In this document: one piece after another, positions 1 to 64,000 of the stretch
Numbering within the stretch: the stretch's first letter is position 1
How the letters are laid out: each line of letters starts with the position of its first letter
Origin: Pneumocystis sp. 'macacae'
Lineage: Eukaryota > Ascomycota > Pneumocystomycetes > Pneumocystales > Pneumocystaceae
Length of the DNA stretch: 64,000 bases
Reading direction: 5' to 3'
NCBI GenBank assembly: GCA_018127085.1
Contig: CM030720.1
Coordinates: forward strand, 434,001 to 498,000
Notes under the pieces: generated by a model
What the model was told of the DNA's origin: nothing
Seen by the model: only the letters and a program-made list of their open reading frames with translations
Databases searched by the model: none
Translations under genes and position numbers: made by a program

Positions 1-1986
1 TGAAATTCCCAATAGCTCAATTTTTTTTCCTTAAAGCAACAAGAGTATAAAGTCGAGGATCATCCCATCCCCTCACTATGCCTTTCGATACAAGTTTTAA
101 AATTTTCCTTTTACTTAATACAGTTCCAGTAATCATTAGACGCCCATATCTTTAAGAATTATAAAAAATGTTAATATAAATTAACTTACTCGCTTTGTTG
201 GGGCCTATAGACTTCTAAAGCATCACAGAGCCAGTCATATGAACGTCTAGAACCAGTAAACTCCAGAAATTAGTTGAACTTTCAAGAAATAAATAAGAAT
301 ACTTCTGTGGTACAAAGAGAGTGTCTAATATTAATTAATATAAAAAAATATTACAGAGCGTTTCCAAACGATATATTTTCCAAAGAATCAACAAGACAGT
401 GTGTGAAATCGTAGGTAGGATATATCTTCCATTTAGTACCTGTTCTATGATGCGGAAAATCCAGAATTCTATATGCAACAAGATCCCACATTTGAGGATT
501 CCCATCTTCCAAATCTTGCTTCATTCGAAGAACTGCTTCTGAAACTTTATATACGCCATTTTTCATATCATTAAAACCCTTAAGATTCTCTGAGATAAGA
601 CGATCACGATGTTTACATGCAATTCTTGGACCATGATCTTCTCCACCTCTTCCATATTTTATTTCAAAATCTATGCAAATTACTAAACCAAAAACAAAAA
701 AATATATATATACCATTACAGTGACAAACATATGCTTTTCCCTTTTCAATAAGTAAAACTGCTAACCGATACAGTTCATCAAAATAATCACTCGAAAATG
801 TAATTGCATATGGCTCAAATCCTAACCATTTAATAGTTTCTTCGATAGATTTAACATATATGTCCTCCTCTGATTCCGGATTAGTATCATCGTAACGCAA
901 ATAACAATATCCTCCATGATATCTAGTCTATTTACTACTTTATCATTTTATAATATATCATACTTTGCATATCCGAAATTAATAGCAATTGCTTTACTAT
1001 GTCCTATATGCAAATATCCATTGGGCTAGAAATTTTAGTATCGACAAAAAATATATTATAAAAAAATACTTCAGGTGGAAACCGTGTCACCACTCTTCCC
1101 TTAGTGTGTTTCAGATGATCTTCCATCAATTTTGGATGAAGTTGTTTATTCTCTCCCGGTTTATGTAATCTCGCTAAAAACCCTTCTTCGAACATATTAG
1201 GAACACTTTTAGCTACTGTTGTTGTTTGCTGATATGGTTTCTTTTTATTTTCTGAGAAACATACTAGTACCTAAAAAAATTAACACATTCTTTGTTTCTT
1301 TTTTAATACATCTTCTCTAGTATGTCCGACTTCATCGTTATTCAATCTTTCTAAAGAAAGTTCATCTTCAACACATCTTTTCAACATTAATTGATCTGCC
1401 CATTTCAAAAGTGGATGTTGACGCAAAGAACTTAAAACTAAAGCGAGTTTTTTAGACCCAAAATTTTTTATAGTTTCCCTATTATTATTTATATATGTAT
1501 GAACTTCATATTGCAGCTCTTTTTCGCTAACTGTTATTCCTTATCAAATATAAACATATAAATATTTTATGTCAATTTTTTTACCAACACCAGATATCTT
1601 GTCCAATAAATCAGAATCAAATATGTCATCTTTATCTAAAGCATAACGAATTGCAGCTATTTTAATTAAATAAAGAAAAAATCAAGACAAAATATTATAC
1701 TTTCAACTTGTAATGGTGTTTTAAACTTATTTGACATAATTCCAGAACAAATATGGTTTCTTCCAGATTCTTTTAGAAGATTGCCATTTGTAGAAAGAAC
1801 ATATAGCAGATTTCCTTGCGTTTTAGTACATCCTGAATCTAAAACACCTGATTGAAGTATATTTTGTGCTAAAAGCTCACTTAATTTTTTATTTTTTAAT
1901 GTTTCTTGAATCTTTGAATCAGATAAACCAATTAAACGAAATGCACTTTCTAACGATTCAATCGTATTCAAAGGACTTTTTAACAT
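1..1986 (-). CDS. GLN4: Glutaminyl-tRNA synthetase, 3' end beyond the window
   Basis: Cytosolic class I synthetase that charges tRNA-Gln. Reading leftwards from the ATG at 1986, exons give the GlnRS-specific N-terminal domain ([18 protein letters not shown]). They then give the catalytic core: RFPPE joined across an intron to [19 protein letters not shown], which holds the HIGH signature. RYDDTNPE and [20 protein letters not shown] follow. The stretch [18 protein letters not shown] is characteristic of GlnRS rather than GluRS. Near the window edge VLSKRKI is the KMSKS-type loop, followed by [10 protein letters not shown]. At least seven short introns interrupt the gene. The anticodon-binding beta-barrels lie beyond base 1, so the gene is partial only because the window ends. 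The identification rests on several independent motifs; exact exon edges are approximate. Confidence 0.93.
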
Positions 1987-2233
1987 TTAAGAGACATCTA
2001 ACTTTCTTTTAAAATCAGTTTTTTCAAACGGCTGAACTTAAATCGAATAAAAAAAAATAGAAAATCTTTCAAAATCATTATATTTATACGTAATAATATC
2101 ATACAATTTGTTATACATTTTTAAAAATAAAAAAATTAAATAAACATTCATTAGCAATCATTTTTATGCAGTTAATTTATTTTTACTCCTTGACGATCTT
2201 CATTAATCAATTTTAAGAATCCTAATATTAATA

Positions 2234-4575
2234 TTAATAATATATTAATAGAAACACTGGTATACCAGAAAGGCGAACCATATCCACACCTTGGTGGTCA
2301 TCACTTTCAACTATTAAAAGATGAGAAAGGGAGAACATATTAAAAAAAATTACCTGCTTGTAATAATCCCTCCAATAAAGAATCTACTTTACTTTCTTCA
2401 ACACCAGTGCACAAAGAAACAACTTTTCTACACTTGTCTTCTAATTCTGAGCTCCTCCCACGCAAAGAGGTAGCTAGAGCACAAAGTACCTTAGCATTTT
2501 TTTGATAAGCAGCAATACGTGCGGACAAGACCGGAATTGAAATAAATGATGGGGATTCTTCATTTTCAATACCAGCTAGTGATATATCTACAAAAAACTG
2601 CGCATCAGGATCGACTTTTTCATTAAATAAATTAGTTGTGTTGAGTATTTCTTTCATTTTAAAAGACGAATCAGAATGATGATTATAAAAATAAAGCGTT
2701 TCTTCATTAATTGCTCTTTCAATATTCTTGCATTTTTGTTGTATGTCAGCAAGACAACTTGCTCGTTTTCTTGAATCTTCCAAGTCTTTTCGTAATCCTG
2801 CTAGTGTTCTTGTAGCATCACGCAAAAGTCCATAAGTAGAGTCAATCAATAGCTGTTTTTTATGTATTTCATCATTAAACTCTTTATCTATTGTAGAAAC
2901 TGTAGTTTTCAAGACTTCATGAATATAAGCTAATAATAATAATAGTCATAATAAAAACTTACATTCAAAAATACAATGACTTTTTTGAACAACCACATCA
3001 GAAACAACAGGAGGAGGATTTTCTGATATATGAAAAGATGTAGGTATTTCCCCAATAATACCAAAATCAAGAGGTCTCAAACCAGCTTTATTTGGTATAG
3101 TTGCATTTGCACCAATATCTAACAACTGTTGTACTATACTTCTATTTCCTATTCTAGAAGCTATATTTAAGGCAGTATCACCATTTTTATCCTGAAAATC
3201 CACAACTTTAGAAACAAAAGATGACAAAGTTAATCCACATCCATTTTCAGAACCTTTAACAATCCATTCAAGTAATGTTTCTAAATAATAACAACTAGCA
3301 GAACTCCGACCCTTTATACCAGCTGTTAAAGAAATATGATGTAATACGGTCCTTCCTTGGTGATCAACAAGAGGTATAGCCGGATATATATATTCAAGAA
3401 GTTCAGGAAAAGTAGATTGATCTAAATTATTTGTGACTAACACAGCACGAATGAGTGATGTTTCTCCTGAAAAATTAGCACGACAAGGATCTGCACCCTT
3501 AGAAATAAGGGAAGCAACCAAAGGAAGTCGTGCTAAAGCCGATGCCCAATGTAGAGCTGTATGACCCAAATCATCAATAGGTACATCTATATCTAAAGCA
3601 TCTTCTGAAGATGTAGCAATCAAAACACTAGGAACACTTTGTATATCACTGTCTAAAAATATACTTGTCAATATATCTTTGGACCTATGAAAATTATAAG
3701 CATTTTTCTGATCTAAAGGTTCAGATGGTTTATTATCCATTTTCATATTCATGTTTATAAAAGCAGGATGATCTTTTCGGACAACACTTGGCGACATGAT
3801 AGGATCTAGGGGCCTATAAAAATATTCTGAATGTTTCTTTAAAGATTCTTCCATATTTCCATTCTCATTAGTTTTGGAGTTATTTAAAGTCAAAACTTGA
3901 TTATTCGAATAAACAGTAGGATAATAAAGATTATTATTATGATCCATTGAAACACAATCAACATTTTTCGGAGAAGATATTTTTGTTCTATTAAAAGTTG
4001 AAACAGAAGATGAACTTGATGGATATGTAGCATAAGATGGTTTTAATTTCGGCAGTTCTCTTTTATTATCTGTCAAATCAAAACTTTGTTTCCTTCGAAA
4101 AGCAAGTGCCTGTTCTTTTGTAGGTGTATTATTATTTTGATTGTCTATGCTAAGATCTAAAGAAAGAATTGGCCATAACATTTGTTCAACGCCATATTGG
4201 CGGCAAAATTCTACTCCTCTTTCAAAAGGAATCCTTAAAAATATTAAATATAGAAAAAATTAACACTATTTTTATTCACCATGTTCCTTGATATTTCCCA
4301 TAACCGCCTTGAACTTTTTCATGTTCACCAACTAAAATTTCCTTTTCAAGAATTTTTGTCCGCTTCCCTTTATCAATGCCAGCAACCTTTAAAATCTGTG
4401 TGGCATTGAGGTATGAGTTAGACCTTCTTCTCATTACCGAAATTCCTTGGCAAATCATTTCATATACAGGTACGCCGGAATACACTGCCTTTTAATCACT
4501 TAATAAGCAAATTTAAATGAGAAAAAAAAGAAAACTTACAGAATAAACTTCAGAATTCGAAATGCTATGGCTCAT
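2234..4575 (-). CDS. MBF/SBF transcription factor DNA-binding subunit (Res1/Res2/Mbp1-like)
   Basis: Sequence-specific subunit of the G1/S transcription complex that recognises MluI cell-cycle boxes. The start at 4575 gives [12 protein letters not shown], spliced to [11 protein letters not shown]. An APSES/KilA-N DNA-binding domain follows ([24 protein letters not shown], then [11 protein letters not shown] and [17 protein letters not shown]). A long low-complexity linker leads to Swi6/Mbp1-type ankyrin repeats ([54 protein letters not shown]). The C-terminal part is helical and probably coiled coil, as in partners that dimerise with Swi6. The last exon is short and hydrophobic ([12 protein letters not shown]), with its stop at 2234; this final join is the least certain. 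Which paralogue (Res1, Res2, Mbp1, Swi4) it matches cannot be decided by eye. Confidence 0.88.
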
Positions 4576-5088
4576 GTCTATTTTTCTTAAATCTACTCTA
4601 AAAAAGAAAAAAACATTATAACCTACCTAAACATGCAAATCAAGTTTATATTTTCTGATATCTAAATAGGTAAAATATTACGACACCTTAAAACACTAAC
4701 CTCATAAACATTATAAAATCAATAAAAGTGGATAATAATACCCTTCCTAATATTTTATTAAAACTTCCAAATTTTTATCAATACTTGATGTATTCAAATG
4801 TTTCAAAAACAAGGTCTCATAAAAATACTTAAAATATCAAAAACTTTTATACAAAACAATCTTTGGAATATTTAATTTACTATTTTTGTAAAATAATGCT
4901 TTCTAAACGTATTTTTATCTAATTTTTATGTATTGCCTGACATCGAAGGTTTAATTATCGATAATAATAAATCAATATATATATATACTAAAAAATTTTA
5001 AAAAATCATACATAACTTTCAAAATCAATAAAAACCAGTAATGCAAAACTTATGTATTTTATAAATATAAATATAATCATATATATTT
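4576..5088. other. Intergenic AT-rich spacer
   Basis: About 510 bp between the start of the MBF subunit gene and the stop of the glycolipid-transfer gene, both on the minus strand. It should hold the MBF promoter and the glycolipid-transfer gene terminator. I see only AT-rich sequence with short poly-A/poly-T runs and an ATATATATAT stretch near 4975. There is no credible ORF or RNA gene. Confidence 0.5.
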
Positions 5089-5864
5089 TTAAAGACCCTG
5101 AGCATATTGGCCAGTTTCATAAAAATTTTGTAAAGAAAAAACAATTTTATCTAAACCAGAAAGCCACTCATTAATAAACATACGTAGACGTATTGAGTCT
5201 GAACAAATGTTTGAATAAAAAACATCTCTATGTGGACAATTCTTTATTGCCATCTATAAATGTAAAAAAAAAAAAATGAAAAGAAAAAATATACAGTAAA
5301 AATAGGTCGTATGAAGATGGAATGATACTTTTTAAGCGTTACATTATAAGCTTTTGAAAAACTAGTTGATAGTTCTTCCTTTTCATCTTCCATACTTCTA
5401 TGTAAAGCATGAGATGCAAATGCAAAACTTCTATAAAAAAGTGTATTAGAGAGTAAAAAAATATCTAAACAAACCTAATCAACCACAAAAGGCCCTCTGT
5501 TGCAACAGTCTTTTTTTGAACGGCTTCACTTTTTACAAGCGACTCAAGAGTTTCAGATTGTAAAGGATATTTTATCATATAATCTCTAATTTTCTAAAAA
5601 CATTTAACCTTTTTTCAACTAATACATGATTATACTTTTATATTCTTTTTAATATCATTTTTAACAATAGAAAAAACACTTGCATCTAAAAGATCTATAA
5701 TCTTTATCAACAAGAAAAAAATTATGATCTTTACCAATAATATTAAGAAACGATTCAGATGCTAACAAAAACTCGGATGAATTAATACCGGATGAATTAA
5801 TAGAAACATCTCTAAAACTCTTTTTAATTATACTGGGACAGTCTTGATTTTTTGATAAGGACAT
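5089..5864 (-). CDS. Glycolipid transfer protein (HET-C2-like)
   Basis: Small cytosolic protein that moves glycosphingolipids between membranes. The family includes Podospora HET-C2. Joined exons give about 200 residues, the usual GLTP length. The first exon MSLSKNQDCPS...SEFLLASESFLNII is spliced over a 40-nt intron to DLLDASVFSIVKNDIKKNI. KIRDYMIKYPLQSETLESLV, VATEGLLWLIR and AYNVTLKKYHS follow, ending FYETGQYAQGL. The four head-group-binding positions known for GLTP can be matched: Asp and Asn in NDIKKNI, Trp in EGLLWL and His in KKYHS. The pocket therefore looks functional. Both flanking genes are on the same strand but functionally unrelated. No signal peptide or membrane segment is visible. 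Confidence 0.85.
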
Positions 5865-6486
5865 TTTCTTGAAACATTTATTCGCTTATCGATATCTCAG
5901 CATAAAATAGAAATCATACGATTGATTTAAAAACTATTAAGTTTATTAATTGTAAAAGTTTCCATATAAAACGTATTTATTTGTTTCAATACACATATGT
6001 CTTTTTTAAGATATTGCTGTATCTTCTATATATTTTAAAGACATTGTAAAATATTAAAAATTTTTAAACAGATCATATTCATTATTAATTTTCACTCTGT
6101 ATTTTCAAGTCAATAATACTGTTTAATAAACTCGCAAAAATATAAATCAAAATATTGTATTAAAAACAGCATTTTAAACCCTATTAGACAGAACTGGATC
6201 ATGTAACTTATTCTACTTAAATACTTATACAAGAATCTAGATATCCTTAAAAACCAAAAATACCTTCAAAATTCTTATTTTCTTATTATTTCGAAATACT
6301 AAACAGATGCATCTAATATAAAAAACACAAATACATAAAAACAGATCGGAAACTTCCTTTTATATATTGCCTGTTAGTACACATCATTACAATGTTTATC
6401 CAGACAAAAAGCAGCTTTCATAATATATATAACACAGACAACATGTTAAAAATATAGAAACATATTTTTAAATCTTTTATTGTTCA
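5865..6486. other. Intergenic AT-rich spacer
   Basis: About 620 bp upstream of the glycolipid-transfer gene and downstream of IMP2. It is AT-rich with several short A/T tracts. I could support no ORF, structured RNA or repeat in it. Confidence 0.5.
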
Positions 6487-7273
6487 TTATGATCTAAGTC
6501 TCGCTACAGACGAATATTCCATTGTTCCTGGACAAACTCGTACATGTCGTCCAGAGCCTCGGCTAATGCGACCAATTCTCCACCATGGCCATATAATATG
6601 TGTAATTTCGGCTTCAACCAATGCCATAGGAATCTTTAACATCATGTTACTCTACTTTTTTCACATCATTCAAATACATACTGCTCCATATGTATTGCTA
6701 TCACGAGACCGAAAACCTTCATCTCCTTCTATCCATATATAACCTATAGTGTATTTGAACGTGAAGATAAAATAAATAAAATTTAGATGCCTTTTGGAAT
6801 CTTTACACGAACATTGGCCCGTGAACGCGTTTGCACTAAATCTCCTTCCATTGCAATTACTCTTTTTGCCAAGTACCCTTCTGGTTCAACCGGCGATCTA
6901 TATTTATATAAGCTTGTCTCCTATATACTTCAGAATCCATCTAGTGCACCCCACTTCCATTTAACAGACATTAAGAATATTAATTCTACACTGAAGCTGC
7001 ACTAAACGTGTTATATATTTCCTACCTAACCATCACCACCTGTCCACGCTCAACTGCAAGCGTGCCATCCGGGCGATGAAGTCCCCATCGCCACAGCAAC
7101 ACCCAATCATTCCACAGCCTATTTGTATGAGGATTTAGTGTTGGCTGCATTGATTCCCCCTCTACCATCCCTATACTAAAAAAATGATCATTTATAAAAA
7201 CTAAAACTGGCAACCATGCAACAAAAAGACCTGTTTGTCGTGCCAGTGCTCTTACAAACGATACACGATACAT
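6487..7273 (-). CDS. IMP2: Mitochondrial inner membrane peptidase subunit 2
   Basis: Signal-peptidase-type serine protease of the inner membrane that removes sorting signals in the intermembrane space, working with Imp1. The start at 7273 gives MYRVSFVRALARQTGLF and a hydrophobic anchor (AWLPVLVFINDHFF). The catalytic Ser box GESMQPTLNP and DWVLLWRWGL follow, then VERGQVVMVRSP. The lysine box is EGYLAKRVIAMEGD, and the final conserved block is HIWIEGDE-like with SRDSNTYGAVPMALVEAEI and WPWWR. The DWVLLW segment and the NTYGAVPMALV spacing favour Imp2 over Imp1. The first intron is about 125 nt. The intron before YIWIEGDEG appears to use a GC donor (AAAG|GCATCT). The gene is divergent from PMS1 over a 209-bp intergenic region. 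Confidence 0.9.
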
Positions 7274-7413
7274 CTACTATATTTACAATGTTTTAAACAC
7301 TTTTTACTTCTTCATATCACAGAGTTAACATGGGTCATTTAAAGTACATTTAAAAATATGTCTACTCAAGTACGTACACATCCCAAACGTCCGTGTACCC
7401 GTAATAATACAAT

Positions 7414-7419
7414 ACGCGT
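7414..7419. promoter_or_regulatory. MluI cell-cycle box (MCB) in the PMS1/IMP2 divergent promoter
   Basis: A perfect ACGCGT palindrome lies 64 bp upstream of the PMS1 start codon, in the 209-bp gap shared with IMP2. In yeasts this hexamer is the MBF binding site, and DNA replication and repair genes are typical targets. The window also encodes an MBF DNA-binding subunit (2234-4575). That the site is used here is an inference from position and sequence. Confidence 0.5.
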
Positions 7420-7482
7420 TTCGTGTTTAGTGTACCGCTTATCTATTCTCCGACATCTCTAGAGTATAGATAATTTCAAAAA

Positions 7483-10457
7483 ATGACAACACGAATTTGG
7501 CAGCTTTCAAAAGAAGTAGGGACATCATTGTCATCATGTCAGGTTATTTTGGATCTTTCATCAGCAGTAAAAGAGCTTTTAGAAAATGCATTGGATGCAG
7601 GGAGCACTGTAATTGGTAAATAATAAGTATAAGGAAAAAAGGTAATTTTTGGAAGAAATTAAGTTTAAAAACTATGGAATGGAATGTTTAGAAGTCTCGG
7701 ATAATGGAAATGGGATTTTAGCTGAAGATCTTGAGCTTTTGGGTGTGTATATACGAAGTATATGTATACAAGACTAAAGATGCAGCACAACGGTATGCAA
7801 CGTCTAAGATACAGACATTTGAGGACTTAGATGGGCTTTCATCTTATGGATTCCGAGGAGAGGCATTGAATTCACTGTGCAAATTAGGTCGTGTACAGAT
7901 CATTACTGCAACAGAAAAACATGTGCCGTATGCAACACAGATTACATATGATCAAGAGGCAAACATTGTGGCAAAAGAGGTTGTTTCATCACATGTATGC
8001 ATAATATATGCGTGGTATACGTAATGTTAATTAAAGTAGAAGGGCACAATTGTACGTATTGAACAACTCTTTTGTTCTCTTCCAGTACGTAGAAAGGAAT
8101 TTGAGCGAAATTATAAACACGACTTTCAAAAGACACTTTCTATGATTCAATCATATGCAATAATTACGACGGGTATTAAACTTCTAGTAGCAAATGAGCA
8201 GCCAAAAAGGTAATTATTGTTCTATATTTTTTCAAAGCTTATTTTAAAGACCAAAAATAGTGCATTTTGCAACACGTGGAAATGCACATATAAAAGAAAA
8301 TATAGCAGATCTTATGGGAACGCAGCTTCTGCAGACATTAGCGGATATTAATTGCAAAATCTCAGTATTAAACTTATAGTAACAACTAATTATTGTAAAA
8401 AAAATAACAATTTTCAGCGATATTGAAGTCTTTGGACTTATATCGAAGCCTGTTTCCGGCGAAACGTATGCGAACATAAAGAAACAATACGTTTATATCA
8501 ACTCTCGTCCGTGTATTCTTCCACAGGTTTTTTATTTTAAGTATCAATTAATACTTATCAATAACTAGATAACGAGGGCAATCGGGGATGTGTATAAAAT
8601 GTATAATATATTGCAATATCCGTTCATTCTAATAAATCTAATGATGCCGAGAAGTAAGTTTTGTGTTTTTATGTGTATTTATATAAATGTATCCTAAGTA
8701 TAATTAGATTCTTATGATATAAATGTATCAGTAGATAAAAGAACGATTTTTTTACATCATGAAAAAGAGATTATTTGTGAATTAAAAGTTAGTCTTTTAA
8801 TATTAATATATATGGATATCTTTTTAAGGATTAACATTTTTTAGTCTATTTTAAATACTTTATTTCAAAATGCATCGGAAAATATAGATCAAGATACAAT
8901 TTCTTTAAACCAAAGCTCTAATTTTAAAAATTTAAATAAATCTCTGAATAAATTTACAAAAGAAAGATGTTCTTATTCCATGGATGGTATTTTTAGTTGT
9001 TAGTTTATTTTGTAATTTAGTTTTTAATGTTGATTTAGATTCCAAAATTACAAACATTAGAAATAAACGAAATATTCCAGAAAAAACAAATACAGATATA
9101 AATTTATCAGAAGATGTTTTTTTAAATAGATCTCTTTTTATAAATAAATCTCAAGAAAAACAAAATACTTTATTTTCAAAAGATACAGATAAAAATTTTC
9201 ATGTTAAGGAATTATCTTCAGATGATAGAGCTGAATGTCACCAGCAAAATGATGAATCAAACATTTTGACAGGTTCGAAACGAAAAAAACATGATATTTT
9301 TTCTCAAGAAATATCGAATAACTTTGCAATTAATTCTAACAATGAATTTGAATTTCTAATTGAAGGAAATACAAGTGTTCTCAATGAACAAGAAAAAAGT
9401 GAAAATACACTACTATTGTGTGATAATTTTTCTGAAAATGCAATTGAAACAAGTAACATTACTCCATCTGCATCTGAAACAAATGATTCTATTATATATA
9501 AAGCCTCTAAATCAGATATTTTGGAAAACGATGATCATACAAAAAATATAGTTAATAATGAAATAAAAGGAATTCCTAAAAATCCAAATGCTAAATATTT
9601 GTATGAGTATGAATATCAGAAACTTAGTACTCGTATAGTTACATCAAAAAATGAAATTAAGGAAAAATTTTCTCAACATTTTTTCAATACAGATTCATAT
9701 ACAAGAATAGAATCTTTAGATGTCTCTGATATGTCTCAGAAACAGTCAGAAAATCAGCTGAATTTAACACTGTCCAAAAAAGACTTTTTTTCTATGAGAG
9801 TTATAGGGCAGTTTAATCTTGGATTTATCATTGTATCTTTGCCATCACAGAAAGAAAGGTCTAATTTAGAATTATTTATTATTGATCAACACGCAAGTGA
9901 TGAAAAATATAAATTTGAGAAACTTTTGTTGAATACTACTATAGAAAGTCAGCCCTTATTAAAGTAAGATTTCTATTACTTTTTCGTTTTAAATTCATTA
10001 TAGTATTTAGACCATATCAACTGAATCTTACTATAATTGAAGAAATTATAGTCATGGAACATATAGAAATTTTAAAAAAAAATGGTTTCAAAATAGAATT
10101 AGATCATAATGGGAAACCAGGGGAAAGATGCAAATTATTATCTTTACCTCAAAATAAAGGCGTCATTTTTGGAATTGAAGGCAAGCAAATTAATTATAGT
10201 TTCGTTTTTTATAATTTCTAGACTTGGAAGAAATGATTTTCAAACTTCAGGAAAACCCACAAAAGGATGTACAGTGTAGCAAAATTAAGAATGTTCTTGC
10301 ATCAAAAGCATGTCGTTCTAGTGTAATGATTGGAGACACACTAACATTAAATACAATGTATAGTATTGTAAAGCATATGGGAGAAATGGACAATCCATGG
10401 AACTGTCCTCACGGAAGACCAACAATTAGAATGATTGGCAGGGTCTCAAAAGAGTAA
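7483..10457 (+). CDS. PMS1: DNA mismatch repair protein Pms1 (MutL alpha, PMS2-type)
   Basis: MutL homologue that with Mlh1 nicks DNA during mismatch repair in the nucleus. The N-terminal GHKL ATPase motifs are present across short introns: KELLENALDAGST, VSDNGNGI, SYGFRGEALNSLC, and GTIVRIEQLFCSLPVRRKEF. A long, poorly conserved, Asn/Ser/Lys-rich linker follows. The C-terminal endonuclease domain then begins at RVIGQFNLGFI. Metal-binding and nuclease motifs are intact: DQHASDEKYKFE, ACRSSVMIGD and CPHGRPTIR. Endonuclease activity is therefore expected. Exons are many and introns small; two introns near 7742-7784 and 7996-8037 contain GTATATAC/TATATGC words. The stop is at 10457, convergent with SPC24 (stop at 10521). 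The promoter has an MCB. Confidence 0.93.
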
Positions 10458-10520
10458 TTATCAATTTTATTCCAGTGTTAAATACAAACAATGCAGCTAT
10501 GAAATCTTACACAAGTCATT

Positions 10521-11231
10521 TTATGTTGAAATCAGGTCCCAGAGATAGTTGGAATAGAAAAAATGGCTGTATCTAGGCTCTATACTGACTGCATGTACAT
10601 CACTGTTGTTTTTGTTCCCTAATCTATTTCAATAAAACATCACTGATAAAGCTGTTTATACGTATGATAGCTTTAGTATAGCCCCCTGCATCATCCTCAA
10701 CCAAGTCGATCCCAAGCATGCGGTAGATTTTCAGTCGGAGCCTTTGGTCGTTAGCAAGCTTCCCTTCACCATAGAGTTACAGTGTAGAGTCATCAGTCAT
10801 CCGCTCCGTCTCATCCATAACATCCTCCGACTCAAGCTGCTCCAGCTCCTCCTTCAGCCTCGAGTACGTTGCATCCAGCGTATTTATCGACAGCTCAAGC
10901 TCATTGATGTTCTTTGCAAGACTAAACTTCTCCCGATCCATCGCCAATATCACAGAAGCATGTTCCGCCCGAGACGGCGAGTTCTGGCTTGCCTGTGCCG
11001 ACGACTTCAAAAGCTCCAGCTGCCGCTGCAGCCCTTGTCCCCATCAGCCCCATCCACCCCTCCACCATACACACCCTTCAAAACCCCCCTCGAGCTTTGC
11101 TGCCTCGTCTCCCTCTTCTTGCTTGTCGCCCGCTGCGTCTCCTGGATACGCCCAATCGCCTGCACATCCAGCCCTATCTGGAACCCCGAAAGCGTCGACC
11201 CAATCAGCTCCTGCGGCGTCTCTCCTATCAT
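10521..11231 (-). CDS. SPC24: Kinetochore protein Spc24 (Ndc80 complex)
   Basis: Subunit of the Ndc80 complex; its globular C-terminus with Spc25 ties the complex to the inner kinetochore. The N-terminus from the ATG at 11231 reads [20 protein letters not shown], typical of the family. A coiled coil follows after a 39-nt intron ([36 protein letters not shown]). A second intron with donor GTAACT and a GCTAAC branch site removes an in-frame TAA, joining DDSTL to [21 protein letters not shown] third intron gives [16 protein letters not shown] and the C-terminal block [14 protein letters not shown]. Upstream in-frame Met codons (to 11315) are possible starts but fit the family less well. The gene runs from AT-rich DNA into the GC-rich island. 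Confidence 0.88.
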
Positions 11232-11326
11232 CCCGTTTGTGTTTTGTTGTAAACACCGCATCACCCAGGCAACCACCCGCTTCATCGACCTTCCGACAAC
11301 TCTCTTTTCCACCACTGTCTTTGCTT
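11232..11326. promoter_or_regulatory. Short divergent promoter shared by SPC24 and FIS1
   Basis: Only about 95 bp separate the preferred SPC24 start (minus) from the FIS1 ATG at 11327 (plus), so both 5' leaders and any promoter must be packed here. The stretch is C/T-rich on the plus strand. I see no TATA box or MCB. If SPC24 starts at the upstream Met at 11315, the gap falls to about 11 bp. Confidence 0.4.
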
Positions 11327-12035
11327 ATGGCCCACCACAGACCTTCTCTCCACGACCTCCCCTCTTCCCTCCCTGATGCTGCTGAAACAGACTCTGCACT
11401 CAGCCCACACGACCTCGATGTCCTCCGCCGCCAGTATCTCCGCGAGTCCCCCTTTGTAAGCACACAGACAAAGTTCAACTACGCCTGGGGCCTCGTCAAG
11501 AGCTCCTCCCGCTCTGACCAGCGCGACGGCGTCAAGCTTCTTTCCGGTGCGTCTCTTCATCCCCCTCCTCCCGGCCCCCAACCCTACCCTACCCTACCCT
11601 ACCACCTCATACCCTACCCTAACCCTCCTGCCCTAACCCACTATCCACCCTAACCCTATCCACCGCTGCCAACCCTACCCTTACCCTACCCTCACCCTAC
11701 CCTAGCCCCGCCCTGCCGGTCTGACCTTCCAGAGATATACAGAGAGTCTCCCGAGCGCCGCAGAGAGTGTCTCTACTACCTCGCCCTCGGCCTCTACAAG
11801 CTCGGCTCCTACTCCGACGCCCGCCGCTACAACGACCTCCTCCTCGACAAAGAGCCCCACAACATCCAGGCCCGCCGCCTCCACGCACTCATCGACCACC
11901 ACCTCACCCGAGGCACGCCCTCCCCTCTCTTCCCTGCTAACCCTCCCAGACGGCTATCTCGGCATTGCTATTTTTGGCTCCCTCCTTGCCCTCGGAGGCC
12001 TCCTCATTGGCTCCTGGGCCCGCCGCAGAAAATAG
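11327..12035 (+). CDS. FIS1: Mitochondrial fission protein Fis1
   Basis: Tail-anchored outer-membrane protein of mitochondria and peroxisomes that recruits the fission machinery. Three exons give about 160 residues, close to the family norm. An N-terminal arm is followed by [20 protein letters not shown] and [20 protein letters not shown]. The TPR-like core is [20 protein letters not shown] and [35 protein letters not shown] leads into a C-terminal membrane anchor ([17 protein letters not shown]) ending in a basic tail (RRRK). Intron 1 (11547-11732) is long and telomere-like. Intron 2 (11913-11949) uses a GC donor (GAG|GCACGC) with a GCTAAC branch site. GC-rich codon use is unlike genes outside the island. 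Confidence 0.93.
11547..11732 (+). repeat. Telomere-like CCCTA/CCCTAA-rich intron of FIS1
   Basis: This 186-nt intron is about four times the usual length here. From about 11580 to 11705 it consists mainly of CCCTA units with scattered CCCTAA units (for example CCCTACCCTACCCTACC). The minus strand therefore reads as degenerate TAGGG/TTAGGG repeat, which resembles the common fungal telomere repeat. The donor is GTGCGT and the acceptor CTTCCAG. It joins KLLS to EIYRES in frame. Confidence 0.8.
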
Positions 12036-12163
12036 CATCCTCGCCTGTGTCTCTCCCACTATTTCTGCTGTGCCCTGTGCAGTCCTGCTCTTTTTGCCCC
12101 TCCTTGCTGTATTTTTTTTCACCCCTCCTCTCAGCCTTCTTCGCCCCCGTGCTTGCACGCTGC

Positions 12164-13497
12164 ATGGACACCGCGGACTCCGCTCGCTATTTTTGCCACG
12201 CGTGCACCACTGAGTTTGCTGCTGCCGCACACTGTCCGGCATGTGGCAGCGACTTTGTCGAGGCGGTGGGCCTGTGCTGTGCATATCTGCGTCCAACTGA
12301 CTCTGCAGATCGAGTCCGCCGACGACCCCCGCCAGTTTGCCCGTCCCCCGCGCGGTTGGCTCTGGTCCTTTGCCCACCGGCCGGTCACAGTATGCGTCCC
12401 GGGTGCAGCGGCAGACAGCAGCCGCGAGACAGCCGACACAGACAGCGGATGCCCGGCAGACAGCGAGACACAGACGCCTCTGTCGGCACAGTTTGAGACA
12501 ATGCTGCAGAACATCCTGTCAAGCATTGTCGGGAGCAATGCAACAGTCGACATTGCTCTGTGCAACACAGGGCCGCGGACAGAGAGTGGGGAGGGCGAGC
12601 GGGGACGGCCAAGCAGTGTTGTCTTCCGGAGGTCGTTTGTCTGGTCGCGGCAGCCCGAGAGGGCGGAGGGGGGAGAGAGCACAGAGGGGCAGACAGAGAG
12701 AGAGGGTGGAGAGGGAGAGAGAGGAGAGGGAGGGAGCAGCGGACGGACAGCACGGGTGGCGGTGCACGACTTGGCGTCGTTCCTGGAAAACGCCTTTGGG
12801 CGGGGGGGAGAGGGGGTGGGGGGGATCTTCTCGAATGTCTTTACAATGAGGAACCCGGGAGACTATGTCTGGGTAAGGGAGGGGGTGGTGGAGGGGGCTG
12901 ATGGAGACAGTCGTCGGCGGGGTTTGACAACATTATTACACAGCTGATGGAGCAGTATCCATCGACGAATGCACCGCCGCCGGCACCGGAGGAGGTGATT
13001 GGGGCACTGCCGAGGACGGTGGTTGGAGAGGGCGGGAGTGGGGGGGCAGAGCTGAAGGACTGTGCGGTCTGCAAGGAGAACTACGAGGCGGGGGAGACAT
13101 ATGTGACGCTGCCGTGCAGACACTACTTGTGGGGAGAGAGCAGTGTGGGGTAGGGCTGATGATCGTAGTCATGACAACTGCATTGTGCCGTGGCTGAAGA
13201 TCAACAGCACATGTGCAATATGGTGGGTGGGATGGAGTGTGTGGGGTGGCTAATGGGGCAGCCGTGCGACGGTGGGGACGGGGGAGACGGGGGAGACGGG
13301 GGGGCGGTCGGGGGGAGAGAGGGGGAAGGGGGACGAGGAGGAGCTGGAGCAGGAGCCTCCAGACTGAGGACGGGGGAGGGAGGATGCACGGAAGAATGGT
13401 GAGTGGTGCAGAGCATGTTTTGGATGGGGTCAGCAGCGGCGGGGTGTTTGGAGCTGGATGTCGTCACGGAGTTTGTGGAGCTCGTCGGTTTTTTTGA
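12164..13497 (+). CDS. RING-H2 E3 ubiquitin ligase, RNF115/RNF126-like
   Basis: Probable E3 ligase. The N-terminal zinc ribbon characteristic of the RNF115/126 group is visible ([11 protein letters not shown] and [14 protein letters not shown], the latter joined over an intron). A Gly/Glu/Arg-rich low-complexity tract lies in the middle (about 12570-12760). After it, [17 protein letters not shown] and [14 protein letters not shown] lead to the RING-H2: [19 protein letters not shown], then RHYF joined by splicing to [18 protein letters not shown] and RSL. All eight zinc ligands can be placed. The fourth intron (13223-13349) is made of G-rich near-repeats. The 3' end is uncertain: the reading used here stops at 13497 and overlaps the END3 stop on the other strand. 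An extra small intron could change the last residues. Confidence 0.82.
13223..13349 (+). repeat. G-rich intron of the RING gene with GGGGGAGAC repeats
   Basis: Intron of 127 nt (donor TG|GTGGGT, acceptor CTGGAG) that joins STCAIC to RSL. It contains GACGGGGGAGACGGGGGA-type near-tandem repeats around 13275-13310 and many runs of three or more G on the plus strand. Such runs could form G-quadruplexes in DNA or pre-mRNA. The splice junction is inferred from the conserved RING end. Confidence 0.6.
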
Positions 13498-14835
13498 TGA
13501 GGTATGAGCCGAGGGAGTCGACCTGCTGCTTCATCATGAGGATGTCGGCGTGGACGGAGTCCAGGTCGGAGAGGCCGATGGCGGAGCGGATGTTGCCGTC
13601 TTTTAGTCGTTTTAGCTCGTTTTTTTTGAAGGCAAGCATTGTCTCGAGTTGGTGGATGGTGTCTAGCAGGAGGATGTCGGAGGCGCCGGGGGTTTCCTCG
13701 ATGTGTGGGTGGCGGGGGCCTGGATGTCGTCTGTTCTCGCTGCAGTAGCTGTCATTGGCCGCATGTTCTTTAGAAAGACTAGACTTTGTGCCGGGAGACG
13801 TGTGTTTTGAAGATTGCAGTGAAGATATGTTTTGTTGGTTGTCATGGCTGATAAATGTTTTTCTTATGTTGTAGCTTGCTGAATTTTTTTCAAAAAGACT
13901 TTTTAAATTAGCAGGAAGAGTGTTTGGCACCCGAAAACCCTTATTTCTTTGATTTAAAATATGAAGGAAAAAGATAGTCTGGTCCTTGTCAATTGACTCA
14001 TGAAGCTGGGGGTTCACCAGCTTCCTGTTGTGTATTGTCACTAAGGACTATAAACAATGATGATCATACCATGCATCTCGAAGTTCTGTATCTGATATAT
14101 CTAAAATCGCATATAAATTTTTCAGGGTATCAACTTAAACAGGTTAGCCCTGTAGAACGCTTTCTCTAGACTTACAAGATATGTATCCATATGAATCAGC
14201 AGTTGATGTATATATTGTTTCGTAGTTTTGCTTATCAGATGGTTGTATATGCCAATCAAAATCATATCGCAAGGCCTTTAGAAGTTAGCACCAAATTGCC
14301 CGCTTGCAAAGTTTATACTCGTGTTTTATTTGGGATTTTCATGAACTGCTGTCTTTGTACATTTTCATTAATAGCCTGACGGGCAGTAATCAAATGAGCC
14401 TTTGATGTTGGAATCAAAAAATCCGGTAACTCTGCAGGAACCTCAACATAGACCTTCATAGATGAGATATACTGTTTTTTCTTTGTTTAATACATACATT
14501 GTTGATGACATCGAATATTAGCCGCATCGCAATACAAAACTCTTCAAAGTCAAGATTTCCATCACTATCGATGTCTCCATAGACTAAACATACTACACAG
14601 CATAGAAAACACAAACACAATACCTGCTAGATTCCATATCTTTTCAAGCTGGTAATTAGATAATTTAGAGTTTTTTAGCACATCAGCTGCTTGATCTCCA
14701 CTTAAATATCCATTTTTTGGATTTAAAGAAATAAAAATCTCCCTGAAAAAAAATAAGCCATTTTCTTATATATATGTTGGCTAATTAATCTTCTTACCAG
14801 TACTTTTTTTGTTCTTCTGTAGTTATTTCTTCCAT
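13430..14835 (-). CDS. END3: Actin-patch/endocytosis protein End3 (EH-domain protein)
   Basis: Component of the Pan1-Sla1-End3 complex that couples actin assembly to endocytosis. The start at 14835 gives [13 protein letters not shown], joined to [35 protein letters not shown] and [20 protein letters not shown] complete an EH domain with an EF-hand loop. [20 protein letters not shown] and the second domain ([30 protein letters not shown]) follow. The latter is spliced to [20 protein letters not shown] and [20 protein letters not shown]. The C-terminus is the End3-type coiled-coil pair (about 13435-13680). The 5' exons are AT-rich, whereas the last 300 bp are GC-rich, so one edge of the GC island falls inside this gene. 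The stop at 13430 overlaps the predicted RING gene end. Confidence 0.9.
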
Positions 14836-15005
14836 TAAAATAGCTTCTGCAGTTGATTTTTTATCATTATTGATAAGCTACGGAATTTTAAGAATCTAAA
14901 GAATAACCAACGTTATCAAACTTTGAAAAAAAGAAAATGTAAAAAAGGACAAAAGAATAAAAATTTTCGCATTTTTAAGTATAAGTATATAAAAAGAATA
15001 CTGTA

Positions 15006-15623
15006 ATGGGTTTACTTACTAAACCCAATTTTTGTGTCTCAAAACGACCTAATCACTTGAATTTGACGGAGTTTTTTAAGTACGCTCAAAACAACTCTTT
15101 AAGCCCTCACTCTCCATATTATAAAGGAATTTTTTATGAATATATAGTACAAAAGACACTTCAAAGATATAATATGGATCTAAAACACGTTGGAGGAACA
15201 AATGATTATGGAATTGATCTCCGAGGAACCTGGTATTACGGAGAACAAACAAGGTATCAATGTCCAATAATTATACAATGTAAAAACGAACAAAAGAAGA
15301 CGGGAACTCGTTATGTTCGTGAGATGGAAGGCGTCTTATCGTCTGAAAACAATGATACTTTGGGTCTAATTTCATGCTGTGGATTTACACAAATGGCACA
15401 AAGACAACTATTAAAAGCATCAAAAGCTATAGCTATGTGTGTTATATTGCCAAAAGGAGACAATGGATATCTTCAGCAGTTCATTTGGAACATGAAAGCT
15501 AACGAATTAATTAAAGGCCTCGGTGTACAGTTCAGGTATATACAGAAAACAGAAGAAACATCTCTTGAAGAAGGTCTACATCAAGAGCTCGTGCTAACAA
15601 TTGATGGTCAGGTAATAAAATAA
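15006..15623 (+). CDS. Rrg7-like protein (DUF2034, restriction-endonuclease fold)
   Basis: Single-exon protein of 205 residues matching the fungal 'required for respiratory growth' Rrg7/DUF2034 family, a probable mitochondrial protein of unknown biochemistry. YYKGIFYEYIVQKTLQRYNM opens the domain. GGTNDYGIDLRGTW and PIIIQCKNEQKK carry the D...(E/Q)xK spacing of a PD-(D/E)XK nuclease fold (Asp in GIDL; Gln-Cys-Lys in place of E-x-K). LISCCGFTQMAQRQLLKAS follows. The match is from memory of the family motif pattern. Whether the site is catalytic is unknown. It lies head-to-head with END3, only about 170 bp from its start. Confidence 0.72.
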   Translation: MGLLTKPNFCVSKRPNHLNLTEFFKYAQNNSLSPHSPYYKGIFYEYIVQKTLQRYNMDLKHVGGTNDYGIDLRGTWYYGEQTRYQCPIIIQCKNEQKKTGTRYVREMEGVLSSENNDTLGLISCCGFTQMAQRQLLKASKAIAMCVILPKGDNGYLQQFIWNMKANELIKGLGVQFRYIQKTEETSLEEGLHQELVLTIDGQVIK

Positions 15624-15749
15624 GGAAAAAATCATGGAGAAAATATAGTATATATAGAATGACAATATATTAAAAAAATTATAAATATATTAAAATTAAT
15701 AAACATATGGAATAAACGAACCATATTTGGAGTGAATATACGAATTACT

Positions 15750-18700
15750 CTAACAATAAAACGATGTCTTTTGTTTAGTAAAAAAATCATCCATAAAATA
15801 TCGAAAGGAAGGTAAAAAAGGTGTCAAATGAAAAATTATGAGAAAAAATGACAAAAAATTAACCAAATGATGCACAAAATATGTATAATATAGTCCATAA
15901 ACAGTTAAAAGAACAGAAAAAACCAAAAAAAGAATATCAAGCGCTTTCCCTGCACTAAATAGTGTCAATATATATAAAGGAAAATGTCTAGTTCTTACCC
16001 TGGTTCCGCTTGCATAATCATTTTCTTATTAGCCAAAAATTCAACAAGAACAAGAATAGGCAAAATAGAAAAAATGTTATGATGGGATGAAAACGGTAAT
16101 ATCCAATTTATCGATATTTTCCTTAGCCATACAATTAAAATTGGAACATTAATGGGTAAAAGTAATAACATCAATATTAAGATGGAATGGGCATAATTGT
16201 AAAAGTTTTGATAATAAAAAGCTTTTTCAAAATCCTAAAATATAAGTCTTGAAAAAATAAATGTTCATTGTACCCTTTTTTGTGTATTTATTAATGCTTT
16301 GACAGATGTAAAAAACTGTATAACACATGCAAAAAGATATGCAAGTTGATAAGGAACCATAATAGCTACAAGAAATAAGAGTAATATAATTGCTATTATT
16401 CTTTGCTTAAATTTCAAACCAGAAAAATAAAAAGAACAAAGGAATCGTCTAATAATTAATACTCAATTGACTTAAAAAACAAGTATACCTTCTATTAATA
16501 AATCTAATGTAATGCTTTCGTAATAAATTGTATTGAGTAGCAGCAAAAGAAATAACAAAATATGTTACTTGTGCAAATATAAATGCGAACCCTAAAGAAA
16601 TAGTAATGAAAAAAGGTCCTAAAAACCAGAAAAAAGAATCTCTATATCCAAAGAATATATTATTGTTATTCCATAACTTCCATGTATTTTTGACCCATAA
16701 TTTTTCTCTCAATTTTGGATTAAATAAATCATCCATATCTATTGTTTTTGGAAATTGAAATAAAGATAAAAAAACAAATAAGAAAGATGCTATTATAGAT
16801 AATGATAGAAACGTGTCTCGCATAAAAAGTTCTAATGCTTTATTGAAATTAATAAAAACACCTATATGTATTAAAAATTTCGAAAATTTTTAAATTACTA
16901 TACCATAATTATTATAAATCTTAAACTGTTTTTTTAAAGATAACAATGTTATGACATATGTAAATATGATTAAAGCTGTCCAGAATTTAATAGCAAGTTT
17001 TCCAAGACTACCATAAAAATCAAGAGATATTGAGATATCGATAGGCTTAGTACAGGTAGGATCTAGCCAAAACCGTATTGTTAGCCCACGTTTTACACCA
17101 TTCTCAATAATAGGAGGCAAAAATGGAGCAGTTCCATGAAAGTTAACATCAATCTTTGTCATATTAACAAAATATTTAGATTCATATGGAGTAGATATAT
17201 ATTGCTTTATAACAGGAGGGAAAATTGAATGATCTGCAAGGTTTCAAAAAAAAAGAACAAAAAACAGAAAAATTACCACAACCAAAGTAATTCATTTTCA
17301 ATTTATATGTAAAGAGACTATTATCAATCCCAGGAATATTAATATCCGAAACTAATGGTCTATTAGCACCCAAAGTTATGCGAAACACATTCCATGGAAA
17401 TTCTAGTTTTAATTAGAAAACTAGCATAATAATAATAAAAATTACTTGTGGGTTTAATCCTAGATTGAACTTGTACCACATTCTTATTAAAAAATTCAGC
17501 TATTAAAAAGCCTTTTCGGCTCTTATTTATTCTATCCACTACCGCAATGAATTGATAATCATCAAGTTGGCTATTTGTATATTCAAGATATGTGAAAAAA
17601 TATGCCTGAATTTTTTTTATATTAGTTTGTGAAGGTAAGCGAATAAGATCTTCTTTAGAATCTTTGCATTTTAACATTTTTAGATCACTTTCTGTTAAAT
17701 TTTGATAAAATTTAAAATTCGAATTCTTAGTCATAAATGAAGGATGAAGTTTACACAAAAATATCTTTATTTGACCTTTATCTGTCTCTGTAACTCTCTG
17801 ATCTGTAAATAATGAAAAGGTAGTAAAATTAAATATGTTTCTGGAAGAAATTGGGAAGAAATATACACGCTGACAATCTGATGATTTTGCTTCAAAAGAT
17901 TTTAAGACATAACGATTCCTTGATGGAAGAACATCGTATACTGCATTTCTTTTTAAAAATGGACTAATCAATGGAACTAATAAAGAGATTAGATATTTAA
18001 GGAAAAAGATACGAAAAACCACCTTTCGAAAACTTGTTTTCAACAGAATCTTCAATAGACATAAGATAATATTTTTTGAAAATATCAATACGAGAAGATA
18101 ATGGTTTGGTTTGGTTCACAGATTTGGAATCAATGATGTCAAACAGTGATTTAACGATGACTTTACGTAACTGATCGCACCACAAAATTGCTTGGTGATC
18201 CATTCCAGTCCATACCATAGGAATCGATGAAGAAAATACAGTAAATCCATGAGATTTAGGAACCAAAGAAGATACATCACAGTAATCCGAAGACACCATG
18301 ATGTCTAAATTCCCACCAGTGATAGATACAAGACTAACAGCGTTCAATGGATTTGATTCATTTTTATAAAAATAAGATCGTGACCAAAATTTATTTACTG
18401 AGTCATAAATATCCTTCATTTTTCGGTCAAAAAGAATAGGCGGCAACAAGTGGGGCGTGGAAAGCGTAATTATCGTATTTATCGAGCCCGAAAGGTAATT
18501 AGGCATCGTCATCATTGCACGGACCACTATACCCCCCATTGAATGGCCAATTACAATCACAGAGCTTGGAATATACGTTTCTGATGACACATTTTTCTCT
18601 CTTTTTACTTTCCGGTACAACGACAAGATATATTTTACTGCTTCGTTTGAATAATCAACCTGGTCAAGTAAAGTTTGACCGTGAAACGCCGTAAAATCAT

Positions 18701-19423
18701 TGTTAAAGTCCACTATTAACATATTAAAAAACTCGCCCTTAAAAAACCTTAAAGATCCTTCAACCTGCAAAAAAATCTAAATTTTTTTCATACTGCTTAC
18801 TCAATATTGGGTCCAACTTCAACATAGAGTAGTGATTTGCTGCTTCCGATGCAATGCTCCGCACCTGCTTATAACTTCCTGCATTTCCTGGTATAAAAAG
18901 AACTGGAATCCCATAAAGCTATACATGATTAATACCAAATCATTTGGATTATCTAGAAAAACACTACATCTTGCAAATTTCCTAACTTTTTTTCCCGATA
19001 CATATAAAGACTATACTTGTCCGCATGCTTTGTGTATCTCTTATCAAATCCAATTAACTTCATGTATGAGGGATACATTGCCGGCACTATACACACCGAC
19101 TTATCTCGTTGCAGATATACAAATGAATAGCTCATCATTCCAAGCATCACCACCGAAAACCCCGCTATCAGAACTATTCCTGCTCTCAGTATTCCACCTT
19201 TTCTCTCCCCCATTCCCTTTCTCTCTGCCATCTCCTCCCACTTTCTTGTTATCTTCCACCACTGTTTTCCTTGCTTCCTCTGCTTTTCTTTGTTGGCCTT
19301 TATCCCTGTAAATACTCTTCTCCGCTTGCATCCTCTTCCCCCTCCTACACGCCTGTCAACTACTGCATCATTCAATCTGCAACTCCTCTGCCGGCATTGC
19401 CCATCTCTTTGGTGCTGCATCAA
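15750..19423 (-). CDS. BST1: GPI inositol-deacylase Bst1 (PGAP1-like)
   Basis: ER membrane enzyme that removes the acyl chain from the inositol of GPI anchors before export. The N-terminus is basic, then one membrane segment ([19 protein letters not shown]) and the luminal block [20 protein letters not shown]. After an intron, [20 protein letters not shown] gives the alpha/beta-hydrolase oxyanion region. [17 protein letters not shown] carries the nucleophile Ser, and [14 protein letters not shown] follows. A long luminal beta-rich middle part and several C-terminal membrane segments (about 15750-17000) complete the protein, roughly 1000 residues. Met at 19423 is the most upstream start in frame; later Met codons before the first membrane segment are possible. 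The first exon is noticeably richer in GC and purine-strand biased than the rest of the gene. Confidence 0.88.
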
Positions 19424-20648
19424 CTCTTAACCCTTGCAAATATCATCTTTTACCAGGCTGCTGCTTCTGCAGCCTCCCAAAGCCCTTGAAAACACCTGCT
19501 ACACCTGTATCTGTTTTCTAAGCGCTGTTTTTCTAATTGCCTATCCTTGCTAGCTCGTCCTCAGTTTTCCTGTCGTTACTACACTTGTCTGTAGATGCCT
19601 GTCAGACCTCGATCCAAGTATTCGGTCCCGAGCACGGATCATCGGACAAAAGTGTTATAAGGCTGAAAGCAGTTGAACAAGCAATCTAAAAAAAATAAAA
19701 GTAAAAATATTGTAAGAGAAAAATATACATGTACCTACCCGTGTAATAAGAGGTATCTGCATCGCCTATGTGGGGCATATGCGTCTACACACCTGGCTGT
19801 ATGTACCATTCTCCTGGACACACTATGTGTATATAATCACATAACACACATGCACACCTCATATGCCTAGTCCTTTCCCTCCCAACCCGTCTCTATAGCA
19901 TTCTTATGCCATTTTACCCTATTTTATCACTTTTTGCCTCCACAGTGCTCTGTGATTTATTATAGTCTTTGCTTTAGCAGACTCGTGCTTATCTCTTAAT
20001 GTCTCACGTTAGTATTTTTCTGGATAATTTAGTATGCAAATCTTTCCGAAAATGTTTCAGCGTTAGACTCTTGTGCGCTGAGAATTTATAAAAGTACGGG
20101 CACTTCGAGGAATCAGCAGAGCGCCTTCGACAGGCGTTACAAGCTTTTTAAACAGCTTAAAGTAACCTCAAGGCGGATTTAAAAGATATTTTAAAGGGGA
20201 CTTTGAGAAAACTCAAAAGAACTATTCAAATAAGGTTTAAATAACATTTGAGGAGCGTTTAAATAGTATTTGAAGAATTTAAGCATTTTTAAGGTGGTGA
20301 AGAAGCAGAGTTTCTTTCTTAGTACCTGTTAATACAAGAAGAAACAGTAGAAACAGTAAAGGGTCTTTTCAGGCTGTTCTAGGATTCTATATTAAGGATT
20401 ACTGAAGGATATTGGGAGCTACTGAGTGTTGCTGAAAGTTAATAAGACTGCTAAGAATTACTAAAAATTATTGAAGGTCACCAAAGTTATTAGAAAGAAT
20501 ATTAGAGTTGTTAAGAGTGTAGTGGAAGGATATTGTCATTATATACTAGATAACGGGGTATAAGGCAATATAAAGAGGATAGCAAGAGAAAGACAAACGA
20601 GACACTATAGTAAAGCGGATATTGTATAAGTAGTAGTTATTGGACGAG
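19424..20648. other. Long divergent intergenic region between BST1 and GIT1-like gene
   Basis: About 1.2 kb without a credible ORF. The left part (19,430-19,900) is C/T-rich with CATATGC/TGTATATA-type words near 19,780-19,870. The right part, from about 20,090, is purine-rich on the plus strand. It holds repeated TTTAAA/GTTTAAAT words (20,140-20,300) and then imperfect short units of the TACTGA/TGCTGAAAG/TTACTAAAAA kind (20,400-20,520). I read the right part as a long transcribed leader or regulatory region of the permease gene. Confidence 0.5.
20087..20094 (+). promoter_or_regulatory. TATA-like box upstream of the GIT1-like gene
   Basis: TATAAAAG lies 555 bp upstream of the start codon and just before the purine-rich leader begins. 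If used, it implies a leader of about 500 nt, unusually long for this compact region. There is no experimental support; the call rests on sequence and position only. Confidence 0.3.
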
Positions 20649-22445
20649 ATGCTGAAGATCTTTAAGGAGAAAGGATTTTCTCAGGCGATAGCAGGGGGAG
20701 TAGGGCTTTTTGTAGGAATAAACGAGTGTTAAAGCGTTGCTTAAGATTTAATAGTCGGATGGATATCTGAATGGAGTTTCAGGGAGTCTGACGACGATTA
20801 TAGGGAATATCTACCCAGTTGAATATACGACTAAGAAACAATCTCTCTTAAACTCAATGATTTTTCTTGGGAATGTCCTCGGAATGTTAGTTTTTGGATA
20901 TGCATGTGATAAATCAGGGCGGAAGTATTCATTGATAGTAGCAAGTATATTTTTGGTGGTGTTTTCTATTTTGTCGGCGGGGGCATATTATAAAGGAACG
21001 AATGAGGGGGTTATCAATACGTTGATTATCTACCGATTTCTTCTTGGTGTGGGTATTGGAGGAGGTATGCAAAAATGGAGCGTTAAAGAACTATCTCGAT
21101 AGGCAACCTTGAAATAATGTTATGTTGAAGCTGTAGAGACGAAGAGGTGACTTTCGGGGTGTAAAAGATTTTTTAATATATATGCTAAATATATGATACT
21201 AATAGTTTTTTTCTACAGAATATCCAGCTGGGTCGACAACTATTAGTGAAGGTGCACAGGAAATGAGTGGGAAACACAAGCATTCTTTGGTTAGAACTAT
21301 ATTGGTGTTTTTTTTTTTAATTTTGAACAGTTTATTTTCCTAACTGACTTTATGATCTGTATGGGATTCGTCGTGGCCGGATTTGTGTCATTCGTCTTAA
21401 CAAGTGCTCTTGGTGAAAGTCAACAATCGGTGATTTGGCGTTTGTTGCTTGCTATTGGATCCATTTGTCCACTTATCTTGCTTATTGTGCGTTTCCGCAT
21501 GGGTGAGCCAGAATCATACCGAACATATGCCATGAAGAGTGTTCGTATTCCTTATAGATTTGTTATCAAAAGATATTGGAAAAGGTTATCTTTTATATCA
21601 TTGGGCTGGTTCATGTATATTTCGTAATTTTGTTTTTAAGTATTTTAATGGTTGAATAGGTACAATTTTACTTCGTATTCATTTGGGATTTATTTTGCAC
21701 CGGTTCTTCAATCAATTAATAAAGATATGGCGCTTAACAAGATATTTGGTTCGTAACTAACTTTTTTTATTTGCACATGTTGATTCATATAGGCTGGACA
21801 ACACTTATTTATCTTTTCTATTTGCCTGGTTCATTTTTTGGTGCTATTTTAACTGATTATTTGGAGCCGAAAAATGTCTTTGCTATTGGTGTTTTCGTTC
21901 AGGGTGTTATTGGATTTATAATGGCAAGCAATTATGCAGCGTTGAAAGATAATGTTCCTGTATTCGTACTGCTTTACGGGCTTTTTATGACGTTTGGAGA
22001 ATTTGGTCCGGGAGATAATATCGGCAATATTTCAGCAAAAGCTGCAGCAACCCCAGTTCGCGGTCATTTTTATGGTATTGCAGCAGCTTGCGGTATTATA
22101 TTTTCTCTGTTTTCTATTTTATAAAATATCTAATCTTTCCTAGGCAAAACTGGTGCATTTCTTGGTAGTTATGTTTTTAGTTACATTATTCAAAGATTTG
22201 GTGGTTATGGTACTGTAGCTGGTAGCAGAGGCCCATTCTATATTGGAAGTTCCGTAGTCATACTTTCTGGCTTTGTTTCTCTGTTTTTTTTCCCAAAACT
22301 TTCTCAGGATTGTGTTCGTGAGGAAAATGAACATTTTAAAACATGGCTTGAAGAGCAAGGCTTCGATACACAAAAAATGGGTCTTATTTATAATACTCAG
22401 CCTCAAAGTCCTGAAGAGCCAGCAGAACTTTCTGAAAAAGCTTAA
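20649..22445 (+). CDS. Git1-like glycerophosphodiester/phosphate permease (MFS)
   Basis: Plasma-membrane MFS transporter of the fungal Git1 type (glycerophosphoinositol or phosphate uptake). Exons join to MLKIFKEKGFSQAIAGGVGL, FVGIDGYLNGVSGSLTTIIG and IYPVEYTTKKQSLLNSMIFL. GYACDKSGRKYSLI is the MFS loop 2-3 signature. After an intron come EYPAGSTTISEGAQEMSG, WRLLLAIGSICPLI and FRMGEPESYRTYAM. The second half carries SFGIYFAPVLQSINKDMA, TFGEFGPGDNIGNISAKAAA and TPVRGHFYGIAAACG, ending in a hydrophilic tail (QSPEEPAELSEKA). About a dozen membrane segments can be counted. The GEFGPGDN block and the EYPAGST block are typical of the phosphate/GPI permease branch. Substrate is inferred from the family only. 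Confidence 0.82.
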
Positions 22446-22862
22446 TGTATACAGTTTTTTGGATTATGTTTTATATCAATTTTTAATTGATTTCTTGTTT
22501 CTTTTAAACTTTGTTTTCTATATGGTTTGATCTTTTCTGGTCTTTGTTCATTCTATATCTACATTTTTTATCATTTTTTATTATCTATGTATTATATGTT
22601 TACTATTTCTGTACTATATCTCTACTTTCTTCTCTGTAATCTATTTGTGAATTGTACATTATGTCTACTATTTATTTTTGTCTTTTTTATACATTCTTTT
22701 CTCTATTCTATACTTATATACTTCATTTTTATTACTTTTTATTCCAACGCTTTTATGGTCTAAAGGACGTATAGAGATTGCAAGTATGCAGAAATAGTAC
22801 ACAAAATACATGAATACCTCTTAAAAAAGTGGTTTTATTTATGTATATTTGATTATAAATCT
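22446..22862. other. Pyrimidine-rich spacer after the GIT1-like gene
   Basis: About 400 bp that is strongly T-rich with C on the plus strand, made of loosely repeated TTTCTGTACTATATCTCTAC-like words and almost no G from 22,520 to 22,750. It probably includes the permease 3' UTR and terminator. Open frames here encode only Phe/Leu/Tyr-rich strings and are treated as non-coding. Confidence 0.5.
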
Positions 22863-23592
22863 ATGCAACCACGACTTGTAGATGCACTTGGTATTAAGCG
22901 TTGTTATCTATTGCTTTTAAGGATTTTCAGTCTTTTTTCTTTTATTCCAGGATTTTATTGTGTGTTAAAATCTGTTTCAAGCGTATATAGAACACATATA
23001 ATGCACATGCAATGTGTATATGACCCAACATACGTAGCTATGGGAATAGGGAACAGGTCAGTGATAAGTTTGGGATGAAGTTGTATTCAGCACATATACA
23101 GTTCAATCTCTTCATGTATACATCTATGGGTAGAATTGACAGCAAGCATTTGGTTTTTTATTTCTTCAGTTTTGTCTTATAGACTAACTAATGGATTGCT
23201 TTCGAGATGGTATACGAAGAAAATATGTAAGAAAAATGAAAGAATATTGATAAATATACAGGATTATCAAATATTCATTACATGCCATACTAATTCGACT
23301 AATTTCTTTAAACATGATGAATGCGTATTTGACAAGATGGTTTATATCGTCAAATGATACCTTTAAACAGCTTATTTATTCTATTTTTATGACATGTATA
23401 CTTGCATGTGCATATATAGTACAAAACTATATTACAAGTGATATTCTGTTTCTTGGCACAGAACAAGTTTTTCCAAATCGACATTTTAATCTTTTTGATA
23501 TTGGGATTTTTGTAATAGTACCGATAGGAGTGGCAAGTTTTGTGACAATGTTGCTAGCATTATGGGCACTATGGGTAGAAAGTCATCTATAA
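22863..23592 (+). CDS. Eos1-like N-glycosylation-related membrane protein
   Basis: Small multi-spanning ER membrane protein resembling the fungal Eos1 family, linked to N-glycosylation and stress tolerance. The start at 22863 gives MQPRLVDALGIKRCYLLLLR and FSLFSFIPGFYCVLKSVSS. After introns the core reads LWVELTASIWFFISSVLSYR, LTNGLLSRW joined to IIKYSLHAILIRLISLNMMN, and AYLTRWFISSNDTFKQLI. The TNGLLSRW-IIKYS-IRLISLN series matches the Eos1 pattern of a DGLM-RW motif followed by IRLLS-N. The phase-2 intron after SRW was placed by this match. Further hydrophobic segments reach the stop at 23592. The first intron (about 22,985-23,100) contains ACATATAATGCACATGC-type words. Exact edges in that area are uncertain. 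Confidence 0.6.
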
Positions 23593-23816
23593 AGTCAGTG
23601 GATGATTGTCTTTTAAATGAGGAATAATATATCTATTTTATGATTTATATTCTAATGAGATTTTTTCTTACGATATGTTTATAATGATTTATAAAGTGTT
23701 TAAAAATGTTTAAGATCGTGTTTAGAGTATATTTTATAATACATCGATGACAGATATAAAATAGCATTTTTTAATATGATAGCAAACAAATATGTTATTA
23801 GAGAAAGACAGATAGG

Positions 23817-24650
23817 TTAGGTATGGACAAAATCATCAATTGTATTGAGTGTATTTTCAACGGTAAAACCGCCAAAGGCTTGATACCTATGGTTCAACTC
23901 GTTTCTTCCATGGATATGGTAATTGCTTTCGAGTCCTCCTGTTTTTGGCATAGTAATTGAGTAAAATATACGAAATACACGACTATGGACTAGTGCCATA
24001 CAACACATTACACATGGTTCGTGAGTTGTTATAAATATTAAGTCTTTACACAAATAAGATATATTTTCTGTGCCAAAATCTGAGTATAAATTAGTTACTG
24101 GTAAAGGGAAAGCATATTAAAAATGTTAACATTCCTTTTGTTTTGCATTTCTGATTAATTTCAGTGATGCAATTAATGACAGAATGCCGTAATGGGTTGT
24201 TCGACGATAATCTTGAGTCTCTACATTCTGAAACTATGTTAAAGCCCAAATCCACAATTATTGTTGCGATCTTCATTTCTTTATTTTCATTTGCAAGACT
24301 CCATACGTAGTTCATTAATGTTTTCAACTTCAAAAGAGATTCGTCTGTAAATTTGACTTGTTTTTTCATACCCGTACGAAAGTGGAGAGGCCATAATGTA
24401 CTCCATTCATAAAATTGTGTGCGCGTTAATGGTGGATATTTTGATACATGTATTATTCTAACATCAACATCTATTAGCTGTTCCTTTAATTTCCTTTTAA
24501 GGTCTTCAAGGCTTAAGTCTTTTGTACTATGCAAAATTACATCTAATTTAGTTTGTCCATTATTTTTGTCAACTTTTCGCACTCGTTTTAAATGTGAAAG
24601 ATCCAATGAATCAAATATTAAATATTCACAAATAAACCTTTTTATATTAA
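23817..24650 (-). CDS. TAD3: tRNA-specific adenosine deaminase subunit Tad3
   Basis: Non-catalytic partner of Tad2; together they convert A34 to inosine in tRNA anticodons. Reading leftwards: LDLSHLKRVRKVDKNNGQTK, LTRTQFYEWSTLWPLHFR and ATIIVDLGFNIVSECRD precede NPLRHSVINCI. That block has His-Ser-Val where active deaminases have His-Ala-Glu, the hallmark of Tad3. After a short intron come DLIFITTHEPCVMCCMALVH, SRVFRIFYSITMPKTGGLE and HHRYQAFGG-like HRYQAFGGFTVENTL, ending DDFVHT. Zinc ligands (His, and two Cys in EPCVMC) are intact. The 5' end is uncertain: the frame is open without an ATG to about 24,650, so a small first exon probably lies upstream. Confidence 0.85.
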
Positions 24651-25195
24651 CGATAAATTTTGTTAGAAAAGGTTTTCACTCTATTATTAAGGATGTTTGT
24701 TTTGCTTCTATTTGGCACACAAAAACATCTACTATATACAATTCTTAATTTATCTTCAACAAAATACAACAAAACTACTTGTTTCTAGTAAACGCCTCTC
24801 TATATTTGAATGGATCATAATAAAAGGCCATTCTTTTGTTTTATTTTCATTCTCTAAGCACCCTACTGTCTTTAAACAGGGCGTCTTAGCCATGTGTACT
24901 TGTTTTCAATTATCCTTATAAGTGGCAACGGGTTGCTTAAAAAGTTCAATAATTGTTATAGCAACGCTTTTATATTCCGAATTTCCAACTTTTAATTTTT
25001 TAAATATTTTGCTAAATCTTATTTTTTTTTGAAACAAAGAAAAAAGCTGTATTATAGTATCTATTTTATTTCATGGTTAGGCTTAAAGGTATAATGCTTT
25101 TTTATTTTTTTAGTTTTTTTAATTTTTTTAAAGAAATAGAAAATTTAAAAATCTAATAAAATATAGAAAAGATTTCAACATTTTTATTATTTATT
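24651..25195. other. Spacer between TAD3 and the MGA2-like gene
   Basis: About 540 bp between two divergent genes. It probably includes the missing first exon of TAD3 near 24,650-24,770. The rest is A/T-tract-rich (poly-T and poly-A runs at 25,020-25,130), consistent with a nucleosome-poor promoter. No other ORF or RNA is supported. Confidence 0.4.
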
Positions 25196-28100
25196 ATGTT
25201 TGAAGAAGCATCTTTTAGCATTCCGTGTTACGGAAATGCAAATTTTGATTTTAAATTTGACAAAAATATCTATGAAAATTACGTTAATTCACTTTTAAGA
25301 AACAAAGATAAAAAAGAATCTGCATCTGTGAAAAATTTAGATTACGCCTTTTTAGATGATCCTTCTTATGCTTTTGAAGAAGAATTATCGCCTATTCCTA
25401 GTAATAATTCTTCATCTTTAGATATTAATCAGGGACATGAATGCAAAAAAAGTTCTTTTTCTATAGAAACTGTATCATTATCTGATCTTGTTTTGAAAAA
25501 TACAGAAAAAGCCCAAGAAAAATTTAATGTATGTTTCTCATTGATTTTGATAAGAATTTTAAACTAATAATTTTTTTATTAAAGGTTTATCCTGATTTCA
25601 ATTCATTTCATCAAAGAAACAATTTAGAAAATACAATTGAAGTTAAAGAAGATTCCTCTCTAGTTCTGGATATGCATGAAATTAATTTTCCTGCTCCATA
25701 TATATTAAATATTTTTGGAATACCGGAAAAATCAAGGGTCGAGACTCAAGTTAAGTTAGAAATGAAACTCTCTTGTAGTTTTCCTTCGAATTCTTCACTG
25801 AAGTCTTCATATTCATGGCTTAAACTTCCAAGATGGAGTATTATGAAAGAGAAATTAAAATTACCAAACTTAAAAGATGTTCCTAAAAATATAGATCCAG
25901 AAAAAATATTAATAATAGAACCTAGTGTTGTTTGTGCTAGTAACATTAAAAAAAATGTCTTAATTTGTTCTGGATGTATTATACGAGAGGTTAAGGTTTT
26001 ACTTAATAAAATATATTCTAATATTTATAAAGCGTAAGCGAGCCATAAGAAAAAAGAAAAATAAGAGTTCGATGGATTTGTCTAATGAGGGTTACACTAA
26101 AGAAGGTGCTCTTATTCCTATAGAAGATGAAGAAAAAAAAATTATTGTATTCAATCATCTTGAACTTTCTGAGTTTAAAAATAATTGCATAAATATACCA
26201 ACAAGAATAACATGTTATTGTAGACATCATAAAGAAAATATAGGATTCAGGTGACTTTTTTCATCTATATTATTTATTTTTATATTTTATTAGAATTTTA
26301 ATAAATTTAAAAGATGCCAAAGAGCGATTAATTGCATCAACATTATCTCGATCATTTATGATAACTGACGACCATAAGACTAGTGCAAAGGCAAAGATAA
26401 AAGAAATAAACAGTTACACTTCAAAGTAACTTAAAGTTTTACTAATAAAAATTTAGGATTACATTCAACATTAAATCTGTTACCACAATTTTTAAATTTT
26501 ACAGGTAATAATTCTCAAAAATGGGAAAATCCTGCACCTAGAGGACGATTACATAAGAAAATTCAAAAAATTCCTAAACAATTGTCAACTGAAAAATTGA
26601 AACCAAGAACGGATGTACAAAAACATGCTTATTCTTCATTGGGTTCTATAACAAATAATGGTGTAATTTATAGTGCATCTGATGATTCTCTTTTTAATTT
26701 TTCTACTGAGAATCTAATCAAATCAAATCCTACTCCTTTAATTTATATCAATGAAGATGTTTCTCATGAAAATATTTCTCATGAAAGCGAATCATATGTA
26801 CTTGGTGACAGATTTAAAGAATCTACTTCTCTTGAAGATTTGTTTATCTCTGAAAATACTTTAGAAACGGATTCTGGTATTTTATCTCGAGAATCCCCAT
26901 TCATTTCGGATGAGGATTCTGCTTTAGAAATGGCTTGTCATGTACCATATGTTTCTTCTGATTCTAGTTTATTTAAGTTTCCGGTACAGTCTCAATGGGT
27001 TGATAAAAGATTTGAAAGAGATATGAGTCAAATAAATCTTCAAAATCAAATAGATATGTCTATGTCTGGTATTTTGCCAATCGGATTATCTTCGAATTCT
27101 AATAATATTCCAATAATTAATCATATAGCTCCTTCTGAAGGTCCTATGCATGGTGGAATTGAGATTACTATATTGGGAACAGGTTTTTATTCCGGTTTAA
27201 TATGTACATTTGGTGATAATTTTGCAACTTCTATACATTGTTGGAGTCCTACCGTTATGGTATGTACTTTGCCTCCTAGTTCTGTTCCTGGTTCTGTTAT
27301 TGTAAAATTCAAAGATCATGACTTGGCTAATTCTAGTATTGAAAATAAAAAATATTTTACATACAAAGATGATAATGATCGTACATTAATGGAGTTAGCT
27401 CTACAAGTAATTGGTTTGAAAATGACAGGGAAGTTAGAAAATGCTCGAACTATTGCTATGAAGATTTGCGGATTAATATCTAATGATTGTTATGAATCTA
27501 ATTTAATACAACCACAGTTAAATTTAGAATCGTCTTTGACTGTTTCAGGAATATCCGAAAAAGTTTCATCAATGTTTGATTTTCATAGAGTTAATTATTA
27601 TTTTAAAACAATACTTTTATATTCTGATAATTTTCTAAATTTAAAGAAGGCATCTAACACATTTTACCTATTATACCAAGATGGACCGAATCAAATATTA
27701 TTCCATTTTGCATATATGGAAAAAATTCAGAGATACATAGTAGAATCATTTTCTCAAAAATATTATTTTACATCTATAAAGCATTTAGGCTGTAAATCTA
27801 TTCGTTGTTTGAGTTTGAGGAAGATAAATGCTATCAGAAAAATGCTTAGAAATACTGGAGAAAACAAAATCATTTATATGTCATTATATAAGAGAATATT
27901 TAGTTTAACATATCCTACTGATCATCTTGAAATATCAAACGTTTTGCGATTATATAGGAATCATATGGATTATATTATTATCAGACTACTTTTAGAATGG
28001 CTTTATATAAATAATTCTTTAATTAAAAAGCAATCAACTATATCATTAAACGTTGTTTCTAATCTTTCCAATGGTAATTTTTTTAACAGTTTTTTTTTGC

Positions 28101-28879
28101 CTAAAAAAAGTAAATCAGCTTTTGAAAATCAATTTGGCAAAAGGGGATTTTTTAAACCTCAAATAAAACAGAATACTCAAAACTCCGGTTCAGCAAATTT
28201 TTATACTACTAATAAATTATCAACATCGTCTTTCTTTACTGAATCTTTATATCTATTAAATAATCAGCAAGACAACAGAATTACTGGATCCATAAATAAT
28301 AAAACCGAGAAAACAGAGAATGGAATATTTATAATTCAAAGTTTTTCGGAATTTCTAACGGCATCATCAAAGGCAAAGCTAGCATCTCTTTCTATTTCAA
28401 ATATACTTCGTAGTCCTGTTTTTCCGCAATTTTTAGAATTTGCTCAATTCTGTCCTATAACTGCTTTTAATTCTTTTATTCAGCAGTATCCTCTTATTAA
28501 CAGGAAACTTTCTCATTCTAAATCCTCAAATACAATAGAAAATGATATTCAATATAATTGGTGGCAACTTTTGATGTATGGTCCACCTCCTCCATATTCT
28601 GAACTTTCAATAGATCAAGATATTTCTAAACTTTCATCTAATAATTTTACGAACCATATGCTACCTCGGAATAAATCTCAATGGTATTCTTTTAAATGGC
28701 AGTCGAAAACGCTTTCGAGACTTTTTACTAACGAGTTAACATTAGAGCAACAACAATTTATTAACGAGTATACAGGAATAATACGGAAAATAGAAAAAGA
28801 TAAAATGCTATATTTGTTTTGGGTAAATAATTGTCTTTATTTGATATTCAAAGCTAATATTATTAGATTCCTGTTCTAG
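25196..28879 (+). CDS. MGA2: Mga2/Spt23-like membrane-anchored transcription factor
   Basis: ER-anchored factor that is cut by the ubiquitin-proteasome system to switch on fatty-acid desaturase genes. Exons give MFEEASFSIPCYGNANFDFK and NFPAPYILNIFGIPEKSRVE followed by VETQVKLEMKLSC. The conserved N-terminal block has EPSVVCASNIKKNVLICSGC, IPTRITCYCRHHKENIGFR and KDAKERLIASTLSRSFMITD. An IPT/TIG domain follows (HIAPSEGPMHGGIEITILGT, CTLPPSSVPGSVIVKF), then the family block RTLMELALQVIGLKMTGKLE. PPPPYSEL and a single C-terminal membrane helix (KDKMLYLFWVNNCLYLIF) end the protein, matching Mga2 architecture. The ankyrin region between is present but strongly eroded. The large last exon starts near 26,456. 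Confidence 0.87.
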
Positions 28880-29460
28880 TAATTCTTTCATTTCTTACTA
28901 TTTTAAAGTGGGCACAAAAAAATAATTATATTGAAGTTAATAGTTTTAAAATTATATCATCTCTTGTTTGAACTTAAATATAAAATTTAAAAATGAATAA
29001 ATTTAACATTAATTACTATTAATATATAACTAATCGGAATTTACAAATCTTTCAAATATTTAACAAAAAATCATTTTAAAAGGTTATTTCTATATCTGTT
29101 GCATAATGTTTTATTAATATATTAAATTTATCATTCTGAGTTTGTAAAGTTTATAAAAAGTTTAATATTAATAATGTCTAGTAAAAATTTAAAAAATAGA
29201 CATTTTAGCTACTGTAGGATAATGCTAGAAGTAAAAATATAAGATGTATTACTAGCAGTTTTGTTTATATTATTGTAGATTATTATATTTGATTAGTACC
29301 TATATGTAATTCATTTTTTGTGATTTAATTTATAAAATATTTAGTTTAACTTTTTCAGTTCCTATTTTATTTATAGAACCAATTGACTGAGTAGTTGAAG
29401 TTTCTATATGTTTATTAAGACGTTTCTATAAATATTAATTATATATATTCGATAAACTAT
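28880..29460. other. Convergent AT-rich spacer
   Basis: About 580 bp between the stops of the MGA2-like gene and SEY1. It is extremely AT-rich, with no ORF, RNA or repeat I can support. It should hold both terminators. Confidence 0.5.
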
Positions 29461-32144
29461 TCAACTGACATTGAAATTCCCTAAAATCTGAGAAAACATA
29501 GTTTTGACAATTTGCTCAGTAGGGTTAATTAAATTTAAAGAATATAAGATATACGTTATAAAAATTAAAAGAAATATAAAAAAGAAGTAAAAAGGATTTT
29601 GTATAACCATTATAACTTCGTTCCAACCAAGAGCTAAAAGTAATATATAGAAATATAATGGTATTCGAGTAACTGTAGCTACAATACTGCGCTTAGCATC
29701 AATATAAATCACATCTGCTACTCGCTTAAATTTATTACTAAGCTGTTGCTGTTTAATTAAAGAAATTATATTCCAAAACTTTTTCTGATTACAATCCTAA
29801 TATATTAATACAAAATATAAGTAGTTTAAAAATCATACATCTTCAACAGGTCTTTCAAGTTTGGGATATGAACCATCTTTACATTTAACATCAGAATATA
29901 ATGAAATGATTTTTAAAGTCTATAAAAATTAAAACAAATTAAATCAATGAACATTACGTCTTCAAGAACAGCTTTATATATTCCATTAATATCATCATTA
30001 GGTTTCCAGATTCTTGGAACACCATTTTTGTCAAATCTAAATTTATCTTCGAAACTTCAAAAATAAGATGATTTGTACATAAATTAAGAAAAAACATACG
30101 TATCTCTTAATATAAGAAAAACTGAATCTTCCGTAATTTCTTGTTTTATTTTATCCTTTAAGAAATATAAAGTTTTATACTTAAATTCTAATTGATTTTT
30201 TTCATTTTCTGATTGAGAAACATCAAAATCTAATGCATTAATTAGGAAATATAAAAATAAAATATTTTCCTAACTAGAAAGTTTCCGAGACAAAACTTTT
30301 ATAAAATCATTAGTTGTTTCAATGTATTTCGAAATAACATCATCCCAAATATTATCACATGGATTCTTTAAAATTAAAGAAATAGGTTCATCTAATTGCA
30401 TTTTAAAGTTTTTCTCAATATTAGTAGTCAAGCTAGATATTTCTTCTTTCTGAAGAAGGGATGCTATTTTATCTATTTCTTTTCCGAGTAATTCCAATTC
30501 CTTGTTAAATGTCCAATCTGTTTCTTCGATGCTGTATTTAGATGCTTTAGTTTTAAACTCATCTTCCACTATAGAACGAGAATTATCTAAAAGATCTTTA
30601 AAACTGAAATTTTGATCTTGTTTTTTTAATCCATTTTCCATAATATTTTTAAACTGAGCAATATTCAATTTAAGTAATGCACCTATTTGAGTCATATAGA
30701 GAACATACATCCTTGAATGAAGCTTGTTTATTAAATCAGAGCGTTTGCGAAGATAAATCTCATTATAATATTGAGATCCTTTTTTATCAAAAATTTCTAA
30801 AGCAAGTATTTTTATTTTTCTCATTTCTTCATCTAAATTATCAAGAAACTTTTCTAAATCCATAGATTGCTCCAAAGCCTTAATCAAAGGCTCAATTGTT
30901 TGAAGTACTATTTCAGAAATTTCATCACATCGATATTGAGCTAAAAGCTGTTGTTGAGTCGGCAAATCAAGATCTTTATTTGTAATGATCTGCTCCCATA
31001 TTCCTTTAACATAAACAGAAAATCCATCAGCTGGAACTCGTTTATAATATTTAGAATGAAATACGAAATTAGGGTCAGAAGGGTTGAAGAATCTAAGGAA
31101 ATCAATATATTAATATATATAATTTTTAAAATAATGTACCTTTTTTGTAATTCCAAAATATCTTGTTCAAATACATCTGGTGCTAACATTTTATGAGAAA
31201 GAGTAGTAAACTGGAGGTCAAAAAAATCATCAATTGTGCAATTTTCTAAATTTTCAGGCTAATCATATTTCAGATTAAACTAGATTTTATTCATAACTTA
31301 CCTTTGCCAAGAAATTCCAGATACGTTCTAAGTCTGCTCTTAAAATACTAGATAAATTTTCTAAAGGAGTTGTTCCTACATAATCTCTGACCACAAATAA
31401 TATAAGGGAATTTTCTTCATTTCTATATCATGAGTCTATATAATGTGTTTTTAGTTATAATAACTACCTAGATCTATTTTTATGAAACAATTGAAGATTT
31501 ACTTCAAAAATAATTTTTAACAAACCCATATTTGCACCTTGATATAATCCAATTTGGTGTTCCCATAAATTAATAATAATTACATCGCTAATTGCTAATG
31601 CAAAAAGAGCTGATTTTCTTTCAAAATCCTTATATACTTAATTTTAATCATAAATAATGGTATATCATACTTGATCATCTCCTCGTTCTCGTCCATCCAT
31701 ACCCTCCACATCCATAATTAAAATATTAGCATTACATGATTTAGAAAGCCATACTCCTATAAAAAAGATCAAAAAATAACGTAGGACAATATTTGATACC
31801 TTTTGTTGTTTGTTTTCTTACTGATGAATCCATAATTCTAAAACATGTTGAAAAAAGTTTGTTCAATAACGTGCCTAAAAATAAATAAAATACACAGAAT
31901 GCAGCATCAATTCATACTTTTTCCTGTAGATTGACTCCCTAGAACAGCAACAACATTGTAATTAGTACCCTGATTCTGCAGTCCTGAATTCTCTATAAAA
32001 TTTATTAAATCAGAACTATCATTTTATTAAAGAAAATTAAAACAAAAAAAAGGCGTGCTTGAATTCTTTATCTTCTGTTATAAATTGTATATTCTTAGGA
32101 GTTTCTGATGTACTTTCTTGTCTTTTATTTGAAGAAATATCCAT
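29461..32144 (-). CDS. SEY1: ER-fusion GTPase Sey1 (RHD3/atlastin family)
   Basis: Dynamin-like GTPase that fuses ER tubules. The start at 32144 gives [27 protein letters not shown] is the P-loop, joined over an intron to [31 protein letters not shown] gives switch I, and [18 protein letters not shown] is the G3 box. [20 protein letters not shown] and [17 protein letters not shown] follow. A long helical bundle ([20 protein letters not shown] onward) is followed by two closely spaced C-terminal membrane segments ([33 protein letters not shown]) and a short cytosolic tail. Length (about 780 residues) and architecture fit Sey1. Small introns are frequent in the GTPase half, whereas the helical half has a long exon (30270-30965). 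Confidence 0.92.
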
Positions 32145-32831
32145 TGTTTATTTGAATTTTCTTAATTTTGTATTTTGAATACGGTTGAGTACCGATTTAA
32201 AATCTTTAACTCGATTTTGTAAATAAGTTTCTATGAGTTCAATTATACGTAAATATTGTTGTGAAAATAAGAAAAAAAATAATTTACTTTTATTTTTTAT
32301 TTGAAAATGGACGTAAATTATTTTTAATGTATCTATTTTTAAATATCTAGTTTTTAATAGTTTGAAAATAATTTTTAATAAATAAAAAATAAGAATGTTG
32401 ATTGTTAAAACATGTTTTTTGAAAGAGATATTAGAGATTTTTGTTTATATCAATGCATGCTTTATTAATATTTTACATATTCGAAAAAATTTCATTTGTA
32501 AAAGTTTTTGTTTTATGTTGAATTTTTTTATACAAAATATTTAATAAATTCTGAAAGACATATATAATTAGAAAAAAATATATTTTTTATATTTTAAAAA
32601 AATAATCTTTATATACAAATAACAATTTATATATTATCGATTTATCTTTCCTAAAATTTAATTATATATTTTAAAAATGTCACAAAAAATAAAATAGAAT
32701 ATTATTATCTCTTTGGTTTATGTTATAATTTACAAGAAATAACTTTCATATAAAAATTTTCAGATCATATTCGTCTAATAATATTTATTATTATCAAGTA
32801 AATTTCATACTCAAAAAATCATCATCCAAAA
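32145..32831. other. Divergent AT-rich spacer SEY1/TRS130
   Basis: About 690 bp between two divergent start codons. Base composition is extremely AT-rich with many A/T runs. I recognise no TATA box that stands out, no MCB and no ORF. Confidence 0.5.
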
Positions 32832-35800
32832 ATGACATCTACAAAATTAACAATAATATGTAAATATTGTTAATATCACGTATAAGTATATCTAATTCAA
32901 TCTAGATAATGATAATTTTGACCTATGGCCATCAATTTCACCTATATTACAAAATTATCTTCCTTTAAGAAATTTACATTGGAAATATAATAATCGTTCA
33001 TTCAAATCCATTCATTATCTAGATGTTGATATAAAGCCCTACACTCATATTAGTTCAGATGAAAAACCGCATCAGTTATTAAGTCTTTTGGACATGCCAT
33101 ACTTAAATATATTTTTGGTGAAGTGTGATGATATTGATACATATCGTAATTATATTCGTTCAATGATTCGAAGATGGCATAGTTCAGTTTTAATGAAAAA
33201 AAGCCAAGAATGGCTTATAGTATATGTTACTTTTCAATCAAATTTGTTATCTATAACTAAAAATACTACTCCTTCAAAATTTTTAACTATAAAAACATCT
33301 GTATATGATAAAATTAAAGCAGATTTCAATGTGCCTAAAAAAGATAGGTATGTATTTAGTATCATATTTTTTCAGGATCTCATCATTTAGATGTGTTCAG
33401 TTACGTTTAGGAGATACAGATGAAATTGATATATGGCAAGATCTAATAGTTAAAATGAAAGAAGGTATTCTTACAAGCTTTAATAATAGAATAGCACAGT
33501 ATGAAGAAGATATCAAAAAGATGGACTCCCAAAGAACTTTACCAGGATGGAATTATTGCACTTTTTTCATTTTGAAAGTATTCTATTATATTTTTATAGA
33601 ATTTAAATTAATATATATCTATAGGAGGGATTAGCTCAATCTTTTGAGCACATGTCATTGATTGAAGATTCTTTGATTCAGTATGATGAACTAGAATCGT
33701 CATTTTACCAAACATTAAGAGGTTATTTAAAAAAAAAGAATAACCAAGTATTTATTTATTTAGATAATCAATTAACTTGGTTTGGTAATGCTGGAGGAAC
33801 GCATCCGAATGATGATTCAGAGTCTATATTAGATATTTCTAAAAAACCATATCGATTATTTATATTGCAAAATACTATATCTTTTTTTGATTTTAGGACT
33901 TATTTATTTGCTCGTCAGTGTCATTTACTTCAACGGTTAGGAGAATATGAAGAAATTCTTCGAAGAGGAAGAAATTTTATTACTACAATGGCAGCAACGC
34001 TACGAAAATATGAGGAAACGCTGGTTCCTTGGTTTATTGAAAGTTGGGTTTGGAATAGTGTCTATAATATTATAAATATTACAAAGAATATATCAAACAA
34101 CAAAAATATTTCTGCACTTAGAGGAGAACTTTTATTCTTGGCTCGATTACAGGTTTTTTATATCTTTTCTATTTAATTTATTTATATAGAATAACACTTG
34201 TTAGCTTGACAAAATCGGTATTGCATTCGGACATATACCAAAAGATTTATTGTTTAGCCATAAACTTAGTACTATTCCAGAAAATAATAAAAAAATAAGA
34301 TTAGAAGAAAGTGAACATATTACAAATATTAAACTTATTCAAATAATAGATTCTAAAGAAGAATTTTTAGAGGAATATCATGTAATAATACTTAAAGAAT
34401 ATTTTTTCAAAAAATTTTAATAATATTAGATTTTAAATAAACATATATTAAAAGAATTTCAACATGGAAATAAACCAAATGCTGAAAAAAGAATTCTAGG
34501 GGATATAGCTGCATTTCAACAGTTGGTATAATTATATTTTGTATAATTATTTAGTCTTGTAGTTATTTAAAACACTATAAAAATGCTGCTGAAATTTTAA
34601 AAAATATACCAGAGTTATATTCAAAAAATGGTTGGGGAAAAATTGAATGTTCAATAATGGAAACATATGCTTCTTGTACTCTTGAAACTGGAGACATTGA
34701 GAAATATGTAAAATCGTGTTTATCTTTGTTAAAATCTGAAAAATATTTAACGCAAGATAAAACGATATTTTATATTAAACAAATAGAAAAATATGGAAAA
34801 GCTTTAAATAATGGTATGTATTTAAAAGAATTATAAAGCTATCTTAGATTTTTTCAGATATTTTATATCCTTTAGAGAGTTATTTTTCTGCTCAATTAAG
34901 CACTTTTATCAACCAATTTGAAGATAAAGATAGTTATTCTTTGGAATTGGTATTAGATAGTAAAATTTCTATGGACATTTCAATAGACAGTATAAGCGTA
35001 AAAATGCACAAGGAAACAGATAATCAAGAAATATATTTTATTAAAAAAAACCTTGTTGTAAAATACGGTAAAAATATAATATATTTACTATCAAATGTAA
35101 GTTCATAATTTATTATTTAATTATTAACTTTAAAAAGATAACTAGTCTTGGGAACCATATAATAGAAACTATTAAAATAAGAATAGGAAAAATATATCTT
35201 TTAAAAAATTTCTTGCATTCAGGAAAAAAGTTTCGTATAGCTTTATTTCCAAGAGTGGGTTCTCTTAATGTTAACATTGCTTTACCTGCAGATAGTATTG
35301 TTGCTAATTATATATACATATACTAAATGTTATAGTATTGCATAATGAACAAAAAATATCTATAGAAATAGATCCAGGAAAAAATGAAATTGTTTCTGGC
35401 CATTTAGATTTAAAATTTGCTGATAAGAATCTTAAATTTGACATTTTTAGGACAGAAGCACATCTTTTAAATAAAGGTATAATTAATTTTAATAAGAAAA
35501 AACTAAATAATTAGAAAAAAAAAAATCTCCATTTAAATTAAAAGAAATTACAAAGAATAATGTTTTTTTATTTGATGCTATTGATCCTGGTGAAATATTA
35601 ATTCTTGTCATTCCATATTTTTCTGATAATGAGGTTTCAGAAATTAAGGTATTTTAAATATGTTTCTATTATTTACGATACTAATATGAAAAGCTAAAAA
35701 CATCAGTAACATATATTACGAAAACGACCGAATCGTATATCTTTTTATCTAATTTTATTTTACCGACTATTTTACCATTATCAATTAATGTACAAAATTA

Positions 35801-37042
35801 TTTTAAAAAATACTGGTAAAAAAAATATATTATTTCTTTTTCTTACATATTCAGTATTTTCTCTCAATTTATAATTTCTTCTAATGCAATATCTTTACGA
35901 ATCATTAATGCAAATTTAGAAGATTCAAAAGATTTTTCTATTTTTCCAAGTAAAATTTCAAACAAAACTGTAAGTATTCTATATATTATTAAAAACTAAT
36001 AGCTCATTAGCTAATTCTTTCTTCACAAACAACATCTTTCATATTTAAAATTATTAAAAAAGAAAAAATATCTAATTATCAAGATTTAACTTTTAATATA
36101 ATATATTGTACATTAGAAGAAGGTAAATTTTAAAAAATAAAATTTAGATATTTAGTTCTAAAGGCTTCATAGAAGTTTTTTATATTATCTCTAATATGCT
36201 TTTTAATGAATTACAGTTAAATAATCTTCATAGATATTATTTATACATAATTCAAATTCTTAAAAAATTTCAACAAACTAAAATTAATTATGATAATTAT
36301 GGATTAAAACAAATTATTTTTTCAAAAGATCATATTAATTATTGGGAAGAAGAGTTGGTTCTTGTTGATATTAATGATAGAATGGAAATAATAAAAATTC
36401 TTCAAAAAATTATGCTTGTAAGATATAAAATACAATTTTATGCTTTTAACAATTTAAGGAATTTGAGAATATATCAATTAATGAAAAATCATTAGACTGT
36501 CCTCTAAAAAAAGTTAGAATTCCTATTAAAATACCAGTTATTCATGTGTTACATTCAGTGGATTTTATAATTAAATCAGATACAAATATTAATAATGATA
36601 TTTATTCAATTTCGAAAATAACTGTTGGAGAACCTCTTCATGGGGAAATTAGGATACAACAAATATTAGAATGTGAAACAGAAAAAAATTTACTTGAAAA
36701 TTCAGAATTTTTTTATGAAATATATATTGACAATAATATATGGTTATTTTCTGGGCACAAGAAAGCTAGATTTTTTATTAAGGTTTAGTTATATAAATTT
36801 TATAATTATTATTGATCTTTAATCAGGATGATTGTTTGCAAATATTTCCTATAACGTTAGTACCTTTAAAATCTGGTCACCTCATGTTACCAACTATTAA
36901 TATCACAACAATAACAACTTCTATTTGCTTCGAGGTGGATTACAACTATAGTATGAAAAATGTTCTTGTTTTACCCTCAGAATCATCAATAACGTTTCAT
37001 CTTGGATCACTTGATCATTCTGAACCAGTGTACTCAATATAA
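32832..37042 (+). CDS. TRS130: TRAPP II subunit Trs130 (TRAPPC10)
   Basis: Large subunit specific to the TRAPP II complex, which activates Rab11/Ypt31 in the late Golgi. The first exon gives MTSTKLTII, spliced to YNDNFDLWPSISPILQNYL and PLRNLHWKYNNRSFKSIHYL. MPYLNIFLVKCDDIDTYRNY and KKSQEWLIVYVTFQSN match the N-terminal Trs130 domain. GDTDEIDIWQDLIVKMKEGI, LIEDSLIQYDELESSF and FFDFRTYLFARQCHLLQRLG come next. A C-terminal beta-sandwich region ends with PITLVPLKSGHLMLPTI and SSITFHLGSLDHSEPVYSI. The gene has many introns of about 40 nt and about 1200 residues in all. The exon chain between 34,200 and 36,500 is short and fragmentary to the eye, and its exact joins were not all resolved. Confidence 0.88.
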
Positions 37043-37314
37043 AATTCTAAAAATCGTCTATAGATTTATAATTAAGAATACATAAATATATGAAAATATT
37101 CATAGACAGTTAATTATATAATTTGACATTTTTCAATTCTATAGTATAATTTATAACGAAATCGAGGTTTATCTTAAATTAAAAAACGATAATTTTTTAT
37201 AAACAAATAAAAGAAAATCTGTTTAATGTTCGTTAAGCATCTTATATAGGCGGAGTACGCCATTGATTTTCTTTTTTGAATACTGTTTATTTTTCTATTA
37301 ATTGAAAATTTATT
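37043..37314. other. Intergenic spacer TRS130/kelch gene
   Basis: About 270 bp, AT-rich, with a short less AT-rich patch near 37,230-37,270 (CATCTTATATAGGCGGAGTACGCC region). It should carry the TRS130 terminator and kelch-gene promoter. Nothing else is visible. Confidence 0.4.
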
Positions 37315-38725
37315 ATGCTATCAAATCAATCTGATGATGAGGTTTCTTTATATAATTTTGAATCGCATAAGGAATTAAGTTTTCCAAAAATATTCACAGA
37401 TGAACCACTAAAGTTAAAAAAGAAATCATTTTTGAATGATGATTTTCTTTCATCAGAAAGTTCTATTATAAGTAAAGCATATTCATATTCAAGTCTTTTA
37501 TCCTTCAAAACACTCTCCTTAGCTCTATTTGATGAAGAGGAACAGAAGGATTTAAATTCAGATGATCCATTATCACCTCTTTCTAGTAATTCAGTTAGTT
37601 ATTCACCATCAGAAATGTATTTGACCAAGGCTATATTCCATTCTTCTTTTCAAATGCATGCTTTAAAATCTCATACAGCGAATATATTAGAAAATAAAAT
37701 TTTTATTTTTGGAGGTACTAATGAGTTAAAATGTTTGAATAATATTTTTATTTTTGATTTGGGTAGGACTTGTATATTTTTCATTTATAAAGATTAACAC
37801 TTTATGTCTAGATACAATGTATTGGCATTTTCCAAAAGTAACTGGGAAACCTCCTATGCCCTGTCGAAATCATACAGCAACTAATGTTGGGAAAAATATT
37901 GTTATTTTTGGAGGAGGTGATGAAAAAGTATATTACAATACAGTTCATGTATTTGATACAGAAAAATATTATTGGTATACTCCTATCACATCAACAATTA
38001 AGCCTCTTCCTAGAAAAGGTCATACAGCATGTTTTTATAATTTTTCTGTTTATTATTTTGGTGGTGAAACGGATACCAAAGTATTAAATGATCTTTGGAA
38101 ATTAAATTGCTCTGATTTAGATTTTCCGATATGGTCGAAAGTAGAAACAATAGGACAAAAACCATCTCCTAGGGCATATCATTCTGCTAACATTGTAGGA
38201 TCTAATATGATCGTAATTGGAGGGTCGGTTAGTAATAATAATTATTAATTTAAATGTAATCATAATATTAGAACAACACTGATGTTTTTGGTGATGTATT
38301 CATATTGGATATTGAAAAATTTTTATGGATCAAAGTAAATATACAGTTATCATTCCCGAGATTGGCCCACGACTCTACTATTATAGGTCCATATTTATTT
38401 ATTTCAGGAGGTCGTGATAAACAATCATATTTTTCAGATATTTCTTTGTTGAATATAAGTATTTATAATTTCAATTTTATTCTTTTTTTACATTTTTCTA
38501 GTTACTATGAAATGGGAAAAAAAGAAGATTAATTCTAGTATATTATTTAAACGAGCAGATCATACATCAACATTCAATGATTTTAGACTGTTTTTTATAG
38601 GTGGAACTGATGGGGAATCTTTATTTTCTGATATTTATTTCATTGAGCTAGCAAGTATGGCTTATTATTCTTTAGTATTTTCTTTTCATTTTATGATTTA
38701 TCTATTAACACGATTAGATGACTGA
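37315..38725 (+). CDS. Kelch-repeat beta-propeller protein
   Basis: Protein of about 440 residues with an acidic/Ser-rich N-terminus (about 120 residues) followed by kelch repeats. The repeats are ILENKIFIFGGTNELKCLNN, NHTATNVGKNIVIFGGGDEK, GHTACFYNFSVYYFGGETDT, YHSANIVGSNMIVIGGS, AHDSTIIGPYLFISGGRDKQ and DHTSTFNDFRLFFIGGTDGE. Each has the (I/F)xGG doublet and the conserved His. The last join, over an intron at 38,648-38,717, gives IELAND and a stop. Fungal kelch proteins of this kind act in cell polarity or Ras signalling (Tea1, Ral2). No extra domain is present to decide between them, so no specific role is claimed. Confidence 0.8.
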
Positions 38726-39745
38726 TGTTAAAATAAATTTAACAGTGCTTGATGCATGCACAAAAAAAAATAATTTTTCATAAAAAGTATAATTTTATCG
38801 AACAGTCTTTAATTTTTAATTAATTAATTATTATTTATTTAACAATATTATAGAAATATATAGATAGTTTTCCATTTTGTTTAAAATATTATTATTATTT
38901 TAACATTTTTCTTTTATATAACGTAATTTTCTTTTTTATACTGTTTAACATTCGATTAAAAAATATTTATTTTTATTTAGTTAATTCATAAAGGAAAATA
39001 TATTTATGTCTGACAATAAGGTACAATAATAGGTCTATTCCATTTAAAAAATTTTTAATCAAAAAATAAAATTATAACAGTAGATAAAGTCAAGCAAAAT
39101 AATATTGATTAAAAATATTTTGTAATTAGTCATTGAGATATATTATTTTTTATCAAAAGTTTTATTATATATTATAATTTAACTAAGTTTACATAATTAG
39201 CAACTTTAATTGTAAAAAATAATTTAAATTTTTACAAAAAATAACATCTAAAATTTATTTACAAAAAGTATTCGAGTAAAAATTAGTTTTTTAAAAAAGA
39301 ATATATAAATGTTTTTTATTTAATTTAAGAATACCAATAATTCATGGTTTTGTATTATAATATTTGTTAAAATATAATATCTATTAAAATAAAAAATTAG
39401 CATCATTATTATAAAGAATTTTTTAATTATATGCTTTAAATATCTTAAATATTAGAATTTTTAATACAAAATGCAGAAAAATGATATTTATCTATTTTAA
39501 ATAAATTTTATTAGAGTATTATTTCAACAAAATTATAATGTTTTAAATTGTTTCTAAATGAACTTTAAATCTATAATAATATAAAGTATTAAAAAAATAT
39601 GTAGATTTACATTTATATAAATAAAATAGTTTAAAATACTCCAAAGAATTTTATTTTATATTGAATTAAAACGTCGTTTTTCTAAAATATTACAAAACAA
39701 AAGCAGAAATACAAAATTATATAATGTGATATGATTAAAGTAAAT
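38726..39745. other. Convergent, extremely AT-rich spacer
   Basis: About 1.0 kb between the stops of the kelch gene and the unknown-function gene, the longest featureless stretch in the window. It is almost entirely A/T with short TTAATTAATTAA and ATTATTATTATT stretches (near 38,818 and 38,888). No ORF, RNA gene or transposon remnant could be supported. Confidence 0.5.
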
Positions 39746-42217
39746 TTACTGTTGTAATATTTCTTCTAAAAGAGGATCATCAGGATTTAATGCACCTTTA
39801 GAATTAAGCACAATATATAATGAACTATTAACTTACGAAAAAGTTCCATATTAAATTCTCCTGTATTAACATCAATAAGCCGCGTTGCTAGCTTATCAAT
39901 AGCAATAACACTTAAAACTGTTTGCACATAACCTTCGATCAAATCATCTAAAGAAATACCTAGTGCTAATACCAATCAATTACAATTTCTATTCATAAAC
40001 AGCTTACTGTTGAAGTCTCTAATTTGATTTAATATTCGAAATAGATAACTTAAACATAACTTACTTTCGATCCATTAATATTAGTCTTTGAGATTCCGTA
40101 CTAAATGATCCATCTGGGTTTTTCACGCTTAAATTTGTTCCTAACATTTCCCAACTAGTTGTCAAAGGATCATCACAAAGTTTTCGCAACAAAGGCTTTC
40201 TTGCTCGCCTTGCATAAGTTGCTACAGGCCGAAAACCACCCAAATCTCCAACAGTTACCATACAACGAAGATCTGATACAAATGTTTTGCCTTTTTTATC
40301 TGGTATATTACCTATATCTACGTAAAAAATAATTAGAATCATATAATTACCACAAAATCTAAATTCACTCACGATATTGAATTCCTTCTCTGGTAACACT
40401 ACTCCAACTTGCATTTCCAACTAAGCTTTGAACAACAAACTTATTATAATGATGATCTATTTGCATAAAATCATTTAACTCTTTATGATTTGTAATAATA
40501 TATACACCTTGGCCTAAAAACAATTTATTGTAGTCTTCAACCACATAAAAAATGTACCTGCATTGCTATAAGGAACTTTAACTACTGCATTTCCTCCCCA
40601 ACTTGAAACAATCAACGGAATCTCACTTTTAGAAACATTGGTCAAAGTTTCAGGTGTTCGAATCATTAAACCTGTGCCCGACATTTCTGCATTAAACAAT
40701 TCATAACTTTTTTACTCATCTTTAGACGAAAAATAGGAAAAAAACAAAAACTTACGCTTTCGCTGCCATCATCTTATTCCTTCCTCCTGCAAGGCATGAA
40801 ACAATTCTATTCAACACTAATGTCCGTGTTTTTAATGGAATCCGATTCCAGGGTGCTTTTGTCACATATCGGAAGCATGCTCGAATAGAATGCCATTGCT
40901 TTTCTTTATCCCGCACATAGAGTACCCCATCCTCCCATTTCACAGGTGGATCTGGGTCTTTATCATAAAATTCTGCCATCCAAACAGGTTCATGTGTAAG
41001 ATCAGCCATTACTGTTGCATATCTCCTTCTATCAGCCCATTCAACAGAAATCTGACTAGCATACCCAATTGCCTCCATTTCGTTCTTGTCATATATTACT
41101 GCAAGCCCTCCAAGTTCGGGATCTGATTGAGAAAGAGAACTTTGAAATGCTGTAGACAAAACTGTATGATACCTATAGTTTCATACGTCAATTCTGAATT
41201 TTGTATGAGATATAAATTTCAATATAGGCTGTAATACAGAATTCAATATAGGCTTTCTGTGTAAAATAACAGCTCTATCTGCATTATATGTACAATATAT
41301 TACTGTACTCCTACAAATGCTGCTGGATGCATCTGAAATATATGATATAGACTCTAAAGCTTATTTGCACCAAAAGAGTCCATGTACACTGTATATACAC
41401 TGTATACGTGCTATATGCGTATCATATACACATTATATGTATATTGTATGTAATGTGTATTTCTTATATGCAATGTATACGTCATATATACACAATATGC
41501 ACTATAAATGCACTGCATACGCTCTTATACACTATATGCCTGTGTTACATGTTTTATATATGTATTCTAAACTTCGTATACTGCATGTAAATCCGAAAAA
41601 ATAGACATTACTATGTATATACATCGCATATACATACAGATGCATATATATTGCATATACATACAGATGCATATATATTGCATATATATCACATATGTAG
41701 TATAAAAGAGCGTATATATATATAGCAGAAAAGCACATATATAAAGTAAAAACCGTATATATACTGTAAAAACGTATACTGCCCATTGTTTCCATACCCT
41801 CCATGTTCATCAATATCCGAGAGCAGTGGCATGCTTTTTTGGCCAGATGGACATGAATTTGTCTCAACAATCACCATTTGCCGCTGCCCATATGCATTTG
41901 TAACATTAAAAAGATCTGATCCTGCCCAACGGAAGTGTGCCGGTGTATAGTTAAGACATTCTCGAAGCCTCTTTTCATTTACACTTGGATTTAAGTGGCA
42001 GTACCTCAATATAATCCGCTCATTTCCGAGATTAAAAAATGACGAAACTAACGGATGGATCTGTGCATTTACTAATATATATTAAATATGTTTTCTTTTG
42101 TGCTTAAAAACTCACAGCATCTCGGATAAAAGCATTCTTGAGACTCAAAATCACCCGGTTTCTTCAATAAAGCATATTTTCGTGAGCGAAAATGCTCAAT
42201 TACAGTGTTATTTTCAT
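39746..42217 (-). CDS. Conserved fungal protein of unknown function, ATP-grasp-like
   Basis: About 530 residues assembled from several exons. The start at 42217 gives MKITL, spliced to [16 protein letters not shown] and [60 protein letters not shown] and [20 protein letters not shown] follow. After a 625-nt intron come [20 protein letters not shown] and [20 protein letters not shown]. The second half has [58 protein letters not shown] and [20 protein letters not shown] recall a widely conserved but uncharacterised filamentous-fungal family with this pattern. The VPYSNAGQG loop and following strands look like an ATP-grasp nucleotide site. No enzyme activity is claimed. Confidence 0.6.
41173..41797 (-). 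repeat. 625-nt intron packed with GCATATA/TATATGC words
   Basis: Intron joining DIDEHGG to YHTVLSTAF in the unknown-function gene (donor GTATGG, acceptor CTATAG on the minus strand). It is more than ten times the usual length here and almost entirely composed of alternating purine-pyrimidine words such as TATATGC, GCATATA, GTATAC and TGTATATAC. Similar words fill the long introns of GDH2 and COG4. The ORFs that can be read through it encode only Tyr/Ile/Cys/His-rich strings and are not genes. Confidence 0.8.
41624..41693. repeat. 27-bp tandem repeat inside the 625-nt intron
   Basis: One full 27-bp unit (41641-41667) is preceded by a partial copy from 41624 and followed by a diverged copy (41668-41693). 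Each unit holds two GCATATA blocks and a CATACAGA end. It shows that the intron grew at least partly by tandem duplication. Confidence 0.7.
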
Positions 42218-42537
42218 TTATCTCATTTGTCTGTGACATCGCACGGAGGACTGCAACAGTCGCAGATGACAGTAAAGGTTTAAATCTTATGTTGCTGAGA
42301 CAACATATTGCCAGAGCAACTCGCGTCAGGGCAAACAGTTGTCATGACAACAGATATAGCCAAGAGGATTTGAGTAGACTATAAAATCAGACAAGAGAAG
42401 AAATATATAAAAAAAGGCTTAAAACAGGAAAAGTAGCCAAAATAAATCTCCAGAAAATACATGATGTGTTATAAGAAGCAGAAAGAAAGGCCTAAGGCGG
42501 AGAGAAAAGCAGTGGCGACGTAAAAGATGTTATTTGC
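42218..42537. other. Spacer between ATP2 and the unknown-function gene
   Basis: About 320 bp, less AT-rich than other spacers. It holds a perfect 14-bp palindrome GTTGTCATGACAAC at 42338-42351, about 120 bp upstream of the unknown-function gene start. The palindrome could be a dimeric factor site, but that is inference. The ATP2 terminator should also be here. Confidence 0.45.
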
Positions 42538-44490
<1,953 letters not shown>

Positions 44491-44763
44491 GATTAAAGCA
44501 GGAATAAGGCCTAAAATAACAAGTAAATAAAGAAAGGATGCAGACAAAATCAAATTACTGGCTTATTTTATAAATTTATGCCTTATATAAAGCCGTAAGG
44601 CACAGTCCGGACCGCTAATCGACAACTTGATTCTACAAAATCGTAGACATTCACAAAATCAGTTAAATAGAAAAAAAATATGATTATATATATATACATT
44701 ATATAATACAAATGATTAAACAGTATTAAAATAATAAAATCCTTAACACATTTATCATATAAA

Positions 44764-47700
44764 TTATACCATTGATGTAAGTGCCATTACAATAGCTGTT
44801 CGTGTAGGAATATAACACTAGATACATAAATGAATAAGCCTAGATTGAAGTAAAAACATACTTGTATAAAGTTCTTTCGTCCATTCCATTCAAAATCAGT
44901 TGTTTGATAAAGAACTGTTTGGTCAATATATTTTGAACCACCAAACTCTTTGGAATCAGTATATAAAATAACCTGGTATGTTCCAGCAACATCTATACCG
45001 ACACTATTTTTTATTAGAAAAAGCAAAAATATGGAAAACACACCGATAATCTACAAAACTCTTATATGGATGAAAGTTAAATATAAATAAAAGACCAGCT
45101 CTTTCATAAACAATAACTTTATCATCTAAAAATAGATTTAACTTAATAAAATAAACAAAAATAAAAATACACTCATTCTTGAGAGAAATATATGCTTGAG
45201 GCGAACTAAGCCAGTTATATTTTTCCTCCATATGTTGCAAAGTTCTGTCAAATTCATTTAAATATTTATAGCGTAATAAATTGTCATCAACAAGATTCCA
45301 CTAAATAATATCAGTATAATTTCGTAAAAAAACTATATACCTGTCTTCTAGCGTAATGAAAACTATTATTGTTACCTCTATCAAAATTAGTTAAGTCTAG
45401 CAATTAAAAAATCCACACTCCCGGGGGAAATCTAGCCACTCCTTGATTTAAGTTAGTTAGCTTTAAATTTTTGAAAATACACACAGGATGACCAAATTCG
45501 TTTCCCTCAAAACATAAATATCCTTCACCACCCAGACTATGAGTAATTAATCTAATTTAATTTAGAAATAAGCACAAAATTTGAACTACATGTTCAACCT
45601 AATCATCTAATTGACATGTTAATGAAATATTAGGAAAAAAAAAATACTTTATGTAGCGCAATTCCACGGTCAATAACAGGTGTAATTTCAAAGATATCAC
45701 TCATATTAGTATACCTAACAAATCAATAAATCATATATACTTAAAGAAATAGATTACATTTCTTTATCCATTAACCAAAATGCCAATGTTTTATCGCCTA
45801 CAAGTGCTTGATCATGGGATTCTGCGTATCCAATAGTTTTTTCCATATATTTTCTATTTGTTAATGTATAACAAATATGACCCATATTCCAATCTTCGTC
45901 TTTTACATTTTTCAAAAGATTAATCCACCTTGATTCATTACTTATACTATCTAAATACAATTCTTTTTACATATCGGGTAAAGCCATCGCCATACAATAA
46001 TCAAAGCCGATACCTCCTTTAAATGTAGGTATACATAATCCAGGCATACCAGAAACATCTTCAGCAATTGTAATACACGATGGATAAAATTTATGAAGAA
46101 CTTCATTTGCCTTAGTTAAATATCAAAAATATATTATAATAAAATAGAAAAAAATTCTTACCAAGATTAAATATCTGATTCCTTCTTCATCTAAATCAGG
46201 ACCAAAATATTCATTATAATTTCCTGAAAAACTAACACCAATACCATGATGAGTATACATTATACTTGTTACACCATCAAATCTGAATCCATCAAAACAA
46301 TATTCTTCTACATAAAACCGCAAATTTGAAAGTAAAAAACGCAATACTTCATAATTCCCATAATTAAAAAGTTTACTGTCCCATAATTCATGAATTCCTT
46401 TTTTTCCTTCATGGAAATACATATGATCAGTTCCATCAAACATGTTAATTCCATCTTCAACATTTTTGCAAGCGTGAGAATGAACAACATCGAGTAAAAC
46501 TGTAATACCCATACCATGAGCTGTATCAACTAATTCCTTTAGTTCTTCAGGTGTTCCTATTAAGCATGAGGGATATATATGATAGTTCAATCAAAATAGA
46601 TACTATACCATAACGACTTGAAATACTAAAGAAGCTAGTAACATGATATCCAAAAGAAGCATAATATGGATGTTCCATAATTGCCATAAGCTGCAATGCA
46701 TTGTATCCTAAGTAATGAATACGCGGAAGAATATTTTGTGTAAATTCACGGTAAGTCCCTATACGATACTCGTTTGTACTAATACCTACTAAACTGTATT
46801 AATAAAAATATAATAGAAAAGCAACAGCCAAATGAAAGAAGATAGCATCACAAAAATTATATAAAAGTAAAAATTAAATGCAATAATACAAAAGCATTGC
46901 TCAAAAAAATGAAAAAAAAAATCATAAATATAGTGAAGTTATCAAAAAAAGTTTTAAGTCACCAGAGACGTAAAAATTGGAAAAAATGTTAAATTAATAT
47001 TGAAGAAAACCAGAGAAGTCTCTAAAATGCATTTAAAATTATTTGTTACTATGCTGTAAGTAAATTTAAAGTAATATAATCAAAAAACGCAGAACTATAT
47101 GAAAGTTAAAATTAAAAAAAAAACACTCTAAAAGCTATACCTATTCAAAAATATAAATATTTAGAATTAAAAAATAAATTAGAAAGCTATAAAAGCAAAA
47201 AACATTAAGAACGATAGATATTTAGTGTTAAAGAATTAAGCTAAAAAATCATTGACCATAAGTAACTTAAAATGTTAGAAAATAATAAAATCCCCACAAA
47301 TAAAAGGTGCATTAAAATTATATTAAAGGGGAAAGTTAAAAAATATATTTATTATGCTATTTGTTGCATCATAACCGTTGAAAAAATAACTCACCATGAA
47401 CTTCATAAATACGTAATGCATTTGGCCTAGGTGGCCTTGGATTCTTGAAAACATATGTTTGTTCTGGATTCCAAAAAACCCCATCATAAACAGGACTAAT
47501 AGAAAGGTCTTGTGTAACACGTCGAATCCAGGCTGGAATTCGATAAATTATATCACCGGATGAAGTAACCATGCATATCTTTATACGTGATCCATGAGGT
47601 ATAGCCACTTGTCCATTTACTGCAGATACAACTACTTCAAATACAGAATGCATATTTTTAACCATTGGGTGCTGTTGAATATCCCATTCGTCTGTTTGTT

Positions 47701-48016
47701 AGCTTCTATCCTCTTCCATGTGTTCCCTTACTGAAATCACCAATTAAACTTGCTGAAACTGCATTTGGAGCCCATTCACGATATATCAAATCCTTATTAG
47801 GCTTTACATGTAATCCCATATACAAATAACTTCGCGTAAATGCATCTAACCCTTCTAACGATTCAATTAGTTCCATAAGATTCTTTACTGCTTCGTATCT
47901 TTTTTCCAAAACTTCATTATATGGAGACAAAAGTGGATCTATTTATTATCAATAATTTTTCTTAAAAAAAACTTTGAATTTAGTTTAAACGCACTAAGTG
48001 ACACAATATCTAGCAT
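44764..48016 (-). CDS. GLC3: 1,4-alpha-glucan (glycogen) branching enzyme
   Basis: GH13 enzyme that introduces alpha-1,6 branches into glycogen. A proposed start at 48016 gives MLDIVSL, spliced (donor GTGCGT) to [22 protein letters not shown]48-like domain follows ([42 protein letters not shown] joined to VGIST). The catalytic barrel has [40 protein letters not shown] and [20 protein letters not shown], where RFDGVTS carries the nucleophile Asp. An [13 protein letters not shown] block lies near 46,020-46,080. The C-terminal beta-domain ends [17 protein letters not shown] at 44764. One intron (46789-47394) is 606 nt. The presence of this gene sets the organism apart from S. pombe, which lacks glycogen branching. 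Confidence 0.92.
46789..47394 (-). other. 606-nt AT-rich intron in GLC3
   Basis: Joins YEVH to VGIST (donor GTGAGT, acceptor TTTAG). It is more than ten times the usual length in this gene, strongly A-rich on the plus strand, and lacks the TATATGC words of the other long introns. It could hide an intron-encoded RNA. I looked for box C/D signals and found no convincing pair. Confidence 0.6.
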
Positions 48017-48297
48017 TGTTTATAAGAATCATTGAAAATCTTTTATTTATATTTCATTTATCCGCTACAAATTGCCTTTTTTCACTGTTGTCTACAATTG
48101 GTATTTTTTGGATGTTGACAAAGATCTTAAATCGTTTAGTAGTACATTCTAATATAATTGCCACGGTAACATAAGATGTCTAAGTACTTAAGTAATGAGC
48201 TGAAAATAAATATATGATGAAAGTTTAAAGATAAAAATAAATTTATAAAAAATTAGATTATTCATGGAAAAAAGAATTTATTTAAAAATTTTAAAAA
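48017..48297. other. Spacer GDH2/GLC3
   Basis: About 280 bp between the GDH2 stop and the proposed GLC3 start. AT-rich; it should hold the GLC3 promoter. No specific element is recognisable. Confidence 0.4.
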
Positions 48298-51200
48298 TTA
48301 GCAGATACTTGTTTTTTGAAGATAGTTATTCATAAATTCAAAAAAGGAAAATTTACTTGAATCAGCACCATATTGATAAATAAATCTAGACGCAAGAAAA
48401 GAACCAAAGGTTGCTTTCATATAAGATTCAGGTACAAGTTCTAAAATTTTATTGAGACCTTGTTTTTCTAGAAGAACTGAAGGTAATGCTTCTCTAAGAA
48501 CAATATTACGTAGAGAAATATTATTCCACAACTCTGCACGCTGGATTTCTTCGTCCAAACTTGTAATAGCATTACTAAGTTCATCGGATAAAATTGAACG
48601 AAATTTTCCGCTTTTTTGATGTTCTCTCCATATCACTTCGAATTCAAGTTTTGCGTTATTTTGGATAATTTCTTGAACTTGCTTTACATAATCTTGGTAG
48701 AATTGAGGAATCTTTCCATCGTGAATACACATATTCTCGATAAAATCATCATCAGAAAATGCTAATGATGCAAATACTTCTAAAGAACTTGAGGTTACAC
48801 CTCCTTTATTTGCAGATGAATCCTTGTACAAAATACAGCCAGCTTCTTCCAATTTTAATTTGGCATCTTGCGCAATAAAAAGATTTGCTCCTTCCACAAT
48901 ATAGGATATACGACATTTTCCATTGTGAATTAGATGGGAAACGTTATTAAGATTAATTGCTTCTGGTCGGCCACCACAAGGAACTAAAAGGTCGGCTTGA
49001 TACCTAAGATGTGCAGTATCTCTAAACTGAGTACCGTTTGGTATAACTTCTCCAGAAGGTAATGTTAGATTCTCATCATCTAATAAAACGATATATCCGG
49101 AACGACTCAATTTCGATTTATCGAAAAAAGAAATCATTTTGCGTTCTTTTGCAAGTCGCATAAGTTCTGGGCGGTTAATCCCTTCAGGGTCATATATAAC
49201 ACCGCTTCCATCAATGATACAGACGTACTTTTCACGAGAAAGAATGATCTCATTTGATCCAAGATCGCCATCAGGTCCTCCTGTTTGGATTTTTGTGATT
49301 TCTTCTTCTTTCAAACCCAATTTTTTATATATTCCCAAAATGTATTGTCGGATAGATAATGAAGTCATACCATACACGTCATGTGGAATTCCGCCAAGGC
49401 GTGCTGTTTTTCCAGTGAAAAAAGATTTCCACCATGGAGCACCTCTCATTCGAGCATGTTCAGTGGCCCAATCGACTAAATTTGCAGTGTTTTCATCTGG
49501 ACCACAAAACAAGATTTCTTTATGAGAATAAAGATCAACAATTTTATCCTTAATCCCAGGGGTTTTTCCCTCCAAGAGCAAATCAATAATTGAATCGATA
49601 TATTTTTGAAATCCAACGACAGCTTTATCTTGATGTTCCATATCAAGAAGAATAACACCTTTAGCACCTCCTTCAGGAATATCTTTATTTTTTCTTTGCT
49701 GAGTATTTGCGAGATTATAATTTTCATCAAAAAGGCTTCGAGCATTAATTGAATATGTTTCTTTATTTCTACTTTTAACAATTCGAATGCCACCTCTCGC
49801 AACATCCCTAAAACGCAAATGAAACCCCCTAAATTCTGAACCAATAACTAAAAACATCCCAAACAACTTTTGCGGATATTCGATCTCAGGTAGAAAATCA
49901 GGGTTTAAGCGAAAACTAATTGCTACTTTAGTTACTTGGTAAAAGTTTGTTTTTAAAACATGAGTGTTAAAAAGATGAAATGCCTCCATTACTTTATATT
50001 CGTGATCATTATTCGTTTGGCGTGCAGTTTCCTCCAGAATCTCCTTTTCATTCAAAAACTTATCGATTTGAATACGTTGGTAAGACAATGTAGGTCCTAA
50101 TTCTTCGATTGTCATGTGAGAAGAAATATAATGTACATCGGCAAAAGAAATATAAAAGAGCTTAACAAGCTCTGGATACGCTTGAATGATCTCGAAAATA
50201 CAGTCACGAGTAAATGTTTCTTCGCGAAGACGGCGTTTCAACTTTGCAAGAACCTCGAAATGAAGAGGATTGTTCATATCCAGAATAGAGGTAAGCGACG
50301 AATATTCAGTACCAAGCCGATTAAGAAAATGCCCAATAAAAACAAATACGCAATGCGCGTAGATCGCTTCTTGTAAGGATAACTGTCCTGAAGCGAATTG
50401 TGCATGGAATTGATTTTGGGGAATACAATATAGTAATGATGCTTCTTTAACAATCTGATGAATACTGTGCTCAATCGGAGGATATTGTGCTGCCTTTTCC
50501 AAAACCGGGATCAAATAGATACATATAACGGTAACACCTATACCAGAAAATTAAACAGATGCACAACAGGTATACAAAGTCTACCATTCGAAAACTGTTC
50601 TACATATTTCCTAGTCGACGTCAACCCTAAAAACAGTTAATAAGCACTTTTCTTGAAAGAATCGTATAACCATAATAATGATAAAGATTCGATAAGGCCG
50701 AAAAGTAATACTGTGTACTTCCCCGTTTATACCCAATAACAATACGTCTCTCACGAGTACCATCAATTTCATACATCTGCAATTGTATTACCTTCAATTG
50801 TTGCCGAGAAATATTTCAAAAACCTCAATCACAGGACCAGTACGGTTCAAAACAGACTCCACAACGCCTTGATAGATATTAAATGTTCGCTGGGTAACTT
50901 TCTCGAGAAATGTCTTATCCGAAACAATACGCAGGTCCGAAAGCTCTTCTTTTGATGGAGAAGGATTTACAAAATCACACTTAGTCACAAAATACGAGCA
51001 TAATTGCTGCCTCGTGTACGTATTGATGACACCTGACGACCGGAATGTTTCTAAGCGATATGCCTTTGATAAATTATTATTCAGATAAAGCTCTTCGATC
51101 CTGTTTTCATCAATATCAGACACACTATTGCAACAAAGCAACGCCGTTGTGTAGAAATCAAGAGTAAATCCAAAATCCCTACCTAAAACCCTATTGAAAC

Positions 51201-51970
51201 CGCTTCCATATACCCTTTTGCTGTATATTTCTACACCACTGCCCTGCTTATCACATACCTTTTCTCATATAGTGGCCCCTTCAGATTTGTCTCTCCAGGC
51301 ACACTTGTATCGATATACACTGCATGATCGTCATCTTCCCGTTCCAGCCGAATCTCTAGTTCTTTTGAATGGCGAGAAAATGCCACTATCTTTGCACTAT
51401 ACAACGCTTCGCCTGTCAGTCTGTACTAAACGCATACTACAACGCTCATACACGACATGTCGTGCATATGCTGTGTTATATACTGTGTATATATGCTATA
51501 CATGTGCACCACGTATAGGCACCAATACCTATATACTCATATCCTGTATACAATGCATAGAGTATGTATACAACTATATACTATGAATATATAGTCTATA
51601 TCCTACTATACTGTGCATTGAATGCATACATATACACGCGTATATGCGTCGCTCACTGGCACACTCCGCCCCACATACCTAGAATATGGTTTGCTATTGT
51701 CCCCACACTCTCTTTCTGGAAATACATGTCGTCAATCCCCAGATTTTCGTAGAACCATCTCGTCTCACTTTTCACCAAATCTCGAGGAATAAACCCCTGG
51801 TCTTCTAGGTGTGCAACAACTTCGTGCATTTGCTCTCCCTTTCCGTCGAAATGGATTTCTGAGTATCCTGGCGTGCCGTCTGACAGCCGGTGATCCCGCG
51901 GAGTCACGCCCATCTTAAGCAGATGTGCCGGTATACCGCCTTCTGACGCTCTGCAGATGTCAATCGGCAT
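48298..51970 (-). CDS. GDH2: NAD-specific glutamate dehydrogenase (large type)
   Basis: Large (about 1040 residues) NAD-dependent enzyme converting glutamate to 2-oxoglutarate and ammonium. The start at 51970 gives MPIDICRASEGGIPAHLLKM. YSEIHFDGKGEQMHEVVAHL and GFIPRDLVKSETRWFYENLG follow, then GIDDMYFQKESVGTIANHIL. After a 271-nt intron, ALYSAKIVAFSRHSKELEIR continues. RTFNIYQGVVESVLNRTGPV and RKYVEQFSNG joined to VTVICIYLIP lead to a single 2.2-kb catalytic exon. That exon holds FRLNPDFLPEI, GSEFRGFHLRFRDVARGGIR, KDIPEGGAKGVILLD, TGGPDGDLGSNEIILSRE (dinucleotide binding) and YIVEGANLFIAQDAKLKLEE. The C-terminus is FEFMNNYLQKTSIC. All family blocks are present. The promoter side faces a spacer rich in TATATGC words. 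Confidence 0.94.
51408..51678 (-). repeat. 271-nt GDH2 intron with TATATGC/GTATAC words
   Basis: Joins IANHIL to ALYSAKIVAF (donor CTAG|GTATGT, acceptor GCGAAG). Filled with the same GCATATG, GTGTATATATGC, CTATATAC and ACGCGTATATGC words seen in the 625-nt intron at 41 kb. It is the only long intron in GDH2. Confidence 0.75.
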
Positions 51971-52702
51971 CAGACTGGTTTCCTATTATATGCAGAGTTG
52001 CACACGCCAAGACAGGCCTTTGGCGGTTTGTTCGGCGTGTCTGCACTTACTCTGTGCAAAGCCCGTGCTATGTGTCAATGTATACGCTATATATGTAGCA
52101 AAGGACACATGGGTGTTCGTAGGTGATTAAGTAGAGAGCCCAGACCAGGGAAAGGCATAGTGAGATAGTCGAATATACACAAAAGATGTAATATCCATGT
52201 GCAGAAGCATATATATACGCCTGAATGCGGAATATATGCTCATGAATGCAGAATATATGCGCAGAGATTGCGGAGTGTATACAGATTGGAGCTCGAGCCG
52301 CCTCAATATACCGGCGACAACAATATCGATAATCGAGTGTCGAGAACCGTGGTGTTTATATACTATCCACAGAAATGTCACAGGGAATATGTGCATATAT
52401 AAACGCACATCGCCCTAAAAGATGTCTAGAAATGAGCTGTCAGCCAATGGTATTGGTTATGTTCGGCTTTTTTGCTGTTACAGCGACAGCAGTGGCACTT
52501 ACTGTTCTTTGGGTTGTTTCATAAGATGACAGTTCCCTTGACTAATGGTGATAGTTTATCCATGAAAAAACAGGTAAACACAAATAAGCTGCAAAGAGAA
52601 ATAACAGCGTATACACTGTGTAAATAAATGATTTGTGACGCATTTACTCGATGTATTTGATATATTTTGCCATTGGTCAAATAGTATGCATATCTATATA
52701 TT
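51971..52702. other. Spacer GDH2/COG4 with TATATGC-type words
   Basis: About 730 bp between the GDH2 start and the COG4 stop. GC is locally higher than in other spacers. From 52,060 to 52,280 it contains repeated TATATGC/GCATATA words, including near-duplicates around GAATGCGGAATATATGCTCA and GAATGCAGAATATATGCGCA (52,212-52,265). Short coding-looking strings occur on the plus strand, but I could not build a gene from them. Confidence 0.45.
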
Positions 52703-55700
52703 CTATGTACGAACTATCTGCTTGAGAAGCGCTTCAATTTCAGTATGTGAAAGCAATACAGCAGTATCTGTGACAGATGTATCAGCATCGCTGGAAAGAA
52801 CACGCACCATTGCATGTACATGTATAAACAGCTTATGTATGTGATATGAGCTGTAAGATATTATATGCGATGATATGGCTGATATGTCTTTGTCAAGTTG
52901 GATTGCACCTAGCTAAATTGAAGTTAGCAGAAGAGTGTGAAACAAGTCATAGAAGATGAATGAAAGTAATGTTTTTGAAGTTTTTTGTAATTTAGTATTT
53001 TGATAACAATTTAGTAATATTAATATAATAGTATTAATGACTTAATGAAAACTGTAGCAGATATAGATGTTTATTTACCTCGTTTACCTTGAGAGTGAAT
53101 ATTATTCGTTGAAGATTTTTTGCAATGAGTCGTCCAGAAATTTCTACAAGAGAATTCATGTTTTTATCAGTTAATTGGTTCTATTAGCGTATTAATATAA
53201 AAAGGAAATACAGGTTTTATTTTGGGCCTGATACTTTGAAATTGATCATAAGATCATCCCAACCACGGATAAATTGCCGTTGGACAGGTTGCTCTTGTTC
53301 TAGCTCATCGAAATATGCACTTGTTATGACATACAACGGTTTTCGAAAACAATCATTCAGTAATCTTTTCAAGCGAGCCTTAACAAAGTGTAAAAATAGA
53401 ACGTTTAATCCGTCCTAAAGTATTTTTAATGCTAGTAGTTTTACAGAAAAGAAGATACATTTAAAATATCATGGAATCGATCTCGCAAAGAAGCTAATGA
53501 CTGAATGTGTTGAGATACCAATGCTGCATCCTTGTTATGTGGAAATAGCTTTTTTATTACTTTATTTTCCTCACTTGTACTATTTGAAATTATTTTTTCA
53601 ATATAAGATTGAGATATGTCTAAATTATTAAGCAAAATAATGAAAGAAAAATATTCATTTTCTAAGTTCTCGGATTTAGATGAACTTTTGATGGAGCTCG
53701 ATGTTTTAGAAGACAGTATCTGACTATTTAATTTCCCCTTATATCCAGACATTTGCCGCTGAACAATCCCAATGTAATCCATCTCCATTATTCGTTTTAC
53801 TCCAATCAATATTTCTTGCACTAATGCAGGATGGCTTGTATCAAGAGTCCTATTAACAATCTTTTTCAATACATACATTATATCATCAACAAAAGACGAG
53901 GTAGGTGGTGTAGATGTAATATCTTGCTCATTCAATTGAAATGCTTTTTCCACCGAATGACGCATAAAAAAGAGCTCCATATTTTTATAAAGAGATTCAA
54001 GCTGCTGATAAATTTGCATATCTGACAAAGAAAGTAAAGGTAATGGTAACGAAAATACTTCTGAATCCATTTGTTTCGCCGATTTATCATGTAATACTTT
54101 TAAATCGTCTATACGTTTTTGTTCCTAGTTAACTGTATATAAAAGTCATTAAAAGTATCTTGTTTACCCTGAATTTACGTGCAACAAATCGATTATACAA
54201 TGACCATTTGTGCAATATATCTGAAACTTCCGTCAAAAGTAAATCAATACTCTTAATATCAATTTCTTCAACACTAGATTTAATTTTATCAGGAGTGCTT
54301 TTAGAAATATTGTTTGTGTTTATTATGGATGTTGTATTTGCGGTAAATGAAGATTGGAGAGAGTGTGTGGATGAAAATGTTTCAATAAGAAATTCAAATG
54401 TATATGATCGAATATACATGAGCTAAATTGTATTAACTATGCAATAAAAACTAATACTGAATACCTTTTTTGCAATTTGACGTTCTTTCCAAAATATATC
54501 AAGTAGAATTCCACAAGTTTGGAGACATGCATTATGAAGCTGTTCTAAAACAAAATGTGCTGCTGAATTCCCATAAGACTGTATCACTACGGGCACATGC
54601 ATCTCCATAACTTTTGCCACATATTCAAAAAGTTTTGTTATACGGTATGAAACAGATGCATTTAAAAGATCAATCGGGGGATTGGTTGTAGTAAAGGACG
54701 CACTAGTAGATATATCAGCAGAAAATGTATTTGAAGAACCACATGAAAGATCCTCAAGGACGGGAAAAAATGGATTAACTTTGTTTAAATTGCTTAAAGA
54801 GTCGGTAGATGTAACAGCTGTATTAGAATCTACAATAGATGTATGAACTCTACTCGAAGTGCGATCTAAAGCCCCAACAGATGTGCTAGCTGAAGTGCCA
54901 TTATTTTCTAATTTATTAATTGATATTATATTACTTGAGTAATTGAATAAAATACCAGAAGTGTTAGGTGATTTGAGAATTGTATTAAAAGTGCTATTTA
55001 AAACATTTAAAGTACTATGCAAGATAACATTAGTATTCAAAGCATCTGATGACGAGTCATTAGGACTTAATTTAACACTTATAGCTGATGCTGCAGCTGA
55101 AACATTTGAAATAGACTCATTACCAGTACTCGTTAAAACAGCGTTGTCTACTATATGCTGCAACGTATATAATGCAATTCGCTGTTTAATAATACGTATA
55201 TATGCACAAAGACCCTCATTTATGCGTCCAATGATTGGAAACATGCGAAAAAAATAAGTCATTGTAGGTGCATCATTTGCTATCGCTGCTGCCTCAAATT
55301 CACGCAAAAATACATAAACTAATGCTTCCTCTGCTGATTTCAGGGCAGCATCCACATCTGGAATAGCAGCCGTTGGTACTGCCTCTGCTGCAAAGCCCTC
55401 CAGAACACTCCGGCATGTATCTGAAATGCAAAACTGACGTAGTTCTTGAGGATTTTTGTCTAGGAGAAGTCTATTCTGGCACTGGTTGGACTTTTGACGA
55501 TATTTATGGAGCTTCTGAAGCTCTTTTGCCGCTTCTTCCCAGTGACGCTGCTCAAGAAATGTCTGGAGTGCATGTAATGCAGTCCGCACAGAACGTACTT
55601 CTACAACACGTTCTATACAGAGGTTTACACGCTCCTAACCCGTCATTAGCTTTTTTCTTACTATACATATATCAAAATGTGTATTGTATGTGCACTATAT

Positions 55701-56298
55701 GCACTGAAACTCAACTTTTTATCAAAAATACACGTTTTTCGAATACTCTTCAAATTCATTTCACTGATCATTCAAATATCAATTATGTACTCTCATACAC
55801 ACTACACATACGCTCTATATGCATTTTAACCCTGCCATTATGTCTTGCATATATACTTTAATTATATATATGTATATACACAATCTTCACTAATACTGAT
55901 ATACATGTACTGTATACGCACTGAATTGAGTTTTTTTATTTTAAATGTACTATTTTTTCTTTATTTAATCCTTTTTCTTCTTTTCAAGCCTTTTCTACTC
56001 TGTATTATCTACTCACCTGCTGCTGCTGCTTTGAGCGCAACGCAGATCCCAGTGGCAACAACTGCATAGAATGAATGTCTGTCGCGTTTAAGAGATCTTG
56101 CGCAGACTCCTGTGCTGCAACAAGTGTCGAATACTGCGCATTCAACTCGGCAGTCGCTGTATATATACCACTGCCTAACAATAGCTGTTGGCGTTGCGCT
56201 TCCAAATGAGCCTGCTGACTCTGCAACTCTTCAAGAGTTCGCTCCACATCGCCTATTGTTGCCCATCTCGGGCAATGTGTGTCAGTCACCATCTGCAC
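52703..56298 (-). CDS. COG4: Conserved oligomeric Golgi complex subunit 4
   Basis: Tethering subunit of the COG complex for retrograde traffic within the Golgi. The start at 56298 gives MQMVTDTHCPRWATIGDVER, and coiled-coil EELQSQQAHLEAQRQQLLLG follows. A 382-nt intron leads to ERVNLCIERVVEVRSVRTAL and HALQTFLEQRHWEEAAKELQ. EAVPTAAIPDVDAALKSAEE and TYFFRMFPIIGRINEGLCAY are Cog4 hallmarks. The next exons give FVDDIMYVLKKIVNRTLDTS and VITSAYFDELEQEQPVQRQF. The frame then meets a TAA at 53217, but this lies in an intron. Splicing GWDDLMINFK to NQLTDKNMNSLVEISGRLIA, then via a 175-nt intron to LGAIQLDKDISAISSHIISY, restores the conserved C-terminus (stop at 52703). A Ser/Thr/Asn-rich low-complexity stretch lies at about 54,650-55,130. 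Confidence 0.85.
55635..56016 (-). repeat. 382-nt COG4 intron with TATATGC/GTATATAC words
   Basis: Joins SKQQQ to ERVNLCIER (donor GTGAGT, acceptor GGTTAG). The half nearer 55,680-55,920 carries GTGCACTATATGCACTG, TACGCTCTATATGC and GTATATACACA words like those in the long introns at 41 and 51 kb. The rest is T-rich. Confidence 0.75.
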
Positions 56299-56870
56299 AA
56301 TCCGCGTTCAAAAATAAATAGAATAAATATAATAATACAGTAAAAATTCTAACACTGCTTAAAGATTTTGAACTCTTCAAAAATTCATAGAACAAACACT
56401 ATATGAGCATACTACTTGTATATACACTTTGATGTTTTAGTGATGTAAATGTTAGATCGATAATATCTAAATACACCCTCTGTACATATAATTGCACATA
56501 TACTGTGTACACAGTCATTCAAACCGGTTTTCAACTGTATATTTTCTAAGTGGTAGCAAGATTGGACTGCACAAAAGCAGATATCCCAACGAATATTACA
56601 CTTAGCAGCTTTATTAACAGTATTTTCTGTAGATTTGTGCCGCTGAACGTTATCGGTATTGTGGGACACCTGGAGCAAAATGTACATGTAAGGCTGTTCT
56701 CGATCGATAAGTAGTGTAGTGCATATAATACGCATATATAACGCATAGTGTATATATATAGCGTATATAAAGTGTATATATTGTGCATATATTCTGAATA
56801 CAATAGGCGCCAAGGCATATCAAGACGCATATAGAGTGCATATAGCCGTGTTTTAAGCATATATATCAAT
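56299..56870. other. COG4/ICT1 divergent region, probably including the ICT1 first exon and a long intron
   Basis: About 570 bp between two divergent genes. From 56,690 to 56,870 it is dense in GCATATA, GTGTATATAT and GCGTATATAA words of the type found in the long introns. A CAATAG acceptor-like end at 56,870 precedes the ICT1 coding frame. This suggests that the word-rich part is an ICT1 intron. The first exon and start codon could not be fixed. Confidence 0.45.
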
Positions 56871-57401
56871 AGATTTGGCGCGTCGATTACCTTTGTCGTT
56901 TCGTAGTGGCCTTGGCTGGACCTTTTCTCGAAGTAGCGGTCCTGGAGGGTGAGTTTAGGTTTGCTATGAACAGCTGACAGCGTTTCAGTCAAAATGTGAA
57001 CAAACGCAATACAAAGGCACTTCTGCGCGTTGATCCTTCAGTGCTTCCAGCAGTGCTTCTTCCTGGCTCTGGTATAACACCAAATATCCATGGACAACGT
57101 AAACGCGATGGAACACTTGTTTTTACCTCGCAAAAACATCGAACGCAGGCAGAAAACAGACGTGCATGTCTTCAAAAGCTTGCTGATGTTATTGATGCAG
57201 CAAATTCTGCCTCTATGCCTCTTCCTGTGCCTTCTGAAGCACAGAAACAGCGTGCGAAGGCTCGGTAATTACATTCCCATATATATAGACTTTTGCTGAT
57301 AATCTAGGATCGCCATGGCAACCGAGGAGAGGCTTCGCGAGAAGCGTTATCGAAGCAACAAGAAGATGTCTAGACGTATAGGACGGACTGAAGAATGGTA
57401 G
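56871..57401 (+). CDS. Peptidyl-tRNA hydrolase ICT1/Pth4-type (mitochondrial RF-like GGQ protein), 5' end unresolved
   Basis: Codon-independent peptidyl-tRNA hydrolase that rescues stalled mitochondrial ribosomes. The frame opens with LARRLPLSFRSGLGWTFS, then RSSGPGG. A 39-nt intron (donor GTGAGT, acceptor TTTCAG) splits the catalytic motif so that GPGG joins QNVNKRNTKALLRVD, giving an intact GGQ. TLVFTSQKHRTQAENRRACL and QKLADVIDAANSAS follow. A second intron (GTAATT...TCTAG) joins QRAKAR to IAMATEERLREKRYRSNKKM and the basic tail SRRIGRTEEW. The short domain without codon-recognition parts plus the basic tail matches ICT1/Pth4 rather than canonical RF1. The start codon and presequence must lie upstream in an exon I could not place. 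Confidence 0.82.
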
Positions 57402-57762
57402 GATTACGGATGTATGAAAGTAAGGGATTACTTTTAATGCTTTTTCTTTTAAATATGTTTGGAAGAATGTATGTGTCGAGAAACTAGAACGTATATTATG
57501 GTGCTTAAATTTATATATATCTATAAACTTTGGATCTGTGTTTTGCTATATAGAACAATGGAAATATCTGAATTTCAATAAACTCTTTTGGGCTTCTGGT
57601 GTATTCAAGTGTTTATGTTTAGATCTGGATGATACATAAGAGCAATAATTCAGGACAAATCTGGATTAAACTCTGTATAATGTTTTAAGATCTACATCTG
57701 AATCGAATTTTACATTTGGATGAAAAAAGTATATTATGGAGTATGACAGAATATTTCTGTGC
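57402..57762. other. Convergent spacer ICT1/UTP6
   Basis: About 360 bp, AT-rich, between two stops. A few loosely similar TCTGGAT/TTTGGAT words occur, but there is no ORF or RNA. It should contain both terminators. Confidence 0.45.
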
Positions 57763-59291
57763 TTAAATTTGTGTCTCAGAGTTTAAATTAGACCTGGAAT
57801 CTACGTTTGATTCTGAAACAAAACTAAAGCGTTTTTGTAGTTTTTTAAGTTTAGAAGAAAGTCGACCCGATATTTCGAGTTTTTTCAATATGGTATGTAA
57901 AAAGCAGCTGATTATAGTGTAAAGATTGTTGTCAAGTCCTTCTTTATCAAGAAATAAATTCAATGAAAAACAGAATTTTTCATATGACATAATAGAACAA
58001 TCGATCTGAATGGTGAGTGCCTCAAACTTCAAAAGCGATGATTTAAGTACATTAGGAAAAGATCTATCTGATACATTTTTCAGAAATTTGCGTAATGGCA
58101 ATGTTAAAAGTGTCACTTCGACTAGATCAGTAGTAGGTATTTCTCGAATTAGAGATATTATTTGGTCAAGCAGTCGGCATTTGCATTTTAAGTTATCAAA
58201 TGACTCAATCATATCATAAAATGACTCTAATAATTCAATATTGTTTTGTATATGTTGGGTTGATGTTTTGATTATGATGGATGCAATTTCACCATTTATT
58301 ACGGGATTATTTTGAAAATCTAGCACTAAATTACCTGATTGGTTTGGTCGTGTATCAGTAGGTGCAATTGAATGAACCTTTCCGTATTCTTTTGAGACTA
58401 TGTCAGAAAGAACAATATAATCGTCTTTTATTGTTTCAATAACGCCTTCGTTTTGGGTTTCTTCATCAATTCCTTTGTCTTGGATTATTTCATCTGTGTA
58501 TTTATTCTGGATTAGTGAATGATTGTTTTTATTATCTTTCACTTCATGGATTTCTAATATTTTATGTCGCGCTGATAGTTTTATAATATAAAGAAGTTCA
58601 ATTCTACAATATTCAATCCAGAGCTCAGGAGAATGCATATTTAGCCTCAGACCACGTTGCATCATTATTCGCGCGGCAGGCATATTGTCATTCCAGTTTA
58701 ATTCATGGTATCCTGCAAATATCCATAGTTTGGATTTTGTAGGATGGAATTGTAATGCTCTACTCATGTTTTAGTAACGAAAGTGTTTTTACATGGTATT
58801 TACGATGCAATAATTTTTCCAAGAACTTTTGTTGATTTTTCATGCTGTGCGTAATGGATATATTGAAACCACAAATCAATATCGCCATGAAATTTTTTTG
58901 TAGCTCTTTCAAAAATAAAAAAAATACGTCGCACGCCTCCCCAGTCCGAAATCGTTGGTTTCCCTTTGATATCTATTCAAATAAGATTTTTTAGGAAAAT
59001 TTATAAACAAACTTAATCTTTTTACTCTTTTTTTGCGTAATGCTTCTAAATTCATTTCATACTCTGCATACTTTAGGAAATCACTTTTTTTTACAATTCT
59101 ACGTGCTAATGCATGCTCAAATTCACTTCTTTTTTTTAAAATTGAATTTATTTCTGCAGGAGTAAATATTTTTTTTTTCTGCAGATCAAGTATTTCAGGA
59201 AAAGACTAAAAATATTACTTAATTATATAAAAATAAATTAAACCTATTATAAACACACTTTTTCCAGAAAATACTGTGCTTTTTCTGCCAT
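57763..59291 (-). CDS. UTP6: U3 snoRNP / SSU processome protein Utp6
   Basis: HAT-repeat protein of the small-subunit processome, needed for 18S rRNA maturation in the nucleolus. The start at 59291 gives MAEKAQYFLEK, spliced to SFPEILDLQKKKIFTPAEIN. SILKKRSEFEHALARRIVKK and SDFLKYAEYEMNLEALRKK match the Utp6 N-terminus. The exon near 58,820-58,975 supplies the RRIFFIFERATKKFHGDIDL-type HAT block. The large last exon has MSRALQFHPTKSKLWIFAGY, HELNWNDNMPAARIMMQRGL and RLNMHSPELWIEYCRIELLY, then a long weakly conserved helical region ending SNLNSETQI at 57763. The frame stays open upstream of the ATG to about 59,360, so an N-terminal extension or a separate upstream exon is possible. Confidence 0.87.
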
Positions 59292-59844
59292 TTTTTGTTT
59301 TAAAAATTCATCACTTTTTACTGCATTTTTAAGCTTTTTTGAAGAAGAAAAAATTCTAACAAAACAATACCTCTTAAAGCACATTTCTAATGTTTATACC
59401 TTCAAAATAAGTGTATATTCTTTCTATTTCCATATCTTAATTTTTTTTTATTTTTTAACGTTTACTAATTCTTGTAATCCTAACTTTAGTATATAGACCT
59501 AACCCTGATTCTGAATTAATTTAAAATGTTTGAGTTTTTTTATTTTATAAAAAATAAAAATACGTATAAAATACATTATAAATAAAAAATTACGTATTTT
59601 GTTTTTGTTTTTATGTAAAAATATTTATTTTATACATATTTTTATTAATATTAGTTTTAATATTTATCTCAATTTTTAGCCACTATATAATAGGTATTAT
59701 TAGATTATATCGAGATTACAAAATACTGAACATCTCATACAAAAAAAGTAAGAATTGCTTGAAATTTTCAAAATAATATTAATGTTTTATTAAAAAGCTA
59801 TTTTTAAAATTAAAATTATTTTCAAGGCGCTTTTTAGGTGTGGA
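59292..59844. other. UTP6 upstream region, divergent from the coiled-coil gene
   Basis: About 550 bp. The part next to UTP6 (59,292-59,430) contains coding-looking minus-strand fragments (see findings). The remainder is very AT-rich with poly-T/poly-A tracts and no recognisable element. Confidence 0.4.
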
Positions 59845-60837
59845 ATGGATGAATCTATGGTTTATTTGACTTCTGATAATGATAAATCAAAAAATGATTT
59901 AAAAGATAAAATACAGGAAGAAAAAGTATTTAGAATAAGAGACGTAAACTCAGGAAATTTTTCTAATGAAGAGAACACATATGTTTTAAAAAAAGAGGAG
60001 AAATATATGCATTCTTTGGAAAACACGAGCCAATTTCAAAAAATTAAACAAGATTCTTCAAATAAAAGGAAATTGACAAAATTTGTCTCAACTATTATTA
60101 ATAATGTAAAGCATGCATGGATTAGGGCAAAGAGTGACTATCAAGAGTCATTAAAACGAAGAAATAGGCGTTTATTAATTAAAAAATATGCACGCTCACA
60201 TCCTTTACGTCAGCAAAAAAATACAGCAAAAATGAAAAGACGTGCACCTTTTCCTAAAAAAAATAAAGAGGCGGTTTCTGAAAAGGCAGTGCATGAAGCT
60301 ATGTCGAATGCATCAACGTTTTCGACTACTTTTCAATCATGTACTGAATGGTTACCTACTGATCCATTCAAAGTTCGTGGATCGCATGCACTTTTAGAAA
60401 CTTTAGATAAAGAAAATAACATAACCTCCTCAGAAACATTGAGCGTAATGAATCAGCAATTGGAAATATCAATGGAAAAGTCACTTGAGGTAGAAGCTAT
60501 ATACTGCGAAGTAACATCTTTAAAGGAAGAACTGGAAGAAGCAAGAAAACGACTCGAAATGTTTGAAAAGAAATATGGTTTATTTGAGGACCTCTTTGTC
60601 AAAGCAATGGATAATGACTTAAAAACATGTATTGTTTCTGAAACTGAAAATTACGCAATGAATAACATAAAACGTTCATCACTAGATTCTTCTCAGAAAG
60701 AAATTGTGTCCGAAAATGATCCATATGTTTTTGATTCTAATAAAAATCGCGAACTTGACGACGATCCTTCTCTTGAAATATTGTCTCCTGTTGTCCTGCA
60801 AAATAAAAGTTATAGTTACAATCTTGCTACAATCTAG
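59845..60837 (+). CDS. Unknown 330-residue coiled-coil protein
   Basis: Intron-less ORF that I do not recognise. The N-terminus is acidic and Ser/Asn/Lys-rich (residues 1-75). A strongly basic stretch follows (about residues 98-150: AWIRAKSDYQESLKRRNRRL, KKYARSHPLRQQKNTAKMKR), which could be a nuclear-localisation or nucleic-acid-binding region. TEWLPTDPFKVRGSHALLET (about 170-190) is the most ordered-looking segment. A coiled coil lies at about 205-250 (VTSLKEELEEARKRLEMFEK), and the tail is acidic. The AT-rich codon use matches the neighbours. There is no signal peptide or membrane helix. Being single-exon is unusual for this genome at this length. It lies divergent from UTP6 and upstream of an MFS transporter in the same direction. 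Confidence 0.7.
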   Translation: MDESMVYLTSDNDKSKNDLKDKIQEEKVFRIRDVNSGNFSNEENTYVLKKEEKYMHSLENTSQFQKIKQDSSNKRKLTKFVSTIINNVKHAWIRAKSDYQESLKRRNRRLLIKKYARSHPLRQQKNTAKMKRRAPFPKKNKEAVSEKAVHEAMSNASTFSTTFQSCTEWLPTDPFKVRGSHALLETLDKENNITSSETLSVMNQQLEISMEKSLEVEAIYCEVTSLKEELEEARKRLEMFEKKYGLFEDLFVKAMDNDLKTCIVSETENYAMNNIKRSSLDSSQKEIVSENDPYVFDSNKNRELDDDPSLEILSPVVLQNKSYSYNLATI

Positions 60838-61140
60838 ACGTTTTTGTATACGTATTTAAATATTTTAACTGCTGTCTTGACGTATTTTTATCAAGGATTT
60901 ATCAATTATTTCATAATTTATCAGTCATCACATTTTTTTGAAAAAAAGATGCATATTTTTAAATTTATAGGTTTTTTGGTCTTTTTTACATTTAGAACAT
61001 ATTATCCTCGGTTTTTTTATATTCATACAAAAATATATCAATATTTGAGGGTTTATTGTTGTATTTTTATATCGTGCGTTTTATTGCTATCGTTTTTAGG
61101 AAAACAAATGTTTAACTAATTTTAAAAGATTAGGTTTTAT
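60838..61140. other. T-rich spacer before the MFS gene
   Basis: About 300 bp after the coiled-coil gene. An ORF-like string rich in Phe/Tyr/Ile (60,844-61,119) simply follows the T-richness and has no recognisable domain, so I treat the region as 3' UTR and promoter. Confidence 0.4.
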
Positions 61141-61141
61141 T

Positions 61142-63184
61142 ATATGGTATTTTTTTAATCTAATATTTAGATATTCAAACTAATATGGTATTTTTTTCAG
61201 GGTGAACGGATTGTTTGTGAAGATTGTATTGAGAAGATAATTTCTCGAGTGAAGCATGACTGGACCAAACCCGTAGATCAGGATAATATACATGTGTCTT
61301 CCTATGATCCTTACAGAGTGAAACTTAATCATGATGATCCTGAGCATCCATATATGTGGAGCTTAAAAAAAAAAGCTTTATACTTTGTTATTGTGTTTTT
61401 TATGACTTTTATTATGTAAGTTTTTTTTATTCGTTAAAGACAGATATTTATAATTTAAAGATTCTCATCTCTCACATTTTATGTATATTTTACCTAAATA
61501 CATGTTTAAGCTAATTTATTAAAGGTTCCACATTTATTGGTTAAACCGGAACTGCATAGGTATCTTCTTTTATTATCTATGTAAATCATTTTTGTATCCT
61601 TCAGAGTATTGTAATGTGAATATAGAATGTTAATTGGACTTGCATTTGGGCCATTGATTGGCGCAGTAGGTTTACCTATATCATTTTATGTATATTGAAA
61701 TACTAAAGCCTTTATCAAAATATTATGGACATAAAAGATTGTTTTTGGTATTTGCTTTTGTATTTATGGGTATGTAGAGTATTTTTTTGATTTTTTTCTT
61801 ACTAAAAAATAAAATATAATAGCTATTAATTTATGTCTTGTAGCGTCATCATACCGAACTTTAACGACAATTATGCTTCGATTCTTAAGTGGATGTAGGT
61901 TATGTATTAGGGAAAGACTTTAAGTTAATTAATGTAAAAGTGTTGGGTGGCATAGTTTTTAGTTCGTGTAGACTTTCAATATTTGATATATTTAATGAAA
62001 CTAAAACTTCTTTTCCTGGAATTTTACTTCATACTTCTATTATGTTAGGACTTCATACAGGTCCTATACTTGGTTTACTTATAGAGAAATACAAAAATAC
62101 TATGTGGTCATTTTGGATTGTTTTTATTTTATCAAGTTCTATATTTATACTAGGAGTAATAGTACTAGAAGAGGCCTCACCAGAAATTATTTTAAATAAA
62201 AGAATATCTAGACTACGCTGGATAACAGGCTCTTCACGATTTATTGCTTGTATAGAAGATAAAAAACCGTTAAAATATGTTTTTATATCGATATTAAAAA
62301 TGTCTTTGGGTATTTTCTTTTCTAGTTTGAATTTAATTAATATTTAGATATTTTAACTAAGGATTATGTGGCATTGTTTATTATTATTAGCAAAATTGTT
62401 TTATTTAGTACATCGTTTCTTGTATTGTTTGTAAGTGATATTGTTATAATTTTTTAACTAATTTTGAATAGGCGCACCCGTTTTCATTGATGCAAACGTA
62501 TAAATTAGATGTACCAGAAACGTATATTTCTCTACTTTTTCATACTTTTGGTGCACTTCTTGCGATTTTATATTATAAAGTCCAATCTAGATTGCTTGTG
62601 GAACAATTAAAATGTAATAAAATTGAAAAGAAACTTCTTCATCCTGTTATATTATATCCTGTTTACATAATTGGTAAAAATTATTATTTAATAATATTTT
62701 TGACATTTAATAGCACTGTTTTGGATGGCATTTACTACTAAGGAAAATTTCCATCGTTTAGTTCCCTTCTTGTCTCATGCTGTTCTTGGATTTTCGGAAA
62801 CACTAGTATTGGTATATATGATATGCAGTAAATTTTCATTTGTTAACACTTATATAGGATGGTCTTGAACAATATATTGAGATTTCTTATTCAGAAGAGC
62901 CTCAAGCTGCTAATATTAATTTGTCTTTTCCTCTCCTGGTTATTGCTGCCATTCTTCATGGATTTATAAAGAGTTTATTCATTCTTATATAAAAATATAT
63001 TAACTTATTTTTTTAGTATCCTTAAAAGGTAAATTATCTATTCTTATCATCATTCTTGCTTCTCTTAATATTTTTTCGTATTTTGTCCCTTTCAGTATAT
63101 CTAATTTTAATTTGATTAATAATAATATATATAGTTTTATTTATTTTTGGACCTGCTTTTAGGTCTAAAACTCAGGAAAAATGA
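61142..63184 (+). CDS. DHA1-type MFS transporter (drug:H+ antiporter family)
   Basis: Twelve-spanner of the plasma membrane, likely exporting drugs or polyamines; the substrate is not predictable. A first coding exon at 61,201 reads GERIVCEDCIEKIISRVKHD, then YRVKLNHDDPEHPYMWSLKK and KALYFVIVFFMTFIM, the usual DHA1 lead-in. The start is probably an ATG just before, in a mini-exon near 61,142-61,185. IGLAFGPLIGAVGLPI and PLSKYYGHKRLFLVFAFVFM follow. A donor GTAGGT then joins LRFLSG to LLGGIVFSSCRLSIFDIF, and LHTSIMLGLHTGPILGLLIE comes next. EEASPEIILNKRISRLRWIT is the central-loop signature. The second half includes MQTYKLDVPETYISLLFHTF and FWMAFTTKENFHRLVPFLSH. A last exon FGPAFRSKTQEK supplies the usual short cytosolic tail. 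Several motifs are diverged but no break is visible. Confidence 0.75.
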
Positions 63185-63469
63185 TTATTTTTCTAACGAT
63201 CTGTTTTTGTCTTATAAAACTTTTTAATATATATTATTTTCTATATTAATTTATTTTTATTTAAATCTTATAATTTGTTTTATTTACTGTTTATCATTGT
63301 AAAATTGTATTTTATTTTACAGGTTTAATATAAAGTCTTTGAAGATAATTAATATAGGTTTAAAACCAAGCATTTTTATTAAATAATATTGTTTATATAT
63401 CTTTTAAAATTAATATTTTTATATCTGGAGTTTGTTAAAATTTGTAAATAAATTGCAAAAGGGCTATAT
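63185..63469. other. Spacer MFS gene/NUC1
   Basis: About 285 bp, very AT-rich, carrying the MFS terminator and NUC1 promoter. No specific site is recognised. Confidence 0.4.
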
Positions 63470-64000
63470 ATGATAAAAGATAAACGAAATTTGATAGGAT
63501 TGTTTAGTACTGGTGTTTTAAGCGGAGGAATAATTACTTTCTCTTCTATTTATTTTTTAAATAAACAATTTGTAAAAGAAGCAGCAAATACGGTTGAATC
63601 GGAATCTAAAACTCCAAATCATAGTAGTAAAAATCCAGTTAATCCTCCTGGTTTGTATCAATATTGTAATCCACGGCCAATTAGTGACCGTTTAATTCGA
63701 AAAGGATATATTTCTTATTATGACAGACGTTTAAGAGTTCCTGCTTGGGTATATTGTTGTTTTTAGATTGAAAACTCTTTTTAATCTTCTATAAAGGTTT
63801 TGATACACATTACTCCAACATCTTTGAAAACTATTCGTGGAAACCGTAAATATTCAAACTTTAAAGAAGATCCTTATATACCTGAGAAGTTTCGTGCTAA
63901 ATTAAGTGATTATTTTCATAGTGGATATGATAGAGGACATCTTGTACGTTATATGAGTGAAATATATTATTATTGATGGGTTAAGGCACCAGCGGCAAAT
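63470..64000 (+). CDS. NUC1: Mitochondrial endonuclease G (Nuc1), 3' end beyond the window
   Basis: DNA/RNA non-specific nuclease of the mitochondrial intermembrane space. The start at 63470 gives MIKDKRNLIGLFSTGVLSGG, a basic stretch followed by one hydrophobic segment that should act as presequence and inner-membrane anchor. NPPGLYQYCNPRPISDRLIR and GYISYYDRRLRVPAWV follow. After an intron come LIHITPTSLKTIRGNRKYSN, FKEDPYIPEKFRAKLSDYF and SGYDRGHL. A last visible intron (donor GTACGT, acceptor TTAAG) joins DRGHL to APAAN at the window end, restoring the DRGH catalytic motif context (DRGH-x-APAAN). The catalytic His is present. Truncation is only by the window. Confidence 0.92.

Follow-up and report, generated by a model that had tools for sequence, protein, structure and literature searches.

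Introduction

In Saccharomyces cerevisiae, GC skew is reversed across the centres of meiotic hotspots, as described for 1000-bp sequences averaged across hotspots; the same source cites Smagulova 2011 on skew at hotspot centres (PMC8276760). GC gain at hotspots is usually explained by symmetric GC-biased gene conversion (gBGC). The 2011 work of Smagulova is reportedly a mouse study. For mouse non-crossovers, a strand-aware repair model has been presented, in which one pathway restores the base of the recipient strand (PMC6715734). Human hotspots are described as having 1-2 kb of single-stranded DNA per side and a mirrored mutation asymmetry (PMC7615360). In this study, we analysed a 64-kb stretch of Pneumocystis macacae DNA (hereafter, the window) that holds a GC-rich island. 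The main feature of the island is a mirror-image strand skew, which is absent from a preliminary description made from the sequence alone.

Materials and methods

Derived changes were inferred from residues found only in P. macacae. Equally short paths were averaged, and unambiguous changes were counted separately. The partial P. oryctolagi protein was excluded from the RING comparison in these counts. The flip position was picked by the skew itself and is biased toward the polarity found; the split was repeated at island midpoints, with the skew ignored.

Results

The preliminary description had claimed a GC-rich island of about 3.3 kb in an AT-rich genome, and the island was recovered as a maximal-scoring segment (Table 1). 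The interval 10,560-13,850 has a GC content of 0.587 vs 0.299 elsewhere in the window. At the island's length, every other stretch of the window was at or below 0.398, and 500 block-shuffled versions of the remaining window reached a top GC content of 0.378, compared with 0.603 for the island. The island is a real feature of the P. macacae genome. Exons, introns, third codon positions, and spacers had been said to shift together; island introns and third positions are indeed GC-rich, whereas the two spacers measured shift less (GC 0.51 and 0.56, below introns and third positions).

Table 1. Features of the island and its genes (positions in the window).
Feature	Position	Strand	Remarks
GC-rich island	10681..13762	.	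Maximal-scoring segment; GC 0.603 vs 0.299 for the remaining window
C-rich half	10681..12399	+	GC skew -0.38; A.17 C.41 G.18 T.24
G-rich half	12400..13762	+	GC skew +0.39; A.20 C.19 G.43 T.18
Centre, sign change of GC and AT skew; proposed break zone	12100..12500	.	200-bp bins; break site putative
SPC24, over left edge	10624..11231	-	Hand-spliced model; Pfam Spc24 3.1e-20
FIS1, entirely within C-rich half	11327..12035	+	Introns 11547-11732 and 11913-11949; Pfam Fis1 TPR
GC-AG intron of FIS1	11913..11949	+	Donor GCACGC
RING-H2 E3 ubiquitin ligase gene, straddles flip	12164..13367	+	Pfam zf-RING_2 9.3e-13
END3, over right edge, 3' part GC-rich	13430..14835	-	Pfam End3 7.2e-14

A native origin of the island DNA, claimed earlier against contamination, is supported because SPC24, FIS1, the RING E3 gene, and END3 cross the island as intact spliced frames; it is also supported by locus-tag neighbours in three other species and by many similar islands. 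SPC24 and END3 span the edges as intact spliced genes, in line with the preliminary description. The FIS1 and END3 proteins share 83% and 79% identity, respectively, with those of P. jirovecii, and the END3, RING, and FIS1 locus tags adjoin in P. murina, P. carinii, and P. canis. The gradient described within END3 was reproduced: GC3 is 0.28-0.29 above 14.0 kb (two 500-bp bins), 0.56 at 13.5-14.0 kb, and 0.74 (23 codons) below 13.5 kb. Degenerate CCCTA runs were observed in intron 1 of FIS1; CCCTAA is the telomere repeat at two contig ends.

Cumulative GC skew is lowest at 12,399, which places the flip near 12.4 kb. GC skew ranges from -0.29 to -0.57 in all 200-bp bins of 10.8-12.2 kb and from +0.33 to +0.60 in all those of 12.6-13.8 kb. 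Each half gains mainly one base. The plus-strand polarity, C on the left and G on the right, is independent of gene strand, and the third positions of the RING gene shift from C to G along the gene. The skewed tracts extend about 2 kb per side, the skew ends where the GC gain ends, and mean skew drops to about 0.1 or below at 2.6-3 kb from the centre.

Several similar candidates lie on most large contigs, with several dozen genome-wide, and GC content is 0.60-0.66 in those read. All 10 other islands read share the anatomy of a C-rich left and a G-rich right, and the midpoint split ignoring skew gave the same arrangement in 11/11 read islands. Interior clusters (≤5 kb) with both a C-run and a G-run had C on the left in every case (14/14). 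Nine of these mixed clusters are unread, and all nine agree with the polarity. Opposite skew signs on either side of the centre, a secondary hallmark of hotspots, were found in 11/11 read islands and 9/9 unread mixed clusters. Pooled over the 11 islands at the midpoint split, with no sides left out, left halves are A.185, C.417, G.206, and T.191, and right halves are A.189, C.226, G.398, and T.187; the background is A.358, C.152, G.141, and T.350. Third-position skew tracks the side, not the gene strand: it is -0.57 on the left and +0.41 on the right for plus-strand genes, and -0.45 and +0.55 for minus-strand genes, with sides of fewer than 15 codons left out and eIF4G (1/17 frames) thereby lost entirely. 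The exceptions, with wrong or zero skew, are 2 of 16 Pfam-supported frames (3 of 18 rows), and they adjoin the flip in islands L031 and L034. Other islands likewise carry conserved genes.

Among 6- to 9-mers lying no farther than 300 bp from the 11 flips, no shared centre motif clearly stood out; the best 8-mer occurred in 9/11 centres, a count that the best of 200 off-centre draws matched or exceeded. For the weak GC peaks of the window, half-widths of 500, 750, and 1000 bp yielded r values of -0.004, 0.165, and 0.302, and circular shifts were equally high in 279/556, 59/536, and 0/516 cases, respectively. These weaker peaks obey the polarity rule at one of the three scales only and are not relied on.

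The changes peculiar to P. macacae appear to share the polarity of the composition; among them are G>C changes in the left half and C>G changes in the right half. With paths averaged, the right half has C>G 13.5 vs G>C 0.5, and the left half has G>C 5.5 vs C>G 0. The unambiguous G/C exchanges are 7:0 on the right (C>G) and 3:0 on the left (G>C) (Fisher p 0.008). W-to-S bias, raised in the preliminary description, is clear in the right half (W>S 37.3 vs S>W 2.8, paths averaged); the left half (5.5 vs 2.5, with 11 informative sites) has too few to judge, and its unambiguous changes (W>S 1 vs S>W 2) give no excess. In END3, P. macacae-only residues occupy 10/106 columns in the island vs 2/262 outside. 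P. jirovecii lacks the GC-rich end of END3, which is found in P. macacae only, and FIS1 has a weaker rise, common to P. macacae, P. jirovecii, and P. canis.

Discussion

The composition and the derived changes suggest that the island is probably a meiotic double-strand-break hotspot, at which repair would preferentially place C on the 3'-overhang strand to either side. Breaks would form near 12.1-12.5 kb, and resection would extend about 1.5-2 kb each side; the centre would be the break site and the halves the resected tracts. The 3' overhang would be the plus strand on the left and the minus strand on the right. Repair would favour C on this strand, costing A, T, and also G; read from the plus strand, this overhang C would be C to the left of the centre and G to its right. 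We put at even chances that the hotspot drive here is C-biased on one strand, the 3' overhang, and not GC-biased, hitting A, T, and G alike. The genome encodes a Spo11-type domain (TP6A_N). As the repair step, strand-aware heteroduplex correction is tentatively favoured over mutagenic fill-in, at somewhat below an even chance: the overhang C of the broken chromosome would be kept, and other bases opposite a donor G would be converted to C. C/C mismatches in fission yeast are said to be repaired poorly; a literature search on them found nothing.

As in the S. cerevisiae hotspots, opposite skew signs flank the centre of the P. macacae islands, the comparison being limited to the reversal itself; the yeast profile is an average over hotspots, whereas in P. 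macacae each locus alone shows the pattern over 3-5 kb, with GC doubled (PMC8276760). Because yeast averages already show reversed hotspot skew, the islands are best read as a known hotspot hallmark in extreme form, displayed locus by locus. The mouse non-crossover model shares the W>S drive at hotspots, but it restores G or C alike, whereas P. macacae gains overhang C only and its G/C exchanges are polarised (PMC6715734). The tracts of about 2 kb per side match the single-stranded DNA of human hotspots (PMC7615360). In gerbil high-GC gene clusters, GC drive alters conserved proteins, as in P. macacae; the 'GC skew' of that source is GC gain over chromosome-scale regions and clusters, and its available part describes no centre flip (PMC7403616).

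The same hotspot could act through a mutational drive, a sub-case of the hotspot reading that we consider possible but doubtful: strand-specific fill-in errors would place G opposite damaged or ordinary overhang A, T, and G. This would cover the G/C exchanges and make heterozygosity unnecessary, and human hotspots are reported to be mutagenic, with the two strands affected unequally across the resected tract, but the human polarity differs, since overhang changes there are C>N and A>N and the P. macacae overhang gains C, the opposite sign for C (PMC7615360). Two Y-family polymerase domains were without a match in the genome by an exon-by-exon search, which split domains can escape, and fill-in by a Y-family polymerase is weakened accordingly.

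A replication origin, with opposite leading- and lagging-strand biases on its two sides, is unlikely. The islands are bidirectional, and origins are usually marked by a skew jump from negative to positive values. However, the skew is limited to about 2-3 kb per side and ends with the GC gain, where fork bias would be expected to reach farther, and fork bias alone would not double GC; skew continuing along the replicon beyond the centre was not found.

Less likely again is ordinary strand-symmetric gBGC at a hotspot, with the skew secondary. The GC gain, the sharp island, and the W>S excess of the right half agree with it. It expects equal gain of G and C per strand and unpolarised G/C exchanges, and it is insufficient because mainly one base is gained per side and the G/C exchanges are polarised. 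The gBGC proposed in the preliminary description does not suffice in this symmetric form. The recombination hotspot proposed with it is supported indirectly, through the mirrored skew, and calling it 'long-term, fixed' is open to doubt on the right flank, since P. macacae alone has the GC-rich end of END3.

Transcription-linked skew, in which the coding strand is C-biased 5' and G-biased 3', or purine loading is very improbable; it is reported as general in unicellular fungi (PMC3315797), but 0/4 island genes run from C bias to G bias, and side, not gene strand, sets the skew in other islands. Just as improbable is foreign DNA, misassembly, or a former subtelomere. The sharp edges and the likeness of the CCCTA runs to the telomere repeat would suit it; the conserved END3, RING, and FIS1 neighbours, the intact spliced frames, and the similar islands with conserved genes oppose it. 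Contig starts have GC 0.39-0.43 over the first 10 kb in 13 of 16 cases and none has a centre flip, although six hold C-rich stretches of 1-2 kb with GC 0.51-0.63 (left contig ends only). The former subtelomere was rejected as unlike present subtelomeres in composition. In P. macacae, the GC-rich end of END3 is a derived state, with which the ancient subtelomeric location suggested earlier does not fit. Skew jumps are known at centromeres in Candida, and the island is genic, unique, and a few kb long. Nevertheless, a centromere is the least credible reading, as the islands are rich in GC and occur several to a contig, unlike the mapped centromeres of P. murina and P. carinii, reported at GC 3.9% below the genome and one per chromosome (PMC10327204).

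Pneumocystis is described as having no established long-term culture, and our literature search found no recombination map for it. If the islands are break hotspots, sequence alone would yield a map of hotspots, their centres, and their tract lengths. If the drive is an overhang C bias, one genome would record, for each locus, the break sites and the reach of resection or heteroduplex. Such a drive would expose a strand-aware repair bias that is usually masked by the strand-symmetric gBGC label; from polarised G/C exchanges it would follow that the drive discriminates between strands, and the responsible repair step would therefore be testable. In END3, FIS1, and the RING ligase, the amino-acid composition of conserved proteins is pushed by a seemingly non-adaptive process.

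Results

A native GC-rich island

The window contains a single sharply bounded GC-rich segment, whose GC content (0.603 versus 0.299 elsewhere) far exceeds that of any equal-length stretch of the window and of all 500 block shuffles. The spliced frames of SPC24, FIS1, RING (a RING-H2 E3 gene), and END3 are all intact, and each of the four genes has a Pfam match. The RING model is matched at 94% over 42% of its length, and the END3 model at 98% over 47%, by the Pneumocystis sp. 'macacae' entries PMAC_000172 and PMAC_000173, respectively. Three other species likewise have END3, RING, and FIS1 under adjacent locus tags: P. murina (PNEG_00976-00978), P. carinii (T552_00713-00711), and P. canis (PCANB_001746-001748). 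Given the four intact spliced frames and these adjacent tags, the island is native DNA, as the preliminary description had argued.

Features of the window, with genes in left-to-right order
Feature	Window position	Strand	Remark
Island	10,681-13,762		
SPC24		-	most of gene in island
FIS1		+	
FIS1 intron 1	11547-11732	+	C-rich
FIS1 intron 2	11913-11949	+	GC-AG, donor GCACGC
RING		+	RING-H2 E3
END3		-	3' end in island
Lesser GC peak	18,500-20,500		GC ~0.45
Lesser GC peak	51,500-52,500		GC ~0.45

The donor of FIS1 intron 2 reads as if a GTATGT-type site had undergone a T to C change. Degenerate CCCTA/CCCTAA runs in FIS1 intron 1 resemble the telomere repeat of two contig ends, and may merely reflect C gain on a pyrimidine-rich intron. 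The public P. macacae END3 (P0126) has only 221 aa, and P. jirovecii FIS1 (P0001) has an extra 14-residue stretch at the position of the P. macacae GC-AG intron; both may be misannotations due to unusual introns.

Mirror-image skew within the island

On the + strand, GC skew was -0.29 to -0.57 in all 200-bp bins at 10.8-12.2 kb and +0.33 to +0.60 in all those at 12.6-13.8 kb, and AT skew changed sign where GC skew flipped. The preliminary description had overlooked this strand polarity, with its C-rich left and G-rich right side. The own coding strand is C-rich for FIS1 (+) and the island portion of END3 (-), and G-rich for SPC24 (-) and most of RING (+). Among RING third positions, the first bin has 43 C and 25 G, and the last has 17 C and 57 G. 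Introns share the polarity: FIS1 intron 1 holds 102 C versus 15 G, and the last three RING introns hold 20-23 G and 2-3 C each (with coordinates off by one or two bases).

Skew also turned from negative to positive at the two lesser GC peaks, which are perhaps weaker hotspots; a window-wide test of the polarity rule on weaker GC peaks had a mixed outcome.

Like islands across the genome

Among the matches listed by run searches, clusters of G or C runs were present on all 16 large contigs. Counted by eye among these matches, with homopolymers and contig ends omitted, there were at least approximately 46 candidate interior clusters including the present island, some of them a single run. Eleven islands, the present one and ten others (L029-L038), were read, and none was discarded. 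The ten span 3.2-5.3 kb each (L037 reaches the end of its stretch), with a GC content of 0.60-0.66, and 10/10 are C-rich to the left and G-rich to the right; they were picked from run lists that displayed the letters, and their selection was thus not fully blind to polarity. When islands were split at the midpoint, blind to skew, the left was negative and the right positive in 11/11. Interior clusters that combine a C-run and a G-run within 5 kb had C on the left in 14/14 among the matches listed (100 of 160 and 100 of 164, hardly covering contigs beyond C10; clusters with one kind of run excluded). Five of these had been read and nine had not. The polarity prediction was written before the C-run searches, when three of the nine had run letters visible and two had one run visible; four were wholly new.

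One and the same 18-base G/C run turns up close to the ends of several contigs and probably belongs to a subtelomeric repeat or a gene family. At most contig starts (L009-L024), GC is near 0.4 and skew is strong (to -0.75) and of a single sign for several kb; six starts have 1-2 kb stretches with GC of 0.51-0.63. Both features are probably gene-family related.

Base gain and gene strand

Pooled over the 11 islands, composition was A.185, C.417, G.206, T.191 in left halves and A.189, C.226, G.398, T.187 in right halves; the background (window outside 9.5-15 kb plus stretch L028) was A.358, C.152, G.141, T.350. C accounts for most of the GC gain in left halves and G for most of it in right halves, while the other strong base rises by ~.06-.08; the mean profile is near background ~3 kb off centre. 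In the ten other islands, 17 of the 50 long ORFs scanned had Pfam matches, including TBP, a URA3-type decarboxylase, eIF4G, adenylosuccinate synthetase, and ribosomal proteins. Third-position skew on the + strand (left/right) was -0.57/+0.41 for + genes and -0.45/+0.55 for - genes, or -0.47/+0.43 and -0.44/+0.47 with the midpoint split. The expected sign was found in 15/18 gene-by-side rows, and the three exceptions all lie at the flip (L44 in L031; S23, twice, in L034). Skew is set by position, independent of gene strand.

P. macacae-only changes

Sites were taken where all other compared Pneumocystis proteins are identical and P. macacae differs; shortest codon paths were inferred and equal paths averaged, hence the fractions. 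At 38 sites of the right half, G was gained 47.3 and lost 1.5 times, C gained 4.0 and lost 15.3 times, with C>G 13.5 versus G>C 0.5. At 11 sites of the left half, C was gained 8 and lost 0 times, G gained 3 and lost 8 times, with G>C 5.5 versus C>G 0. Unambiguous changes alone gave C>G 7 and G>C 0 on the right and G>C 3 and C>G 0 on the left (Fisher p 0.008); their W>S : S>W ratio was 16:1 for the right half and 1:2 for the left.

Discussion

G/C exchanges are neutral under classical GC-biased gene conversion; hence, their polarisation favours a strand-aware process. The preliminary description had offered, as one explanation, GC-biased gene conversion, which the W>S excess on the right supports, but its classical strand-neutral form does not fit the polarised exchanges.

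We infer from their signature that the islands are probably hotspots. Mirror-image, strand-opposite changes over ~2 kb to either side of a centre have the layout expected of a break with two ends whose 5' strands are resected. The 3' overhang would then be the + strand to the left of the centre and the - strand to its right, and both of these carry the C excess. The observed pattern would arise if only C on the recipient's overhang were restored in repair. A drive at recombination hotspots that is C-biased on the 3' overhang and acts on A, T, and G alike is in our judgement evenly balanced between true and false, an estimate set slightly lower because the ten islands were not chosen strictly blind. 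The genome encodes a Spo11-type domain and has two UDG-family and three HhH-GPD loci. Human hotspots have the same break geometry, but their overhang is marked by C>N and A>N, opposite in sign for C to the islands (PMC7615360). In S. cerevisiae, a GC skew profile averaged over hotspots, in 1000-bp sequences, is of opposite sign on the two sides of the centre (PMC8276760). Two mouse studies offer a strand-aware repair model for non-crossovers (PMC6715734) and an annealing assay in cells in which strand, not base, decided the mismatch outcome (PMC9001825). Fill-in by Y-family polymerases is weakened, since two of their domains (PF00817, PF11799) had no match in an exon-by-exon search of the genome, in which introns could hide split domains; the gene for this translesion polymerase has perhaps been lost.

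No report of such islands was found among the open-licence Pneumocystis papers listed for recombination hotspots together with GC content, for GC-biased gene conversion (judged by title), or for centromere or GC skew (15 of 178 listed), or under 'Pneumocystis macacae' with genome, GC content, and recombination (papers writing P. macacae would escape). 'GC content' and 'skew' are absent from the accessible main text of the Pneumocystis genomes paper, which includes P. macacae (PMC7940399).

The long-term drive envisaged earlier is doubtful for the right flank. Residues found only in P. macacae occupy 10/106 END3 columns inside the island versus 2/262 outside (p 1e-4), and P. jirovecii-only residues in the same columns number 0 and 3. 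Over END3 residues 261-375, P. macacae has a GARP/(GARP+FYMINK) share of 0.44, versus 0.13-0.28 in five relatives; that of the first 100 residues is similar in all (0.25-0.29). These protein comparisons indicate that the END3 flank is young. Part of the FIS1 rise may be older, because the FIS1 share (0.62 in P. macacae) is also raised in P. jirovecii (0.58) and P. canis (0.55), versus 0.46-0.48 in two rodent species. In P. oryctolagi, the RING protein (P0246) has a GC-type middle of its own (share 0.77), where an insert abounds in G, A, and S. The insert is perhaps an island that arose independently in the corresponding place, so this spot may have been a hotspot in at least two lineages.
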